Part shown: piece after piece, positions 1 through 64,000 of the stretch
Position numbering within the stretch: position 1 is the first letter of the stretch
How the letters are laid out: every line of letters begins with the position of its first letter
NCBI GenBank assembly: GCA_008933805.1
Contig: WBUH01000002.1
Span: 215,443 to 279,442, forward strand
DNA: 64,000 bases
Reading direction: 5' to 3'
From: Bacteroidota bacterium
GTDB taxonomy: Bacteria; Bacteroidota; Bacteroidia; UBA8524
Translations under genes and position numbers: made by a program
The notes under the pieces: generated by a model
Told to the model about the DNA's origin: nothing
The model's database searches: none
What the model saw: only the letters and a program-made list of their open reading frames with translations

Positions 1-32
1 AAAGTATGTGCAAGTTATGTATTATACTCAGC

Positions 33-779
33 TTATGCCATAAAGTCTATACCAAACACCTGCGATAACCGATAAGCGAACTTTTCCTTTACTTCTGTCA
101 GGTCAATTTGGCGGTTTAGCTCCTGTTGCATGCTGGTTACTGCCTTATCGTCAATACCGCAGGGTACAATATGCTCAAAGTAGCTCATATCGGTATTCAC
201 ATTCAATGCAATACCGTGCATGGTTATCCAGCGACTGCACCGTATGCCCATTGCACATATTTTGCGGGCTTTCTCAGGGTTTTCACCGTCAATCCACACA
301 CCTGTAAGCCCATCTACTCTACCTGCCTCAATGCCGTAATCAGCAAGGGTCATAATCACCACTTCTTCCAAATCGCGTAAAAAGCGGTGTATGTCGGTAT
401 AAAAATACGTTTCCAAGTCCCAAATAGGGTACACCACCATTTGCCCGAAACCATGATAGGTAATATCGCCGCCGCGGTTGATTTTATAATACTTAGCGTG
501 AATGTTCTTCAGCCCTTCTTCATCCACCAGCAGGTTTTCAGGCTTGCCGCTTTTACCCAACGTATAAACGTGGGGATGCTCGCAAAACAAAAGGTGGTTA
601 GTGGTTTGGGGTGGAGATGATTCCGTTGACTGTTGACCGTTAACTATGGACTCCCGTTCCAACTCCTGCCTGCGGTGTTCCAGTTTTATGTTTACGTTTT
701 CGGCAAACAGCTTTTCCTGTAAGTCCCATGCCTCTTTGTAATCAATAACACCTAAATCGGTTTTTTTAACGGCTACCAT
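33..779 (-). CDS. lipB: Octanoyltransferase LipB
   Basis: Transfers octanoyl groups from octanoyl-ACP to lipoyl domains, the first step of lipoate synthesis, in the cytoplasm. With the ATG at 779 the protein has 248 residues. The family motif RGGDITYHG lies at about 102-110, the lysine of RKICAMG at about 173 and the catalytic cysteine of IVPCGI at about 207. A longer reading from a TTG at 791 would begin inside the promoter element, so I chose 779. Residues of about 31-60 form a Ser/Gln/Glu-rich insertion absent from typical LipB; it is partly encoded by 7-bp tandem repeats (see findings). Divergent from yraN. Confidence 0.93.
   Translation of the reverse strand: MVAVKKTDLGVIDYKEAWDLQEKLFAENVNIKLEHRRQELERESIVNGQQSTESSPPQTTNHLLFCEHPHVYTLGKSGKPENLLVDEEGLKNIHAKYYKINRGGDITYHGFGQMVVYPIWDLETYFYTDIHRFLRDLEEVVIMTLADYGIEAGRVDGLTGVWIDGENPEKARKICAMGIRCSRWITMHGIALNVNTDMSYFEHIVPCGIDDKAVTSMQQELNRQIDLTEVKEKFAYRLSQVFGIDFMA
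624..651. repeat. Heptamer tandem repeat inside lipB
   Basis: Four consecutive 7-mers, CGTTGAC, TGTTGAC, CGTTAAC and TATGGAC, lie within the coding region of lipB. They encode part of the non-conserved hydrophilic insertion SIVNGQQSTESS. The period of 7 is visible directly; a mobile or slippage origin is inference. Confidence 0.6.
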
Positions 780-788
780 AAAACGCTG

Positions 789-796
789 CAAAATTA
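789..796 (-). promoter_or_regulatory. lipB -7 element
   Basis: TAATTTTG on the minus strand matches the Bacteroidota -7 consensus TAnnTTTG and ends 9 nt before the lipB ATG. Confidence 0.65.
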
Positions 797-798
797 GT

Positions 799-806
799 TA
801 TTTTCG
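799..806 (+). promoter_or_regulatory. yraN -7 element (one mismatch)
   Basis: TATTTTCG differs from TAnnTTTG at one base and ends 5 nt before the yraN ATG. It is back to back with the lipB element. Confidence 0.45.
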
Positions 807-811
807 TCGGG

Positions 812-1183
812 ATGGCTGATGCACCACACATAGAATTAGGCAAACAAGGGGAGGAGATTGCAGTACAGCATCTTATCAGCAAAGGGTATGAGATTTTGCA
901 CCGTAATTGGCGCAGTGGGCGGAGTGAGGTAGATATTATTGCCCGTATTGGTAACGATTGGGTGTTTGTGGAGGTGAAAACCCGCGAGACGGATTACTTC
1001 GGGTATCCCGAAGAGGCTGTTGACAAGGCTAAGCAAAAGCAACTGCAAAAAGCAGCCAATGCTTTTGTGGAGGAATACTCTGTACAGGGGGATATACGTT
1101 TTGATATTGTGGCCATTGTACTCAACAGCAGCAAACAAGAGGTTTACCACATTGAGGATGCTTTTTGGCCGATGGATTTTTAA
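812..1183 (+). CDS. yraN: YraN family (UPF0102) endonuclease-like protein
   Basis: 123 residues, the usual length for this family, which has a restriction-endonuclease-like fold. The pattern GRSEVDIIARIGNDWVFVEVK (D41, E54, K56) is the E/D...D...ExK arrangement of that fold; the biological role in bacteria is not firmly established. No signal peptide, so cytoplasmic. It is followed with a 1-nt gap by the secreted nuclease gene, suggesting co-transcription. Its promoter overlaps that of divergent lipB. Confidence 0.88.
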   Translation: MADAPHIELGKQGEEIAVQHLISKGYEILHRNWRSGRSEVDIIARIGNDWVFVEVKTRETDYFGYPEEAVDKAKQKQLQKAANAFVEEYSVQGDIRFDIVAIVLNSSKQEVYHIEDAFWPMDF

Positions 1184-1184
1184 G

Positions 1185-1808
1185 ATGATATTATTGACTA
1201 TGAGATATTTTATAACCGCGTTGTGTTTTTTGGTGTTGATTCCTTTAAGTGCCCAAAAGGTAACAAGGGTAATTGACGGTGATACGTATGTACTTGAAAA
1301 CGGAGATAAGGTGCGTATGATTGGTATTAATGCCCCCGAAATGAAAACCGAGTTTGGGGATGATGCGAAGGAGCATTTGAAAAGTTTGATAGAAGGTCGT
1401 ACGGTAGAATTGAAATCGGACAAGGGGAATGGTGATAAGGATAAATACGGGCGACTATTGCGCTATACGATACTGAACGGTGAAGACATCAGCCTGCGGA
1501 TGGTGTGTGACGGATACGCAATAGTTTATACACGCTTTAAGTTTAAGAAGAAACAAGAGTACCTTGAGTGCGAAACAACCGCTAAGGATAACCTTTTAGG
1601 GGTTTGGGGCGGTGCCGCTAACAATAACACGTACCAAAAGAAAGAAACAAAAAAGGCCGAGCCTGCCCAAAAAATTGAAGAGAAAACAGCCGACCAACCC
1701 CAAGCTACCGAGACTGACCCATTAGAAAAAGCAACTACCTATCTTATTTTAGGGGTACTTTGCTTTGTATTGTTAGGAATACTTTCAATAAAACGGCGCA
1801 GACGCTAA
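1185..1808 (+). CDS. Secreted thermonuclease-like (SNase) protein with C-terminal membrane anchor
   Basis: 207 residues. A signal peptide (about 1-23, ending LSAQ) is followed by a staphylococcal-nuclease domain: RVIDGDT at about 28-34, R44 and E52 in RMIGINAPE, and R90 in KYGRLLRY correspond to the metal-binding Asp, catalytic Arg/Glu and second Arg of the family. A Lys/Glu/Gln-rich linker (about 150-180) leads to a hydrophobic segment and the tail IKRRRR, which looks like a membrane anchor with a positive cytoplasmic end. I chose the ATG at 1185, just after the yraN stop; the ATG at 1200 is equally possible. Likely a periplasmic nuclease tied to the inner membrane. Confidence 0.85.
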   Translation: MILLTMRYFITALCFLVLIPLSAQKVTRVIDGDTYVLENGDKVRMIGINAPEMKTEFGDDAKEHLKSLIEGRTVELKSDKGNGDKDKYGRLLRYTILNGEDISLRMVCDGYAIVYTRFKFKKKQEYLECETTAKDNLLGVWGGAANNNTYQKKETKKAEPAQKIEEKTADQPQATETDPLEKATTYLILGVLCFVLLGILSIKRRRR

Positions 1809-1811
1809 GCA

Positions 1812-4682
1812 TTAATGCTGTGGTGGGCGCATACCGGGTGCACCACCGGGAGGCATAAACGGCATATCGCTTTTTTGCTCGGGTATATCGGTACTGCTAC
1901 CTTTCTTAAAGTGTTTGATGGTGTAGGTAAACGTTAGCATAAAGTACCTGTTTAGCACCTGTGTGCGGGTATCTTCTACATACGTTTCAGTTACAGTGCG
2001 ACCAATGGCGTTGTTTTGGTTCAAAATGTCAAACACGCTCAATTTCAGTTCACCCGCATTATTCTTCAGGAATTTTTTACCCATTGCGGCGTTCCACAGC
2101 AAAAAGTTTTGGTTAAAGCCGCCTGTTAAACCGCTATACAAGGTTTGGGTAGCTTCGGTATTCACAAACCAACCTTTCCAAACAATCCAGTTTACCTTAC
2201 CGCCGGCGGTATGGAAAAAGAAGTTATTGTTCAATTCAGGGCGGATGGAGTTCTTAACAATGTTGTAGTTGGCAGAGTAGGATAGGGTAAAGTCAAGCTC
2301 TTTACTAACATTACTGCTAAGGGTGATACCTTGTGTTAGCGAAGTTGATTGCGCAATATTCCGGCGGCCGTTAATAAGGCTTGGAGTACGTGAGTAAACA
2401 ATGCCTGTGCTGCTGTTAATGTTAGATTTTACAAATCCCGCAGGTAAGCCGTACATCAAAAACGAACGTACGGTATAATATCCGTTTAAGTTAACAGGCA
2501 TACTCAATTGGCTGCCTCTGTTTAGTGCAATGCCGTTTACGGTAGTATCGTTGGCTGCAATGATAGTTGATGTACCAATGTAGTCTTGTATGTTTTGTCC
2601 CATAAACATTAAAAACAGGTTGCGCGCTTTTTGCGGATTGGCAAACATTAAGCGGCCAAACAGCATACGTGTGTATTGTTGTTGCAGGTTGGGGTTACCT
2701 GTGCTTAGTAGTAGGGGGTTGCTATTGTTTACAAGGTTTTGCAACTGGCTTACCGATGGTGCGCTGGTGCTTGAGCGGAACCTGCCGCGGAAGTTGCTTT
2801 TTTCTGAAAACTTATATCGGAATGAAGCCGAAGGCAAAAAGTTGTCAAACGGACGGCTGATGGTATTATTTGCGGGGAAGGTTTGAGCTGCTTTTAGCTC
2901 AGCTCGTTGGTATTCTAACTCTACAGAAAAACCTGTGCCCTCGTTTACGTTGTAGCTAAAATCAATTCCGCCGCGTTGGATAGCATAAGTGCTGTTAAAC
3001 CTGTTTGAAAGTGAAGTATCGGGGTAGCTGTACGCATCGGTTGCAGTATCAAAGTTGTTAGTCTCTTTTGAGGTTTTAGAGTAAGTAATTTCAGGCGAGT
3101 ATGAAAACTGTAACATCGTTTTTTTACTCAATGGCTCAGTATACACCAACCTGCCCGAAATATTATGGCCTGATGTATTGCTTATACCGCGTTGGTCTAG
3201 TAACTGTGAGCTGAAAATAGGGCCGTAATAGTTGTTGTTTGAGAACAGCGAATTTTTACCCTTTTTCTCATTAATACCGCCTGTGATGTTGGCCGAAATA
3301 GTGCGGCCTTGTTTGGCAAACTTGTGTCGGTACAAAAGGTCGCTGCTTACATTGTATCCGTTTTGTTTTGAGGCGGTATTATTCAGCAGGTCGCTTAGTA
3401 AAAGTTCGCTTTGCAGTTGGGTTTTACCCGTTAGTTTATTCTCGTTGTTATTTACTTGCAAGCTAGCGCGCGGAGTAAATACAATTGAGTTTGATGAATC
3501 GATGTTGTACTCTAACCTGAAATTAGCACGGTGGTTATAGTTATCAGCGGTAGAACTGCTGTTTTCGTTATACAACTGTGCACTGTCGCCGCCAATAAAA
3601 TAAGTACGGTTTAGCAACTGTGTGTTTTCGGTTACAGAGTTGTTAAAGAAATAACTACCGGTAAGGGTAACTTTTTTTGACAATGAACCGCTGTAGTTAA
3701 TCCCGAATGAGTGGGTGGTGCTGATACCTTTTTGCTGGCCTACCATAAAGTTGGCACTTGGCCCGCCGCCCATCATACCGCGACCACCGCCACGATTACC
3801 GCCTCCGCCGCCACCTGTACTGGCAATACCCAGTAAGTCTTCGGCAGCAAAGTTTTGTTGGTTGGTATTGTTTGATAACCCCACAATTGAAAGGCGGTGA
3901 GTGTTTTTCATAAAGTTCAAACTCAAACCGCTGCTATACCTGTCTTTATCTCCATAGCCACCGTACACACGGCCAAAAACTCCTTCACGGCGGTCTTTGC
4001 GGGTGATAATGTTTATTGTTTTTGCGGCATTGCCATCGTCAATCCCTGTAAAGGCTGCTTGGTCGCTTGAGCGGTCAAACACCTGTACTTTATCAATCAT
4101 ATCGGCAGGCAGGTTACGCAAAGCCAGTGAAGGGTCGTCACCAAAAAATTCCTTGCCGTCCACCAATACTTTTTTCACATCCTCGCCTTGGGCTTTTACC
4201 TGGCCGTTTTCAACCGTTACCCCCGGCATTTTTTTCACCAAATCTTCGGCAGTAGCATCGGGGTTGGTTTTAAATGCTTGTGAATTATACTCGGTAGTGT
4301 CTCCTTTTACCTTGGCAGGCGGTAGTCGTTCAACCACCTCAGCGCCTGAAACTTCATACATCGCTTCGGTCATAAAAAGCACACCCAATTTCAAACTCTC
4401 ACCCACACGAATTGTTCGGTTGTAAGGGTTGTAGCCTATCGAGGTAGCATGCATACGGTAGCCACCTTGTTGCACATCTTTAATGGCAAACTTGCCATCA
4501 AGATTTGTTACGCCGTAAAATTTTAGTGTACTATCCTTAAAAGAGGTTAGAATAATGTTTACGCCAATCATAGGCTGGCGTGTAGCACTATCCTGCATGG
4601 TGCCCTCAACCGTGTAGCTTTGAGCTACGGCACTGCTTCCAAAAATCAAAAAGAGTATAAAAATCCCTATCCTACCTTGCAT
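1812..4682 (-). CDS. TonB-dependent-receptor-like outer membrane beta-barrel protein
   Basis: 956 residues. A signal peptide (about 1-20) precedes a carboxypeptidase-regulatory-like domain (about 21-110, starting SYTVEGTMQDSATRQPMIGV), a plug domain (about 120-230, with the KVLVDGKEFFGDDP stretch usual in this subfamily) and a long aromatic-rich outer-membrane beta-barrel. A glycine-rich loop (about 286-305, six consecutive Gly) and a Pro/Gly/Met-rich tail are low-complexity additions. No SusD-like partner adjoins it, so the substrate cannot be inferred. It ends 3 bp from the convergent nuclease gene. Confidence 0.88.
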   Translation of the reverse strand: MQGRIGIFILFLIFGSSAVAQSYTVEGTMQDSATRQPMIGVNIILTSFKDSTLKFYGVTNLDGKFAIKDVQQGGYRMHATSIGYNPYNRTIRVGESLKLGVLFMTEAMYEVSGAEVVERLPPAKVKGDTTEYNSQAFKTNPDATAEDLVKKMPGVTVENGQVKAQGEDVKKVLVDGKEFFGDDPSLALRNLPADMIDKVQVFDRSSDQAAFTGIDDGNAAKTINIITRKDRREGVFGRVYGGYGDKDRYSSGLSLNFMKNTHRLSIVGLSNNTNQQNFAAEDLLGIASTGGGGGGNRGGGRGMMGGGPSANFMVGQQKGISTTHSFGINYSGSLSKKVTLTGSYFFNNSVTENTQLLNRTYFIGGDSAQLYNENSSSTADNYNHRANFRLEYNIDSSNSIVFTPRASLQVNNNENKLTGKTQLQSELLLSDLLNNTASKQNGYNVSSDLLYRHKFAKQGRTISANITGGINEKKGKNSLFSNNNYYGPIFSSQLLDQRGISNTSGHNISGRLVYTEPLSKKTMLQFSYSPEITYSKTSKETNNFDTATDAYSYPDTSLSNRFNSTYAIQRGGIDFSYNVNEGTGFSVELEYQRAELKAAQTFPANNTISRPFDNFLPSASFRYKFSEKSNFRGRFRSSTSAPSVSQLQNLVNNSNPLLLSTGNPNLQQQYTRMLFGRLMFANPQKARNLFLMFMGQNIQDYIGTSTIIAANDTTVNGIALNRGSQLSMPVNLNGYYTVRSFLMYGLPAGFVKSNINSSTGIVYSRTPSLINGRRNIAQSTSLTQGITLSSNVSKELDFTLSYSANYNIVKNSIRPELNNNFFFHTAGGKVNWIVWKGWFVNTEATQTLYSGLTGGFNQNFLLWNAAMGKKFLKNNAGELKLSVFDILNQNNAIGRTVTETYVEDTRTQVLNRYFMLTFTYTIKHFKKGSSTDIPEQKSDMPFMPPGGAPGMRPPQH

Positions 4683-4762
4683 ATACTATTTGTCAAAAAA
4701 AAAATAATCCCTAGCCTTTGATACTTGCCGCTTTAAAAGGTTTAATGGCAGTATCAATTTTT

Positions 4763-5347
4763 TTAGTGCAATGCTGCTTTTAATGGCAACGATTGCAAAA
4801 TTGCAGCCTCGGCCTGCATCAATTCATCTAACCGTTTGTAAACAATGGTCTCGTCAAAATAATTCAAGGCCATTTTCACAAAAATATTGCCGTGTTTGGC
4901 CTCACTGGCCCACAGCCTATGGTAAAATTTCTTCAAATCGCCATCGGGCAAAGCTTCCCATACTAGTTTAAACCGCTCAGCTCCGCGGCATTCTATTACG
5001 CTTCCCAATAGCAAGCGGTCCATAAAACGTTCCATGCTGCTTGTGCGCAATAAGGTTAGTAATTGGTTCACGTACATATCAGGAGTCAATTCTTTTGCAA
5101 GCGGCAATCCCCGCTCTTGCATCATTGCATAGACATCCCTGAAATGTTCAAGCTCCTCTACCGCAGTTTCAATCAACTCAGGTATAATCTCCAAACGGTC
5201 GGGGTATTTAGCAATCAAGCTCAACGCCATATTGCTGGCTTTGCGTTCGCAGTTTGCGTGGTCTTGCAAAAAGCTGTCAAAATCGTTCATTACCGTTTGC
5301 ACCCATTCGGGGCTGCTTGTGCAGGCAAGGTCGATACTAAGTTTCAT
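4763..5347 (-). CDS. miaE: tRNA-(ms2io6A37) hydroxylase MiaE-like
   Basis: 194 residues. MiaE hydroxylates the isopentenyl side chain of ms2i6A37 in tRNA with a di-iron centre. Ferritin-like carboxylate motifs are visible: Glu in NCERKAS, EELEH (ExxH) and SEAKH (ExxH). I start at the ATG at 5347 (MKLSIDLACTS) rather than 16 codons upstream, because the -7 promoter element lies between the two. Downstream towards the receptor is a weak hairpin at 4721-4760. Confidence 0.87.
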   Translation of the reverse strand: MKLSIDLACTSSPEWVQTVMNDFDSFLQDHANCERKASNMALSLIAKYPDRLEIIPELIETAVEELEHFRDVYAMMQERGLPLAKELTPDMYVNQLLTLLRTSSMERFMDRLLLGSVIECRGAERFKLVWEALPDGDLKKFYHRLWASEAKHGNIFVKMALNYFDETIVYKRLDELMQAEAAILQSLPLKAALH

Positions 5348-5353
5348 GCGCGG

Positions 5354-5361
5354 CAAAGATA
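5354..5361 (-). promoter_or_regulatory. miaE -7 element
   Basis: TATCTTTG on the minus strand ends 6 nt before the miaE ATG. It decides the start, since the upstream in-frame ATG would lie before the transcription start. Confidence 0.65.
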
Positions 5362-5398
5362 ATGTGGCGGTGTTGTTTTTACCGTTCTGCAACAAAAA

Positions 5399-5426
5399 AA
5401 GCCATAACCCTTCAAGGTTATGGCTT
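5399..5426 (-). terminator. Terminator after the DUF5606 gene
   Basis: Perfect 11-bp arms AAGCCATAACC and GGTTATGGCTT around a 6-nt loop, followed on the minus strand by a run of T. It lies between the DUF5606 stop and the miaE promoter. Confidence 0.75.
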
Positions 5427-5454
5427 GTAAAAATCCTAAAAGGGTTATTTCATA

Positions 5455-6018
5455 TCAACCACCGCCTGTTTTGCGGGGAGTAGAAGTTTTCTTCACAGGT
5501 GCGTTTTTGGTGTTCACCTTAGGCGCAGCAGTTTTCACTGCTTTGTGTTTGGTTTCAGCAGCAGGTTTCAAGTCGGCCTTAGTATCTGCTTTTGCCTCAC
5601 CGCCTTCTTCTTCAGTGCCTTTGTTTTTAAGCGCTTCAAAATCAAGATGGCCTTTAAGTATGGTGTACCAGCTTACCAATTTCTTGATATCAGATACATA
5701 TACCCTTTCTTTATCGTAGGTAGGCAATACGGCTTCCATAAATGCTTTAAGGGCGTTGTTATCTGCATTTTTTGCAGGTATTTCAAGACCTTCAGCTTCT
5801 TTTGCGTTTATATTCACAAACACTTCGCCCAAACGCACTTCACCTTCAATGGTAAACATAGCGATATCTTCTAAAATAGATACCTTTTGGGTAAGCGTAG
5901 TAGGGAAACGGCGTTTTTGCTCGTCAATGGTCTCTAAAATAAGACCTGATGGGCGTTGGCCCACAATTTGGTGCAAGCCGCCCATGCCGGCTACTGCTAC
6001 TATATCTTTTAACTCCAT
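5455..6018 (-). CDS. DUF5606 family protein
   Basis: 187 residues. The first 130 or so (MELKDIVAVAGMGGLHQIVG, then LEDIAMFTIEGEVRLGEVF and LPTYDKERVYVSDIKKLVSWY) match my memory of a conserved Bacteroidota family of unknown function. The C-terminal 55 residues are a disordered Lys/Ala/Pro/Thr tail, which suggests nucleic-acid contact, but that is only inference. No signal peptide. It is monocistronic, with its own promoter and terminator. Confidence 0.8.
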   Translation of the reverse strand: MELKDIVAVAGMGGLHQIVGQRPSGLILETIDEQKRRFPTTLTQKVSILEDIAMFTIEGEVRLGEVFVNINAKEAEGLEIPAKNADNNALKAFMEAVLPTYDKERVYVSDIKKLVSWYTILKGHLDFEALKNKGTEEEGGEAKADTKADLKPAAETKHKAVKTAAPKVNTKNAPVKKTSTPRKTGGG

Positions 6019-6045
6019 AACTTAATTCTAAATGGTAAAGGGGTG

Positions 6046-6053
6046 CAAAAATA
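6046..6053 (-). promoter_or_regulatory. -7 element of the DUF5606 gene
   Basis: TATTTTTG on the minus strand, 27 nt before the ATG. Confidence 0.55.
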
Positions 6054-6143
6054 TAAAAAACTGTTGTTGCACGTGCAATAATTGTGCAAGCATTTGTTTA
6101 TTGTGAGTATCAGACTACGTAAACTGCAAAAAAGTTGGCTGCC

Positions 6144-6193
6144 CGGGCTGTTTGTGGATAAGTAGCCCGCGCCGCAATCTGCGCCACTGTGGC
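6144..6193. promoter_or_regulatory. GC-rich inverted repeats upstream of the AraC gene
   Basis: Two inverted repeats sit in otherwise AT-rich DNA: CGGGCT (6144-6149) with AGCCCG (6164-6169), and GCCAC-T-GTGGC (6183-6193). They lie 30-90 bp upstream of the AraC -7 element and could be operator sites; no regulator is identified. Confidence 0.3.
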
Positions 6194-6221
6194 ACAGGTG
6201 TTGCAGCAAATGGCAATAGTT

Positions 6222-6229
6222 TAATTTTG
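6222..6229 (+). promoter_or_regulatory. -7 element of the AraC-type regulator
   Basis: TAATTTTG, ending 4 nt before the ATG at 6234. The predicted transcript is nearly leaderless. Confidence 0.6.
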
Positions 6230-6233
6230 AATC

Positions 6234-7109
6234 ATGTTTTCCATTACCAACCGTCATAAACATAGTATATATAAACCCGGTACCGACCAAATTGCTTTTA
6301 CACTGGCTGATAGTGTAGTAGAGATGGACGGACAAAACAGTAAACCTGCTTTTTTTGAGTTGTACACTGTTTTGTGGGTGCAGAGTGGGGAAGGGGAGGT
6401 GAAGGTTGATTTTGGGAAGTATGTTTTGAAACCCGGTACGCTGATGTTTTTGATGCCCTATCAACCTTTTGTAATTGAAAAGGGAAAGAGGTTTGAGGCT
6501 ACCGTGCTGGAGTTTTCGTCAGAGTTTTTTTGTATTGAGAAACACCGACACGAGGTATCGTGCAACGGGGTATTGTTTAATGGTATTTACGGCCCTCCGT
6601 TTTTATATGCCGATACTGCACTTGAAACTGAATTGCAACAGGTTGTAAATGCCATGACCACTGAGCTTGACAAAGGGGGCTTAGCACAGGAAGAGATGTT
6701 GTTTTCTTACCTGAAGATATTTTTGATTAGAGCCAGCAGGGCAAAAATGCTGACCATTAACGGGGAAGTGAAAGACGAAACCCGCAGCGATAATTCGGTG
6801 CTTATCAATTTTCAGGATTTGGTAGAGGGCAACTTTACCAAAGAGCACGGGGTGGCTTATTATGCTGATAAGTTGTTTATACAACCCAATACATTATCAA
6901 AACTTACCAAACGGTTTTACGGTAAAAGCCCAGGGCAGGTAATTAAAGAACGGGTAATGGTGGAAGCTAAACGGATGCTGTACCTTACGCAAAGCAGCGT
7001 GAAGGAAATTTCGTACGGATTGGGTTTTGACGACCCTGCCTATTTTAACCGTTTCTTTAAAAAGTGGGCGCAAATAACCCCCGAAGAATACCGCCAACGC
7101 CAACGCTGA
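6234..7109 (+). CDS. AraC family transcriptional regulator
   Basis: 291 residues. The N-terminal half is a cupin-like sensor (VLWVQSGEGEVKVDFGKYVLKPG, then LMFLMPYQPF). The C-terminal 100 residues form the double helix-turn-helix: AYYADKLFIQPNTLSKLTKRFYGKSPGQVIKERV, then VKEISYGLGFDDPAYFNRFFKKW and the usual ending ITPEEYRQRQR. Effector unknown. It stands alone between the DUF5606 gene and the small membrane-protein genes and could regulate either itself or the genes just downstream. Confidence 0.92.
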   Translation: MFSITNRHKHSIYKPGTDQIAFTLADSVVEMDGQNSKPAFFELYTVLWVQSGEGEVKVDFGKYVLKPGTLMFLMPYQPFVIEKGKRFEATVLEFSSEFFCIEKHRHEVSCNGVLFNGIYGPPFLYADTALETELQQVVNAMTTELDKGGLAQEEMLFSYLKIFLIRASRAKMLTINGEVKDETRSDNSVLINFQDLVEGNFTKEHGVAYYADKLFIQPNTLSKLTKRFYGKSPGQVIKERVMVEAKRMLYLTQSSVKEISYGLGFDDPAYFNRFFKKWAQITPEEYRQRQR

Positions 7110-7153
7110 AATTTCTTGTAATCCTGATGAGAATCAGCGTTTAATGTGATAGT

Positions 7154-7173
7154 TGTGTGATAAATGTCACACA
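7154..7173. promoter_or_regulatory. CRP/FNR-type palindrome
   Basis: TGTGTGA-TAAATG-TCACACA, a perfect 7-bp inverted repeat with a 6-bp spacer. It contains the CRP consensus TGTGA-N6-TCACA. Its centre (7163.5) lies about 40 bp upstream of the start predicted from the -7 element at 7193-7200, the classic spacing for a class II activator site. Confidence 0.65.
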
Positions 7174-7192
7174 CGGTTTCCTGCATGCCTTT

Positions 7193-7200
7193 TAGTTTTG
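7193..7200 (+). promoter_or_regulatory. -7 element downstream of the CRP-like site
   Basis: TAGTTTTG matches TAnnTTTG and ends 3 nt before the ATG of the small gene at 7204. The predicted start is at or next to that ATG. Confidence 0.6.
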
Positions 7201-7203
7201 TGT

Positions 7204-7299
7204 ATGAGTTTTAAGAGCAAATGGATAAAGTTTTCAGCAGTATGCCTTTTGTGCATAGGGCTGGCTGTAGCCATTGCCCTACTTATTCAAAACACTTAA
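7204..7299 (+). CDS. Small membrane peptide (31 aa), possibly leaderless
   Basis: Reading from the ATG gives a 31-residue peptide that starts MSFKSKWIKF and continues with a single hydrophobic segment containing two cysteines (CLLC) and the ending LLIQNT. The basic start followed by one membrane helix is coherent for a small inner-membrane protein. The ATG falls where the -7 element predicts the transcript to begin, so translation would be leaderless. It precedes the DUF2892 gene by 10 nt. No family recognised. A non-coding leader is the alternative. Confidence 0.45.
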   Translation: MSFKSKWIKFSAVCLLCIGLAVAIALLIQNT

Positions 7300-7309
7300 T
7301 CTATTTTGT

Positions 7310-7516
7310 ATGAAAAGAAACATGAGTAATACTGACAGGGTTATCCGCTTGATTGTTGCGGCTGTAATAGCCGGCTTATACTTTAGCGGAACAGTTACAG
7401 GCACATTAGGACTTGTATTAATAATATTGGCTGCTGTTTTCACCCTAACTTCAATTATCAGTTTTTGTCCGCTCTATACCATTTTCGGCATCAGTACTTG
7501 TGCCGTTAAGAAATAA
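7310..7516 (+). CDS. YgaP-type transmembrane (DUF2892) protein
   Basis: 68 residues from the ATG at 7310; an internal ATG at 7322 (MSNTDRVIRLIV) is also possible. The motif NTDRVIRLIVAAVIAGLYFSG, a second helix and the ending FCPLYTIFGISTC are typical of DUF2892 small membrane proteins, which also occur fused to rhodanese domains. Two transmembrane helices are visible. It is probably co-transcribed with the 31-aa peptide under the CRP-like site and ends at a strong terminator. Confidence 0.85.
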   Translation: MKRNMSNTDRVIRLIVAAVIAGLYFSGTVTGTLGLVLIILAAVFTLTSIISFCPLYTIFGISTCAVKK

Positions 7517-7548
7517 AAACACCTACCTAACATACCTCAATAAACAAG

Positions 7549-7575
7549 TAAAGCCCCGTTTATTTCGGGGCTTTA
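7549..7575 (+). terminator. Terminator after the DUF2892 gene
   Basis: 10-bp perfect arms TAAAGCCCCG and CGGGGCTTTA with a 7-nt loop; only a short T run follows. Confidence 0.65.
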
Positions 7576-7658
7576 GTATTAATCAAGGCAGATACTTTGT
7601 TTTCTTAGCTATTCAATACAATTATTAAACATTGTATTATTATGTATTTATAAAAAAT

Positions 7659-7690
7659 GCACCCCGGTATCCTCCCGGACACGGGGCGCG
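7659..7690 (-). terminator. Minus-strand intrinsic terminator candidate
   Basis: On the minus strand GCGCCCCG pairs with CGGGGTGC (8 bp, one G-T wobble) around an inner GTCC/GGAT stem, followed by ATTTTTTAT. It probably ends the oxidoreductase transcript or an independent RNA. Confidence 0.5.
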
Positions 7691-7856
7691 ATTCATGAGG
7701 TTTTTTACAACTATTTGCCTTGGCTTTTACTCCGGCAAATATTTATAGCTTATGATAGCAAGCTATTATACACACATCGAGTACAAAGGAACTATCATTT
7801 GGCTTTGTGAAACAGAGTTGAACAACCCAAATTGACTGGGTGAAAAGACGGTTATT

Positions 7857-8507
7857 TTACCGTACAATTTTTAGGTTAAAAGCACCATTTTGTGTAGCCG
7901 AATAAATACGCAGCCACAGGGGTAAAAACATTTCAGGACCGCGGGCTGTGCTGATATCCCCTAAATCAAGTATTTCCTCGTCCATCCAGCCAAATGATTT
8001 TAATAGGGTTTTTACATTTTCTTTGGCAACAGCGTCATTTCCGCTCATATACACCTGATGGGTGTCTTTTAGCATACGCGGGTTTACCATCAAGCCACAC
8101 CACATTGTATTTAGGGTTTTTACCACCTTCACTTGCGGATACGCACGTTGTATTTGTTCGCCCAAGCTATCGGTATTGCAGGTTGATAATACAGGTAGCC
8201 CGCCTTGCGAACCGTCTAAAAGGTTAGCAATATCAATCAGTATTTTGCCGTTCAGGTTTTCCTCGCCGCACATCCCTAAAATGTCAAGCGTTGCAATCCC
8301 TTTTGCGCAATTAACTATCATTTCGCCAAATGCAGCTGCATCAGCAAAAGTACCTGTGCTTGCTTGTGCACCGTTTTTTTCTACCCAAGCAAGGGCTTTT
8401 TCGTTGGTAGCTGTTCGTGAGCCCATTTTTACCTCATGGCCCAGCTCAATTAGTTTTGAACCTATGGTAGCACCTACCGTTCCGGTTCCTAACACTGCAA
8501 TTTTCAT
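7857..8507 (-). CDS. NAD(P)-binding oxidoreductase, F420-dependent NADP reductase-like
   Basis: 216 residues. The N-terminal Rossmann motif is MKIAVLGTGTVGATIGSKLIELGH, then KMGSRT (a basic residue after the second strand suggests NADP). The middle part, VVKTLNTMWCGLMVNP, resembles the NADP oxidoreductase coenzyme-F420-dependent family, many bacterial members of which probably do not use F420. Divergent from an HxlR regulator across 151 bp, a common arrangement in which the regulator controls the enzyme gene in response to electrophiles or quinones; that role is inferred from context. Confidence 0.85.
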   Translation of the reverse strand: MKIAVLGTGTVGATIGSKLIELGHEVKMGSRTATNEKALAWVEKNGAQASTGTFADAAAFGEMIVNCAKGIATLDILGMCGEENLNGKILIDIANLLDGSQGGLPVLSTCNTDSLGEQIQRAYPQVKVVKTLNTMWCGLMVNPRMLKDTHQVYMSGNDAVAKENVKTLLKSFGWMDEEILDLGDISTARGPEMFLPLWLRIYSATQNGAFNLKIVR

Positions 8508-8560
8508 ATTTTATGTATTGATTTTGTCTGTATGTTTGCTGTAAAAGTAGCAGGCTTATT

Positions 8561-8588
8561 TACTTTTTACAATAACTGTCAAAAAGTA
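8561..8588. promoter_or_regulatory. Candidate HxlR operator
   Basis: 8-bp inverted repeat TACTTTTT (8561-8568) and AAAAAGTA (8581-8588), 12-bp spacer, in the middle of the divergent oxidoreductase-HxlR intergenic region. Confidence 0.45.
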
Positions 8589-8598
8589 TAGTATTGAA

Positions 8599-8606
8599 CA
8601 TTTTTG
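8599..8606 (+). promoter_or_regulatory. HxlR -7 element (one mismatch)
   Basis: CATTTTTG, differing from TAnnTTTG at the first base, 52 nt before the ATG and adjoining the inverted repeat. Confidence 0.35.
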
Positions 8607-8658
8607 ACGGGTTTGCTGCAGGCTATTGCTTGGTGATGTTTAAAAATAAATTGAAATT

Positions 8659-9033
8659 ATGATTATTGACGGTAAAGAGTACGAATATGAGATTGGTGGA
8701 GAGACCTATTACTGTGCGCTGGATGTGACTATGAGTTTTATAGGGGGCAAATGGAAAACTATTGTGCTTTGGTATTTGCGCAAGGGCAACAAACGGTTTG
8801 GTGAATTGAAAAAGCTGATACCACCGATTACTGAAAAGATGCTGAGCCTGCAATTAAAAGAGCTTGAACGGGACAATATTGTGAAGCGGACTATTTATCC
8901 GGAAGTGCCGCCAAGGGTAGAGTATGAATTGACCGAGGAAGGAAAAACTTTATTGCCCCTGTTAGAAGAAATAGCGGCATGGGGTAGGCGCAAAGGTAGC
9001 CTTGAAGGGGTAGTACGCGAGGTGAAAAGGTAA
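8659..9033 (+). CDS. HxlR family winged-helix regulator
   Basis: 124 residues. The hallmark sequence CALDVTMSFIGGKWKTIVLW, with the N-terminal cysteine often redox-sensitive in this family, is followed by the winged helix KRFGELKKLIPPITEKMLSLQLKELE and the wing YPEVPPRVEYELTEEG. It probably represses the divergent oxidoreductase gene and itself. Confidence 0.93.
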   Translation: MIIDGKEYEYEIGGETYYCALDVTMSFIGGKWKTIVLWYLRKGNKRFGELKKLIPPITEKMLSLQLKELERDNIVKRTIYPEVPPRVEYELTEEGKTLLPLLEEIAAWGRRKGSLEGVVREVKR

Positions 9034-9052
9034 AGAGATATACAAAAGAGTT

Positions 9053-9060
9053 TATCTTTG
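9053..9060 (+). promoter_or_regulatory. -7 element of the 9065 gene
   Basis: TATCTTTG ends 4 nt before the ATG at 9065; predicted leaderless. Confidence 0.6.
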
Positions 9061-9064
9061 CACC

Positions 9065-9442
9065 ATGTATAAAACAAAAGAGGCACGCACAATTTCTGCA
9101 TGGGCTACTCTTTTGTGCTTTTTAGTAGGGCTGTTTTACAGTACAGCATCACAGCCTGTTTTTGTTGCATCTGCTGATAGTACCCACCATCAACAAAAGA
9201 GCTTTTTTGTAGAAAAGAGCAGTTTCTTTTGCGCCAACCTGCACGAGGAGAATCTTACCGGTAATTTAGAAAACGGTCAGCCTCTGTGTAGTAAAAGTGC
9301 TGTTAAGGAGTTTGTGGCGGGTAATAAAAGCCGTGCGGCAGTTCTTTTACAGTTGGGCGGGCAATACACGGCCTGTTTACAAAAATGGCAGGTACGTCCC
9401 ATCGCTACCCAGCTCATCTATCCGTTTCATTATCACTTATAA
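9065..9442 (+). CDS. Uncharacterised small protein with N-terminal membrane segment
   Basis: 125 residues, no family recognised. An N-terminal hydrophobic segment (ISAWATLLCFLVGLFYSTAS, about 10-30) is a signal peptide or anchor. The rest is polar with three further cysteines and ends YPFHYHL. The promoter placed directly at the ATG supports it as a real gene. Nothing in the neighbourhood indicates function. Confidence 0.6.
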   Translation: MYKTKEARTISAWATLLCFLVGLFYSTASQPVFVASADSTHHQQKSFFVEKSSFFCANLHEENLTGNLENGQPLCSKSAVKEFVAGNKSRAAVLLQLGGQYTACLQKWQVRPIATQLIYPFHYHL

Positions 9443-9532
9443 CTAAGTAATCATCAAACAGTTTTTTAATGATTAGCCATCGGTGCGACTGTGCCCTTGG
9501 TATGTTTTGCTTTTTTATAATTTGATTAATAA

Positions 9533-10000
9533 ATGGATACTTCAGTAATAATAATAGGAACAATAATGTTGGTTGCCTTGTGCGGCCCAATCATATACTT
9601 TAACAGGTTAAAAGCTAACTCAGAGAAAAAGTTTATCAAGCAGTTAGATGATTATGCAGTTTCAAACAAGTACACTTTAGATAGCCACGATTTTTGGAGC
9701 AATACTGTAATAGGTATTTATAAGAGTGCGGGAAAATTATTATATGTAGCTAAAGAAGGGGGAAGTTTTGCAAAGAATGAAATTAACCTGCACAACGTGA
9801 AACGATGCCGTGTGGTAGAGGTAAAAAATGAGGATAAAACTTCGGTTGTGCGGTTAGAGCTGGTATTTTCTTATGTTGATGCTAACACCCCTGAAACCAG
9901 CTTGGTGTTTTATGATGCAACCCGCAGTAACTTTTTATTAAGTGGAGAACTACAGTTGATTAAGAAATGGCACGATTTGGTTAACAGCACACTTGCATGA
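9533..10000 (+). CDS. Uncharacterised membrane-anchored protein
   Basis: 155 residues. One N-terminal transmembrane helix (VIIIGTIMLVALCGPIIYF) is followed by a roughly 130-residue alpha/beta domain, presumably cytoplasmic (KKFIKQLDDYAVSNKYTLDSHDFW, then VVRLELVFSY). No family recognised. It is followed by a very strong terminator, so it looks like a genuine single-gene unit. Confidence 0.7.
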   Translation: MDTSVIIIGTIMLVALCGPIIYFNRLKANSEKKFIKQLDDYAVSNKYTLDSHDFWSNTVIGIYKSAGKLLYVAKEGGSFAKNEINLHNVKRCRVVEVKNEDKTSVVRLELVFSYVDANTPETSLVFYDATRSNFLLSGELQLIKKWHDLVNSTLA

Positions 10001-10019
10001 GGCGGCGAATAACAGAGCT

Positions 10020-10063
10020 ATAAACAAAAACAGCCCCTTAATGAAGGGGCTGTTTTTGTTTAT
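10020..10063. terminator. Long bidirectional terminator
   Basis: 20-bp uninterrupted arms (10020-10039 and 10044-10063) with an AATG loop. The GC core is CAGCCCCTT/AAGGGGCTG with A/T flanks, so it can work for the 9533 gene and for the convergent PLD gene. Confidence 0.85.
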
Positions 10064-10084
10064 GAGGGTTGTGGTACCCTACTA

Positions 10085-10948
10085 TTATAGTTTGAATTCT
10101 TCTTTTGCTTTTTTCCAATTCTTTTTTAGAATGGGTTTTGCAAAGGAAGTTTCCCCGTTCGAAGGCTCACCGGAATAATGACAATACTTTTCTGGATAAT
10201 CTTTATTGCTAAATTTCTCCCAACTTAAATATGCTTCGTCACAAAGAGGTCGAGTTGGATTAAATACAATTTGCTTTCTGGTTCTTATACAAAAGCCAGA
10301 TTTGATTATTAGTTTGGAACGACTTTCTTTTTTGGTGTCATTTCCCAATTTTTGTTTTTTGGCTGGCTGTGAAATGTTGATTTCATCAAAAAAGTCAGTT
10401 AGCTTATCTGTGTGTATGGTTGAAGATTTATATTTTTTTGTAATACCCAAAAAACCACTCTCATAAGTAGGTTCTTTTTTGAAAAGCAACTCCGATTGCT
10501 GAATTACACGTTTAAAATAGTCCCATGCTTCTTCATCTAAAGAATTATCTCCAGTTCCAAATCCTACTAGTGAGCTTTTAAGTAATATTCCCGCTTCAAT
10601 GTTATTATCCTGCGAAAAACTATACAAATTCATCGATGTGATAATCGCTGACTTATCATTTGCGTAATATTTGGCATGCAAATTCTTTTCATATCTTATC
10701 TCGATATTCGGGAAACTCTTAAAAAAGTTGAAGTCGTCCTCCTGCATACTTTTCGATAAATCATCTTCGTTTTTGCCAAATACTATGGTAATTTTTAAAT
10801 CATGCTCATTAATCTGGTTCTTTAAAACAGAAATATACCTTTGATGAAGCTTAATATAAGGTGAAATAAGTATTAATGACTTTTTAGCGTTCCCGAACAA
10901 GTCTTCTAAACCTGCATTTAAGTCATTCCCTTCTAAAAATTTGGCCAT
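10085..10948 (-). CDS. Phospholipase-D-like nuclease domain protein
   Basis: 287 residues. One HKD motif (H91, K93, D98 in HAKYYANDKS, followed by SMNLY) defines a PLD-superfamily domain; single-HKD members act as dimers, often as nucleases. From about 217 the tail is built on a cysteine pattern, GFC (C220), PLC (C236), KYCH (C256), separated by W and Y residues, like a zinc ribbon from which the second cysteine of each pair has gone. The gene looks more AT-rich than its neighbours, hinting at transfer. It follows the helicase gene by 23 bp on the same strand. Confidence 0.82.
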   Translation of the reverse strand: MAKFLEGNDLNAGLEDLFGNAKKSLILISPYIKLHQRYISVLKNQINEHDLKITIVFGKNEDDLSKSMQEDDFNFFKSFPNIEIRYEKNLHAKYYANDKSAIITSMNLYSFSQDNNIEAGILLKSSLVGFGTGDNSLDEEAWDYFKRVIQQSELLFKKEPTYESGFLGITKKYKSSTIHTDKLTDFFDEINISQPAKKQKLGNDTKKESRSKLIIKSGFCIRTRKQIVFNPTRPLCDEAYLSWEKFSNKDYPEKYCHYSGEPSNGETSFAKPILKKNWKKAKEEFKL

Positions 10949-10971
10949 TGATATTCTATAAATATTACATA

Positions 10972-13296
10972 TTACCCCACAATTTGCAGCTTTGCAAACT
11001 TTAGTACCAATTGTTTTTCACCTGCTTCTTTGAATAAGATAGTGGCTTTGCGGTTATCACCGGCACCTTCAACACGTAATACATCACCGGGCCCAAAACG
11101 CTGGTGGATTACCTTCATGCCCGCTTCCAAGTTACTGGTATCATCGGGGGTAAAATTTGGGTCGGGAGTAAATGAAACAGGTTTCAATACCTGTGATTTT
11201 ATACTTGAGGTGAAACTTGGTGTACTGGTAGGTTTTGATTGGGGTGAAGTTGGTTTGTTTACTGCTTTAAAGTTATAGCCCCCGCTTGTTTGCGGCCTTA
11301 CTGTAGCAGTGTTTGCTATGTTTAGCATCCGAGGGTCAAGCGCGAGATACTTCTCGTCAATTTCGGTAATAAAGCGGCTGGGTTCAGAATAAGTAATGCT
11401 GCCAAACCTAAAACGCGAGGTGGCAAAAGCCAGCGTAAGTTTTGTTTCGGCACGTGTAATCGCTACATAAAACAAGCGGCGTTCTTCTTCCAATTCCTGC
11501 CTGCTGTTTAAGGATAGTTGAGAAGGGAAAAGGTTTTCCTCAAGTCCCACTATATATACTACAGGAAACTCAAGACCTTTGGCCGCGTGTATCGTCATTA
11601 ACTTCACACGGTCCATATCATTCTCATCCTCGCTATCGGCATCCGTTAGCAAGGCAATGTCCTGCATGTAAACGTCAATAGTTTTTGCTTCTTCGCGGGT
11701 ATCGTCTTCCGTAAATTCTTTTACACCGTTCAGCAATGCCACAAGGTTCTCATAACGGCTCACCCCCTCTACCGATTTATCTTCGTACAGGGTTTTCAGT
11801 AGCCCTGTTTGCTTGGCTATATATACCGCAACATCATAGGCATTTTGTTTTTTTGCCAGTGCGGTAAAGCTCAAAATCATGTTTTTAAAATCGTTCAGGT
11901 TGCTGATAGCACCCTTCAAATCGGGAAAGTTGTTGCAGTTGTTCACTATCTCCCACAAACTGGTTTGGTTTTGGTCGGCCAATACCACCAAACGGTCAAT
12001 AGTGGTTTTCCCAATTCCCCTTGCAGGATAATTAATCACCCGTTTCAACGCCTCTTCATCGCTTGGGTTAATCGTCATGCGCAAATAGGCAATCAAATCC
12101 TTCACCTCTTTGCGTTGGTAAAAACTCATACCCCCATAAATTTTATAGGGAATATTCATTTTACGCAAGGCTTCTTCCAGCGGCCTTGATTGTGCATTGG
12201 TACGGTACAGTATGGCAAAATCGCTATTGTAGCGACGGTAGCGCATTTTCTCTTCAAAAATACCCTCTGCTACCATCTTGCCTTCTTCGTTATCTGTAGT
12301 GGCGCGTAGTACCTTTATTTTTTCACCCTCTTCATTGCTCGTCCAAACATTCTTTTTCAGCTGCTCTTTGTTATTGGCAATTACTGCACCCGCAGCATTC
12401 ACAATAGTTTGGGTACTGCGGTAGTTCTGCTCAAGTTTAAAAACCCTTAATTCAGGGTAGTCCTTCTCAAGGTTTAATATGTTTTTAATGGTAGCACCAC
12501 GGAACGCATAAATACTTTGAGCATCATCACCCACCACCGCAAGGTTTTGGTGAACGGCAGAGAGCTTTTTAACAATGGCATATTGCACATGGTTGGTATC
12601 TTGAAACTCATCCACCATCACATACCTGAATTTGTGCTGGTATTTGTTTACCACATCGGGGAAACGATTCAGTAATTCATGGGTTTTTAGCAGGATATCG
12701 TCAAAGTCCATCGCACCTGCCCTAAAGCAGCGCTGGGTATAGTTCAAAAAGATTTCAGCAATTTTAGGTTTGCCTGTGTTGTGGTCATAATCAACCAATT
12801 CAGGGCTATTGAAATACTGTTGTGCAGTAATTAAGCTGTTTTTCGCGCTTGAGATACGGTTTAGCACCATACCGGGTTTATATACTTTATCATCCAGCCC
12901 CATTTCTTTCAAAATGGTTTTAATCAGGCTTTTGCTATCATCAGTATCGTATATGGTAAAATTGGTAGGATAGCCTAGTTTATCAGCTTCGATACGCAAT
13001 ATTTTAGCAAAAATTGAGTGGAAGGTGCCCATCCAAAGGTTGCGTGCTTCATTGCCAACTAATTTGGCAATACGCTCCTTCATTTCTTTTGCAGCCTTAT
13101 TGGTAAAGGTTAGCGACAAAATGTTGAAAGGGTCAACCCCTTTAGCCATCAAAAATGCAATACGATACGTAAGCACACGGGTTTTACCTGAGCCTGCGCC
13201 GGCAATTATCATCACAGGGCCGTCGGTGTTTTCCACCGCTTGCCTTTGTGGTTCGTTCAATTCGTTAAGAAAGTCGATATTAATGTTCAAAGCCAT
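10972..13296 (-). CDS. pcrA: UvrD/PcrA-type DNA helicase
   Basis: 774 residues, the usual length. Superfamily 1A motifs in order: Walker A AGAGSGKTRVL near residue 32, VDEFQDTNHVQY, GDDAQSIYAFRGA, LEQNYRSTQTIVNAA, MTIHAAKGLEFPVVY and EEERRLFYVAITRAE. The last 55 residues (GMKVIHQRFGPGDVLRVEG) are the Tudor-like C-terminal domain that in PcrA/UvrD contacts RNA polymerase. A 3'-5' helicase for DNA repair and for clearing replication-transcription conflicts. Own promoter. Confidence 0.96.
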   Translation of the reverse strand: MALNINIDFLNELNEPQRQAVENTDGPVMIIAGAGSGKTRVLTYRIAFLMAKGVDPFNILSLTFTNKAAKEMKERIAKLVGNEARNLWMGTFHSIFAKILRIEADKLGYPTNFTIYDTDDSKSLIKTILKEMGLDDKVYKPGMVLNRISSAKNSLITAQQYFNSPELVDYDHNTGKPKIAEIFLNYTQRCFRAGAMDFDDILLKTHELLNRFPDVVNKYQHKFRYVMVDEFQDTNHVQYAIVKKLSAVHQNLAVVGDDAQSIYAFRGATIKNILNLEKDYPELRVFKLEQNYRSTQTIVNAAGAVIANNKEQLKKNVWTSNEEGEKIKVLRATTDNEEGKMVAEGIFEEKMRYRRYNSDFAILYRTNAQSRPLEEALRKMNIPYKIYGGMSFYQRKEVKDLIAYLRMTINPSDEEALKRVINYPARGIGKTTIDRLVVLADQNQTSLWEIVNNCNNFPDLKGAISNLNDFKNMILSFTALAKKQNAYDVAVYIAKQTGLLKTLYEDKSVEGVSRYENLVALLNGVKEFTEDDTREEAKTIDVYMQDIALLTDADSEDENDMDRVKLMTIHAAKGLEFPVVYIVGLEENLFPSQLSLNSRQELEEERRLFYVAITRAETKLTLAFATSRFRFGSITYSEPSRFITEIDEKYLALDPRMLNIANTATVRPQTSGGYNFKAVNKPTSPQSKPTSTPSFTSSIKSQVLKPVSFTPDPNFTPDDTSNLEAGMKVIHQRFGPGDVLRVEGAGDNRKATILFKEAGEKQLVLKFAKLQIVG

Positions 13297-13309
13297 GATA
13301 CGGAAGCAA

Positions 13310-13317
13310 CAAAGTTA
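13310..13317 (-). promoter_or_regulatory. pcrA -7 element
   Basis: TAACTTTG on the minus strand, 13 nt before the ATG. Confidence 0.6.
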
Positions 13318-13369
13318 AGTACTGGCAAGGCTAGGGCTTATAAATAAATATCAACATACGATAAACAAA

Positions 13370-13395
13370 AAAGCCGCCCGTATTGGGGCGGCTTT
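13370..13395 (-). terminator. Terminator after the kelch/Ig protein gene
   Basis: 10-bp arms AAAGCCGCCC and GGGCGGCTTT with a 6-nt loop, followed on the minus strand by T-rich DNA. Confidence 0.75.
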
Positions 13396-13415
13396 GCGTT
13401 ATCGGCATTGTGGGT

Positions 13416-16400
13416 TTATTGTTTAACCAACCTGCCAACGTATGAGTTATTTTCAGAAACAACTGCTACTACATACATACCCTCGCGTAATTGGGCAATG
13501 TTTAGTGAGTAGTTTCCAGAAGAAGTAAAGTCTTTCTCGATAACAACTTTACCCAACATATCGTAAACTTTAACAGTACCTGCTGTAATTGCTGAAGGAA
13601 TTTCAACTTCAACGTTGTTGGTTGCAGGGTTAGGATACAAGTTTAGGTTACCTGCATTGATGTTAGCAATGCCTGTTGTTGGGAACCAGAAGTAAGGGTC
13701 TGACAATTCAGAGATACAACCGTCTTTGGTTACACGAACACGGTAGTCACCAATAACAGTAACTTTTGGAGTTTGAACTGTTAAACCGGGCTCGTATACG
13801 TTATCAATGTACCAACGGTAAATATCACCGCTTGTGCTAGATTGTATGAAATCAGGACCGAATGGAGTAATAACAGGTTTTGGAGGAGTTGGTTTTACAA
13901 TCAAGGTACCACTTGAAGAAATAACTTTAGTGTAAGGACCTGTAGCTACTTCACAATCGTATGAGCCATTATCACTGGCATCAATGTTAGTAATTACTAA
14001 AGTACGTTCATCAGCGCCTGATATTTTACCACCATTTGTTAGTGGAGTACCACCTTTACGCCATTTGTAAGTAATGTTTGCACCATCAACTTTAACTGAG
14101 AAGAATACAGTTGATTTTTCACAATCGCTTGTGTTAATAGGTTGCTGAGTAATTACAGGCATTGGGTCGATTTCAAGCAATCCAAGTAGTGACTTTTTCA
14201 AAGTACCACAATCGCCTGTAACGTAGCATTGGTAGAAACCAACATCACCCATTTGAAGGTTTTTAACTGTTAATGAATCTGTATCAGCACCATCATATTT
14301 AGTACCGTTATTAAGCTTAGTAGTACCCCTATACCACTCATATTTCAAGTTCTCACCCCTCGCTGATACTTTAAATCCGATGTTTACAAATTCAACGGTA
14401 TCAATGTTTTTAGGTTGGTCAATAATTTCGGTATTCAAATAGAAACCTAAGTATATAGGGTCAGAATATGTTTTTGAACCACAGTTTTCAAATACAAGAC
14501 AACGGTACCAGCCTGAATCGCTTAAGCGTGAAGGGGTGATAGTTAATTCGTTAGTAGTTGCACCCAACACAAATGGGCTGTTCCTTACGGTATCTTTATT
14601 ATTTAGGGTATCTAAACCTCTTAACCAACGGTAGTTAACCGCAGTACCTGTCGCTGCAACTTTAAACTTAGCTGAATCACCTTCACAAATAGTGTCGGTT
14701 TGTGGTTGCAGTGTAATAGTTGCAGGAGGTATGTTTTGGATAGTTAGGGTTGCAGATGGAGAAGTAGCAGAAGGGGTACATGTACCGCTGATAACCACAT
14801 CAAAAGTACCGGCATCACCCATAACAGTTGATTTAATAATTAGCGAGTCATCATTTGTTCCAGCATATTTTACACCGTCAGAAATAGGAGCACCGCCTTT
14901 TCGCCATTGGTAGGTAAGGTTTGTACCACCCGCGTTTACGATAAACATCGCATCAGCTTTTAAGCAAGATGATTGGGCGTAAGGGCCACCAACTATACTA
15001 GGCAATTGGCGAATAGCAAATGAAGCCATTGTGGGTGTTCCTGTCATTTTTGGCTCCGATGCCACTATCCTAAACTTGTAGGAGTTACCTTCAAGGGTGG
15101 TTCCGGGAATCACAACGTTGAAAGTACCAGAGGCATTAGTGGTTGTAAATGTACCACAATCAACAGGGAAGAAGAAGCTACCCAGTGAGTCAGATATTTG
15201 AACAGTGAAAATGTTACCTGAACCAAGTGTGATACCTGATGATATTTTGTAGCCTATAGCAATTGTTTGGCCACCGCAGAACGGACCTGCTGGAATTGAA
15301 GTAATAGTAACACGGTTGGTATCAATCAACCAAGTAAACATATTATCGTAGCTCTTTTTTATACCTGCACCAGTACCGTAATATCCTGTGCGACCAATAA
15401 CACCGGCAATCGCTAATGAGCGAGCTGAATCAGGTTTGTTTGGCAAACGATCCCAAGTTTGTGAAATATCGTTGTATTCGTAGAAGTCTTTACGATCCAA
15501 ACCATCGTTACCGTTGATAACATAGCCAAGGAAACCAATACCCCAACCGCCTGCACCATAACGTTTAGAGGCCGGGAAATCTGCAATACGTTTCCAAGAG
15601 TTGGTTGGAGGAGTGAAGGCGTAGAAGTCATCAAACATTGCGTTTTTAACTGAGTCACCGATACCTAAACCTACGCATACTTTATCATATAGAACAAATG
15701 AAGTTGAGTAACCCCTTGCTTTACCAGGGAAATCAGTTTTTTGAGTCCATGTGTTATTAGTTGGGTCATATTCCCACAAGTCTTTTTTGTAAAAAATACT
15801 ATCTGTGTAAATTGAGTCGGCAGTTACTTTAAGTATCTGACGCATTATAGTATCTATCTTAAATTTCGGAGGAGGACCTGAACTAATTTGAGTATGTTTA
15901 ATACTATCAATGTAAGGACCTAAAACTTCAGATGTTGGGGCACCGTTGGCTTGAATTTTAATACGACCATTGTCATATCCTAAACCAATATATCCTTTGT
16001 TACCAAAAGCAAAAGCTACAGGATACGCCCTACCCATTATGGTACCAGGGATATCTGCCTTTTGGGTCCATTTGTCCAAGGCGGGGTCATATTCCCAAAA
16101 ATCCTTCAACAATGAATCACCTTTTGCATTTGTATAGGTAACTGTAAAGTCTTGACGTTCCCAAGTTTTTGGGGCCATTGAAACTATATTATAGGTAGTT
16201 CCTTGCATGTAAATTGAGCCACCTAAAGAGTCAGGCTTCATAAAATTACGTCCGCCACCAACATAGCCTTTGCCATTTAAGCTAAAGCCAGCAGCACCAA
16301 TACGTAGTTTACCGGGGAAAGGAGCTTTGCGAGTCCATGTTTTGGCAACCGTATCGTAGGCCCATGTAGCTGCTACAATACGACCCCTGAAATACCAACT

Positions 16401-16604
16401 GGTGGTATCGCCCATTATTACATAAAGCTTGGTACCAATCACAAAAGAAGCTGCTGAGTGGCGTCCTGTATCAAGCTTTGGGGCAAATTTCCAAATATCA
16501 GTAATAGTCGGATTAACTGGTGGCGGTGGTTTCAACTGTCCCCACGCCTGGGTGGAAATGCCTGCTAAAAGGGCAACTAAAAGACTTAGTATGTATTTTT
16601 TCAT
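13416..16604 (-). CDS. Secreted kelch/Ig-like protein with T9SS type A sorting domain
   Basis: 1062 residues. Signal peptide about 1-22 (ending TQAWGQ). Residues of about 40-430 carry kelch-type beta-propeller repeats with recurrent W-Y-D-P and GYVGGG/GYIGLG segments (KTWTRKAPFPGKLRIGAAGF, then DKWTQKADIPG and NTWTQKTDFPGKARGYS). Four Ig-like domains follow (about 580-920), each with LTYQWRKGG-type strands and paired cysteines. The C-terminal 75 residues (LYPNPATNNVEVEIP to YVGRLVKQ) are a T9SS type A sorting domain. Probably exported and surface-attached; ligand unknown. Confidence 0.9.
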   Translation of the reverse strand: MKKYILSLLVALLAGISTQAWGQLKPPPPVNPTITDIWKFAPKLDTGRHSAASFVIGTKLYVIMGDTTSWYFRGRIVAATWAYDTVAKTWTRKAPFPGKLRIGAAGFSLNGKGYVGGGRNFMKPDSLGGSIYMQGTTYNIVSMAPKTWERQDFTVTYTNAKGDSLLKDFWEYDPALDKWTQKADIPGTIMGRAYPVAFAFGNKGYIGLGYDNGRIKIQANGAPTSEVLGPYIDSIKHTQISSGPPPKFKIDTIMRQILKVTADSIYTDSIFYKKDLWEYDPTNNTWTQKTDFPGKARGYSTSFVLYDKVCVGLGIGDSVKNAMFDDFYAFTPPTNSWKRIADFPASKRYGAGGWGIGFLGYVINGNDGLDRKDFYEYNDISQTWDRLPNKPDSARSLAIAGVIGRTGYYGTGAGIKKSYDNMFTWLIDTNRVTITSIPAGPFCGGQTIAIGYKISSGITLGSGNIFTVQISDSLGSFFFPVDCGTFTTTNASGTFNVVIPGTTLEGNSYKFRIVASEPKMTGTPTMASFAIRQLPSIVGGPYAQSSCLKADAMFIVNAGGTNLTYQWRKGGAPISDGVKYAGTNDDSLIIKSTVMGDAGTFDVVISGTCTPSATSPSATLTIQNIPPATITLQPQTDTICEGDSAKFKVAATGTAVNYRWLRGLDTLNNKDTVRNSPFVLGATTNELTITPSRLSDSGWYRCLVFENCGSKTYSDPIYLGFYLNTEIIDQPKNIDTVEFVNIGFKVSARGENLKYEWYRGTTKLNNGTKYDGADTDSLTVKNLQMGDVGFYQCYVTGDCGTLKKSLLGLLEIDPMPVITQQPINTSDCEKSTVFFSVKVDGANITYKWRKGGTPLTNGGKISGADERTLVITNIDASDNGSYDCEVATGPYTKVISSSGTLIVKPTPPKPVITPFGPDFIQSSTSGDIYRWYIDNVYEPGLTVQTPKVTVIGDYRVRVTKDGCISELSDPYFWFPTTGIANINAGNLNLYPNPATNNVEVEIPSAITAGTVKVYDMLGKVVIEKDFTSSGNYSLNIAQLREGMYVVAVVSENNSYVGRLVKQ

Positions 16605-16637
16605 AGAGTTAGTGCGTACTTGCCTATTGGTAAATTA

Positions 16638-16645
16638 CAAAATTA
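16638..16645 (-). promoter_or_regulatory. -7 element of the kelch/Ig gene
   Basis: TAATTTTG on the minus strand, 33 nt before the ATG. Confidence 0.55.
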
Positions 16646-16781
16646 TAAAAATTTAGCGTTTATCATAATTTAAGGATAAACGTCTAGTGCATGTATTTTA
16701 AAGATATAGACGCGCTAAATTTTTTTGGGTTGCATATGAGTTTAACTTTTTAAAAAAACTTTTATTGTGGCGATGATACAC

Positions 16782-16789
16782 TATTTTTG
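16782..16789 (+). promoter_or_regulatory. -7 element of the M20 dipeptidase gene
   Basis: TATTTTTG, with ATTG about 15 bp upstream as a possible -33 element; 38 nt before the ATG. Confidence 0.55.
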
Positions 16790-16827
16790 CCTTACTGCCA
16801 CTGTATGGCAACACTTTTTATACAACT

Positions 16828-18195
16828 ATGACACCATTAGAATACATTAAGAACAACGAACAAAGGTTTTTGGATGAACTTTTTGACCTTCTTCGCATTC
16901 CTTCTATCAGTGCCGATTCAGCATTTAAGGACGATGTGAAGCGTGCCGCTGATTTTGTTGCTGATAAAATGCGCGAAGCCGGTGCTGATAATGTGCAGGT
17001 TTTTCCAACTGCCGGTCACCCTATTGTATATGGAGAAAAAATAATAGACCCGTCATTACCTACCGTACTAACTTACGGTCACTATGATGTGCAACCTTCA
17101 TCACCGGATAATTTATGGCATACTCCTCCGTTTGAGCCTACCGTGCGCGACGGAAAGATTTATGCACGTGGTAGTGCTGATGATAAAGGACAGTTCTATA
17201 TGCACTTAAAGGCATTTGAATACATGATGAAAACCAATACCCTGCCTTGCAATGTGAAATTTATGATTGAAGGCGAAGAGGAAGTTGGGTCAGCCAATTT
17301 GGGCACTTTTATTAAAGAAAAGAAAGAGATGTTGAAGGCTGATGTGGTGTTGATTTCTGATACTTCTATGATTGCCAACGATACTCCATCTATAGATGTT
17401 GGTTTGAGGGGATTAAGCTATGTTGAGGTAGAAGTAACCGGTCCTAACCGTGATTTACACTCTGGTGTTTACGGTGGGGGTGTTGGTAACCCTATTAATG
17501 TGTTGTGTAAAATGATAGCTGACATGCACGATGAAAACGGTCATATTACCATTGAAGGATTTTACGACAATGTACAAACCGTAAGCGATGCAGACCGTGC
17601 AGAGTTGGATAAAATCCCATTTGATTTAGAAGAATATAAGAAAGATTTGGGAATTGATGATGTACATGGTGAAACCGGTTACAGTACGATTGAACGTACC
17701 GGTACACGCCCAACATTGGATGTAAACGGTATTTGGGGCGGATATACAGGCGAAGGTTCAAAAACTGTATTGCCTTCAAAGGCGTTTGCTAAAATTTCAA
17801 TGCGCTTGGTACCTAATCAATCGGCAGATGAGATTACCGAGAAGTTTGAGAAATACTTTAAGAAAGTAGCTCCTAAATCGGTTAAAGTTGAAGTTCGTCC
17901 TCATCACGGTGGCGAGCCTGTAATCACCCCAACTGATTCAATACCTTTCAAAGCTGCAAGCAAAGCAATGGAAACCACTTTTGGCAAAAAACCAATCCCA
18001 ACACGCGGTGGCGGTAGTATTCCTATTGTGGCGTTGTTTGAGAAAGAACTTGGACTAAAATCAGTATTGATGGGCTTTGGTTTGGATAGCGATGCTTTGC
18101 ACTCGCCCAACGAACACTATGGTATTTTCAACTACTTAAAAGGTATTGAAACCATTCCTTACTTCTTCCAAAACTTTGCTGAAATGAGCAAATAA
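16828..18195 (+). CDS. M20 family metallodipeptidase
   Basis: 455 residues. Metal and catalytic motifs of clan MH are present: YGHYDVQP (His ligand and Asp), GSADDKGQ (bridging Asp) and EGEEEVGS (general-base Glu and ligand Glu). The dimerisation (lid) domain covers about 190-350, and the final His ligand lies in ALHSPNEHYG. Most like cytosolic carnosinase-type dipeptidases (CNDP-like) of bacteria. No signal peptide; cytosolic breakdown of dipeptides. Confidence 0.93.
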   Translation: MTPLEYIKNNEQRFLDELFDLLRIPSISADSAFKDDVKRAADFVADKMREAGADNVQVFPTAGHPIVYGEKIIDPSLPTVLTYGHYDVQPSSPDNLWHTPPFEPTVRDGKIYARGSADDKGQFYMHLKAFEYMMKTNTLPCNVKFMIEGEEEVGSANLGTFIKEKKEMLKADVVLISDTSMIANDTPSIDVGLRGLSYVEVEVTGPNRDLHSGVYGGGVGNPINVLCKMIADMHDENGHITIEGFYDNVQTVSDADRAELDKIPFDLEEYKKDLGIDDVHGETGYSTIERTGTRPTLDVNGIWGGYTGEGSKTVLPSKAFAKISMRLVPNQSADEITEKFEKYFKKVAPKSVKVEVRPHHGGEPVITPTDSIPFKAASKAMETTFGKKPIPTRGGGSIPIVALFEKELGLKSVLMGFGLDSDALHSPNEHYGIFNYLKGIETIPYFFQNFAEMSK

Positions 18196-18214
18196 GCTTT
18201 ATAATAAAAGCATA

Positions 18215-18258
18215 AAAACAACTAAGGGGTGAACGTCAGTTCACCCCTTAGTTGTTTT
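18215..18258. terminator. Bidirectional terminator between dipeptidase and ribE
   Basis: 20-bp perfect arms (18215-18234 and 18239-18258), loop GTCA, A-rich on one side and T-rich on the other. It serves both convergent genes. Confidence 0.85.
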
Positions 18259-18271
18259 ATACACAGTGTAA

Positions 18272-18865
18272 TTAGTTTCGTTGTCCCAATAATCGGGCAA
18301 TGTATTTGCCTACAATGTCAAACTCAAGGTTTACAGTGTGGCCTGCTTGTAGGGTTTTAAAATTGGTATGCTCGTGGGTGTACGGGATAATTGCCACCGA
18401 AAAACCTGTATCGATTGAGTTTACAACCGTTAGGCTTACCCCGTTAATCGTAATCGAACCTTTTTCAACCGTAATATTTCCTTTTGGTTCGTATTCAAAA
18501 GTATAATACCAACTTCCTTTAGCTTCCTCAACATTTGTGCAGGTGGCGGTTTGGTCAACATGGCCTTGCACAATGTGTCCGTCAAAGCGTCCGTTTGCAG
18601 GCATACAGCGTTCAATGTTTACAATGCTGCCGGTTTGCCAATTACCTAAATTAGTTTTGATAAGGGTTTCATGGATTGCCGTAACCGTATGGGTGCTGTT
18701 GGCAGCATCAAGTGCAACCACAGTAAGACATACCCCGTTGTGTGATACACTTTGGTCTATTTTAAGCTCGTTTGAAATTGCGGAGTTGATAGTAAAGTGC
18801 AGGTTGGTATCCTCTGCCTCTATATTAGTAACAGTACCAACAGTTTCAATAATTCCGGTAAACAT
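18272..18865 (-). CDS. ribE: Riboflavin synthase alpha subunit
   Basis: 197 residues. Dismutates two 6,7-dimethyl-8-ribityllumazine molecules to riboflavin. It begins with the family's MFTGIIETVGTV and has two lumazine-binding repeats, seen as SHNGVCLTVV near residue 41 and ITINGVSLTVV near residue 138, with the GHVDQ motif between them. It starts 3 bp after the upstream CHU_C-type gene and so is translated from the same transcript. The ribD gene lies 43 kb away in this window. Confidence 0.95.
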   Translation of the reverse strand: MFTGIIETVGTVTNIEAEDTNLHFTINSAISNELKIDQSVSHNGVCLTVVALDAANSTHTVTAIHETLIKTNLGNWQTGSIVNIERCMPANGRFDGHIVQGHVDQTATCTNVEEAKGSWYYTFEYEPKGNITVEKGSITINGVSLTVVNSIDTGFSVAIIPYTHEHTNFKTLQAGHTVNLEFDIVGKYIARLLGQRN

Positions 18866-18868
18866 GAG

Positions 18869-19597
18869 TTAATTCTTTAATTCTATCATGCCCGACAGGC
18901 TTTTTGCAGCACCATCGTTTTGAGATAAATCGATGTACGAGCAATGGAAATAGTAAACACCTGCGGTACAAGGTTGTTTATTGGGATAATTACCATCCCA
19001 AACAATATCATTGTTTTTATGTGAGTAAGCTGTTCCGCCCATTCGATCGAAAATATCAAACTCAACAATTTGTACATTTATAAACGGACCGGGTGCATAT
19101 AATGTTTGTTCTGCTCTATCAAATATCGGGGCAAACTCAATCCTGCTGCAAAAACTCACTTCTACTACATTACTTGGGACACTAAACACAGTTTTGCCCT
19201 GCTTTGCAGTCATGGTTTTGGCATAATACCTGCCCGGCAACAAACCGAACAACACATTTTTGTTATTGGTAATGTTGGTGTATTCGTATGATTTTTCAAA
19301 CAAAACAGAGTCGGGCATAGCCGTATCCGGTTCTTGCATTGTATCGGGGAGGCGGTAAAGAAATACGCGGTCGGGTATAATGGTTGAATCGGCAACCCTA
19401 AGTTCAGTGCTAACTTCAGTCGTTCCTTTAATGCAATTACCGGTTGCAGTTAGCTCAATACGCGATGGATATTTTATAACACTGTCAACAACAGTAACAG
19501 GTGGTTTCTTGGGTTTATTACCCTTATTACGGGGCTGCGCCATCACCGTGCTTGTAACAAGCAACAGTAGAGTAAATAGCCAAACCCTTACCTGCAT
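18869..19597 (-). CDS. Secreted protein with gliding-motility-type C-terminus
   Basis: 242 residues from the ATG at 19597 (signal peptide MQVRVWLFTLLLLVTSTVMAQ). An ATG at 19618 is possible, but upstream starts would lie in the promoter. A roughly 110-residue unassigned region is followed by a C-terminal part (VQIVEFDIFDRMGG, then VWDGNYPNKQPCTAGVYYFHC and SLSGMIELKN) resembling the CHU_C/type B sorting domain, in a shortened and divergent form. Likely T9SS-exported. It heads a two-gene unit with ribE, a functionally odd pairing. Confidence 0.72.
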   Translation of the reverse strand: MQVRVWLFTLLLLVTSTVMAQPRNKGNKPKKPPVTVVDSVIKYPSRIELTATGNCIKGTTEVSTELRVADSTIIPDRVFLYRLPDTMQEPDTAMPDSVLFEKSYEYTNITNNKNVLFGLLPGRYYAKTMTAKQGKTVFSVPSNVVEVSFCSRIEFAPIFDRAEQTLYAPGPFINVQIVEFDIFDRMGGTAYSHKNNDIVWDGNYPNKQPCTAGVYYFHCSYIDLSQNDGAAKSLSGMIELKN

Positions 19598-19627
19598 AAA
19601 TTTAATGACAATGGACATTACGGGGCG

Positions 19628-19635
19628 CAAAGTTA
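19628..19635 (-). promoter_or_regulatory. -7 element of the CHU_C-type gene/ribE unit
   Basis: TAACTTTG on the minus strand, 30 nt before the chosen ATG at 19597 and 9 nt before the alternative ATG at 19618. Confidence 0.55.
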
Positions 19636-19672
19636 GCAAAAAAAGCAACGCCCCATGTCGTAACCTTTTATA

Positions 19673-22600
19673 TTAACGTAAAAGGTGGAAGTTGCCTTTA
19701 ATACTTTTGAGAATACGTACATCCTCACGCTGTATAGTCATGCTCAGCAAATACCCGTACACGCCTTCAGGGGCGGGAGCACCGTTGTGATACCCGTTCC
19801 AGCCTAAAGTAGCAATGTCTGTAGTTTCAAATATTTTGGTACCCCAACGGCTAAACACCAAGAATAATATTCCTTTTACTATCGTGGTATCAATGTAGGG
19901 TTTAAAATAATCGTTTACTGTATTGCCCTCCGGTGTAAACGCGTTGGGCATAAAGGCATCGCAGGCAAAATCGAGGTACTGCGCTCGTATCGAATCGGTT
20001 ACAGTACCACAAGCATTTGTAACTGAAACTGTGTGTGTACCGGGTGAAGTAATACGGAAAGTAGGGTCTTTGCTGTTATCACTCCAAAGATACTGGGCAC
20101 CTAATGTAGTAGCGTTTAGGGTAAAGAAATCCTCTTTACAGAAAACAGTATCAGGGCCTAAATCAAATGATGGAGGAGGAACTACCAAAGTGGAGTCGGT
20201 GGCTGTATCGGCACAACCTTCGGCCACTTCAACCCCGTACGTTATTTTATTCCATCCGATTAAAGTGGGTGTAAATTCATTACCTACTACGTTATCTCCG
20301 CTAAATGTTCCGCCACCTACCATAGGGGTTAGTGTTACAGCAGGACTATTTACACAGTACTGCTTAGCAAGACCATTAAACGTCGGGTCAGGAGTATCGT
20401 ACACAAACACTCTACCAAGAGCGGTATCAGCACAGCCACCGGCTGTAGCCGTAATTATCAACGATAAATCAAACGTATCGGCATTGGTGTATTCTTTTGG
20501 CGGAGGGTTTGCTACCAAATCGGCACTAAAGTCGCCATAGTTCCATATGTAAGCCATTGTACCCGAGGCAATGGTAGAGTTATTGGTAAACGTAAATAAG
20601 TTACCATCTAAACACTGCGTACTATCGTCTACTGTAAATGCCGCAGTAGGATCGGGATGAACAAACAGATTACGTTGGATTGAGTCTGAACAGCCGTCGG
20701 TAGATGTAGCCCTAAACCTTACCACAAAAGTATCGGGCACAAGGTATGCGTGGGTAACATTGGTTTGTGTGCTGGTGGTACCATCGCCCAAATCCCAGAA
20801 ATAGGTCAAAGTTCCTGATGAAATAGAGCTGTTATTGGTAAGCACAAAATTATTTACTCCAAAACACTGTATAGGGTCGTTAATAGCAAATGAAGCTGTT
20901 GGCTTGGGGAATACGGATGCGGTATGCCTTGTTGAATCTTCGCAGTTAAAGTTTGTACGGACTTTTAAGCGCACCAAGTAACTGCCCGTAGTTATATATA
21001 TAGCTCCACCGTTGAACGATGTAGAAGTACTTCCGTTACCGAAATCCCACTCATAAAATAGGTTTCCGCTACTAACAGTACTGGTGTTTGTATATAAAAA
21101 CTGGTTTCCGTTTAAGCACTGGGTGCTGTCGTTAATGGTGAAGCTTGCTGTAGGAGAGGGGTTAACAAACACACGGCTGGTAATTGAGCTATCGCAACCT
21201 TGGTCTGAGGTTACTGTGTAAATAATGTCAAAAGTATCAGCGCTGGTATATGATTTATTAAACGTAGTTGTGTTAGCATTGGTAGCATCACCAAAATCCC
21301 AGAAGTAAGATAATGTACCGTATGGAATGGTTGAGTTATCAGCAAAGTTAAACGCATTGCCTACAAAACACTGATTGTTGTTGTTTACAGTAAACCGGGT
21401 AGCAGGGTGGGGGTACACAATGCTGTTTAATGTGGTTGAGTCGGTACAGCCTTTATCGCTGGTTACGGTTAATATTACATTAAATGTATCTGCATAATTG
21501 TACACATACACAGGGTTTATTTGGCTGGATGTATCGGTGTTACCAAATTTCCAGAAATGTGTAATAGTACCGCTGCTTACTGAGCTGGCATCAAAGAATG
21601 TATATGAGTTGCCACGTAAACATTGGGTTGAATCAGTAGTTGAGAAATCAGCCGTGGGCGAAGGGAATAAGTACACACTGTCAAACCCTGTTGCAGCACA
21701 ACCTTGGTCAGAAGTTACTGTATGATTAACTGTATAGAAGGTAGAAAGGCCTGCGTAGGTATATACCGTATCGGCTTGTTTTGATGTACCTCCATCGCCA
21801 AATTGCCAGTTATGGGTAAGCGTTCCGTAATCAATAGTAGATGTATCGTTAAACACAAACTGGTGTCCGTTGAAACACAATGCAGTGTCAGGGATAATAA
21901 ACTTCACCTGTGGTACAGGGTAAATTATCACTTGTTTGCTTGCAGTATCATAGCAAGTTTCGGTAGTACGGGCAATCAACATTACAGTTAATGTGTCGGC
22001 AGCTCCGTAGTTTGATTTTGTAGGATTGGTAACGTTGCTGGTGTCGCCATTTCCAAATCTCCAAGAATAGCCCGCAATCGTACCGCCTGAGGGTGTGCTT
22101 GAAATGTTTGCAAAGGCAAAACTTTGGGTATTTAAACACTGGCTAGAGTCGTTGATAATAAACTCAGCATCGGCGTGGGGGTATAACACATCCGTGCGGG
22201 TTAGTGAGTCTTTGCAACCGTTGTTAGAGGTAACCACAAGCTTCGCAGGGTATGAGCCTACAGCAGTATACTGATGGCTGGTATTGGTATCGGTTGATGT
22301 TCCGCCATCACCATACCTCCACAAGTAAAACATCGTATCAGGAGCTGTAATACTTGATAAGTTAGTGAACGAGAAAAAGTTGTTTACAAGGCACTGCGTG
22401 CTATCGCTAATACTAAAGTTTACGTTAGGCTTGCTGTAAACCGTCACGGGTTTAATAAGGGTATCGGGGCAACCAAAGTCGCTACGCACCACTAACCTCA
22501 CATTTCGACTACCCGAAGTAAGATAGTTTTTAGAAGGATTAGTTGCGGTTGACGAGGTGGCATCACCAAAATTCCAGTTATAAGTTAAACCACCGCTTTT

Positions 22601-23578
22601 AACGGTAGAAGTACTGGTAAATGCATACGAGTTGCCGTTAAGACATTGTGTACTATCGTTGATATTAAACGATGCGATGGGAGAGGGGTACACAAAAATA
22701 TCCTGAGAATCTGATGTAGTACAACCTTTATCGCTGGTGGCTACCAAACGCAACTTAAATGAGGATGAGTCTTGGGTGTAAATGTGAGAGGTGTTTGATT
22801 GGGTACTCGAGTCCCCGTCGCCAAAATACCACTTAACAGTATAGTTACCCGATGAAAGTGTGCTGGCATCATTAAACGTAAAAGAGTTTTCGTTTAAACA
22901 GTCCACCGTAGATGAACTGCTGATAAGAGTGGCCACACTGGGAAATACAATAACATTACGTTGGTAAACACTTTCGCAACCATAATTTGAACTTGCAATA
23001 AGGGTTACGTTGAAGGTATCAGCCGTTGTATAGTTTTTTGAGGGTGATGTTGCTGTTGATGTAGTGGCATCGTCAAAAAACCAATCATAGGTCATAGTAC
23101 CTGATGTTATAGTCGAAGTATTGGTAAATACAAAGCTATTTGCATTGCGGCATTGGTCGGTATCGTTAACGGTAAAAGAGGGCGATGGGCTGGGCACATA
23201 AAACATAGATGCGGCCAGCTTAAAAGGACGGGGAACGTTGGCAGCATTTGTGTACACGTAAAACGTATCCCTGTGCAAGCCCAACGTAGAACCAAAGTAG
23301 TAAAAATCTACAGGGTAAAAGTTGTTGGGATAAGTTGATGCAATACTAATAGTAATAGGGAAAGCACCTTTATGGCCAAAACCTCCTCCGGGGGATACTA
23401 TTGAATCAATAACAAGCGGGTTGTTACCGTTGTTATAAAATAATACCTGCGCAAATGAGGTATCGCCCAAACAAGCAGTATCAACGGCAGAAGCCGGAGT
23501 GGGAGTGATAACCTGCGAGTAAGAGAACGTTGAAAGAAAAACTACTAAAAGGGAGAGTATATGTTTTTTCAAATTCAT
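19673..23578 (-). CDS. Giant PKD-repeat protein with T9SS type B (gliding motility) C-terminus
   Basis: 1301 residues from the ATG at 23578; a GTG at 23584 gives two more. Signal peptide about 1-22. After an N-terminal immunoglobulin-like segment, eleven consecutive PKD-type repeats of about 80-85 residues run to about residue 1040. Each has a cysteine near the start (DSTQCLNGN-like), the W-x-FGDG strand and a second cysteine (SDxGC) before a conserved YPxP junction. The end, FMPNAFTPEGNTVNDYFKP to GNFHLLR, is the gliding-motility-associated C-terminal domain. Likely a surface adhesin exported by the T9SS. Confidence 0.93.
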   Translation of the reverse strand: MNLKKHILSLLVVFLSTFSYSQVITPTPASAVDTACLGDTSFAQVLFYNNGNNPLVIDSIVSPGGGFGHKGAFPITISIASTYPNNFYPVDFYYFGSTLGLHRDTFYVYTNAANVPRPFKLAASMFYVPSPSPSFTVNDTDQCRNANSFVFTNTSTITSGTMTYDWFFDDATTSTATSPSKNYTTADTFNVTLIASSNYGCESVYQRNVIVFPSVATLISSSSTVDCLNENSFTFNDASTLSSGNYTVKWYFGDGDSSTQSNTSHIYTQDSSSFKLRLVATSDKGCTTSDSQDIFVYPSPIASFNINDSTQCLNGNSYAFTSTSTVKSGGLTYNWNFGDATSSTATNPSKNYLTSGSRNVRLVVRSDFGCPDTLIKPVTVYSKPNVNFSISDSTQCLVNNFFSFTNLSSITAPDTMFYLWRYGDGGTSTDTNTSHQYTAVGSYPAKLVVTSNNGCKDSLTRTDVLYPHADAEFIINDSSQCLNTQSFAFANISSTPSGGTIAGYSWRFGNGDTSNVTNPTKSNYGAADTLTVMLIARTTETCYDTASKQVIIYPVPQVKFIIPDTALCFNGHQFVFNDTSTIDYGTLTHNWQFGDGGTSKQADTVYTYAGLSTFYTVNHTVTSDQGCAATGFDSVYLFPSPTADFSTTDSTQCLRGNSYTFFDASSVSSGTITHFWKFGNTDTSSQINPVYVYNYADTFNVILTVTSDKGCTDSTTLNSIVYPHPATRFTVNNNNQCFVGNAFNFADNSTIPYGTLSYFWDFGDATNANTTTFNKSYTSADTFDIIYTVTSDQGCDSSITSRVFVNPSPTASFTINDSTQCLNGNQFLYTNTSTVSSGNLFYEWDFGNGSTSTSFNGGAIYITTGSYLVRLKVRTNFNCEDSTRHTASVFPKPTASFAINDPIQCFGVNNFVLTNNSSISSGTLTYFWDLGDGTTSTQTNVTHAYLVPDTFVVRFRATSTDGCSDSIQRNLFVHPDPTAAFTVDDSTQCLDGNLFTFTNNSTIASGTMAYIWNYGDFSADLVANPPPKEYTNADTFDLSLIITATAGGCADTALGRVFVYDTPDPTFNGLAKQYCVNSPAVTLTPMVGGGTFSGDNVVGNEFTPTLIGWNKITYGVEVAEGCADTATDSTLVVPPPSFDLGPDTVFCKEDFFTLNATTLGAQYLWSDNSKDPTFRITSPGTHTVSVTNACGTVTDSIRAQYLDFACDAFMPNAFTPEGNTVNDYFKPYIDTTIVKGILFLVFSRWGTKIFETTDIATLGWNGYHNGAPAPEGVYGYLLSMTIQREDVRILKSIKGNFHLLR
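20550..23165. repeat. Eleven tandem PKD-encoding units
   Basis: DNA encoding the PKD repeats, about 245-260 bp each, diverged at the nucleotide level but with recurring words for the YPxP junction and the QCLNGN strand. Approximate limits only. Confidence 0.6.
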
Positions 23579-23686
23579 TTTCACTTTAAAAGAGGGGGTA
23601 AGGAGTTAAAAGTATATAAAATTCCTAACGTACGAAGTTAAACTAATTACGATATTTAACAAGGACTTAAGCGTAAGTTTATACGA

Positions 23687-23718
23687 AAAAAGGCCCTACA
23701 ATATTGCAGGGCCTTTTT
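23687..23718 (-). terminator. Terminator of the sdhCAB operon
   Basis: 11-bp arms AAAAAGGCCCT and AGGGCCTTTTT around a loop that itself holds CAAT/ATTG. It lies 18 bp past the sdhB stop. Confidence 0.8.
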
Positions 23719-23735
23719 CTATAAAATCGATTGAC

Positions 23736-24488
23736 TTATTTAAGTTGTTTGCTCAAACTGGCGCGTAAATACTCGCGGTTCAGGCGGGCAATAGCCGTAA
23801 GAGGAATTTCTTTGGGGCACTCAGCGCTGCAAGCACCGGTGTTGGTACAAGCACCAAAGCCTTCTTCGTCCATTTGTTCTACCATGTTCAATGCACGGTT
23901 GTCGCGTTCAGATTGTCCTTGAGGTAACAATGCATACTGGCTTACTTTAGCACCCACAAACAACATTGCTGATGAGTTTTTGCAAGCGGCAACGCAAGCA
24001 CCGCAACCAATACAAGCCGCCATGTTGAATGACTCGTCGGCATTGTCTTTAGGTATAGGTGTAGCATTAGCATCAGGTACTGAACCTGTGTTTACTGAAA
24101 TATAACCGCCAACCCTTTGTATGCGGTCAAAAGCACTTCTGTCTACCACCAAATCTTTGATAATAGGAAATGCATTTGCACGCCAAGGCTCAATGGTAAT
24201 GGTTTCACCTTCGTTAAAGCTGCGCATGTGCAACTGGCAGGTGGTTACACCTTTAATGGGTCCGTGTGCACGGCCATTTATATACATGCTGCAACTACCG
24301 CAAATACCTTCGCGGCAATCGTGGTCAAAAGCAACAGGCTCTTTGCCGTCGCGCACCAAGCCGTTGTTCACCACATCCAGCATTTCAAGAAACGACATAT
24401 CGGGCGAAACATCCTTTGCAGGATAGGTTTCAAATTTACCCTCAGTATTTCTGTTTTTTTGCCTCCAAACTTTCAGTGTAAGGTTCAT
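23736..24488 (-). CDS. sdhB: Succinate dehydrogenase/fumarate reductase iron-sulfur subunit
   Basis: 250 residues. Carries electrons between the flavin and the quinone site. The [2Fe-2S] ligands are in CREGICGSC plus C85 or so; the [4Fe-4S] motif is [11 protein letters not shown]; the [3Fe-4S] motif is [13 protein letters not shown]. This is the long Bacteroidota/epsilon-type arrangement seen in three-subunit complexes. Last gene of the sdhCAB operon, separated from sdhA by 118 bp of heptamer-repeat DNA. Confidence 0.95.
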
Positions 24489-24606
24489 ATTCTCTGTTTT
24501 CAGTTTAAAGTTTCCTGTTTATTAGTTGGTTTTAAGTTTTATGTTTTAAGATTTAGGTGATTGCCTTTCAACTTAAAACTGTAAGCCTAAAACTGTAAAC
24601 TGTTTC
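24489..24606. repeat. Inverted heptamer arrays between sdhA and sdhB
   Basis: From about 24491 to 24550 the sequence runs in 7-mers of the type TTTTCAG, TTTAAAG, TTTCCTG, TTTTAAG, TTTTATG. From about 24569 to 24603 the complementary form appears (AACTTAA, AACTGTA, AGCCTAA, AACTGTA, AACTGTT). The two halves could form a long imperfect hairpin inside the operon. Confidence 0.6.
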
Positions 24607-26526
24607 TTATTTGTAACTTCTAGTGGTTAGTTTAACGTTTTCAAACGCCAAGTCTTCTTTATGAAGAGTTTCGGCTTGTCCGTCGCCTTTGTATTCCCAA
24701 GCGGCAACGTATGAATAGTTTTCGTCATCACGTTTTGCTTCACCGTCTTCGGTTTGGTATTCTTCACGGAAGTGACCGCCGCATGATTCGTTGCGGTGCA
24801 AAGCATCGTCAACCATCAATTCGCCAAGCTCTAAAAAGTCAGCCACGCGGCCAGCTTTTTCAAGCTCTTGATTTAGTTCGGCACCGGTACCGGTTACACG
24901 TACGTTTTTCCAAAACTCTTCACGGATGGCACGAATTTCTTCTTTAGCTTCTTTCAAGCCTTTTTCGTTACGGGCCATACCGCATTTATCCCACATTACT
25001 TTACCCAGTTTTTTGTGGTAATAGTCAACGCTCTCAGTACCTTGTATGCTCAACAGCTTGTTGATGCGTTCTTTCACTACATTCTCAGCTTCAGCAAACT
25101 CAGGCAAGTCGGTTGATACAGGCTTACGCTCAACATCGGCCAAGTAATCACCAATAGTATAAGGAATTACGAAGTAACCATCGGCCAAACCTTGCATCAA
25201 AGCAGATGCTCCCAAACGGTTAGCACCGTGGTCGCTAAAGTTAGCTTCACCCAAAGCATACAAGCCGGGTACAGTAGTCATCAAGTTATAATCTACCCAC
25301 AAACCGCCCATTGTATAGTGAACGGCAGGATATATACGCATGGGTTCTTCGTAAGGGTTTTCGCCCGTAATTTGTTTGTACATGTCAAACAAGTTACCAT
25401 ATTTAGCTTCTACCGCTGCTTTGCCTAAACGCTTGATAGCATCAGCAAAATCAAGGTAAACTGCTAAACCGCTTGAACCAACACCACGGCCTTCGTCGCA
25501 CATTTCTTTTGCGTTACGACTGGCCACGTCGCGGGGAACAAGGTTACCGAATGATGGATATTTACGCTCTAGGTAGTAATCCCTTTCAGCTTCGGGTATG
25601 TCTTTAGCTTTACGTTTATCCCCTACTGCTTTTGGTACCCATACGCGGCCGTCGTTTCGCAACGATTCTGACATAAGGGTCAGCTTCGATTGGTGGTCGC
25701 CCGATACGGGAATACAAGTAGGGTGTATTTGGGTGTAGCAAGGGTTACCGAAGAACGCACCTTTTTTGTGGGCACGCCATGCAGCAGTTACGTTGCTACC
25801 CTTGGCATTGGTTGAAAGGAAAAATACGTTGCCGTAGCCGCCTGTGCAAAGCAATACGGCATGACCGCTGTGGCGTTCAATTTCGCCGGTTTCCATGTTA
25901 CGGGCAATAATACCGCGTGCATGACCGTCAACAACAACCACATCCAGCATTTCGTGGCGCTCATACATTGTTACCGAGCCTTCATTAATCATGCGGTTCA
26001 TAGCACTGTATGCACCCAACAACAACTGTTGTCCGGTTTGGCCTTTGGCGTAGAAAGTACGAGATACTTGAGCGCCGCCAAATGAACGGTTATCTAACAA
26101 GCCGCCATATTCACGGGCAAAAGGAACTCCTTGAGCCACGCATTGGTCAATAATATTCACACTCACCTCCGCCAAACGGTGAACGTTTGCTTCGCGGGCG
26201 CGGTAGTCACCACCTTTTACGGTATCATAAAACAAACGGTACACACTGTCACCGTCGTTTTTATAGTTTTTGGCAGCGTTAATACCCCCTTGTGCAGCAA
26301 TAGAGTGCGCACGGCGGGCACTGTCCTGAAAACAAAATGCCTTTACGTTATACCCCAATTCTGCCAGTGATGCCGCGGCAGAAGCACCTGCCAAACCGGT
26401 TCCCACTACAATAATATCGTACTTACGTTTGTTGGCAGGGTTTACCAGCTTTAGTTTAAACTTATGGTTGGTCCATTTTTCACTAATGGCACCTGCGGGG
26501 ATTTTTGAATTTAATTTGTCAGACAT
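24607..26526 (-). CDS. sdhA: Succinate dehydrogenase/fumarate reductase flavoprotein subunit
   Basis: 639 residues. The N-terminal FAD-binding fold is [21 protein letters not shown], then [13 protein letters not shown], which carries the histidine of the covalent-FAD region. The capping domain has [20 protein letters not shown], and [20 protein letters not shown] closes the FAD fold. It oxidises succinate to fumarate (or the reverse) at the cytoplasmic face with SdhB, anchored by SdhC. Second gene of the operon, 58 bp from sdhC. Confidence 0.96.
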
Positions 26527-26584
26527 TGTTTATACTGTATTTAGTATATGGTACAAAGTATATTGTTGTAGCCTATCTAATGAA

Positions 26585-27358
26585 TTAGCTGATGAAAATA
26601 CTAATAGGAATAAGTGCAAAAAGGATGGGTATGATGATACCAAACACCCAAACACCTATAAACTTAATAAGGCCGTTGTATTTGTTATGATTTACACCCA
26701 AAGTTTGGAATGCACTTTTGAAACCGTGCACCAAGTGAAATGCCAAAGCACCCATTGCAAAAATGTACAACAATACTAACAGAGGTTGCTTAAACGCACT
26801 TTGCACCTCACGGTAAAGGTCTTTTACAATGATTGTTTTGGTAGTTTGAGTATAGGTTTCCTGCATTTTGGCTTCAATAGGAGCTACAGCAGTGTCAGTA
26901 GCTATTGTATGGCCGCTGTTCAAATCAATTTCATATTGAGCATAAGGTACTTTTCCCCAGTGGTACTCAGCCCAAAAATCGCTCATGTGCACAGCAATAA
27001 ACACCAAGATGATGGTACCTAAAACACCCATCCAGCGGCTAGCCCAAAAGCTGGTAGCATTGCCGGGGGCAACCGCATACTTGCTTTTACGCGAAGCCAT
27101 ATTTTTATTGGCAAGATAAAGGCCCATAACAGCATGGTACAAAATGGTAGCATACAAGCCGTATGAAATGAATTTGATCACGGGGAATGTGGTCATAAAA
27201 ACCGCATACTCGTTAAAGGCCAATCCACCGTCAGATTTAAGTAATTGAAGGTTCCCGCTAAGGTGCACGGCAAGGAATGAGCACAAGAACAAGCCTGTGA
27301 GGCTCATTGTTACTTTTTTACCTATTGACGATGATAATGTTTTGATTACCCAATTCAT
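26585..27358 (-). CDS. sdhC: Succinate dehydrogenase cytochrome b subunit
   Basis: 257 residues with about five transmembrane helices, the single-polypeptide (type B) membrane anchor expected to bind two haems. Membrane histidines are visible in FLAVHLSGN, LYHAVMGLY, VFIAVHMSDFW and ALAFHLVHGFKSAFQTLG. An extended periplasmic or cytoplasmic loop of about 60 residues lies between the third and fourth helices. First gene of the operon. Confidence 0.93.
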   Translation of the reverse strand: MNWVIKTLSSSIGKKVTMSLTGLFLCSFLAVHLSGNLQLLKSDGGLAFNEYAVFMTTFPVIKFISYGLYATILYHAVMGLYLANKNMASRKSKYAVAPGNATSFWASRWMGVLGTIILVFIAVHMSDFWAEYHWGKVPYAQYEIDLNSGHTIATDTAVAPIEAKMQETYTQTTKTIIVKDLYREVQSAFKQPLLVLLYIFAMGALAFHLVHGFKSAFQTLGVNHNKYNGLIKFIGVWVFGIIIPILFALIPISIFIS

Positions 27359-27397
27359 GTGTGTTTACTTATATTGAGAGGTAGTTTTTTAACGGGG

Positions 27398-27405
27398 CAA
27401 ATTTA
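27398..27405 (-). promoter_or_regulatory. sdhCAB -7 element
   Basis: TAAATTTG on the minus strand, 39 nt before the sdhC ATG, a longer leader than most genes here. Confidence 0.55.
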
Positions 27406-27532
27406 ATGGTGTGTTAACCAATAACAACACCTTTTCTAAATTTAGAATTCATCTAAATTCAAACTGATTAACACTTGTTAGTTTTTAATTGTTTTTAAAA
27501 AAAATCAAGCGGCAGAAAAAATTACATTAAGA

Positions 27533-28882
27533 CTAAAAAACACCTGCATAATTAAACGGTGTAATCTTCTTCAACTCAGTCTTCACAGTATCATCCACGT
27601 TCAAGGTATCAATAAACTCGGCCAGGCTTTGCTTAGTTACTTTGTGGTGAGTACGTGTTAATGCTTTTAAAGCTTCGTAAGGTTTTTCGTAACCTTCGCG
27701 GCGCAAAACGGTTTGTATGGCTTCGGCTACAACCGCCCAGTTACTTTCAAGGTCAAGGTCAATCGCGTCTTTGTTCAACAGCAACTTATTGGCGCCTTTA
27801 ATAATAGAAGTATAGGCAATAAGCGAGTGAGCAATGGGTACACCTATATTGCGCAGTACAGTACTATCAGTAAGGTCGCGCTGTAGGCGGCTGATGGGTA
27901 GTTTTGCCGCAAAATGTTCAAACAATGCGTTGGCAACACCTAAGTTACCTTCCGCATTTTCAAAATCAATGGGGTTTACCTTGTGTGGCATGGCACTGCT
28001 GCCTACTTCACCTGCTTTTAATTGCTGTTTAAAGTAATCCATCGAGATGTACGTCCATACATCGCGGCAAAAATCAATCATAATATTGTTAATACGCTTT
28101 AGCGTATCACACAATGCGGCAAGGTTATCGTAGTGTTCAATTTGGGTGGTGTACTGCATACGGGTTAGTCCCAAACGGTTGTTCACAAACTCGTTACCCA
28201 ATACGCGCCAATCAAGTTCAGGGTAGGCTACATTGTGGGCGTTAAAGTTTCCGGTAGCTCCGCCAAACTTTGCCGAAAACGGAATGGTTTTAAGCAACAG
28301 CAGTTGGTTTTCTATACGCTCAACAAACACCATTATTTCTTTGCCCAATTTGGTAGGTGATGCAGGCTGACCGTGGGTTTTAGCCAACATGGTAATGTTT
28401 TTCCACTCTTCGGCCTTCACGCGTAGTAAGTCGTTCACCTCATTCAGTTTGGGCAGTAGTTCGTCGTTAAGTCCTTCTTTTAAACTTAAAGGCACCGAGG
28501 TGTTGTTTACGTCTTGCGAGGTAAGACCAAAGTGTACAAACTCGCTTATCTCAATTAAATCAAGTTCTTTTAAGCGGTCTTTTACAAAATATTCCACCGC
28601 TTTCACATCGTGGTTGGTGGTTTTCTCCGTTTGTTTTATTTCCTCAGCGTCGCTCAGTATAAAGTTGCGGTATATATCGCGCAACTGGTTTTTTTGTACA
28701 TCATTTATTTTGCCGGCCAGCTGTGGTAAAGGTATTTCTGATAAATAAATCAGGTATTCAATTTCCACCAAAACGCGGTAGCGTATCAGGCCAAACTCAG
28801 AAAAATACTGAGCCAGCGAAAGTGTGGTTTTGCGGTAACGACCGTCAACCGGCGATAGGGCAGTGAGTGCGCTTAAATCCAT
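27533..28882 (-). CDS. purB: Adenylosuccinate lyase
   Basis: 449 residues. Cleaves SAICAR in purine synthesis and adenylosuccinate in AMP synthesis. The fumarase-superfamily signature GSSAMPHKVNPIDFENAEGN contains the catalytic serine loop. The N-terminal LSPVDGRYRK and the catalytic-histidine segment TNHDVKAVEYFVK plus LAKTHGQPASPT are also seen, all typical of the long PurB class. Monocistronic, with a promoter touching its ATG. Confidence 0.96.
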   Translation of the reverse strand: MDLSALTALSPVDGRYRKTTLSLAQYFSEFGLIRYRVLVEIEYLIYLSEIPLPQLAGKINDVQKNQLRDIYRNFILSDAEEIKQTEKTTNHDVKAVEYFVKDRLKELDLIEISEFVHFGLTSQDVNNTSVPLSLKEGLNDELLPKLNEVNDLLRVKAEEWKNITMLAKTHGQPASPTKLGKEIMVFVERIENQLLLLKTIPFSAKFGGATGNFNAHNVAYPELDWRVLGNEFVNNRLGLTRMQYTTQIEHYDNLAALCDTLKRINNIMIDFCRDVWTYISMDYFKQQLKAGEVGSSAMPHKVNPIDFENAEGNLGVANALFEHFAAKLPISRLQRDLTDSTVLRNIGVPIAHSLIAYTSIIKGANKLLLNKDAIDLDLESNWAVVAEAIQTVLRREGYEKPYEALKALTRTHHKVTKQSLAEFIDTLNVDDTVKTELKKITPFNYAGVF

Positions 28883-28886
28883 GCCA

Positions 28887-28894
28887 CAAAATTA
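28887..28894 (-). promoter_or_regulatory. purB -7 element
   Basis: TAATTTTG on the minus strand, ending only 4 nt before the ATG; the mRNA is predicted leaderless or nearly so. Confidence 0.6.
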
Positions 28895-28973
28895 CATTAA
28901 AAGGTGAATAGACTAAAAAGTAATCGTGTGTTTACTTTTTTTCATGCAGCTTGTATAAAATGACAGAATTTGA

Positions 28974-29073
28974 AGAACAGGATGTGAAATCCTGTTCTGT
29001 TAGGTATTTCCCCACGAAGGGTTTTAAACCCTTCGTGGGGTATGCCACAAATAGCAGCGGGCTTTATGCCCGT
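28974..29073. repeat. REP-like composite palindrome, copy 1
   Basis: Three hairpins in a row: A, AGAACAGGAT/ATCCTGTTCT with a 5-nt loop (28974-28998); B, CCCCACGAAGGGTTT/AAACCCTTCGTGGGG with a 1-nt loop (29010-29040); C, CGGGC/GCCCG with loop TTTAT (29058-29072). It lies immediately upstream of the transposase gene. Confidence 0.85.
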
Positions 29074-29104
29074 CGAGAGTTATGAAAGAATAAATGAAAT
29101 TAAA

Positions 29105-29527
29105 ATGGGACAAAATAAGTTATCGCTTTGGGTTCATTTGGTATGGGGAGTTAAAAAGAGAAGGCACCTAATTCACGAAGAGGCCAAGCAAATACTCTAT
29201 TCCAAGGTGCTTGAGGTGTGTGAAAGTAAAGGATATGATGTGGTTGAAATGAATGGTATGCCTGATCATGTACATATTTTATTGCGCCTTCACCCAACAC
29301 ATTCAATAAGTGAGATTGTAAAAAATATTAAGGGTAGCACATCTACATGGCTAAATCACCAAATTGAAATGGAGGAGTATTTTGAATGGCAAGATGGTTA
29401 CGGAGCGTTTTCAGTAAGCTCATATAAAGTAGGGGCGGTAATCAAATACATTCAAAACCAGCAACAGCACCATGCCAATAATGACTTTGACACGGAAATG
29501 AAATTTTTAAATTCATTTAGCCAATAA
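29105..29527 (+). CDS. IS200/IS605-type single-domain HUH transposase (TnpA/RAYT-like)
   Basis: 140 residues from the ATG at 29105 (MGQNKLSLWVHLVWGVKKR). An earlier in-frame ATG at 29042 lies in hairpin B/C of the flanking repeat and is unlikely. The HUH metal motif is PDHVHILL, and the catalytic tyrosine is expected in VIKYIQNQQQHH near the C-terminus. This is the Y1 transposase fold, which cuts single-stranded DNA at hairpins. It is intact, flanked on both sides by matching palindromic units, with no TnpB partner, so it is either a minimal IS200 element or a domesticated REP-associated transposase. Confidence 0.88.
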   Translation: MGQNKLSLWVHLVWGVKKRRHLIHEEAKQILYSKVLEVCESKGYDVVEMNGMPDHVHILLRLHPTHSISEIVKNIKGSTSTWLNHQIEMEEYFEWQDGYGAFSVSSYKVGAVIKYIQNQQQHHANNDFDTEMKFLNSFSQ

Positions 29528-29533
29528 ATCTTT

Positions 29534-29634
29534 AGAACAGGATGTGAAATCCTGTTCTGTTGTGTATTTCCCCCACGAAGGGTTTAAAACCCTTCGTGGG
29601 GCATACCACAAATAGAGGCGGGCTTTATGCCCGT
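29534..29634. repeat. REP-like composite palindrome, copy 2
   Basis: Same order of hairpins as copy 1: A at 29534-29558, B at 29571-29601, C at 29619-29633. It begins 7 bp after the transposase stop. Confidence 0.85.
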
Positions 29635-29686
29635 CGTTGAGCAGTATAGATTAGATTGAAATGTTTCTCAAAATGAAATTCATTTC

Positions 29687-29747
29687 GAACAGGATATAAA
29701 ATCCCGTTCTGTTGGGTATTTCCTTACGAAGGGTTTTAAACCCTTCG
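29687..29747. repeat. REP-like composite palindrome, copy 3 (degenerate)
   Basis: Hairpin A (29687-29709) has one mismatched pair; hairpin B is shortened to CGAAGGGTTT/AAACCCTTCG (29727-29747); hairpin C is absent. Confidence 0.75.
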
Positions 29748-29840
29748 AGAGGTATGCCCTTCGTTCAAAGCAACACTAAACATGTAAGATTACCCGTATT
29801 AATTTAATAGCATGGCAACCTATGTGCAAAATCAAAGCAG

Positions 29841-29848
29841 TAATTTTG
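29841..29848 (+). promoter_or_regulatory. -7 element of the endonuclease I gene
   Basis: TAATTTTG, ending 8 nt before the ATG at 29857. This excludes the upstream in-frame ATG at 29812 as the start. Confidence 0.6.
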
Positions 29849-29856
29849 CAAGGTTT

Positions 29857-31449
29857 ATGATAAAGAAAATTACCGTTGCCGCCATCGCTGTTTTTATGGC
29901 GTTGGGCATAAATGCACAAAAATTAAGGGTTTCAACCGATACAGTTAAGTACGGTACCTTATTTAAGTATGTAACCTCGGGAGTTAATATAACCATATAC
30001 AACGATGCTCCGTTTGATATGCAAGGGGTGAAGCTAAAGACCACGAATAGTGATTTTACGCTTAGCGACACCTTGGTAAACATACCTGCCATGAACTCTA
30101 AAGTGGTGAATGTGAAGTTTCGTCCCCGACACAATGTTGATTACAACAATGAGCTAATAATCAGCACCCAAAGTCCTTATGGTGCTTATAATGTACACCT
30201 AAAAGGCACAGGGTTTTATAGTAACACCTATTATAGTACCACACAAAACAAGTGGGAAGGTGATTTAATGGCCGCGCTAAAAGCTAAAATTTCATCAGCT
30301 AATACGTTGGGCTATACAGTGGTGCGCGACCAAATGTATGCCTATGTAGATAATAACAACGATAGTGTAGAGTGTGTGTATATAGGGCGTAAGGCCAAGT
30401 TTAATACCCGAGCCGGTGCTGTAGCGGAAGACTTTACTGCCGAACATAATTTTCCACGCAGCAAATACACTTCGCAAGACCCTATGTTTTCAGATGTCCA
30501 TCATTTGTTTCCTGCCGATGGGCCTGCAAATACCCGCCGCAGCGATGACCCTTTCGGCATTGTAACCTCTCCTGTTTGGATGGTGGGCGGTTCACTGAGC
30601 GATAACCAAAAATTTGAGCCCCGTAACGAGCACAAAGGAACAGCAGCAAGGGCCATGTTCTATTTTGTTACCCGTTATCAAGATTATACCAACTTTTTTG
30701 ACCCGCAAGAAGATTTGTTGCGCGGATGGGCAGCACAGTTTCCCGTTACCCCAAAAGATTCTATCCGTCACGAGCGCGCTGCGCAAGTGCAAGGTAACCG
30801 CAACCCTTTTACCGACCATCCTGAGTTTATTGAGCGTATCAGCAACTTTGCAGGTACAGCTCCAACTCCGGTTAAAAAATACGAACTTACTTACAGCCAA
30901 CCCGTAAACTTTGGGTATGTGTCATTAAACGAGACTATTAATTATGTGGCGGTGCTTACCAACACCGGTAAAGCAGCGGTTGATTACACGCTATCAGCCA
31001 TTAACCCTAAACCGCAAACAAATGTTTCTGCATTGGTAGGTTCTTTCACCATACAACCGGGCGAAACCAAACGTTTGGTGTTCAGCTTCACCGCTAAAAC
31101 AGTAGGCACCAACTTTACCGATTCATTCAGCTTTAAGGCACAAGGGTTTAACGAAACCATTATGGCCTTTACTGCCAATGTATCAGGCTTAGGAATTAAT
31201 GAGGCTGCACGAACCAATATCAGCTTGTTTCCAAACCCTGCAAATGCTGCAGTTACGCTTAGTGCCGACCGCGCATTAAACTATCCTGCCACGGTTAATT
31301 TTTATGATTTGGCAGGAAAATGTGTTTATTCTACCGTTTTAAATGAAAGTTTTACCGATATAAATGTTACGACGCTGATTTCGGGTTGTTACTTTGTACA
31401 AGTAAATGACGGAACCTTGAGTTCCATCACTAAACTTGTTAAGTTTTAA
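29857..31449 (+). CDS. Secreted endonuclease I family protein with T9SS type A end
   Basis: 530 residues. Signal peptide MIKKITVAAIAVFMALGINAQ. An Ig-like segment (about 25-125) precedes an endonuclease I (EndA/NucM-like, beta-beta-alpha metal) domain: TAEHNFPRSKY carries the catalytic histidine/asparagine, then DVHHLFPADGPANTRRSDDPFG and EPRNEHKGTAARAMFYFVTRY. A second beta domain (about 330-450) and a C-terminal sorting domain (LFPNPANAAVTLS to ITKLVKF) follow. Likely exported by the T9SS to degrade extracellular DNA or RNA. Co-transcribed with sppA 15 bp downstream. Confidence 0.9.
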   Translation: MIKKITVAAIAVFMALGINAQKLRVSTDTVKYGTLFKYVTSGVNITIYNDAPFDMQGVKLKTTNSDFTLSDTLVNIPAMNSKVVNVKFRPRHNVDYNNELIISTQSPYGAYNVHLKGTGFYSNTYYSTTQNKWEGDLMAALKAKISSANTLGYTVVRDQMYAYVDNNNDSVECVYIGRKAKFNTRAGAVAEDFTAEHNFPRSKYTSQDPMFSDVHHLFPADGPANTRRSDDPFGIVTSPVWMVGGSLSDNQKFEPRNEHKGTAARAMFYFVTRYQDYTNFFDPQEDLLRGWAAQFPVTPKDSIRHERAAQVQGNRNPFTDHPEFIERISNFAGTAPTPVKKYELTYSQPVNFGYVSLNETINYVAVLTNTGKAAVDYTLSAINPKPQTNVSALVGSFTIQPGETKRLVFSFTAKTVGTNFTDSFSFKAQGFNETIMAFTANVSGLGINEAARTNISLFPNPANAAVTLSADRALNYPATVNFYDLAGKCVYSTVLNESFTDINVTTLISGCYFVQVNDGTLSSITKLVKF

Positions 31450-31464
31450 CCACGAAAGAGTATC

Positions 31465-33246
31465 ATGAAACAATTTTTTAAAATGATGTTTGCCTCAATG
31501 TTCGGCTTTGTGCTGGCAGGCATCTTACTTGTATTTATCGTTTTCGGAATTATAGCCGCAACGGTTTCAAGTTTCAGCGAAAAGAAAGAAGTAAAAGTAT
31601 CAGCCAACAGTGTTTTACACCTTAAACTGGATACGTACTTAGAAGATCGCACCTCTGAAAATCCCTTTGTTAATTATAACTTCAGCAACTTTGAATCAAA
31701 CAACTCCGCGGGTGTGTACGATGTTATCCGTAGCATCAAAAAGGCCAAAGCCGATGCACACATGAGCGGTATCTTTATCGAGTTTGGCTCAGGTTTTCAT
31801 GCAGGTTTTGCCAATTTGCAAGATTTACGTGAAGCCATTATCGATTTTAAAAAATCGGGCAAATTCGTTTATGCCTATTCAGAGATTTATGCCGAGCGTA
31901 ATTATTACCTGGCCAGTACAGCCGATAAGGTTTTCTTAGACCCGTCGGGTGAGTTGATTTTCAACGGTATGTCGGTAAACATTACTTTCTTTAAAAGCAT
32001 GCTGGATAAGCTGGGCATAGAAATGCAGGTGTTTAAGGCAGGTAAATTTAAAGGTGCCGTTGAGCCCTTTATCCGTGAGGACCTAAGCCCTGAGAACGAG
32101 GAGCAAATAAACGTGTACCTAACCTCGTTGTACGGTACGTTTATCAAAGGTATTTCAGAAAGCCGCAAAATTGATACCGCGCGTTTGTATGAAATTGCCG
32201 ATAAAATGGAAATCCGCACTGCCAAAACTGCTGTGGATTTGAAAATGATTGACGCTTTGAAACACCACGATGAGGTGTTGGCTGAAATCCGCAAAAAGTT
32301 GGGTACCGGCGGTGATGACAAAATTGATTTTGTATCGGCGTATGATTACCGCGATGTAAAAGTTGACGGTGAGAATAAAGACAGCGAAAACCAAGGTAAA
32401 ATTGCCATTTTGTATGCAGTAGGCGATATAGTTGACGGCAGCGGCGATGAAGCCACTGTTGGTTCGCACAGCTTACGCGAAGCTATTATAAAAGCCCGCA
32501 CCAACGATAAAATTAAAGCTGTTGTGTTGCGCATCAACTCGCCCGGCGGTAGTGCAATGGCATCTGATGTGATATTGCGCGAGCTTGCCTTATTAAAGAA
32601 AACAAAACCTCTTATCGTATCTATGGGTGATGTGGCTGCATCTGGCGGTTATTACATTGCTATGGCTGCTGATACTATTGTGGCACAACCTAATACCATT
32701 ACCGGCTCGATAGGTGTGTTTGGTATGCTACCCAACATGAAAGGTTTGTTGAACGATAAATTGGGTATTCATTTAGATGGTGTAAAAAAAGGCGAGTTTT
32801 CAGAACTTGGCCGTCCCGACCGTCCTTTTACCGAAGGCGAAAAAGCCATCATACAAGGATATGTTGAAGACGTTTACCGTCAGTTTTTAGGGGTTGTATC
32901 AAAAGGCAGGGGAATGGATACTGCAGCAGTGCACGAAATTGCTCAAGGCCGTGTTTGGACTGCCGAAGATGCTAAAGCCCGCGGCTTGGTGGATGTGATG
33001 GGTGGTATGCAAACAGCATTAGACATCGCTGCTAAAAAAGCAGGGTTAACCAACTACCGTATTACTGAATTGCCCGTTGAGAAAAACCCGTTTGAAGAAT
33101 TCTTTAAGAGCATGAGTGCTGAAACCAAAGCCAAAATGCTGAAAGAAGAATTGGGCGAAAGCTATACTTACTACATGCAAATGAAACGTGCAATGCGTGT
33201 GCAAGGCATACAAACCCGCATGCCGTTTGAAATTACAGTTGACTAA
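31465..33246 (+). CDS. sppA: Signal peptide peptidase SppA, long form
   Basis: 593 residues, matching the duplicated (67 kDa) class. An N-terminal transmembrane helix (about 10-37) is followed by two ClpP-like domains. The catalytic lysine is expected in FKAGKFKGAVEPF in the first half, and the serine in GDVAASGGYYIAMA in the second, followed by TITGSIGVFG. It digests signal peptides left in the membrane. It is probably in one transcript with the secreted nuclease upstream and ends at a terminator. Confidence 0.94.
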   Translation: MKQFFKMMFASMFGFVLAGILLVFIVFGIIAATVSSFSEKKEVKVSANSVLHLKLDTYLEDRTSENPFVNYNFSNFESNNSAGVYDVIRSIKKAKADAHMSGIFIEFGSGFHAGFANLQDLREAIIDFKKSGKFVYAYSEIYAERNYYLASTADKVFLDPSGELIFNGMSVNITFFKSMLDKLGIEMQVFKAGKFKGAVEPFIREDLSPENEEQINVYLTSLYGTFIKGISESRKIDTARLYEIADKMEIRTAKTAVDLKMIDALKHHDEVLAEIRKKLGTGGDDKIDFVSAYDYRDVKVDGENKDSENQGKIAILYAVGDIVDGSGDEATVGSHSLREAIIKARTNDKIKAVVLRINSPGGSAMASDVILRELALLKKTKPLIVSMGDVAASGGYYIAMAADTIVAQPNTITGSIGVFGMLPNMKGLLNDKLGIHLDGVKKGEFSELGRPDRPFTEGEKAIIQGYVEDVYRQFLGVVSKGRGMDTAAVHEIAQGRVWTAEDAKARGLVDVMGGMQTALDIAAKKAGLTNYRITELPVEKNPFEEFFKSMSAETKAKMLKEELGESYTYYMQMKRAMRVQGIQTRMPFEITVD

Positions 33247-33275
33247 TTTTTTCTCATAGAACAATATACTTTAAG

Positions 33276-33293
33276 AAGCCCCGAAAGGGGCTT
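33276..33293 (+). terminator. Terminator after sppA
   Basis: AAGCCCC-GAAA-GGGGCTT followed by TTTTTGTTTT: a compact GNRA-loop intrinsic terminator. Confidence 0.85.
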
Positions 33294-33442
33294 TTTTGTT
33301 TTAGGGGTAGTGAAAGGAAAACAAAAATTAACAAGTCGTTCTAAAATAGGGGCTTGGTTTTTGCGTTTAAGGTACAATACTAAAAACACAGATATTTTTT
33401 TGCAGGGATGTAACTAATACAGGCTATAACCGTCTAACTTAG

Positions 33443-33450
33443 TAGCTTTG
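33443..33450 (+). promoter_or_regulatory. -7 element of the AsmA gene
   Basis: TAGCTTTG, 22 nt before the ATG. Confidence 0.55.
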
Positions 33451-33472
33451 CAGCGTATAATACAAAAAGCCG

Positions 33473-36319
33473 ATGAAGAAGTTTTTTAAAATCACAGCCA
33501 TTGTAGTTGTAGTGTTATTGGGTGTTGTTATCGCCCTGCCCTTTATATTTAAGGGTAAAATTGTGGAGTTGGTGAAAAAAGAAGCCAACAAACAACTTAC
33601 CGCCACCGTTGATTTTGATAACGATATATCCCTTAGCCTGTTTAAAAACTTCCCTCAGTTTACTATTGAGCTTAAGAAATTCAGCATTGCAGATAGTACT
33701 GATAGCGATACACTGGTTTCTGTGCAGCGTTTTTCGGCTACCCTGGATGTAATGTCTGTTATATCAGGCGATAAAATTCAGATTAACTCCATTGTGTTGG
33801 ATAATCCCCGTATTTATGCAAAAGTGCGTAAAGACGGTAAAGCCAACTGGGATATAATGAAGCCGAGTACCGATACCGCAACGGCTGCCCCTGCGGATAC
33901 AACTTCATCCTTTAAATTAGGTTTAAAGAAATTTGAAATCATAAACGGACGCATTGTTTATGACGACCAGCAAGGTGGTATTTACAGTGCACTTGAAGGT
34001 TTGAACCATACCCTTAGCGGTGATTTTACCCAAGACCTTTTTACCCTGCAAACCAAAACCGATGCGCAAGCTGTGACGGTAGGTATGGACGGCTTGAATT
34101 ACCTGAACAAGGTGAAAGCCAACCTAAAAGCCGATTTGGAAATGGACATGAAGCAGATGAAGTTTACGTTTAAAGAAAACGAACTTCAACTGAATGAGTT
34201 GTTTGCAGGCTTTGATGGTTTTGTCGCCATGCCTGCCGAGGACATACAAATGGATTTGAAGTTTGCTGCCCGCAAAACCGACTTTAAAAATATTTTATCG
34301 CTGATACCTGCGGTGTACACCAAAGATTTTGCAAACGTTAAAACCTCAGGTAAATTAGGACTTGACGGCAGTTTAAAAGGTATCTATAACGAAAAATCAC
34401 TGCCTGCGTTTATCATCAATTTGGTGATAGATAACGGGATGTTCCAATATCCCGGTATGCCTGCCGATATGCGCAGCATATTTGTGAACCTGAATGTTAC
34501 CAACCCTGACGGGGTAATTGACAACACGGTTATCGACCTGAAAAAATTTGATTTTATATTGGCTAACGAGCCGTTTAGTGCCAGGTTATTGGCTAAAAAT
34601 CCCACTACCGACCCTTATGTAGATATGAACGTAAAGGGTAGGGTAGATTTGGCTCAAGTATCAAAATTGGCACCGCTTGAAAAAGGCACAACCCTTAGTG
34701 GGTTGATTGCTGCCGATATGAGTGCAAAAGGCCGTGTATCAACCCTTGAGAGTGGCAACTATGAAGATTTTAATGCATCGGGTAGTATGACGGCTACTAA
34801 TGTAGTGTATGATACCGACAGCTTGCCCAAAACCACTATTACCAACGCCCAGTTGAATTTTAACCCCAAAACAGTTGAAATGCCTGTTTTTGCGGCGGTG
34901 TTAGGTAACAGCGATGTGAACATGAAAGGCAGCTTGAGCAACTTTTTCAGTTATTTCTTGGGTAATGCTATATTGAAAGGGGAGTTGGATATGCAATCAA
35001 ACTTGTTTGATGCCAACCAATACCTGACAGGAGAAACCAATGGTACTGAAACTCCCGCACCGGCCGATACAGTTCCGCTTACTGTGGTTGAAGTTCCTAA
35101 GAATATTGATTTTACATTAAACTTAGCGGTTAATCGCTTTTTGTACGACAACCTTGAGTTGAAAAACATGGGCGGTATGGCTAAAGTTGCTGATGGTGCT
35201 GTGTTGCTTAACAATGTGCGTACGGATATTTTTGGCGGTAATGTAAAAATGAACGGAAGCTACAGCACCGCTAATCCGTTGAAACCCGAAACCAAGCTGA
35301 ATTTTGCCGTTACAAGCATTGATGCAGGCGAAGCATTTAAATACATGAATACCGTGAAGCAGTTGGCACCCATTGCCCAATACATCAACGGTAAAATATC
35401 AGCCAATTTTGATTTAAACACGCTGTTGGGTGGTGATATGATGCCATTGCTAAGCAGCTTAACCAGTAGTGGTAAATTAGAGATACCCAAGGCTGCACTA
35501 GCAGGTTACCCACCGATGATGAAGCTATCAAACACCTTGAAAGTAGATAAGCTGCAATCGTTGGATTTGAATAAAATACTGCTGATGTTTAGTGTAGAAG
35601 ACGGACGCATAAAGCTGCAACCGTTTAAACTGGCTACCAGTGGTGTAAATATGCTTATTTCAGGCTCGTCTGGATTAGACCAATCGTTGGATTATGATGT
35701 GAAACTGGATATTCCGCGCAGCTTGTTTGGCAGTGGTGCAAATGCAGCGCTTGATAACATGCTTGCCGAGGTAGGTAAAAAGGGAATAGCGCTTAAACCC
35801 AGTGAAATTATTAATGTGAATGCTTTGATAGGTGGTTTCACCACAAATCCTACCATTAAAACCAGCTTAAAGGAGATTGCTAAAAACACCTTGGACGATG
35901 TGAAAGATGCAGCCAAGCAAAAGTTGAACGAAGAAAAGGATAAAGCCATTGACAAGGCAAATGCTGAATTGCAAAAACGTATTGATGCTGCCAAAGCGCA
36001 AGGAGAAAAACTAATTGCCGAGGCTCAAAAGAAAGCGGATGCGCTGAAAGCTGAATCGAGGAAGCAAGCCGATGCAATTTTGGCCGAAGCGAATAAACAA
36101 GCTGACGATAAGGTGAAGTTGGCGGGTAATAATCCGATAGCTAAAGCGGCTGCACAAAAAGTGGCTGATAAATTGAAAGCAGAAGCACGCACCAAAGCAG
36201 ATAAAGCGATTGCCGAAGGCGATGCTAAAGCCGATGGTTTGGTAAACGAAGCCCGCAAGCAGGCCGACCAGTTGGTGAAGGATGCCGAAGCAGGTAAAAA
36301 CTCAACATTGGGAAGGTAA
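33473..36319 (+). CDS. AsmA family membrane-anchored protein
   Basis: 948 residues. One N-terminal transmembrane helix (KKFFKITAIVVVVLLGVVIALPF) is followed by the AsmA N-terminal repeats (NPRIYAKVRKDGKANWDIM) and long beta-rich stretches typical of repeating beta-groove proteins that bridge or act near the envelope. The AsmA C-terminal domain lies at about 560-790. Residues of about 800-948 form an Ala/Lys/Glu-rich coiled coil with repeated KADA/EARKQAD heptads. The role in outer-membrane lipid handling is inferred from relatives in Proteobacteria. It stands alone between two terminators. Confidence 0.9.
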   Translation: MKKFFKITAIVVVVLLGVVIALPFIFKGKIVELVKKEANKQLTATVDFDNDISLSLFKNFPQFTIELKKFSIADSTDSDTLVSVQRFSATLDVMSVISGDKIQINSIVLDNPRIYAKVRKDGKANWDIMKPSTDTATAAPADTTSSFKLGLKKFEIINGRIVYDDQQGGIYSALEGLNHTLSGDFTQDLFTLQTKTDAQAVTVGMDGLNYLNKVKANLKADLEMDMKQMKFTFKENELQLNELFAGFDGFVAMPAEDIQMDLKFAARKTDFKNILSLIPAVYTKDFANVKTSGKLGLDGSLKGIYNEKSLPAFIINLVIDNGMFQYPGMPADMRSIFVNLNVTNPDGVIDNTVIDLKKFDFILANEPFSARLLAKNPTTDPYVDMNVKGRVDLAQVSKLAPLEKGTTLSGLIAADMSAKGRVSTLESGNYEDFNASGSMTATNVVYDTDSLPKTTITNAQLNFNPKTVEMPVFAAVLGNSDVNMKGSLSNFFSYFLGNAILKGELDMQSNLFDANQYLTGETNGTETPAPADTVPLTVVEVPKNIDFTLNLAVNRFLYDNLELKNMGGMAKVADGAVLLNNVRTDIFGGNVKMNGSYSTANPLKPETKLNFAVTSIDAGEAFKYMNTVKQLAPIAQYINGKISANFDLNTLLGGDMMPLLSSLTSSGKLEIPKAALAGYPPMMKLSNTLKVDKLQSLDLNKILLMFSVEDGRIKLQPFKLATSGVNMLISGSSGLDQSLDYDVKLDIPRSLFGSGANAALDNMLAEVGKKGIALKPSEIINVNALIGGFTTNPTIKTSLKEIAKNTLDDVKDAAKQKLNEEKDKAIDKANAELQKRIDAAKAQGEKLIAEAQKKADALKAESRKQADAILAEANKQADDKVKLAGNNPIAKAAAQKVADKLKAEARTKADKAIAEGDAKADGLVNEARKQADQLVKDAEAGKNSTLGR

Positions 36320-36340
36320 TGTAACCACCGATGATAAACA

Positions 36341-36367
36341 AAAAGCCCCGCTGCAAGCGGGGCTTTT
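36341..36367. terminator. Bidirectional terminator after the AsmA gene
   Basis: 12-bp arms AAAAGCCCCGCT and AGCGGGGCTTTT, 3-nt loop, T run on the plus side and A run on the left; shared with the convergent lipoprotein gene. Confidence 0.85.
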
Positions 36368-36393
36368 TTTATGCTGTATAAAGTAGAGCAGGA

Positions 36394-36813
36394 TTATTGC
36401 TTTTGTCCAAAAAAACTAATGTTACCGCTGTTTTGAGTATAAACAATTTGAGGAGGGTTGCTGTTTGCAATCACATAAAAGCTACCATCAAGAGTACCTT
36501 GTTGGTGGTAAATAGAAGTATCGTTTTTAAACACAAACACATCAACAGTTTGCATTTTGGTGTTTTCGGGGCCGGGGGTTATCCTCACTTTAGCATCGCT
36601 AAGTTTAGTTACAGTAACGCTCATGTTTGAAGTTGTACCTTGTCCGTTGGTAACATCACCAATAAACTTTCCGGTAGATTTTGCCCATACATCAACAGTA
36701 GGGTTGTTACCGCCGCCATTATTATTGTTACTGCTGCTATTATCGTCTTTACTGCACGATACAGCACCAAGTGCAAGTGCACCGGCCATTAAGAAAATGT
36801 AAAGCTTTTTCAT
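36394..36813 (-). CDS. Small lipoprotein
   Basis: 139 residues. Lipoprotein signal with lipobox GAVSC (Cys20), then an acidic Asp/Ser/Asn/Gly-rich spacer (KDDNSSSNNNNGGGNNP), the usual Bacteroidota surface-lipoprotein pattern. The roughly 95-residue mature domain (VWAKSTGKFIGDVTNGQG to GNISFFGQKQ) looks like a small beta-barrel or lipocalin-like fold, but no family is recognised. A -7-like CAAAAATG (36851-36858, minus) lies upstream. Confidence 0.75.
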   Translation of the reverse strand: MKKLYIFLMAGALALGAVSCSKDDNSSSNNNNGGGNNPTVDVWAKSTGKFIGDVTNGQGTTSNMSVTVTKLSDAKVRITPGPENTKMQTVDVFVFKNDTSIYHQQGTLDGSFYVIANSNPPQIVYTQNSGNISFFGQKQ

Positions 36814-36918
36814 TTTTACTCTTTAGTTTTTATTAAGATGTTTAATGTCCCAAAAATGTTACCGCAATGTAGTTTTTTTTTGTTTTTGAAGTTGAAAATT
36901 AGTTCAGATGTAAAAAAA

Positions 36919-36947
36919 ATCCCACCTGCGCAAAGCACAGGCGGGAT
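36919..36947 (-). terminator. Terminator of the efflux operon
   Basis: 13-bp stem with two mismatches (ATCCC.CCTG core), loop AAA, followed on the minus strand by a run of eight T. It sits 30 bp past the RND stop. Confidence 0.8.
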
Positions 36948-36976
36948 ATATAACGAAACTAAAAAGGAGGGCTTGG

Positions 36977-39900
36977 TTATTCTGTTACTGAATCTTCAGC
37001 AGCAGTTATTGATGGTTCGTCACTAGACTTCTTTCTAAACCAACGCATTTGTACTTTCTCACTGATAATATACATTACAGGAACTACAAGCAGGGTTAGG
37101 AAAGTTGTAACTATCAAACCGAAAATAATAGTCCACGATAGAGGACCCCAGAACATTGCACTATCTCCACCTATATATATGTGCGGGTGGTATTCGCTCA
37201 ATATGGTAAAGAAGTTAATGTTTATACCCATAGCAAGGGGCACAAGACCCAATACTGTGGTGATTGCAGTTAGCAATACAGGGCGCAAACGGGTACTTCC
37301 TGAAATTGCAACGGTTTCTACTAACTCGTTTATTGGCAAACTCTCATCTTCACTAAGACCTAATTCTTGTTTGCGGCGTTTTATACTTAGGTCGGTAAAG
37401 TCAATCAATACAATCGCGTTGTTTACAGCCACACCGGCCAATGATATAATACCCAAACCGCACATCAGGATTGAGAAATCCATTTGGAAGATACCAAAAC
37501 CCATAAACACACCGATGGTACTAAACAATACCGAAAGCATGATAATAGCGGGGTTGATGATACTGTTGAACTGAGCCACAATAATCAGGAATATAAGCAT
37601 GAACGCTATCATAAATGCACGACCCATAAATTCTGATGATTTGCTTTGCTCTTCTTGCTCACCGGTAAATTTGTAATCGTAGCCGGCAGGCAGTTCAAAT
37701 CCTTCTAGCAAGGCTTTGTATTTAGGTACTATTTCGTTAGCACTGTAACCTTCTTTAACGTTTGAGTAGATAGCAATTACCCTGTCCATGTCTTTACGTT
37801 TTACCGAACCGAAAGTGGTACCGTAATCAACCGTAGCAACTGCCGAAATAGGCACTTGAACAATTTGTCCGTTTGAAGGGTTACGGAACGTAATTAACTG
37901 GTTCATCAAATTGCTACCGTTATAACGTTGGTCGTTTTTCAAGCGCAAGTTGATTGGGAAATCGTCTTCACCTTCTTTAAACTTAGAGACTTCTTTACCA
38001 AAGCTACCTGTACGGATGGTATTAGCAATACTGAAGGTAGAGATTCCGAAACGACGAGCCGCTTCACGGTCAATTTTCACTATCATTTCGGGTTTGCTAT
38101 CTTCAAGGTCGGTTTCAAGTTTATCTACACCGGGTATCTTTTCAGCATCCATATAGGCAAGCATCAAGTTGGTGTATTTAATCAAGGTGTCGTAGTTTTC
38201 ACCACTTACCTCAACGTTAATAGGCTTACCAACCGGGGGGCCGTCACGGTTCTTTTCTACCGAAATATTGGCTTCAGGTATTCCTTGCAAAGCCGCACGT
38301 ACATCTTCAAGCACTTGTGATGTGGTGGCAACACCTTCCATCTTCATACGGTCTTCGGTTTTAATAAACGTAACTGTAATACGCGCTTTGTGTGGCATAG
38401 CACCTTGCTGTACACCCTCGTTAGGGTCAGAGGTACCTTCACCTACTTGTGCCAGCATAGCCTCCACAATTTTCTTATGGGGTTTTAGCACACTGTCAAT
38501 TTTAGTTTCCAATTGCTTGGTAAAAGCATTAGTACGTTCAATATCAGTACCCAATGGCATTTCAACAAACACGTTAAAGTACAAGGGGTCGTTATCGGGG
38601 AAGAACGTAACTTTTACATCGCTTTTTGCAAAGAACATCCAACTGAAAATCATCAGTGCTGTTGTTGAGAAGAAAATGGTTTTGGTGTGAGTGAAACACC
38701 ATTTAGCAACACGCAGGTATAGGTTTTCAAGTTTCACCAAACCGTTGTTTTGGAAACGGATAGACGCAGGTTTAAAGTAATAACGGGTTAGTATGCGCAG
38801 CAATGCCCACAGCAATAACAAGTTACCCAAGGTTAGGCTGCCACCCACAATAAGTAACAAACCGGGTACAATTAATACCACATTGTATATCCAGAATTTA
38901 CGAACGGGAGAACCTTTATCCTCTTCATCTTTTATCATCAGCCTTGAAGTAAGCACAGGGTTTACTACCAGTGCCACAAACAATGAAGCTGAAAGAACGG
39001 TGATGATGGTAATAGGCAAGTATTTCATAAACTCACCAATCAAATCATTCCAGAACAATAGGGGAAGGAAAGCTGCTACCGTAGTAAGGGTTGATGAAAT
39101 AATAGGCCATGCCACTTCACCAATACCATATTTTGATGCATCGTATTTATTAAAACCTTCTTTGGTGTATAAGCGGTAAATGTTTTCAACTACCACAATA
39201 CCGTTATCAACCAACATACCTAAGGCCATGATTAGCGAGAAAAGCACCATCATGTTTAGTGTAGCTCCCATAAAATACAGGATAGCATACCCCAACATCA
39301 TTGATAGCGGAATGGCAATACCTACAAACAACGCATTACGCACACCCATAAAGAACAACAGGATAAGTACTACCAGAATAATACCTGAGATAATACTGTT
39401 TTCAAGGTTGCTTACGTTATCACGGGTTTGGATACTTTGGTCGTTGGTAAGAACCACTTTCATGCCTTTTGGCAGCTTGTTTTTCTGTGCATCTTCAAGG
39501 ATTAGTTTCACCTTGTCGATACCATTCAGAAGGTTCTCACCCGATTTTTTCATAATATCAATTGATACTACGGGGTTTTTATCCAAGCGGGCAAAGCTTT
39601 GAGCTTCTTCAGGGCCAAATTCAACAGTAGCTATATCACGCAGGTACACAATTTTTTGGTTCTCGTCCTTTACAATAATGTTGGCCAAGTCCTTAAAATC
39701 TTTGTATTCACCTGATATACGAATACTGCGGCGGTTAATGTTATCACCGTCTATGCTTTGTATATCACCACCCGACATTGAAATGTTTTCAGATTTGATT
39801 GCATTTTCAATATCGCCGAAGCTGATTTGCATCGCTTCCATTTGGTTTTTATCTACTGATATACGCACCTCTTTGTCAAGCAAACCGCGTATCTCAGCTT

Positions 39901-40450
39901 TAGAAATCTCAGGAAGTTTTTCAAACTCATCTTCTAGGTATTCAGCGTTTTCTTTCAACACATCGTAGCTAAAGTTACCCGATATGTTTACGTTAACAAC
40001 CGGAAACTCAGAGAAGTCCATTTCAAAAATGTTCGGGTCGTTGGGCAAGTCGTTGGGCAAATCGCCTTTAATCTTGTCCACCGCATCTTTCACATCCTGT
40101 AAGGCTTCTTCGGGGGTTATGTCAAGGTCAAATTCAACGATAATAGTTGAGTAATCTTGAATAGAGGTAGAGGTAAATTTTTTGATGCCCTTTAACGATT
40201 TAATTTCTTTTTCGATAGGGCGGGTAACAAGGTTTTCCATATCAGTAGGAGAGTTACCGGGGTAAACTGTTCCTACGTAGATAATTGATTGCTTAATCTC
40301 GGGGAAGCTTTCTTTTGGCATTGCGCCATAGCCTACCCAACCTATTATAGCAATAATAAACACCAACACATAAACGCTGGTTCTATTATTAATAGAGAAG
40401 GTTGAAAGGCCAAACTCTTTTAAGAGCTGTTTATCTTTATCTGTGCTCAT
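36977..40450 (-). CDS. RND efflux transporter permease subunit
   Basis: 1157 residues with the 12-helix, two-porter-domain RND layout: TM1 at about 28-46, first porter domain to about 340, TM2-6 to about 510, a long cytoplasmic loop with two extra helices (about 520-600), second half from about 605. The TM4 proton-relay segment reads GMLVDNGIVVVEN, one Asp followed by Asn where AcrB has two Asp. It is closest to the HAE1/hydrophobe group or a CusA-like group; substrate not readable. Last gene of a tetR-tolC-adaptor-RND operon. Confidence 0.94.
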   Translation of the reverse strand: MSTDKDKQLLKEFGLSTFSINNRTSVYVLVFIIAIIGWVGYGAMPKESFPEIKQSIIYVGTVYPGNSPTDMENLVTRPIEKEIKSLKGIKKFTSTSIQDYSTIIVEFDLDITPEEALQDVKDAVDKIKGDLPNDLPNDPNIFEMDFSEFPVVNVNISGNFSYDVLKENAEYLEDEFEKLPEISKAEIRGLLDKEVRISVDKNQMEAMQISFGDIENAIKSENISMSGGDIQSIDGDNINRRSIRISGEYKDFKDLANIIVKDENQKIVYLRDIATVEFGPEEAQSFARLDKNPVVSIDIMKKSGENLLNGIDKVKLILEDAQKNKLPKGMKVVLTNDQSIQTRDNVSNLENSIISGIILVVLILLFFMGVRNALFVGIAIPLSMMLGYAILYFMGATLNMMVLFSLIMALGMLVDNGIVVVENIYRLYTKEGFNKYDASKYGIGEVAWPIISSTLTTVAAFLPLLFWNDLIGEFMKYLPITIITVLSASLFVALVVNPVLTSRLMIKDEEDKGSPVRKFWIYNVVLIVPGLLLIVGGSLTLGNLLLLWALLRILTRYYFKPASIRFQNNGLVKLENLYLRVAKWCFTHTKTIFFSTTALMIFSWMFFAKSDVKVTFFPDNDPLYFNVFVEMPLGTDIERTNAFTKQLETKIDSVLKPHKKIVEAMLAQVGEGTSDPNEGVQQGAMPHKARITVTFIKTEDRMKMEGVATTSQVLEDVRAALQGIPEANISVEKNRDGPPVGKPINVEVSGENYDTLIKYTNLMLAYMDAEKIPGVDKLETDLEDSKPEMIVKIDREAARRFGISTFSIANTIRTGSFGKEVSKFKEGEDDFPINLRLKNDQRYNGSNLMNQLITFRNPSNGQIVQVPISAVATVDYGTTFGSVKRKDMDRVIAIYSNVKEGYSANEIVPKYKALLEGFELPAGYDYKFTGEQEEQSKSSEFMGRAFMIAFMLIFLIIVAQFNSIINPAIIMLSVLFSTIGVFMGFGIFQMDFSILMCGLGIISLAGVAVNNAIVLIDFTDLSIKRRKQELGLSEDESLPINELVETVAISGSTRLRPVLLTAITTVLGLVPLAMGININFFTILSEYHPHIYIGGDSAMFWGPLSWTIIFGLIVTTFLTLLVVPVMYIISEKVQMRWFRKKSSDEPSITAAEDSVTE

Positions 40451-40477
40451 ACAGTAGTAGTCAGGATTAGAGTTGGA

Positions 40478-41596
40478 TTATTTTACAATTGAAATCAAGG
40501 TACCATCGGCAAGACCTTTTGTATTTTCTGTAACAATACGGTCGCCGGCTACAAGACCTTCAGTAATTTCAGTAAGTGCATTTGCAGTTTGTCCTGCTTT
40601 AATTGCTCTTCTTTTTGCATAGGCTTTGCCACCCTTTTCTTCAACTACATATACAAAACTTCCTGCACCATCTGTACTAATTACATTTGATGGAACAGCT
40701 ATCGCGTTAGGTTTTACATAATCAAAGATGGTAACCATCGACAACAAATTAGGCTTAAGGTTTTGGCTGTTGTTGAAGATGTTTACAGTGATAGCAAATG
40801 TGCGGTTTGCAGGATCGATAACCTGACCTACAGCACCTATTTTAGCGCCCATAGTGTAGTTGATACCGGGGAATTTAAGGTACACTGAGTCGCCAATTTG
40901 TACGGCTGATACATACCTTTCAGATATTTGAGCAGTAACTTTAAGCTGGTTGTTGTTTACCACACGGGCTACAAGCATGCCGGGCATAATGTTTTCGCCA
41001 TTGTTTATCATTACATCATCTACCACACCGCTTACTGGTGAAGTGATATTGTATTTGGCATATTGGCTGCGCAATGTTTCAAGTTGTTTTTTCAAAGCAT
41101 CGCGTTGGTTTTCAGCTTGCAACAATTGCATTTCAGTACCTACGTTTTGGTCGCGCAAGGCTTTTTGTTTTTTGTAGGTAATCTCAGCCAGTTTCAAAGC
41201 GTTTTCAACTTCTTGTATAGAGTTAGCAGTAATATCACCGTTCACACGGGCAATTAACTGGCCTTCGCTCACTTTTTGGCCTTCTTTTACTAATACATCT
41301 ACTACACGTCCGGCTACTTCGCTACCTACAATCACATTCTTATCGCTTTCTACTACACCTTGCATTTCTACAGGGCGTTTAAAGGTAGTAGCAGCAAGTG
41401 GTTGTATTTTTACAGGCACCGCTACATCAGCAGCACTGGTTTTTGATGAAAGTTCTTTTTCAAGGTCTTCAATTTTTTTGCCCAAGTCGGCATATTCAGC
41501 TTTCATTGCATCAAGCTGCTTTTGCTTGTCGGTTTCTTGTTTTCCGCATGATATGGCCAATATTGCTACAAGGGCCAATGCTATAATATTTTTCAT
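40478..41596 (-). CDS. RND periplasmic adaptor (membrane fusion) lipoprotein
   Basis: 372 residues. Lipobox AILAISC (Cys17). A short coiled coil (about 20-55, KQKQLDAMKAEYADLGKKIEDLEKEL) is followed by the lipoyl half (VEGQKVSEGQLIARV), a hairpin (about 140-190), the other lipoyl half (YNITSPVSGVVDDVMINNGE) and beta-barrel/membrane-proximal domains. It bridges the permease to the TolC-like channel. 27 bp from the RND gene. Confidence 0.94.
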   Translation of the reverse strand: MKNIIALALVAILAISCGKQETDKQKQLDAMKAEYADLGKKIEDLEKELSSKTSAADVAVPVKIQPLAATTFKRPVEMQGVVESDKNVIVGSEVAGRVVDVLVKEGQKVSEGQLIARVNGDITANSIQEVENALKLAEITYKKQKALRDQNVGTEMQLLQAENQRDALKKQLETLRSQYAKYNITSPVSGVVDDVMINNGENIMPGMLVARVVNNNQLKVTAQISERYVSAVQIGDSVYLKFPGINYTMGAKIGAVGQVIDPANRTFAITVNIFNNSQNLKPNLLSMVTIFDYVKPNAIAVPSNVISTDGAGSFVYVVEEKGGKAYAKRRAIKAGQTANALTEITEGLVAGDRIVTENTKGLADGTLISIVK

Positions 41597-41639
41597 TTGT
41601 GTTAGTGATTTGGTGAAATTGTTTTATAGTTTGTTTTGT

Positions 41640-43013
41640 TTATTCAAGTATTTTACCCCCTGTAGCCTTGCGGTATTCAAGTTCAGATACCATCAGTTCG
41701 TAAAGGGCTATTAAAAGGTTCGTTTCAGTTGTATTGCTTTCAGTTTCAGCAGTTGTGTACTCTAGTGATGTACCTAAACCTTCCTGAAGTTTAATTTTGG
41801 CAATGCGTTTAATTTCAGTGGCCAACTCCATGTTTTTCTTTTGCAGGTTATAGCTTTCAAGAGCGCGCAAGTACGATGTACGGGCTGTAAATACCTCGTT
41901 TTGGTACGATTGCTCAAACTGGGTTTTAGTAATTTGATATTGTTGCAACCTTAAATCGGCTTGTTGTATAAACGAACGCTGCCTGAAACCTGTGAAAATG
42001 GGTACGTGCAAAGTAAGACCCCATGAAGTACCGGGAAACCAAGGGTTGCCCAACTGGCTCAACTCACCTTTGCTGGCAAATGTGTTTTGTTGGTGGCTGA
42101 TAAAACCATTTAACGTAGGGTAGTAGCCTACCTGATAACGGCGTTTATCCAATATGCCTAACTTAATTTGTTGTTCAAGTATTTTATACTCGGGGCGGGC
42201 GCTAATGTTACCATTTGCATCTACGTTCAACACCTTCATTTTGGCTTCAAGGGTTTCGCTGGTTTCAGTAAGCTGGATGTCTTTGCTCATATCAAAACCC
42301 ATTTGAAGTTTTAATACATTCAACATCACTTTACGTTGGTCTTCTAACCTTGCTTTTTGTATTGCAAGATTTGAGCGTGAAAGCGCAATACGGGTAGTAT
42401 CAACCGCTTCTGCAAAACCTTGTATTGCCATGGCGCTCATGGTAAACAACGTTGAATCAAGACTACGCAAGCTGGCAGATAATTGCTCAATACGTTCATC
42501 AGCCATTAGCACTGAGTAGTAGGCCTTAATGGTGTTTATTTCTATCTCAATCTCAGTTTGTTGAGTAGCCAATGTGCTCATTTCAACATACTCTTGAGCC
42601 GCTTTTACACCTAAGAAATAGGTACCGTCAAAAATCAACTGGTTTAGTTGGCCATTCACAGTTAATGAGTTGGCTAAACCAAATTGAGCATTGATGTACT
42701 CTGGGCCGCGAGGCGAGCCGGGAGGCAACGCATCGTTTATAAAGTTGGGAAGCCTTTGGGTAGCTATTTGTATGTTGTTGGTATAGCTGGCTCCTGCACT
42801 TATTTGTGGCAACCCGCTAGCCAAAATTTCTTTTACCTTTTGGTTAGAAAGTTTTTCATCAATGCGGGTTTTTTGTAACGAAAGGTTGTTTTTCTTGGCG
42901 TATTCAACCGCCTCCTTAATCGAAAACTTGGTGGCCTCCTGCGCATTGGCGGGCAGGTATAGGCCCGCAACAACCGCAAGCGCTACCAAAAGCCGTATTA
43001 GTCTTATTTTCAT
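41640..43013 (-). CDS. TolC family outer membrane efflux protein
   Basis: 457 residues. Signal peptide (MKIRLIRLLVALAVVAGLYLPANAQ). Two long repeats of coiled-coil helices with outer-membrane strands (SLTVNGQLNQLIFDGTYFLG and GLTLHVPIFTGFRQRSFIQQA). Exit duct of the tripartite pump. It follows the tetR gene by 6 bp and precedes the adaptor gene by 43 bp. Confidence 0.93.
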   Translation of the reverse strand: MKIRLIRLLVALAVVAGLYLPANAQEATKFSIKEAVEYAKKNNLSLQKTRIDEKLSNQKVKEILASGLPQISAGASYTNNIQIATQRLPNFINDALPPGSPRGPEYINAQFGLANSLTVNGQLNQLIFDGTYFLGVKAAQEYVEMSTLATQQTEIEIEINTIKAYYSVLMADERIEQLSASLRSLDSTLFTMSAMAIQGFAEAVDTTRIALSRSNLAIQKARLEDQRKVMLNVLKLQMGFDMSKDIQLTETSETLEAKMKVLNVDANGNISARPEYKILEQQIKLGILDKRRYQVGYYPTLNGFISHQQNTFASKGELSQLGNPWFPGTSWGLTLHVPIFTGFRQRSFIQQADLRLQQYQITKTQFEQSYQNEVFTARTSYLRALESYNLQKKNMELATEIKRIAKIKLQEGLGTSLEYTTAETESNTTETNLLIALYELMVSELEYRKATGGKILE

Positions 43014-43019
43014 AGTTAA

Positions 43020-43625
43020 TTATATTTTGTTGTATTGTTTGTTTAAATATTCAATGCCTTTTGGGGTTGCAATGCCGTGAATGTGGTAGTTTAGCATGGA
43101 TTTCACCACCTCTTCAAACTTAAATTTGTCGCGTGGAAAGTAAGGGCTTTCAAGCACTGCGTCGGCCATAACCATATAAAGACGGGGAATGATTTTAGTA
43201 TCTACATCGGGGCGGTAGTAACCTTCTTTAATACCACGCACCATATTGCTTTCAAGCTGTTCGGATATGCAAGCCAATTTGTATTCGCCCAGTTTCTGAA
43301 ATGCGCCCGAATGGTATTTACGCAAATCAAACATCAAGGCAGGGCTGGTATCTTTTAATTGCTGGCAAAAAAAGTCGCCAATGGCCAACATAGCGTCAAT
43401 GGGATTTTTGTTATCCTCGCCAAGTACTTCGCAGGTATGTCGGTGGCGTTGCAGATAAAACTCTAAGGTTTTTTCAACCAAATCGTTTTTATCATTCACA
43501 AACTGGTATAAAGTTTTTTTGCTTATACCTAGCTCACGAGCAACGTCGTCCATCGTGATACTCTTTATTCCGTACCGCGAGAAAAGGTTTTCGCTCCCTT
43601 CTAATATTTTAAGTAGTAATTGCAA
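43020..43625 (-). CDS. TetR/AcrR family regulator of the efflux operon
   Basis: 201 residues from a TTG at 43625 (MQLLLKILEGSENLFSRYG). An ATG 27 codons upstream exists, but the -7 element lies between them, and the intervening sequence (an aromatic-rich run) has no counterpart in TetR proteins. The helix-turn-helix is KSITMDDVARELGISKKTLYQFVNDKNDLVEKTL; the C-terminal ligand domain is variable. First gene of the pump operon, hence probably autoregulatory. Confidence 0.88.
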   Translation of the reverse strand: MQLLLKILEGSENLFSRYGIKSITMDDVARELGISKKTLYQFVNDKNDLVEKTLEFYLQRHRHTCEVLGEDNKNPIDAMLAIGDFFCQQLKDTSPALMFDLRKYHSGAFQKLGEYKLACISEQLESNMVRGIKEGYYRPDVDTKIIPRLYMVMADAVLESPYFPRDKFKFEEVVKSMLNYHIHGIATPKGIEYLNKQYNKI

Positions 43626-43633
43626 AACGGTGG

Positions 43634-43641
43634 CAAAGGTA
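43634..43641 (-). promoter_or_regulatory. -7 element of the tetR-efflux operon
   Basis: TACCTTTG on the minus strand, 8 nt before the TTG start. It decides the start of the TetR protein. Confidence 0.6.
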
Positions 43642-43659
43642 AAAAAAGAATAAACGTAA

Positions 43660-43703
43660 GAAACATTTTTGAAACAAAACGTTTCCTTTGTTTCTTTTGT
43701 TTC
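43660..43703. promoter_or_regulatory. Cluster of GAAAC/GTTTC half-sites
   Basis: GAAAC at 43660 and 43671, then GTTTC at 43681, 43690 and 43699. The central pair GAAAC-N5-GTTTC (43671-43685) is a perfect inverted repeat; the last three are spaced 9 bp apart. It lies directly upstream of the tetR -7 element, where a repressor would block it. Another GAAAC occurs at about 43751. Confidence 0.55.
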
Positions 43704-43799
43704 CAATTAAATTATTGATAATCAAGTTTTTGTGATTTTTTGAATTTTACGAAACGTAGAAAAAAACCGATGAACCGTATTTTTTGTATGATTGTACCG

Positions 43800-44537
43800 A
43801 TGAAAAAAATAAGCGTTGTAATATCTTTTGGGGTACTGTTTTTTTTGTGTGCGACGATGAGTGAAGCCCAAACCGTACTGAAACTAAAAAGGCCATTGGT
43901 GTATTATACCGCAGGCGGAAGCATAGGTTTGGCGGCAGGCGGGTACTTGGTAACACAGACAACAAGGCCTTATACGGTTGCCGAGCTGGCAACGTTTGAC
44001 CGTAACAACCTTAATGCAATTGACAAGCAAGCTACTTATCAATACAATACACAAGCTAAGTTTTACAGTGATGTTACTGCTTTTACCAGCGTTGCAATTC
44101 CGGCAGCAATGAGTTTGTTGCCTACCATACGCAAAGAGTTTGTAACGTATAATGCCGTTTATGCCCAATGTTTGTTGGCTACTATGGGACAAAGCATGCT
44201 GCTAAAAGGCTTTATTAATAAGGCAAGGCCCTATGTTTATAATACCGATGCTCCCCTTGATAGACGGTTGAGTCGTGATGCAGGGCATTCGTTTCCATCA
44301 ATGCATACTTCTGTTTCTGCTGCTGCTTGCTTCTTTGCGGCCACTACTTTTAGCCTCTATTATCCTGAAAGTAAATATAAAGTACCTGTTTGGATAGGTG
44401 CTGTAGTATTGCCGGCATTAACCGGTTACCTGCGAAACCAAAGCGGACGACACTTTTATAGTGATATTGCAGGAGGATACGCCATAGGAGCAGTAAACGG
44501 AATACTTTTTCCGTTGTTGTTTAGGCCGAGAAAATAA
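43800..44537 (+). CDS. PAP2-superfamily phosphatase
   Basis: 245 residues from the ATG at 43800. Signal or anchor about 1-23. The three catalytic motifs are complete: KARP at 141-144, PSMH at 166-169 (nucleophile-assisting His) and R212...H218...D222 in RNQSGRHFYSD. Several hydrophobic segments suggest a membrane-associated lipid phosphatase. Upstream ATGs (43740, 43770) precede a near-match -7 element (about 43778-43786). Divergent from tetR, so it may share its control region. Confidence 0.88.
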   Translation: MKKISVVISFGVLFFLCATMSEAQTVLKLKRPLVYYTAGGSIGLAAGGYLVTQTTRPYTVAELATFDRNNLNAIDKQATYQYNTQAKFYSDVTAFTSVAIPAAMSLLPTIRKEFVTYNAVYAQCLLATMGQSMLLKGFINKARPYVYNTDAPLDRRLSRDAGHSFPSMHTSVSAAACFFAATTFSLYYPESKYKVPVWIGAVVLPALTGYLRNQSGRHFYSDIAGGYAIGAVNGILFPLLFRPRK

Positions 44538-44545
44538 AAATGAGC

Positions 44546-47500
44546 TTATCTGATAAGGTGAATAGTACCGTTAAGGGCATAAGGCCTTCCTTCAGCATCA
44601 ATAATTTTGATGGCGTATGAGTACATATCTGTTGGCATAGCCACATCGTCAGAACGTCCGTCCCAACGGTGGTTCAAATCGTGCGATACAAAAATCTCTT
44701 GTCCCCAACGGTTAAATATCTGCATTTTGTAACTGCTGATAAACTCCACGCCGTCCATTCCAAAATAATCATTCTTACCATCACCATTGGGGGTAAAGCT
44801 TGTTGGAACATACGCGTCAAACGGAGGAACAATCAAAATCTCTTTGCTTATTTTGGTTACGCAGCCGGTTTTGTTGGCCACTTCCAGCCCTACAGTATAA
44901 TATCCTGCTTTTTCGTAAGTAATCAGTACGGTTTGTTGAGTTGATGATTGGCCGTTACCAAAATCCCAGTTGTATGAGTTTACATCACCTGAAACTTTAG
45001 GAATAAACTCAATTACAGTTTCATCAAAACCCCATTGTTTTTTGTAGTGGCTAAAATCAGCCGTAGGCAGTTTAACCACATTTACACCATTGGGTTTTGA
45101 AGTTACATACCTGCAACCTTTATCAGAAACAGCAGTTGCGGTTAAAGTGTAGCTGCCACTGTGTTGGTATGTGTACGAAGGTTGGGCTTCAGTAGAAAGT
45201 TCTCCATCACCCAAATCCCACAACCACTCACGTATGGGTATAAAGTTATCCAGTCCTGTTATTTTCAAACGGGCAGGTTGTTTATCACAAGCCTCAACGC
45301 TCACAATTTCAAAAACAGGTGTTGGGTGCACAGTTACTTCAATAGGGTCAAAACTTCCCTCGCAACCCTCAGCCGACTTAGCTTCAAGCTGGATGTTATA
45401 TTTACCTGGTGCTAAATAATTAGCTGTAGGGGTAGCTGTATACAGCTCAGTACCGTTGCCTAGTTTCCAAACGTAGTTGGTAATCTCAACATCGTTAGAG
45501 CGGTTTACACTTAGTTTAAACGCGTTAAGGTCAAGACATTGTCCGTCGTTATTTACTGCAATAGTCCCTTTAGGATTTTCAAAAACAGTTACCGAGTGAG
45601 TGCTAATGTCTTCGCAACCGTTTTTAGATACAAGCTTTAACTCAAGGGTATTTTTACCTTTAGTAGTAAAGGTAATTGGCAGTGGGTTAGCATAGTACAC
45701 TTTACCGTTTTCATCCTTCCAACTGTACGCTGATACAGGGGCAGATGGGTTAGTGTTTGCAAATGAAAACTCAAACCTGTTGTTAGCTTCGCAAGCACTT
45801 AAGGTTTTTATGGTTACATCAGCGTTGGGCTTTTCAAAAGTAGTCACCGTATTAACAGCAGTAACTTTACAGCCTTTATCGTTGGTAGCCGTTAACGAAA
45901 CCAAATAGCTTGAGTTAGGAGCAAATGTTTTAACAGGGTTTTTATCGTTTGAGGTTGTATTATCACCAAAATCCCAATCAAACTGTTGAATAGGATGGTC
46001 GCCCGTAGTAGTATTTATAAACTCAACGGGGTTGTTTCCTAAACAAGAAGTTGAGTTTTTAGAAGTAGTGAAACTAACGGTAGGAGATGAGTAAACAACT
46101 ACATCTGTCTCAGTAGTAACGCTGCAACCGGCAAGGTTTGTAACCGTTAATTTTATAGGATAGGTACCTGCTGCAGGGAATGAAAGATTGATTTCTTCTT
46201 TACCTTTAATAACAGTAGTCCCTGAAACCCACTCAATTGTTTCATAACTTTTCAGCGGGCTGCTTTTCTTGAAAGTGAAACGGTTATCAATATCGCACGA
46301 CTTGTGAGTTATGGTAGAGAATGCTGCATCAGGACCTTCAAACACTGTTACTTGTTTGCTAATAACATCACTGCATCCCTCAGATGATATTGCAGTTAGT
46401 TTTACCGTATAGGTACCTGCTTTACTAAAGTTCCATTCGATAGGTGATTTATCAAGTTTTCTGCCTTCAACTTCAAACTCAATAGTATAATCTCCTGCGT
46501 AAGAAGAGGTGTTTGTAAAGAAGAACTTGTTTGTTACACCACAATTATTACCCACGGCAACACTAAAGTCGGCCTTAATATCAGCGTTCACTTTAACATC
46601 CTTGGTTACAGAATCTACACAACCGGAAGTAGAAGTTAGTATGTGTGTGATTTTATGGGTTCCGGCTGTTGTAAACGAAACTTTTTTAGTAGTTCCGCTA
46701 CCGGAAGCTACATCATCAATCATCCACTTATTAGCTGTTTTAGTATCAGATGCTGTAAAAGTGAAAGAGTTGCCTTTGAAGCATTGTACAGCTTTATCAA
46801 TACTGAAATCAGGGTTTAAAATATTATAGGTGACTTTAACCGAGTCTCTTGTAACACAACCCATTGATGTAACATCAACAAAGTGGATACCCGGAGTTGT
46901 AATAACACGGTTGCCTACTTTACTACCGTTGTTCCATAAGTAGGTAGCACCCGGCAGGTTAAGTTTAACAGAAAGAGATTGTGATTTACACAAAACAGTA
47001 TCGTTGCCCAATGTAAATTGAGGCGGACGATTGATAGTAACTTGGTGGTTAAAGGTTTCAGCGTTTCCGTTGTAGTAAATGGTTGCCGAAACAATATATA
47101 CACCGGCAGACTTGTAGGTATATGATGGTGAAAAACCTTTGGCACGATTTCCCGGATAAGTTGAGTTATCACCAAAATCCCACTGGATAGAGTCCATACC
47201 GTTTATAAGAAAACCAAACTGGGTAGCTTGATTCTCGCAAAGGTTTTCAGCAACTATATAATTATCTGCAAAGTAATTGGTAATAAAATTAGGGAAGCCT
47301 TGCACTGCCCATTTGCCGTTTAAGCTGATTGAATTATCAGTAAATCCGGCAGTAGAAGCATCGTTGTTAGGGAAGTTAATAGTGCCAAGGGTAGTATTTT
47401 GCTTGCAGAAGTATAACTTCTTATCAGGGCCTAACTGGATTGCCCAAAGGTTTTCATCAGAGGTGAATTCTTTTTGTGAAAAGCGAAGCACCGATGAGTT

Positions 47501-48394
47501 TTTAACCTCGGGGATGGTATATTGAAACAAACTTTTACCCGATGTTACGTACAAACGTTTACTGTCGGGAGAAAACTCAACACCGTAAGGGGCAATATCA
47601 TAGCCGTCAATTGTAAGAGGGTTTGATAGTGTTCCGTTCTCGGCATCAAAATCAAAAAGCTCAACAAACTTGTTTGAGCTATTAACACCAACAGCAAGGG
47701 CAACCTTTTTGCCGTTGGGAGAAAATTTCATATACCCGATGGTACCCTTGCCCGAAGCTCCCAAATGCGCATTGCCTAAAGTGGTAGTTACAGGGGTAGT
47801 AGCAGGGCCGTTTTCGGTAATTTTAAATGCGTAGAAGTTGGCTGCATTGGCAGTATTTGAAGCCTCGATAGTACCGTGCACTAAAACCCAATAATCAACT
47901 CCGTTGCTGTGGCGGGTAACCGTCAGTTTTTCTGCAAGGGGGGTAATCATTGATACGTTTTTGGTACCGGTAACGTCACCAAAGCCCAAATTTAGTGACA
48001 TATTCACCTCGCTGTACTTCAAACCGTTAGATAAACCTTCACGGTCTAAAGTAAAAATGTAATAACGGTCTTTATGGCCGGGGCGGGGAACTATAATTGA
48101 TGATTGTGTGGCTGAAACGTGACCTGCGAGACCTTGTCCGTTTGGCATAAGCTGATGATTTGCCGACCAAACTTTTTGTCCGTCTGTATAGAATAATAAT
48201 TGACCTGAAGGAGCGCAAATACTAGCACACCCTTCGTAGGCTACTAACGAACCGTTAGTTACTGCGAAAGGAGGGTTGCTGTTAAAACTGATTCCTGCGT
48301 TAATCCCAAAGTGCCAAACGTTGGCTTGCTTTTGAGCAAAAACAGAAACAGAAAGAAAAAATACAACCCAGGTTAAAAGTATACGTCTATTCAA
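44546..48394 (-). CDS. Giant PKD protein with N-terminal beta-propeller and T9SS type B end
   Basis: About 1282 residues. No ATG at the N-terminus: two in-frame TTG codons (48400, 48394) are available, and the second has GAGAGAGG at good Shine-Dalgarno spacing. Signal peptide to about residue 21 (SVFAQ). Residues of about 25-370 look like a beta-propeller (VWHFGINAGISF, then SIIVPRPGHKDRYYIFTLDREG and GYMKFSPNGKKVALAVG). PKD and cysteine-paired beta domains follow to about 1190. The end, YVPTSFTPNGDGKNDYFGM to GTIHLIR, is the gliding-motility C-terminal domain. Surface cargo of the T9SS. Confidence 0.92.
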   Translation of the reverse strand: MNRRILLTWVVFFLSVSVFAQKQANVWHFGINAGISFNSNPPFAVTNGSLVAYEGCASICAPSGQLLFYTDGQKVWSANHQLMPNGQGLAGHVSATQSSIIVPRPGHKDRYYIFTLDREGLSNGLKYSEVNMSLNLGFGDVTGTKNVSMITPLAEKLTVTRHSNGVDYWVLVHGTIEASNTANAANFYAFKITENGPATTPVTTTLGNAHLGASGKGTIGYMKFSPNGKKVALAVGVNSSNKFVELFDFDAENGTLSNPLTIDGYDIAPYGVEFSPDSKRLYVTSGKSLFQYTIPEVKNSSVLRFSQKEFTSDENLWAIQLGPDKKLYFCKQNTTLGTINFPNNDASTAGFTDNSISLNGKWAVQGFPNFITNYFADNYIVAENLCENQATQFGFLINGMDSIQWDFGDNSTYPGNRAKGFSPSYTYKSAGVYIVSATIYYNGNAETFNHQVTINRPPQFTLGNDTVLCKSQSLSVKLNLPGATYLWNNGSKVGNRVITTPGIHFVDVTSMGCVTRDSVKVTYNILNPDFSIDKAVQCFKGNSFTFTASDTKTANKWMIDDVASGSGTTKKVSFTTAGTHKITHILTSTSGCVDSVTKDVKVNADIKADFSVAVGNNCGVTNKFFFTNTSSYAGDYTIEFEVEGRKLDKSPIEWNFSKAGTYTVKLTAISSEGCSDVISKQVTVFEGPDAAFSTITHKSCDIDNRFTFKKSSPLKSYETIEWVSGTTVIKGKEEINLSFPAAGTYPIKLTVTNLAGCSVTTETDVVVYSSPTVSFTTSKNSTSCLGNNPVEFINTTTGDHPIQQFDWDFGDNTTSNDKNPVKTFAPNSSYLVSLTATNDKGCKVTAVNTVTTFEKPNADVTIKTLSACEANNRFEFSFANTNPSAPVSAYSWKDENGKVYYANPLPITFTTKGKNTLELKLVSKNGCEDISTHSVTVFENPKGTIAVNNDGQCLDLNAFKLSVNRSNDVEITNYVWKLGNGTELYTATPTANYLAPGKYNIQLEAKSAEGCEGSFDPIEVTVHPTPVFEIVSVEACDKQPARLKITGLDNFIPIREWLWDLGDGELSTEAQPSYTYQHSGSYTLTATAVSDKGCRYVTSKPNGVNVVKLPTADFSHYKKQWGFDETVIEFIPKVSGDVNSYNWDFGNGQSSTQQTVLITYEKAGYYTVGLEVANKTGCVTKISKEILIVPPFDAYVPTSFTPNGDGKNDYFGMDGVEFISSYKMQIFNRWGQEIFVSHDLNHRWDGRSDDVAMPTDMYSYAIKIIDAEGRPYALNGTIHLIR

Positions 48395-48552
48395 ATACAA
48401 CCTCTCTCAATTTTTAACATTTACTATACAATAATATAAAAATAAGTTGTGATTTACTACACATTATTAACATATTATACAAAAATGACCGCCACTCATC
48501 ACAAAGTTAAGCAGGTGGTATAAACCTTAACAAGCAAACCAAAAAATCATTA

Positions 48553-48560
48553 TATTTTTG
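48553..48560 (+). promoter_or_regulatory. -7 element of the 48567 gene
   Basis: TATTTTTG, 6 nt before the ATG. Confidence 0.6.
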
Positions 48561-48566
48561 TGAAGC

Positions 48567-51500
48567 ATGAAAGCTAAACTACCGTTACTGGTGTTGCCGG
48601 CCATTATTTTGCTATGGTACGGAAGGCTAGGTGCGCAATGCGCAGGCATTGGCTTTTATGCAAGTGAAACATCTGTTTGTGCTCCAAAATCAATTAAATT
48701 TTTTTCGACGAACGTACCTGCCGGTAGCACTTTTGAATGGAACTATGGTTTTGGTGCGGTTTTAGGAAAAGATACCGGACAATATATTTATACAAACACG
48801 GGAAATTACACGGTTTCATTACGAGTAGTTTTAGCCGATGGAGTAACAGAATGTATAGTTTCAAAGCCCAATTACATCACCGTTAATAAAAATCCCGTCC
48901 CGTTATTTTCAGTTAGCAGGTCTGTACTTTGTGATGGCCCCGATACGGTAACCGTTTCTGATGTAAGTACCGGTGTTCAATCGCGGTCGTGGATTGTTGA
49001 CGGTTTACCGATTGCAGATACCACCCCTCAGTTTGTTTATTCATTTACTACGGCAGGGGTTAAAAGCATTGTATTGGCGGCAAGTTCGGTTAATTGTCCT
49101 ACGGTTTATTACAAGGTAGATTCGGCAGTACGCATATACAACCCGATGAGTTTTGATTTTGCGGCAGATACCACCAAAGGTTGTGTTCCGTTAATGATTA
49201 CTTATTCAGTTAAAAACCTTACAGCAGGGCATACCCCCGGCCAATATAATTGGAGCTTTAGCGGCGGAAATCCTTCTGCGGCAACTCAACCCAACCCCAC
49301 GGTTCAATACAATACGGCAGGAACTTTTGCCGCCTCGCTACAAATTATTAATACCGACGGGTGCAGCTATGGAGTAAACAAACCGGGTTATCTTGTTTTG
49401 GGAGACTCGATAGGGTTTACCGTTAATCCATCAAAAAATTCAGGGTGTAGGGGAGAAGAATTTATTCTGAATATTTCAAACCCAATGCTTGGTGGTGATT
49501 TTACGTGGGATTTAGGCAGCGGTAACGCACAAGCAGGTTCAACGCAACACAGTCAGCGTGTGGTTTTTTCTGATACTGGCTATAAGGCTATTACAGTTAC
49601 AAGAGATTACAATGGGTGTATAACCACAAAAGCCGTTAATAATTTGGTGTACATAACCCCGCCGCTGGCAAATTTTTTAGTGCTGAATCCTGTGGAGTGC
49701 GATTCAACTGCACGGGTGTATTTATTCAATAGGTCAAGACTGGCGACAGGTGCCACACACACCTATTTGTGGAAATTTTACAACCCCGACGGAGCTCTTG
49801 AGGGTACTTCAACAGATTCTATTCCTGTGTTTTATACCAGCCGAATGGGTAATTATTCTCTGGAATTAGTAGTGAAAGGAAGCAACGGCTGTTCTGATTC
49901 AATTCTACAAACCACCAGTATCAGTAGACGCACGGGGCGTTCAAACTTTATTGTTGACCCTTCTGTTAGTTGCGCGAACAATACCGTAACATTCACTTCC
50001 ACATCTTCTGCATTTTCTTCGGGTGAACCGAACATTTATGAGTGGACAATTTTTGGTAAAGACGGGGCAACTGTTTTGAAACACCAAAACTCGGGGGCTT
50101 TTCCGCGTATTTCCTATAACTTCTCAGATACGGGTGATTACAAAGTGGCATTAAAGGTGTTTAACTCAAAATGTGAGGATACGTTTAATTTATTAGCCCC
50201 GATAAAAATTATCAAACCCACCACCACAATAACGGCAAACAATTATCTGCCCTGCGTGGATGTTCCCATCTCATTGCAGGCAAATACAGTCCCCGATATT
50301 TCACCGGTAAATTATAAGTACACATGGTGTTTGCAAAATGCTGCTGATACAGGCATTACATTTACGGGTTCAGGAGCTACTTTTCCTGTTACTATTGATA
50401 AACCGGGACGATACCACGCAACGCTAATCACCCAATGGGCACAGGGGTGTATTGATACGGTTCGCGTCAATTCATTAATAAAGGTGAGTGGGGTAGTTCT
50501 CACGGCTCAATTCAGTAACCCTACCAGTTGTGTGCCGCTTGTGGGCAATGCCAGTGCCGCGGTAACTCAAAACTATAATTTCTTAAATCCCGGTAATGCC
50601 ACCATCAACTACAGTTGGCATACCAAACCGGTTACAGGTGTAGTGTTTACAACTCCAAATGCATCAGCCACACAAGTAACCTTTAACCAAACGGGCGAGT
50701 ACATATTATTGGTAGCCGCGACCAATGCCAGCGGGTGTTCAGATACAATTGCGTTTACATCGTCAGTGTTTTCTGGCATAAGAGCAGGCTTTTCAATACC
50801 TGTCTCTGTTTGTTTTGGCGATTCGGTAGCAACAGTTAATGAAGCTGAACTTGTTCCTGACAAGTACCAATGGACTGTAACCCCAAGCACAGCGGCTTTT
50901 TTACCATCGGCCAATGTTGCAGCCCCTAAAATACAATTTGCTGATTCAGGCGTTTATACCGTACGTCAAATTGTTTCAAAAGGGGGCATCTGCTATGATA
51001 CGGCAGTTCATCAGGTAAGGGCAGTGAAAGTTATTGCCGGGTTTTATACCAACGATACCTTAAAATATTGTGCTCCGGTGAGTGTGCAGTACACCAATAC
51101 ATCGGTAAACGCCGATACATTGATTTGGTGGCAGGAAGCAGCACCGCGTGTAGAAATGCCAGCTGTGTCCCAATACACATCAGTTTATTTTAGAAACAGC
51201 GGACCGCAAGGCTTTTTTGTAAACCTGATTGCAAGAAATAAATTGGGGTGTGCCGATACACTTTTAAGACCTGCATACCTAACTATACTGGGGCCGGTGG
51301 CTAAATTTACCCTTGATGATGACAAAGGCTGTACTCCGCACACTGTAACTTTTACCGATAGTAGTAAATACTATAGTGAATACTTTTTTGATTACGGTGA
51401 CGGGAGTGTGTTTGACAGTACAGGAAATCCGGGTACGCATATGTATGTGAGGGCTGCTAATGATACTATTGCCGAATCGAGAATATATAAACCAAAAGTG

Positions 51501-52340
51501 TTTTTGCTTGATGCGCAAGGTTGCCTTGCCGAATACAATTATCAGGGAGAGCTGAGGGTAAGCAATTACCCGATTACACATCCTGTAATTACAAATACGG
51601 AAGGCTGTGTGCCGTTGTCGGTTGATTTTTTTGATTCGGCAATATTGGGCAAAACATGGAAATGGGATTTTGAAAACGACGGGACTACAGATGCAAACGG
51701 GCGAAGGGCTAAGCATACCTACACAACCGCGGGTTCATACGATGTGTTGTTGCGCGTAAACTCAGATTGGGGCTGTGAAAAAATCGATACGCTAAAAAAC
51801 GGAGTGATTGTGCATGATTTGCCCGTGGCAGGCTTTACTCTAAATAAAGACGATAACGATACTGCCAGAATTTTCTATGATTTTGTTAATCAATCGCTAA
51901 ACTATGCTTCATTAGAATGGTACGATGACACCACCTATATTAATAATGGCAACTTGTTTAGATACGGTTTCAGGGATACAGGTTACCGTACAGTGCGGTT
52001 GATAGCTATTTCGGCAGAAAATTGCAGGGATACCATTGATTCTACCATTTATGTAGCGCCCGATTACTTCTTTCATATCCCTACGGCGTTTACACCCAAT
52101 CAGAAAGACGGGAATGAAACCTTTGGTGTGTATGGGCCATTGTGGGCCAAACGTTTTTCAATGAAAATTTATAATCGTTACGGCCAACAAATATTTGAAA
52201 CCAATAAAGTTGCCGAACAATGGGACGGTACACATTTGGGAGTGCCTTGCCAACAAGATACGTACGCCTATCAGATAGAATACCTTGATTTATACGGCAA
52301 ATGGCATGTATTCAGCGGAACGGTAATTCTGCTCAGATAA
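48567..52340 (+). CDS. Giant PKD protein with T9SS type B end
   Basis: 1257 residues. Signal peptide (MKAKLPLLVLPAIILLWYGRLGAQ), then about a dozen PKD/Ig-like beta domains. Recurrent features are GC/GCVPL before a strand (SKGCVPLMITYSV, DKGCTPHTVTFTDSS, TEGCVPLSVDFFDS), W-x-F/W-D-F strands and S-D-T-G-Y/T-A-G loops. The last 90 residues (HIPTAFTPNQKDGNETFGV to SGTVILLR) are the gliding-motility C-terminal domain. Probable surface adhesin. It converges on the DCC gene and overlaps it by 8 bp. Confidence 0.92.
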   Translation: MKAKLPLLVLPAIILLWYGRLGAQCAGIGFYASETSVCAPKSIKFFSTNVPAGSTFEWNYGFGAVLGKDTGQYIYTNTGNYTVSLRVVLADGVTECIVSKPNYITVNKNPVPLFSVSRSVLCDGPDTVTVSDVSTGVQSRSWIVDGLPIADTTPQFVYSFTTAGVKSIVLAASSVNCPTVYYKVDSAVRIYNPMSFDFAADTTKGCVPLMITYSVKNLTAGHTPGQYNWSFSGGNPSAATQPNPTVQYNTAGTFAASLQIINTDGCSYGVNKPGYLVLGDSIGFTVNPSKNSGCRGEEFILNISNPMLGGDFTWDLGSGNAQAGSTQHSQRVVFSDTGYKAITVTRDYNGCITTKAVNNLVYITPPLANFLVLNPVECDSTARVYLFNRSRLATGATHTYLWKFYNPDGALEGTSTDSIPVFYTSRMGNYSLELVVKGSNGCSDSILQTTSISRRTGRSNFIVDPSVSCANNTVTFTSTSSAFSSGEPNIYEWTIFGKDGATVLKHQNSGAFPRISYNFSDTGDYKVALKVFNSKCEDTFNLLAPIKIIKPTTTITANNYLPCVDVPISLQANTVPDISPVNYKYTWCLQNAADTGITFTGSGATFPVTIDKPGRYHATLITQWAQGCIDTVRVNSLIKVSGVVLTAQFSNPTSCVPLVGNASAAVTQNYNFLNPGNATINYSWHTKPVTGVVFTTPNASATQVTFNQTGEYILLVAATNASGCSDTIAFTSSVFSGIRAGFSIPVSVCFGDSVATVNEAELVPDKYQWTVTPSTAAFLPSANVAAPKIQFADSGVYTVRQIVSKGGICYDTAVHQVRAVKVIAGFYTNDTLKYCAPVSVQYTNTSVNADTLIWWQEAAPRVEMPAVSQYTSVYFRNSGPQGFFVNLIARNKLGCADTLLRPAYLTILGPVAKFTLDDDKGCTPHTVTFTDSSKYYSEYFFDYGDGSVFDSTGNPGTHMYVRAANDTIAESRIYKPKVFLLDAQGCLAEYNYQGELRVSNYPITHPVITNTEGCVPLSVDFFDSAILGKTWKWDFENDGTTDANGRRAKHTYTTAGSYDVLLRVNSDWGCEKIDTLKNGVIVHDLPVAGFTLNKDDNDTARIFYDFVNQSLNYASLEWYDDTTYINNGNLFRYGFRDTGYRTVRLIAISAENCRDTIDSTIYVAPDYFFHIPTAFTPNQKDGNETFGVYGPLWAKRFSMKIYNRYGQQIFETNKVAEQWDGTHLGVPCQQDTYAYQIEYLDLYGKWHVFSGTVILLR

Positions 52341-52749
52341 ATTTGGCTTTCAATTCAGGGGTGGGTATCATGCAGCTTTCTTGCCTGCCAAACCAGCGAT
52401 ATCGGTTATTCGCAATCAATCTGTACACAAAATTCCTAATAAAAGGCGGCACAATAATAAACGCATAAAGTAGCGGCCATAAACCATTCAAATGTTTGGC
52501 TACTTTAAGTGCTGCGGTCGATTGTGTGTAATATTTCCCCTTTTCGATAAAAACAAACGTTGAAAAGTGCCGGGTGGGCAACCCCGATTGTTTCAACAGT
52601 TGTTGGCCTGTATCCGATTGTAATGCCGCAAAACGGAAGTAATCAGCAGCATCGCGTTTTAGCACAAACTGCACACTGCTGTTGCAAAGGTTGCACACAC
52701 CATCAAATAACACTATACCGTGCTTGCCATATTCTTCAGCCAATTGCAT
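52333..52749 (-). CDS. DCC-family thiol-disulfide oxidoreductase-like protein (DUF393)
   Basis: 138 residues. The defining motif is LFDGVCNLCNSSVQFVLKRD near residue 14, with a CxxC pair, followed by RFAALQSDTGQQLL and STAALKVAKHLNG. Predicted thioredoxin-like fold; physiological role unknown. A C-terminal hydrophobic stretch (PLLYAFIIVPPFIRNFVY) may associate with the membrane. Divergent from ffh with overlapping promoters. Confidence 0.9.
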   Translation of the reverse strand: MQLAEEYGKHGIVLFDGVCNLCNSSVQFVLKRDAADYFRFAALQSDTGQQLLKQSGLPTRHFSTFVFIEKGKYYTQSTAALKVAKHLNGLWPLLYAFIIVPPFIRNFVYRLIANNRYRWFGRQESCMIPTPELKAKFI

Positions 52750-52756
52750 ACATTTG
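52749..52756 (+). promoter_or_regulatory. ffh -7 element
   Basis: TACATTTG, 23 nt before the ffh ATG; its first base is the first base of the divergent DCC start codon. Confidence 0.6.
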
Positions 52757-52762
52757 CAGCCG

Positions 52763-52770
52763 CAAAAATA
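52763..52770 (-). promoter_or_regulatory. DCC gene -7 element
   Basis: TATTTTTG on the minus strand, 13 nt before the DCC ATG. The ffh and DCC promoters cross each other. Confidence 0.55.
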
Positions 52771-52779
52771 CGCTTAAAA

Positions 52780-54108
52780 ATGTTTGAGAATTTAAGTTCG
52801 AAGTTAGAAAGGGCCTTTAAATCGCTTAGCGGACAGGGAAAAATTACTGAACTGAACGTTGCCGAAACTATTAAAGAAATACGCAAAGCCCTTATAGATG
52901 CCGACGTAAACTATAAAATTGCCAAAACTTTTACCGATACGGTAAAAACCAAAGCAATGGGTGCTAATGTGCTCACCAGCGTATCGCCCGGCCAGCAAAT
53001 GGTAAAAATTGTGAGCGATGAGCTTACAGAATTACTGGGCGGCCAAAAAATAGATATTAATATCAGCGGCAGCCCCGCCATTATACTAATAGCCGGTTTG
53101 CAGGGTAGTGGTAAAACCACCTTCAGCGGTAAGTTGGCCCGTTACCTTAAAAGTAAAGGCCGCAATCCTTTGCTGGTTGCTTGCGACGTTTACCGTCCTG
53201 CGGCTATCAACCAGTTGAAAGTACTGGGCGAGCAAGTTGGCGTAGCCGTTTACACTGAAGAAGACAGCAAGAACCCCGTACAAATTGCCGAAAACGCAAT
53301 AAAACACGCTAAACAACACGGCCACAACCTTGTGATTGTGGATACTGCCGGTCGTTTAAGTGTTGACGAGGAGATGATGACCGAGATAGCCAATGTGAAA
53401 AAGGCGATTACTCCGGGTGAGATTTTGTTTGTTGTAGATTCAATGACAGGTCAGGATGCGGTAAATACTGCCGAAGCCTTTAACCAGCGATTGGATTTTG
53501 ACGGTGTGGTACTAACCAAATTGGACGGTGATACACGCGGTGGTGCGGCGTTGTCTATCAAATCTGTGGTAAACAAACCTATCAAGTTTGTGAGCATGGG
53601 CGAGAAGATGGATGCCTTGGATGTGTTCTATCCCGAGCGTATGGCCCAACGTATCTTGGGTATGGGTGATATCGTATCGTTGGTAGAGCGTGCCCAATCG
53701 GTATTTGATAAAGAAGAAGCCGAGCGTTTGCAAAAGAAACTGAGCCGTAACGAGTTTAACTTTGAAGACTTTTACAGCCAGTTGCAGCAAATTAAAAAAA
53801 TGGGTAACCTGAAAGATTTGATGGGAATGATACCCGGTATCGGCAAAGCAATTAAAGATGTAGATGTGAGCGACGATAGTTTTAAACACATCGAAGCGAT
53901 TATACAATCCATGACCCCGCACGAACGCCAAAACCCCGATGTGATGAACGGCTCACGCCGCAAGCGCATTGCATTAGGCTCAGGTAGGGATGTGCAGGAA
54001 GTAAACCAGCTGATAAAGCAATTTGAAGATATGCGTAAGATGATGAAAACCATGAACAAATTGCAAGGAGCAGGTAGAAGTATGAAGGGATTGCCTTTTA
54101 GGAGATAG
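52780..54108 (+). CDS. ffh: Signal recognition particle protein Ffh
   Basis: 442 residues from the ATG at 52780 (MFENLSSKLERAFKSLSGQG); an in-frame ATG 20 codons earlier lies before the promoter. N domain 1-95; G domain with GLQGSGKTT (106-114), DVYRPAA, DTAGRLSVDEEMM and TKLDGDTRGGAALS; methionine-rich M domain with the RNA-binding segment SRRKRIALGSGRDVQEVN. It binds 4.5S RNA and signal sequences for co-translational targeting. The 4.5S RNA gene is not in this window. Confidence 0.96.
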   Translation: MFENLSSKLERAFKSLSGQGKITELNVAETIKEIRKALIDADVNYKIAKTFTDTVKTKAMGANVLTSVSPGQQMVKIVSDELTELLGGQKIDINISGSPAIILIAGLQGSGKTTFSGKLARYLKSKGRNPLLVACDVYRPAAINQLKVLGEQVGVAVYTEEDSKNPVQIAENAIKHAKQHGHNLVIVDTAGRLSVDEEMMTEIANVKKAITPGEILFVVDSMTGQDAVNTAEAFNQRLDFDGVVLTKLDGDTRGGAALSIKSVVNKPIKFVSMGEKMDALDVFYPERMAQRILGMGDIVSLVERAQSVFDKEEAERLQKKLSRNEFNFEDFYSQLQQIKKMGNLKDLMGMIPGIGKAIKDVDVSDDSFKHIEAIIQSMTPHERQNPDVMNGSRRKRIALGSGRDVQEVNQLIKQFEDMRKMMKTMNKLQGAGRSMKGLPFRR

Positions 54109-54109
54109 T

Positions 54110-54207
54110 TTTAAGTTTACAGTTTTCTGTTTTCAGTTAAAGAGTGGAAATAGGAAATTGTGACAAGCTTTTGCAAATTAACTGGAAACTAAAAACAGGA
54201 AACTGAA
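54110..54207. repeat. Inverted heptamer arrays between ffh and pdxH
   Basis: From 54111 the DNA runs in 7-mers (TTTTAAG, TTTACAG, TTTTCTG, TTTTCAG, TTAAAGA). After about 35 bp of unrelated DNA the complementary form follows (AACTGGA, AACTAAA, AACAGGA, AACTGAA) up to the pdxH start. Same design as the sdhA-sdhB repeat. Confidence 0.6.
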
Positions 54208-54211
54208 CACC

Positions 54212-54856
54212 ATGACCAAGACTCTTGCAGAAATAAGGACGGATTACCAAAGTGCAAGCCTGAACGAAAGTGATATGCTTGCTGACCCTTTTGCGCAGTT
54301 TGACAAATGGTTTCGTGAGGCAATGGAGGCAGAAGTATTGGAAGTGAATGCCATGAACCTTGCCACTGCCACACCTGACGGTAAACCGGCTTCAAGAATT
54401 GTGTTATTGAAAGGGTTGGATGAAAGGGGTTTTACGTTTTACACCAATTACCACAGCGATAAAGGACAAATGCTGGCGGTTAATCCCCACGCTGCTCTAA
54501 ATTTCTTTTGGCCTGAACTTGAAAGGCAAGTACGTATAGAAGGGGAGGTTGAAAAAGTATCTTCGCAAGAGTCTGATGAATATTTTGCTTCAAGACCCAA
54601 AGGCAGCCAAATTGGTGCGTGGGTTTCAGAACAAAGCTACGAGATTGAAAGCAGGGAAGAACTTGATAAAAAGCTGGAAGAATTAACCGCATTTTATGCT
54701 GATAAAAGTGTGATGCGTCCGCCCCATTGGGGAGGCTACAGAGTTGTGCCACATACCGTTGAGTTTTGGCAAGGTCGCCCCAGCCGTTTGCACGACCGCC
54801 TTAAATACATTAAAGGGGGAGAGGGCTTTTGGAAATTAGTACGCTTATCACCCTGA
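54212..54856 (+). CDS. pdxH: Pyridoxamine 5'-phosphate oxidase
   Basis: 214 residues, the standard length. Oxidises PNP/PMP to pyridoxal 5'-phosphate with FMN. Motifs: [14 protein letters not shown], then [14 protein letters not shown] (FMN phosphate binding), [28 protein letters not shown], and the C-terminal [27 protein letters not shown] active-site segment. The heptamer array reaches to within 5 bp of the ATG. Confidence 0.96.
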
Positions 54857-54881
54857 GATAAACACTTAACTAAAGCGCATA

Positions 54882-54916
54882 AAAAAAACCGACTAGCCTG
54901 GCTAATCGGTTTTTTT
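54882..54916. terminator. Bidirectional terminator between pdxH and the THX gene
   Basis: 16-bp arms with one mismatch (AAAAAAACCGA.TAGC and its complement), loop CTG, A run and T run on either side. Confidence 0.85.
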
Positions 54917-54937
54917 ATTTATCACGCAGTTGCGTAA

Positions 54938-55060
54938 TTAGCTTTTTTTAGCGGCTTTGGTTTTAGCTGCTTTTACTTTTTGTAGTTTGTGAGGGCGTGA
55001 GTTTCCGTATGAACCCAATGTAATTTTGCCCTTTTTGCTTCTTTTATCGCCTTTACCCAT
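54938..55060 (-). CDS. 30S ribosomal protein THX-like
   Basis: 40 residues, found by reading the minus strand. It starts MGKGDKRSKKGKITLGSYGN and continues with a basic SRPHK segment and a Lys/Ala tail. The MGKGD(K/R)xxxxGKI...GSYG pattern is that of the small THX ribosomal protein. Its position between two terminator or promoter signals and its ATG support it. The -7-like CATCTTTG at 55095-55102 (minus) has one mismatch. The extended KAAKTKAAKKS tail is longer than in the Thermus protein. Confidence 0.8.
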   Translation of the reverse strand: MGKGDKRSKKGKITLGSYGNSRPHKLQKVKAAKTKAAKKS

Positions 55061-55145
55061 AGTAGTATTTTTTAATCTGATTTTAAAAGGATTGCAAAGA
55101 TGCAATTTTTGGATAAAAACAGCAAGGGCAAATATTGGTGTACGT

Positions 55146-55166
55146 TTACAGTTTTTAGTTTTAAGT
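55146..55166. repeat. Short heptamer array
   Basis: Three 7-mers TTTACAG, TTTTTAG, TTTTAAG between the THX gene and fabI, same family as those at 24489 and 54110. Confidence 0.5.
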
Positions 55167-55275
55167 GTTGGGTTTGTGGCAAATGTTAAGCTAATGATAA
55201 CGGCAGCCCGTGTTACGGATGTAAGCTGCTTCTTAAGTTTTAGTCTGTACCGCCTTGCAAGCCATTTATTTTTCT

Positions 55276-55283
55276 TAAACTTG
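55276..55283 (+). promoter_or_regulatory. fabI -7 element (one mismatch)
   Basis: TAAACTTG, 20 nt before the ATG at 55304. Confidence 0.35.
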
Positions 55284-55303
55284 TGCCCATAAATAACAAA
55301 CCG

Positions 55304-56125
55304 ATGGCTAATAACTTATTGAAAGGAAAACGCGGCATCATTTTCGGTGCTTTGGATGAAAACTCGATAGCTTGGAAAGTTGCCGAACGCTGCCACGAAG
55401 AGGGCGGGCAATTTACGCTTACCAATGCTCCCATAGCTTTGCGCATGGGTGCAATTAATGCCCTTGCTGAAAAAACGGGTGCTAAGGTTATTGGTGCTGA
55501 TGTGACTTTGACCGAGGACTTGGAGAAACTGATTGATGAATCGCAAGAGGTGTTGGGCGGCAAGCTTGATTTTGTGCTACACTCGGTAGGTATGTCGCTA
55601 AACATACGCAAAGGCAAGCACTACACCGATTTGAACTATGATTTTATGCACAAAACGTTGGATATATCGGCAATGTCGTTCCACCGTTTGATGAATATTT
55701 TGTATCGCAAAGATGCTGTGAACGAGTGGGGATCAATATTGGCTCTTACTTACATAGCTGCACAACGTACCTTCCCTGATTATAACGAGATGGCCGACAC
55801 CAAAGCATTGCTTGAGTCGGTTGCCCGTAGCTTTGGCTACCACTACGGTAAAACAAAGAAAGTACGTGTAAACACCATTTCGCAATCGCCTACAATGACT
55901 ACAGCCGGACAAGGCGTGAAAGGGTTTGATGCATTTTTTGATTATGCTGAAAAACTTTCGCCATTGGGTAATGCCCCTGCCGAAGCTTGTGCTGATTATT
56001 GCGTAGCGATGTTTAGCGATTTGACCCGCTATGTTACCCAACAAAACCTTTTCCACGATGGTGGTTTCTCATACACAGGAGTAAGCCAAGAAATCGTAGA
56101 AATTATTAAAAACGCAAACGAATAA
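55304..56125 (+). CDS. fabI: Enoyl-ACP reductase FabI
   Basis: 273 residues from the ATG at 55304 (MANNLLKGKRGIIFGALDEN); an ATG 7 codons upstream abuts the promoter. NADH-dependent last step of fatty-acid elongation. GALDENSIAWKVAERC is the dinucleotide loop. The catalytic Tyr and Lys are in YNEMADTKALLES (Y-x6-K), and NTISQSPTMTTAGQGVKGF is the flexible substrate loop. Cytoplasmic tetramer expected. Confidence 0.95.
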   Translation: MANNLLKGKRGIIFGALDENSIAWKVAERCHEEGGQFTLTNAPIALRMGAINALAEKTGAKVIGADVTLTEDLEKLIDESQEVLGGKLDFVLHSVGMSLNIRKGKHYTDLNYDFMHKTLDISAMSFHRLMNILYRKDAVNEWGSILALTYIAAQRTFPDYNEMADTKALLESVARSFGYHYGKTKKVRVNTISQSPTMTTAGQGVKGFDAFFDYAEKLSPLGNAPAEACADYCVAMFSDLTRYVTQQNLFHDGGFSYTGVSQEIVEIIKNANE

Positions 56126-56142
56126 TAGTTTCAGATAAAAAC

Positions 56143-56182
56143 AATACCCCCGATGAAGGTTGCTGCCTTTATCGGGGGTATT
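56143..56182. terminator. Bidirectional terminator between fabI and msrA
   Basis: Outer arms AATACCCCCGAT and ATCGGGGGTATT, inner AAGG/CCTT, loop TTGCTG; TTTTATTT follows on the plus side. Confidence 0.8.
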
Positions 56183-56201
56183 TTATTTCTTGAACAGCTA
56201 A

Positions 56202-56906
56202 TTACTGTGCCGCTTCTTTTTTCAGCTTGTCTTTAAAAACCTTTTTAAACTTATCTACTTTGGGTTTAATCACCATGCGGCAATAAGGTTCTTCGCCGTT
56301 TTCGTTAAAGTAGTTTTGGTGGTAATCTTCAGCTTTGTAAAACTCAGTGTAGGCACTTATTTCAGTTACTACAGGGTTTGCAAACGCCTGCGAGTCATTT
56401 AATGCCTTTTTATATTTTTCGGCAAGTACTTTCTGTTCCTCGTTGTGGTAAAATACCACACTGCGGTATTGTGTACCACGGTCGGCACCTTGTTGGTTCA
56501 GCGTTGTTGGGTCGTGGGTTTGCCAAAACACCTCTAACAGTTCGTCAAAAGAAATTTTATCAGGATTGTAAGCTATTTGTATCACCTCCGCGTGTCCGGT
56601 AAGCCCGCTACAAACTTCGCGGTAAGTTGGGTTTTTAATTTTGCCGCCGCTATATCCGCAGGCTACACTTTTTACACCTTTTAAATCTTGAAATACAGCT
56701 TCTACACACCAAAAGCAACCTGCGCCAAAGGTGGCAGTATCAAGCCTTGTGTTACTATCGTTCATGTTTGTTTGTGTTTTTTTATCAGAAGTATTTGCAA
56801 ATACACTGCTCACCTTTTCTACACTAGAGTTGGTTTGCTGTTTTGGCTTGCATGCTGCCGCCAAAGGGATAACCATTATAATGATAAGCAGTTTTGTAAG
56901 TTGCAT
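56202..56906 (-). CDS. msrA: Peptide-methionine (S)-S-oxide reductase, lipoprotein form
   Basis: 234 residues. Catalytic motif GAGCFWCVEAVF (Cys64), then GVKSVACGYSGG, YDEL-like FDELLEVFWQTHDPTTLNQQGADRGTQYRS and HQNYF. The N-terminal 45 residues are a lipoprotein signal (lipobox LAAAC, Cys19) plus spacer, so this enzyme is predicted to act in the periplasm on oxidised envelope proteins. It follows the VOC gene by 5 bp. Confidence 0.94.
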   Translation of the reverse strand: MQLTKLLIIIMVIPLAAACKPKQQTNSSVEKVSSVFANTSDKKTQTNMNDSNTRLDTATFGAGCFWCVEAVFQDLKGVKSVACGYSGGKIKNPTYREVCSGLTGHAEVIQIAYNPDKISFDELLEVFWQTHDPTTLNQQGADRGTQYRSVVFYHNEEQKVLAEKYKKALNDSQAFANPVVTEISAYTEFYKAEDYHQNYFNENGEEPYCRMVIKPKVDKFKKVFKDKLKKEAAQ

Positions 56907-56911
56907 ACAAC

Positions 56912-57298
56912 TTACTTAGCAATAGGCTTGCCAAAACACAAAATGTAACCGTTGTTATCACGGATGGCAAACTCGCGCATACCGTATTTAAAATCCTCGA
57001 TAGGATATACTACTTCGGCGCGGTCTTTCACAAACGTCCAAATAGTATCCACATCATTTGCATATATGTACAGGTTACCTGTAAGCTTAGCTCGCACATT
57101 ACCTTCAACCTCGTTGGGTTTGGCAAAAATTATCCAAACATTATCGCGGCGAAGCATCACCCAAAAAATATCCCCCTTGTTTTCCATCTTACCATCAATA
57201 GTAAACCCAAGTGTTTCAGTATAAAACATCAGGGTGGCGTTCATGCTCCAAGTTTCAAGTGCGGGTATAAGTCCGGTGAATTTTACGGGTGATTCCAT
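56912..57298 (-). CDS. Glyoxalase/VOC superfamily protein
   Basis: 128 residues, one vicinal-oxygen-chelate domain: FTGLIPALETWSMNATLMFYTETLGF, then a central FWVMLRRDNVWIIFAKP and the C-terminal MREFAIRDNNGYILCFGKP, where the Glu/Asp metal-ligand strand usually lies. Substrate unknown; resembles bleomycin-resistance or dioxygenase-like members. Probably co-transcribed with msrA. Confidence 0.88.
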   Translation of the reverse strand: MESPVKFTGLIPALETWSMNATLMFYTETLGFTIDGKMENKGDIFWVMLRRDNVWIIFAKPNEVEGNVRAKLTGNLYIYANDVDTIWTFVKDRAEVVYPIEDFKYGMREFAIRDNNGYILCFGKPIAK

Positions 57299-57303
57299 GA
57301 TTG

Positions 57304-57311
57304 CAAAAATA
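57304..57311 (-). promoter_or_regulatory. -7 element of the VOC-msrA unit
   Basis: TATTTTTG on the minus strand, 5 nt before the ATG. Confidence 0.6.
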
Positions 57312-57400
57312 GGGTTAAGAATACTTATGTGTTATAATATCAATGATTTTAATACGAAAATCTACAAAATGAGCTCGCAATTGACAGTGTAATTTACTGA

Positions 57401-58273
57401 TTAAAAACTTTTAATACGGGCTTTTAACTTCTGCAACTTTGTTGCTGAGGTTTCAACAGGCTCAACGGCAGGCCCTGTAAAAACTTCGCCACGCTTAATG
57501 TAAGCGGCATTGAATAAACCGGGGGTGATTTCCCATTTTTTTATAAACTGCCTGTAACCGTTGTTCTTCTTTATACGTAAGGTAGATTTTGAACCAAAAT
57601 GATACACACGGCTTGCAGCAGCCCCCTTAAACAAGCGTACTCCTGCGTGCCAAAGTTTCATACTAAAATCAGGGTCGCTGTACATACCGGGTGAGAACTC
57701 AGTACTGTAACCGCCTACCAAGTCCCAAGTTTTTATGTGCACAATGTTAGGAGGCCAAGTAGCACCCATCCAGTCCTTCTTCTCAAACTTGGCAAAATCG
57801 TTCAACAGTTCTGCTTCTTTAAAGGTAGCAAGGTCACGACCGTAATCATGCGGGGCAATCACACAGGGGTTTCCGCTGTCATACGGTTCAATCATCGTAG
57901 CCGATATAAAAAACAATGAGTGTCCTATTGCCTCTACCTCATTTAATAATGCAGCATCCCAATTGGGCAATACGTACATATCGTCGTTCATATATACTAT
58001 ATAGTCCGTATAGGCCAATGTGCGGGCTGCGTTTAGCGCAAAGCAAATGCCCACGTTTTCAGGGCTGTGGGTGTAATCAATTTTTTGTTCCTCAAGCCAT
58101 TGCAGGGTGCCGTCGCTACCATCGTTTACGTGCACCACAATCTGGTGCGCAAATGTTGAATTTTTGCGTATGCTGTTTACACAAGTTTTCAGGTAGCCCA
58201 AGTTGTTCCAGCTGGGCAACAATATGGTGAACTTTTCTTCCCCTTTTTGGGTATGGCTGTGGTACGAAATCAT
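57401..58273 (-). CDS. Family 2 glycosyltransferase
   Basis: 290 residues from the ATG at 58273 (MISYHSHTQKGEEKFTILLPSWNNLGYLKTCVNSI); a start 4 codons earlier would sit at the promoter. GT-A fold motifs: HVNDGSDGT and YIVYMNDDMYVLPNWD (DxD-type metal site), later GGYSTEFSPGMYSDPDFSMKLWHAG. Acceptor and sugar unknown; likely a surface polysaccharide or protein-glycan enzyme, but no other such genes adjoin. Confidence 0.9.
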   Translation of the reverse strand: MISYHSHTQKGEEKFTILLPSWNNLGYLKTCVNSIRKNSTFAHQIVVHVNDGSDGTLQWLEEQKIDYTHSPENVGICFALNAARTLAYTDYIVYMNDDMYVLPNWDAALLNEVEAIGHSLFFISATMIEPYDSGNPCVIAPHDYGRDLATFKEAELLNDFAKFEKKDWMGATWPPNIVHIKTWDLVGGYSTEFSPGMYSDPDFSMKLWHAGVRLFKGAAASRVYHFGSKSTLRIKKNNGYRQFIKKWEITPGLFNAAYIKRGEVFTGPAVEPVETSATKLQKLKARIKSF

Positions 58274-58282
58274 TTGCAGGCG

Positions 58283-58290
58283 CAAAAGTA
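58283..58290 (-). promoter_or_regulatory. Glycosyltransferase gene -7 element
   Basis: TACTTTTG on the minus strand, 9 nt before the ATG. Confidence 0.6.
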
Positions 58291-58410
58291 ACGAAGATTG
58301 TATTTAGTATTGCTATGGGCTTTGAAGCTTGAAAACACAAGCAGGTTAGTGATATACAAAAAATAATCCGCATTAGCTAAAAAAAATTAGCAATATGTGA
58401 AACCGATTTA

Positions 58411-58418
58411 TATCTTTG
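58411..58418 (+). promoter_or_regulatory. -7 element of the RRM protein gene
   Basis: TATCTTTG, 66 nt before the ATG, giving a leader of about 60 nt, the longest well-supported leader in the window. Confidence 0.55.
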
Positions 58419-58484
58419 TTAATAAGAGGGTAACACAGTTAGGCTGATGCTTTCGGAAATTTTTAATTAACAAATAACAAAACA

Positions 58485-58778
58485 ATGACCATTTATGTAG
58501 GAAACCTTAGCTACCAGGCCGGTGAGCAAGAGTTAGCCCAACTTTTCTCTGATTACGGAGAAGTTACTTCAGTAAAAATTGTTAAAGATATTCAAAGCGG
58601 CCGCCCTCGTGGCTTCGCTTTCGTTGAGATGGCGACTGAAGAGTCTGCCGATCGCGCTATCGAAGACCTAAATGAAACTGAGTTTTTATCACGCAAGCTT
58701 GTTGTGAACAAAGCCCGCCCAAAAACTAACGACCGTCCATCAGGCGGTGGTGGTGGCGGCTACAACAGGAGGTACTAA
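58485..58778 (+). CDS. RRM-domain RNA-binding protein
   Basis: 97 residues. One RNA recognition motif: RNP2 IYVGNLS at 3-9 and RNP1 RGFAFVEM near residue 42, then a short Gly-rich tail (SGGGGGGYNRRY). Such small single-RRM glycine-tailed proteins are widespread in Bacteroidota and Cyanobacteria and are thought to be post-transcriptional regulators or RNA chaperones. The 60-nt leader with a possible hairpin may reflect temperature or auto-control. Confidence 0.93.
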   Translation: MTIYVGNLSYQAGEQELAQLFSDYGEVTSVKIVKDIQSGRPRGFAFVEMATEESADRAIEDLNETEFLSRKLVVNKARPKTNDRPSGGGGGGYNRRY

Positions 58779-58800
58779 AAAATACTTCTAACCACGATTT

Positions 58801-58830
58801 AAAGCCAAACATAGTATTATGTTTGGCTTT
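58801..58830 (+). terminator. Terminator after the RRM gene
   Basis: 13-bp perfect arms AAAGCCAAACATA and TATGTTTGGCTTT, loop GTAT, then TTTGTT. Confidence 0.85.
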
Positions 58831-58871
58831 TTTGTTGACTCCGTAAAGTTTTAACATAGCCTTTAAAACAC

Positions 58872-58879
58872 TACCTTTG
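58872..58879 (+). promoter_or_regulatory. -7 element of the 58888 gene
   Basis: TACCTTTG, 8 nt before the ATG. Confidence 0.6.
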
Positions 58880-58887
58880 CAGTACTC

Positions 58888-60129
58888 ATGAAAGCCCCCT
58901 GCCAATTAATAGCCTTTTTTTTAATAGCTCTGGCAAGCTGCGGCAGCACGCGAACAAGTAACTCATTCACACCTGTTCCCGTTGAGCCCTCAGCAACGGT
59001 AGCGCCTTTGGAAATAGAGCCGAAAACAGACTCTCTTGCCGTAACCAAAACCCCGAAACAAGCAGCCAAGAAAAACTTAGGACCTTTTAAAGTGGCATTA
59101 TTACTACCGCTAAACATCGGTCCCGGAGAATATAAACTTGACGATGTTTTTGCGGATTACTACGAAGGGGTATTGATGGGTTTGGACTCGCTTAAAAAAC
59201 TTGGGATGGAGGTTATTGTAACCGTTTACGATACCAAGAACGATACCGCAGCAGTTAAAAAAATTACATGGAAAAAGGAGCTTGAAGAGAGTGATGTAAT
59301 TATAGGGCCAACGTTTAAAAACGGGCATACCATGCTTTCAAAGTATGTGAAGGCGCGTGAAATTGCTCTTGTTTCTCCGTTTTCAAATGCCAATATGTGG
59401 ACCGACAGTAATCATTATTCAATGTACTGTACTCCCGATGATAAATCGTATGCGGCTGCTTTGGCGGCGCATATTGCTAAACATCACCCCAATGCAAACC
59501 TTGTATTGGTAAACGATAACAGCAAAGAGGATAAAGATTTTTTGTGGCGATTTAAAGTGGCTGCCCGCGAGTTGGGATTAGAAAAGTGGAAGGACGTTAC
59601 CTACCAAAAAGGGTCGGATATTTTACCCCAACTGCAAAAAGGAGACGGCGATACCAACATCATTATTACTCCTACATCAAACGAAAAAACTGCGCAATTG
59701 CTGCTAACCAATCTGAAAAATGACGGTGGTAGCCATGTGAATCTACTTTTTACACTTGAAAGTTGGTTAAATTTTAAAAACACCAACTACCAAACTTATG
59801 AGCTTTGGGAGCAAAACCACCTGCATATTTTAACACACTATTTTGCTGATGATTATGCAAAAGATGTGATTGCGTTTAAAGCAGCATATAAAGAACGCTT
59901 TGCAACAATTCCGAGCGACTTTGCCTTTAGAGGGTTCGACCATATTGTTGCGATGGGCATTTTGTTTATGAACGGCAAAGGGGATAATCTTGCCGAATCA
60001 GCAGAAGAAATGGAAGTTAAAGGACTGCACAATACTTTCAAATTCAGGTTTAACGGGCGTGCACTTGAAAACCGCTCGGTAAACATCATCGAGTTTTCAG
60101 AATACCGTTTTCAACGTATTAATAAATAA
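58888..60129 (+). CDS. Lipoprotein with type I periplasmic-binding fold
   Basis: 413 residues. Lipobox ALASC (Cys18), a Pro/Thr/Lys linker (about 20-66), then a branched-chain-amino-acid-receptor-like periplasmic binding domain: FKVALLLPLNIGPG, EGVLMGLDSLKKLGMEVIVTVYDTKND, DVIIGPTFKNG, and the C-terminal ADDYAKDVIAFKAAYKERFATIPSDFAFRGFDHIVAMG. Bacteroidota relatives often carry LysM domains; none is seen here. No transporter genes adjoin, so it may sense or bind rather than feed a permease. It precedes the methyltransferase gene by 3 bp. Confidence 0.85.
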   Translation: MKAPCQLIAFFLIALASCGSTRTSNSFTPVPVEPSATVAPLEIEPKTDSLAVTKTPKQAAKKNLGPFKVALLLPLNIGPGEYKLDDVFADYYEGVLMGLDSLKKLGMEVIVTVYDTKNDTAAVKKITWKKELEESDVIIGPTFKNGHTMLSKYVKAREIALVSPFSNANMWTDSNHYSMYCTPDDKSYAAALAAHIAKHHPNANLVLVNDNSKEDKDFLWRFKVAARELGLEKWKDVTYQKGSDILPQLQKGDGDTNIIITPTSNEKTAQLLLTNLKNDGGSHVNLLFTLESWLNFKNTNYQTYELWEQNHLHILTHYFADDYAKDVIAFKAAYKERFATIPSDFAFRGFDHIVAMGILFMNGKGDNLAESAEEMEVKGLHNTFKFRFNGRALENRSVNIIEFSEYRFQRINK

Positions 60130-60132
60130 CAG

Positions 60133-61356
60133 TTGTCATATTTTCATTCATACCTCACTGCGGCGTCAAACCTTATTAAGGCATACACTCCGCCCCAACC
60201 GCTACATCTATACCTAAAAAAATATTTCTCAGCCCAAAAAAAGCACGGCAGCAGGGATAGAAAAATCATATCGGCTTTGTGCTATGCGTATTACCGCATG
60301 GGCACCAACTTTGATGGGCAACCCATTGAGGCTAAACTACTGGCGGGCATCAGCCTTTGCCAGCCTGAGTTACTTCCCGCCGATGCTTTACCGTTGGTGC
60401 AGCAATATTTACCTTTTGTTGATGAACCGTTTTTTGCCGCAACGGTTGAAGAAAAGATAACTGTTTTGCAAGCCCAAGCAGGGTTTGAGGCCGAGAAGCT
60501 ATTTCCGCATACGGGGCAATTATCTCCTTTGCAAAACAAGGAAGAGTTTTTATTAGCCCGATTGCAACAACCGTTGGTATGGCTACGTGCTAAAAAAGGG
60601 AAGCGTGAAAAACTGGTAGAGTTACTGACGGAGGCGAAAGTCAACTCATTTAGCCATCCTTTATTGCCTAATGCAGTAGGCTTACCGCAACAAACCAATA
60701 TAGAGCAGGTATTGGGTAACCGGTATTATCATTGGGGTGAGGTGCAGGATGCTGCATCGCAACAAACGGGTACTTTTATAGAAATGCGACCCTCTGAAAA
60801 GGTGTGGGATTGTTGCTGCGGGGCAGGTGGAAAAAGCCTAATGCTGCGTGATATTGAGGCAAAGATAGAGTTGTATAGTAGTGATGTTCGACCGCAAATA
60901 CTGCAAAACCTGCACGAGCGGTTTAAGGTTTCAGGATTGGCAAGACCTTTTACCGCGGTTAAAGACATTAGCAATGTGAGCGGCGAGGGAATTTTGTTTG
61001 AAAACAAAAGCGAGTATAAAACGGCCAAAGGCCCTTATTTTGATACGATTGTAGCCGATGTGCCCTGCACAGGAAGCGGTACTTGGGCACGCACCCCTGA
61101 GCAAGGGTATTATTTTACCATAGCTCAGATAGAGGCGTTTGCTGCCAAGCAACGCACCATTGTTGCCAATGCAGCCCCGTACTTGAAAAAAGGGGGAAGG
61201 TTGTTCTACATCACCTGTTCGGTATTTGCGGCTGAAAACGAAAACCAATTACCGTATTTTGAGGGATTGGGATTAAAGACCGTATCACAACAACTAATAG
61301 AAGGTTGGCAACACCAAGCCGATGGTATGTTTATTGCCTGCCTGCAAAAACAGTAA
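60133..61356 (+). CDS. RsmB/NOP2-type RNA (cytosine-5) methyltransferase
   Basis: 407 residues from a TTG start (no ATG in the N-terminal region). SAM-binding motif VWDCCCGAGGKSLML, active-site DVPCTGSGTWARTPE (Cys of PC) and FYITCSVFAAENE (Cys of TC): both family cysteines are present. The substrate is probably 16S rRNA, but a tRNA or other RNA cannot be excluded. Probably translated from the upstream lipoprotein transcript. Confidence 0.9.
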   Translation: MSYFHSYLTAASNLIKAYTPPQPLHLYLKKYFSAQKKHGSRDRKIISALCYAYYRMGTNFDGQPIEAKLLAGISLCQPELLPADALPLVQQYLPFVDEPFFAATVEEKITVLQAQAGFEAEKLFPHTGQLSPLQNKEEFLLARLQQPLVWLRAKKGKREKLVELLTEAKVNSFSHPLLPNAVGLPQQTNIEQVLGNRYYHWGEVQDAASQQTGTFIEMRPSEKVWDCCCGAGGKSLMLRDIEAKIELYSSDVRPQILQNLHERFKVSGLARPFTAVKDISNVSGEGILFENKSEYKTAKGPYFDTIVADVPCTGSGTWARTPEQGYYFTIAQIEAFAAKQRTIVANAAPYLKKGGRLFYITCSVFAAENENQLPYFEGLGLKTVSQQLIEGWQHQADGMFIACLQKQ

Positions 61357-61374
61357 CGGGTGTAAAAACAATAA

Positions 61375-62067
61375 ATGTTAATGAAGGCATTTATTTATTG
61401 GAGCGGAGGCAAAGATGCTACAATGGCTCTGCACGTTTTTGTGCAACAATACGGTATAGTGCCCCAATTACTGCTGTGCCGGACTTCACCTGAAGGAAGC
61501 GTAGCCGCCCATGAAATACCTGCTTCGCTTATTCAGGAGCAGGCAAAAGCGCTAAATATTCCAGTTAAAATAATTGAACTGCCCCCCTTTGCTCCCAATA
61601 CGGTGTATGAAGAAACGATGGGAGCGGTGCTACAGCAATTAGTTGTCGAAGGCTTTACCCATGCCATTTTCGGTGATATATTTTTAGAAGAGTTAAAAGC
61701 GTATCATCAAACCATACACCAACAATACGGTATCGCTTGTGTTTTCCCTTTGTGGGGCAAACCTACGCACATACTTTGTAATGAGATTATTGATAGCGGG
61801 ATTGAAACCATCATCGCTTCCGTAAACTTAAAACATTTAGCAGCAAACCTTACGGGAAATTTTTATGATGATGCGTTGATAGCTTCGTTGCCCGAAGGAG
61901 TAGATAAGTGTGGGGAGAATGGGGAGTTTCATACGTTTGTACTCAATGCCCCTCTATTTTCAAAACCTGTTAAAGTTAAAAAAAGAAACCGTGATACAGT
62001 TACTTACCACACGGGTACAGCGTACGAAACTACGATGGCGTTTATTCGGTTGGAAGTAGCTGAGTAA
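61375..62067 (+). CDS. Dph6-like ATP-pyrophosphatase (diphthine-ammonia-ligase family)
   Basis: 230 residues. PP-loop motif YWSGGKDATMALH at about 8-20, then FGDIFLEELKAYHQ and DKCGENGEFHTFVLNAPLF, the family's conserved end. In Archaea and eukaryotes relatives amidate diphthine on EF2; bacteria lack diphthamide, so the reaction here is unknown. An alternative ATG lies at 61381. The last 26 bp overlap the 3' end of convergent ribD. Confidence 0.88.
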   Translation: MLMKAFIYWSGGKDATMALHVFVQQYGIVPQLLLCRTSPEGSVAAHEIPASLIQEQAKALNIPVKIIELPPFAPNTVYEETMGAVLQQLVVEGFTHAIFGDIFLEELKAYHQTIHQQYGIACVFPLWGKPTHILCNEIIDSGIETIIASVNLKHLAANLTGNFYDDALIASLPEGVDKCGENGEFHTFVLNAPLFSKPVKVKKRNRDTVTYHTGTAYETTMAFIRLEVAE

Positions 62068-63082
62068 TTGTATCACTACCTAACGTTTGGGTAGTAAACA
62101 CAGAGCCGTTTATGTGGGGAGCCTCAATTCCGTGACCCCAAGTTTTATCCGAAGTAATCACTAAGGCTTCATCCCAAAGTCGGACATCAATAAACTGCTG
62201 TAATGTGGCTGCGCCACCCTCCACCAATACCGATTGAATATTGTGTTTGTTAAGCCCCTCTAAAACCTCCGGTATAAGCGGTTGTTCAAAATCAGTTTTG
62301 CAATAATGTATGTGCCCGTCTTCTTGCTCGATTGTTTCATTAAAAACAATTACCCGTGCATCATCTTTAAAAATGTTGAACGTTTTAGGGACTTCCAACT
62401 TACGGTCAATTAATACCCTTGTCGGGTTTTTTCCTTGCCAAAGCCTTGCTGTAAGCGAAGGATTGTCCAGCAAGGCTGTATTTTTTCCAACCAAAATGGC
62501 GTCTTCTTCGGTACGTAAGCGGTGCACCCAAATATTGGTTTCGGCATTGCTAATCCCTTTGTCCAAGTCGTTTTCATTGGGCAAGCGGCCTATAAAACCA
62601 TCGGCAGTTTGTGCCCATTTCAGCAATACATAGGGACGCTTTTTTTCATTAAAACAAAAGAAACGGCGGTTTTGATAGCGGCATTCCTCTTCAAGTACTC
62701 CTACCGTTACCTCAATGCCCGCATTTTTAAGTTTTTCAATCCCTTTACCGGCTACCAAACTAAAAGTATCGGTAGTACCTATTACCACCCGTTTTAATTG
62801 GTGTTTTGTTATCAAATCAGCACAGGGCGGTGTTTTTCCGTAATGGGCACAAGGCTCCAACGTTACATATAATGTGCTTTGCGGTAGGAGGCTTTTATCA
62901 GCTACCGCGTTTATTGCATTCACTTCGGCATGGGCTTGGCCGTATGCGTGGTGGTAGCCTTCGCCCACAATAACACCATTGTGCACTACAACACAGCCTA
63001 CCAAAGGGTTGGTACTCACCCGTCCTGCCCCTAATTGGGCAAGTTGCAGGCAGCGTTCCATGTATAATTCGTCAGTGGTCAA
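62042..63082 (-). CDS. ribD: Bifunctional riboflavin biosynthesis protein RibD
   Basis: 346 residues. N-terminal zinc deaminase domain (HAEV, H51 and E53; PCAHYGKTPPC, C78 and C87) and C-terminal reductase domain (YVLLKWAQTADGFIGR, then VLIDRKLEVPK and SVLVEGGAATLQQFI). Converts the GTP-derived pyrimidine to 5-amino-6-ribitylamino-uracil phosphate. The start at TTG 63082 keeps the usual 7-8 residues before YMERCLQLA; an ATG at 63061 would remove them. The 3' end overlaps the Dph6-like gene by 26 bp. Confidence 0.95.
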   Translation of the reverse strand: MTTDELYMERCLQLAQLGAGRVSTNPLVGCVVVHNGVIVGEGYHHAYGQAHAEVNAINAVADKSLLPQSTLYVTLEPCAHYGKTPPCADLITKHQLKRVVIGTTDTFSLVAGKGIEKLKNAGIEVTVGVLEEECRYQNRRFFCFNEKKRPYVLLKWAQTADGFIGRLPNENDLDKGISNAETNIWVHRLRTEEDAILVGKNTALLDNPSLTARLWQGKNPTRVLIDRKLEVPKTFNIFKDDARVIVFNETIEQEDGHIHYCKTDFEQPLIPEVLEGLNKHNIQSVLVEGGAATLQQFIDVRLWDEALVITSDKTWGHGIEAPHINGSVFTTQTLGSDTITQLLPTE

Positions 63083-63233
63083 GTGTATTAATTTAAAAAA
63101 GGCCGTATTTTGGTGTTAAAATTGCAACAAAAATAGGCATTCACAGGCCAATAACAGGCCTTAATAACAACATACTATTCTTACTTTAGCCAACAATATC
63201 ACACTTTTTGCAAAGCAGCAGCAATGCTCGCTG

Positions 63234-64000
63234 GTGTTGCAAAATATCTACCCCAAAAACGAGGCCGACAGTATTGTGCAATACGTATTTACCGAGGTGC
63301 TGAAACTTAGCCCTGTGCAATTACGCATGAACAAAGATGAAATACTAAAACCCATTGAAGCCGAAGCGATAGACCTTGTGTTGCAACGCTTGCTTACCCA
63401 CGAGCCCGTGCAGTATATTTTGGGGGTAGCCTACTTTTACGGCCTGCGTTTGGTGGTTCATCCGGGGGTATTGATACCCCGACGGGAAACCGAAGAGTTG
63501 GTAGAGTTGATTGTGAAACAAAATACGGCAGCCGCCCCTCGTATGCTTGATATTGGAACGGGTAGCGGGTGTATAGCTATTACACTGAAACACAGTTTAC
63601 CTGCGGCTGAGGTATATGCTATTGATGCTTCAGAAACTGCTGTGCGACTGGCAAGGCAAAATGCTTTGAGTTTGCTGCAACGCGATAAAGAGAATAAGTT
63701 TTTGCTGCGCGATATTTTTGATACTGCTTGGTGGGATGAGCTGGGGAGTTTTGATACCATTGTATCAAACCCGCCTTATGTAACTGAAAGTGAAAAGGCA
63801 GAAATGCAGCCCAATGTGCTGGCGTTTGAACCGGCTGAGGCTCTTTTTGTGCCTGATGCCGACCCGTTGAGGTATTACAGTACCATTGCTGATTTTGCGT
63901 TAGTAAACTTAAATGCAGGCGGTAAGTTGTATTTTGAAATTAACGAGCAATTTGGTGTTGAAACCAAGCAAATGCTTGAAAAGAAAGGCTTTGTGCCTGT
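63234..64000 (+). CDS. prmC: Release-factor glutamine methyltransferase PrmC (partial, runs off the window)
   Basis: Open frame from 63168 to the window end. It reads an N-terminal PrmC helix domain (LQNIYPKNEADSIVQYVF), then PVQYILGVAYFYG, VLIPRRETEEL, the SAM motif LDIGTGSGCIAI and the catalytic SNPPYVTESEK. It methylates the GGQ glutamine of peptide release factors. The first conventional start in frame is GTG 63234 (or TTG 63237); homologs usually begin about a dozen residues earlier, where only ATC (63198) or ATT (63177) is available. First ATG is 63327. Confidence 0.9.
   Translation, partial: MLQNIYPKNEADSIVQYVFTEVLKLSPVQLRMNKDEILKPIEAEAIDLVLQRLLTHEPVQYILGVAYFYGLRLVVHPGVLIPRRETEELVELIVKQNTAAAPRMLDIGTGSGCIAITLKHSLPAAEVYAIDASETAVRLARQNALSLLQRDKENKFLLRDIFDTAWWDELGSFDTIVSNPPYVTESEKAEMQPNVLAFEPAEALFVPDADPLRYYSTIADFALVNLNAGGKLYFEINEQFGVETKQMLEKKGFVP

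Follow-up and report, generated by a model that had tools for sequence, protein, structure and literature searches.

Among the systems described so far, those closest to the locus analysed here are the REP/RAYT systems (REPtrons, BIMEs and REPINs), in which a Y1 transposase encoded at a single locus is flanked by tagged hairpins that are also dispersed alone between genes. These hairpins form inverted pairs and clusters, fall into a class of their own for each transposase paralogue, and conserve the loop and the 5' tag while the stem covaries. The RAYTs belong to class 2 of the Y1 transposases, with the Y-motif signature Y...NP, whereas subclass 1.2 is marked by Y...Q..HH (PMC6006769). Subclass 1.2 proteins are closely related to the IS200 transposases, are generally without IS200-type end structures and carry the table entry 'REP: no' (Quentin 2018, PMC6006769). 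REPs with a GTAG tag are on record for other phyla; the CGTC repeats, which Bacteroidetes have as well, are without a known transposase (Di Nocera 2013, PMC3733652).

The window, that is, the whole stretch of 64,000 nucleotides that was analysed and whose positions are used for the locus, contains a Y1 transposase gene, tnpA, bracketed by two complete three-hairpin units and followed by a third, decayed unit. The features of the locus are as follows.

28974-29075, unit 1: three hairpins in the order A-B-C
28974-28998, minus strand, unit 1 hairpin A: inverted REP, AGAACAGGAT-GTGAA-ATCCTGTTCT, with stem AGAACAGGAT and loop GTGAA
28997-29001, tag of unit 1 hairpin A: AACAG, reverse-complemented
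29010-29040, no strand, unit 1 hairpin B: central palindrome CCCCACGAAGGGTTT-T-AAACCCTTCGTGGGG, perfect 15-bp stem, 1-nt loop
29050-29075, plus strand, unit 1 hairpin C: REP, CGGGC-TTTAT-GCCCG, stem-loop at 29058-29072, AATAG tag at 29050-29054
29105-29527, plus strand, tnpA: 140-aa HUH/Y1 transposase with the subclass 1.2 signature DHVH, WQ, YIQNQQQHH
29534-29636, unit 2: three hairpins in the order A-B-C
29534-29558, minus strand, unit 2 hairpin A
29571-29601, no strand, unit 2 hairpin B
29611-29636, plus strand, unit 2 hairpin C: AATAG tag at 29611-29615, hairpin at 29616-29636
29687-29752, unit 3, decayed: downstream of unit 2
29687-29710, minus strand, unit 3 hairpin A: decayed, imperfect
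29722-29752, no strand, unit 3 hairpin B: partly decayed, 13 of 15 pairs kept, 53.4 bits in the covariance model search

Units 1 and 2 share 92% identity, and hairpin C has been lost from unit 3. A single motif class, present in opposite orientations, accounts for both hairpin A and hairpin C (loops ATAAA/GTGAA versus TTTAT), with the tags pointing inwards. Folded as single-stranded DNA, units 1, 2 and 3 yield z-scores of -9.3, -10.7 and -5.8, respectively, and none of the 200 dinucleotide shuffles of each folds as well, so that the hairpins are far beyond chance expectation. An Rfam scan of the locus produced no match. The earlier note, made from the letters of this DNA, had described two nearly identical three-hairpin units around a 140-aa HUH/Y1 gene and a single orientation for all three units; every hairpin that it named was found in place, and the shared orientation was borne out. 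The decayed third unit that it reported, without a gene, is present as well, except that 50 bp rather than 55 separate it from unit 2.

The sequence and the predicted structure of TnpA both point to the IS200 branch. The protein matches Pfam Y1_Tnp (1.5e-31) and passes the NCBIfam IS200 model (95.5 bits, cut-off 55), but fails the NCBIfam REP-transposase model (36.3 bits, cut-off 80), for which its relatives score 23-38 bits. Among PDB sequences, it matches the TnpA of ISDra2 (2xm3, E=2.1e-11) and also that of IS608. The predicted fold (pLDDT 79) retrieves ISDra2/IS608 in Foldseek at about 1e-8 with probability 1.00 (best hit ISDra2, 4e-9), whereas the RAYT structure 4er8 is a weaker match (8e-6). 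All the subclass 1.2 motifs, DH[VI]H, WQ and Y...Q..HH, were found in the window TnpA. The Y motifs of the three paralogues in this genome read YIQNQQQHH, YIQNQQKHH and YIRYQEKHH, the Y...NP of class 2 being absent from them, and 50 of 57 relatives carry Y...Q..HH. Because the motifs, the low copy number and the host group match the description of Quentin 2018, we assign TnpA, as judged by its sequence, to subclass 1.2 rather than to the RAYTs (class 2). Like other subclass 1.2 proteins (PMC6006769), those considered here are about 140-150 aa long, come from Bacteroidetes hosts, and occur in few copies of low intragenomic identity, the other two tnpA products being 45-61% identical to that of the window. 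The described lack of REP or hairpin repeats nearby does not hold for the window tnpA, and we propose that the definition be revised in this respect. The GT[AG]G tag 5' of the hairpin does not apply here either: the consensus in the window genome is YAANAG, and GTAG was seen only inside the CAGTAG tags of some relatives.

When unit 1, which we denote class I, was searched by BLAST against the genome that contains the window (40 contigs, 4.29 Mb in all), 67 matches were obtained, whereas a protein search of the same genome with the window TnpA detected three genes only, at 100, 61 and 45% identity. Given so many unit matches for only three genes, the units are not the ends of a single element, and the unit is not an IS end; no multi-copy, near-identical, gene-bearing element was found in this protein search of the genome. 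A covariance model of the unit, with which 150 candidates were scored, gave 146 matches on both strands at E<=0.01, corresponding to at least 76 distinct places (a lower bound), most of which match on both strands because the unit is nearly symmetric. As judged with a crude ORF caller, 65 of these 76 places are intergenic, compared with 6.9% of random positions, and of the remaining 11, the majority overlap small ORFs that encode about 94-125 aa. The same model detected no class I unit in four other genomes of the family. The earlier note had proposed that many solitary intergenic copies alongside one or few transposase genes would speak for a REP/RAYT system; at least 76 places, 65 of them intergenic, and three divergent tnpA genes fit the REP-like pattern, so this reading stands as far as dispersal is concerned but not for the enzyme, which is not a RAYT by profile score, by its Y...Q..HH motif or by the YAANAG tag. 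Tandem class I clusters with a period of about 235-245 bp are located at G000 C5:31116-31930 and C5:73078-73649, and 39 of the 76 units have a neighbour less than 400 bp away, an arrangement resembling BIME clusters.

The 25 complete units that we aligned, taken from genome stretches around the matches, all have the order A-B-C, with the distance between the A and C loops fixed at 77-82 nt. Standard pairs fill 95.5% of the base-pair cells of this alignment (77.0% when shuffled), both sides have changed in 24 of the 31 stem pairs, and cells with a double change number 136, the expectation being 36.9. A shift of the pairing by one column lowers the score from 0.52 to at most 0.16. When the hairpins with TTYAY loops are pooled, a single motif emerges on either side of B, in inverted orientation: the tag YAANAG, a stem of 8 bp whose sequence is free except for a final T, the TTTAT loop and the second arm. 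The tag bases at -12, -10 and -9 from the invariant TT-A of the loop are conserved at A88, A89 and G80%; immediately 3' of the pooled hairpins in the window genome, the information is about zero, with no conserved base, and the units there share neither terminal inverted repeats nor a target duplication. With its two inverted REPs, each unit corresponds to what Di Nocera 2013 (PMC3733652) calls a tail-to-tail dimer, here with palindrome B inserted in the linker. Some REPs with a tag stand alone outside the units; they are among a further 29 hairpins of the same loop type in the examined stretches. The earlier note had remarked that the one-base loop of hairpin B would suit foldback recognition; more telling than this loop are the two outer hairpins, A and C, with their tags and the TTTAT loop. 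Most class I units are at most 82% identical to those flanking the window gene (tnpA1), and for this reason, part of the family may come from an older or lost enzyme.

Each of the three tnpA genes is bracketed by a module class of its own. The second gene (C1:305260) lies between class II units of the form ATTAC-N11-GGACTTAAGTCC-N11'-GTAAT. Searched for with no complementarity imposed between the two N11 arms, this pattern has 49 copies in the genome, and the reversed control pattern has none. The 49 copies contain 46 different 11-nt arms, and still 96.8% of the arm positions are paired, compared with 35% (at most 42%) when the arms are dealt among the copies; 36 copies are perfectly paired. 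Between related copies, there are 264 compensated differences versus 38 on one arm only. Stems that are variable yet nearly always paired, combined with conserved tips and feet, fit a substrate that is read as a hairpin; selection on the fold and template-switch repair are both possible causes of the pairing. At G000 C2:385810, 386565, 386893 and 397447, four class II modules lie close together, nearly identical and followed by the same tail, a recent local amplification. The third gene (C3:5128) is bracketed by two-hairpin units, namely, REP pairs 61 nt apart without B.

Within a sample of 395 genomes of the class, 88 contain matches to tnpA at E<=1e-25. Direct repeats shared by both flanks were detected for 25 of 57 relatives, compared with 5 of 200 cross-locus controls. 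Two Cytophagales-type MAGs have tnpA relatives (L063 and L064, 44% identical) flanked by REPs whose loop is likewise TTTAT and whose tags read CAATAG/CAGTAG (CARTAG type); genome-wide, this hairpin has 22 and 15 matches. In other relatives, the gene has an A-B-C module next to it, either on one side or on both, and the B hairpin of these modules resembles ATAGCCCACGGTTTAAACCGTGGGCTAT. A tree of 52 tnpA relatives divides into two clades with good support. Of the 29 members of one clade, 22 are flanked by long palindromes or paired TTYAY REPs, as opposed to none of the 23 members of its sister (p=8e-9), the other seven members of the palindrome clade being without long palindromes; among shuffled flanks, 2 of 260 carry such structures. 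On the tree, palindrome presence requires 5 changes, compared with at least 12 in 200 shuffles. These clade counts use presence and absence of palindromes only, the subtype labels having been set aside as unreliable: 'GCCCACGG' also matched the window's CCCACGAA, and the 'oneB' label of L154 is a run of N. Conversely, short CCC(GTA/TAC)GGG hairpins occur in 10 of the 23 members of the sister clade and in none of the 29 in the palindrome clade. That the hairpin type differs between the two enzyme clades is the strongest indication that the palindromes belong to these enzymes; the flanking hairpins also set both clades apart from subclass 1.2 as described (PMC6006769). In the sister clade, L042, L044, L139 and L047 have CCC(GTA/TAC)GGG arrays, with one orientation upstream of the gene and the other downstream.

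These observations are best read as a system of the REP/REPIN kind whose enzyme comes from the IS200 branch; it would be neither a RAYT system nor a conventional IS200. More specifically, we consider it probable that the locus is REPtron-like, with a single-copy subclass 1.2 TnpA between copies of its hairpin substrate, and with further, non-autonomous copies of the substrate scattered over the gaps between genes.

Several other explanations were weighed. The units could be structural elements maintained by the host (terminators, mRNA stabilisers, or nucleoid or gyrase sites) next to which the transposase is incidental. They are indeed strong intergenic hairpins, and there is a weak excess in convergent gaps (18/65 vs 50/291, p=0.056). 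However, divergent gaps contain units as frequently as any gap (16/65 vs 70/291, p=1.0), two intact, 92%-identical units bracket tnpA, a distinct class accompanies each of the three paralogues, the association with tnpA is clade-specific across genomes, and the units are absent from related genera and unmatched in Rfam, all of which makes host maintenance an improbable account. A terminator role in particular was rejected, the units being equally common in divergent and other gaps.

Slightly less probable still is an ordinary IS200/IS605 insertion sequence that has the palindromes as its ends, the solitary units being IS remnants or minimal IS-derived elements. The window enzyme resembles those of IS608 and ISDra2 in TnpA fold, in the HUH and Y motifs and in sequence, it passes the IS200/IS605 profile, and hairpins lie near the gene in both cases. 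Moreover, in some relatives (L062; L048, L049 and L066) tnpA is located between single inverted hairpins or inverted repeats rather than complete units, an arrangement that may be ancestral or IS-like. Against this explanation, the gene is not a multi-copy mobile element, near-identical copies being absent; units occur in at least 76 places for three genes, mainly without the gene; tnpA lies between two complete units, not within one; and the palindromes are kept as covarying structures instead of decaying as ends would. As differences from IS608 and ISDra2, no TnpB was seen beside the window tnpA, and no TTAC-type border is apparent at the unit. The minimal or ordinary IS200 that the earlier note had offered as its second option is thus clearly disfavoured by the many solitary copies and the three divergent genes.

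Another possibility is that the modules derive, as MITEs, from a transposon unrelated to tnpA (one of the DDE type, for example) and that tnpA was inserted near or between them. It finds a point in its favour in one genome, G057, where the A-B-C core sits inside repeats of about 240 bp with GGGGTGTCCGAAA/TTTCGGACACCCC ends, but given that shared terminal inverted repeats and target duplication are absent from the units of the window genome, the near-zero information just 3' of the hairpins, and the coincidence needed at three paralogues and in many genera, we regard it as very improbable. The G057 repeats (L237, L238, L239 and L240) are interspersed, and among nine genomes of the genus, they are confined to one species and absent in eight congeners.

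As regards movement of the units, no empty sites or insertion polymorphism were found among the nine genomes of the G057 genus, in which the congeners are only about 70-76% identical and the intergenic DNA is too diverged for junctions to be read; the Cytophagales pair has only tnpA and the REPs in common.

Under the REP/REPIN-like reading, and by analogy with the biochemistry of IS200/IS605 and TnpA-REP, TnpA would bind the REP hairpin on single-stranded DNA, for example, on the lagging strand, with the tag possibly serving as the guide that selects the cleavage site, and would form a 5'-phosphotyrosine link. The orientation of the units shows no association with GC skew (22/55, p=0.18) and hence no lagging-strand signal; runs of orientation along the contigs are not significant (p=0.23). 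In TnpA-REP, the tag guides the choice of the cleavage site, and stem requirements differ between systems (PMC8266576). REP-B-REP modules might then be cut and joined or copied to new sites, with the tnpA gene staying between the master copies. In the window genome, B would hold the REP pair together, and it is probably as a folded hairpin that B functions or is maintained; the two arms are free to diverge yet stay paired, as would be expected if the fold is selected or if, by template switching, one arm is used to repair the other. We advance only tentatively a broader scenario, in which the IS200 (class 1) branch of Y1 transposases in Bacteroidota gave rise to REP systems anew, and these follow a 'stem-free' code whereby TnpA would read only tags, feet and tips, and the stems would turn over rapidly while being kept paired by active palindrome repair, resulting in nearly copy-unique 11-nt arms.

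Compared with the REP/RAYT systems, this one has a different enzyme (class 1, subclass 1.2, as opposed to class 2), a different tag (YAANAG, or CARTAG in two other genomes, instead of GT[AG]G), paired REPs that usually differ in stem, and a third palindrome, B, between them. A search of open-access papers found no description of repeats for subclass 1.2, and the system, REP-like by behaviour and IS200-branch by enzyme, looks like an undescribed relative of REP systems. Subclass 1.2 has been recorded so far as IS200-related orphans without IS properties or REPs. Assigning cognate, clade-specific palindromes to it suggests that Y1 transposases have been domesticated into REP systems outside the RAYT branch, too. 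The hairpins provide a defined substrate for biochemistry and a possible origin for palindromes scattered across Bacteroidota genomes. Stems that are always paired and highly variable offer a sharp test of two questions: which parts of a hairpin are read by an HUH transposase, and whether palindromes are maintained by selection or by template switching.

The CGTC-tagged REPs reported from Bacteroidetes are likewise short, tagged intergenic palindromes, but differ in tag and loop, and were reported without a dedicated transposase (Di Nocera 2013, PMC3733652). The window genome also contains CGTC-ATGNTGAACTTGTTTCANCAT repeats that resemble this family, with 10 seen in the examined stretches (C1:53758, C1:287343, C2:203997 and C2:208740).
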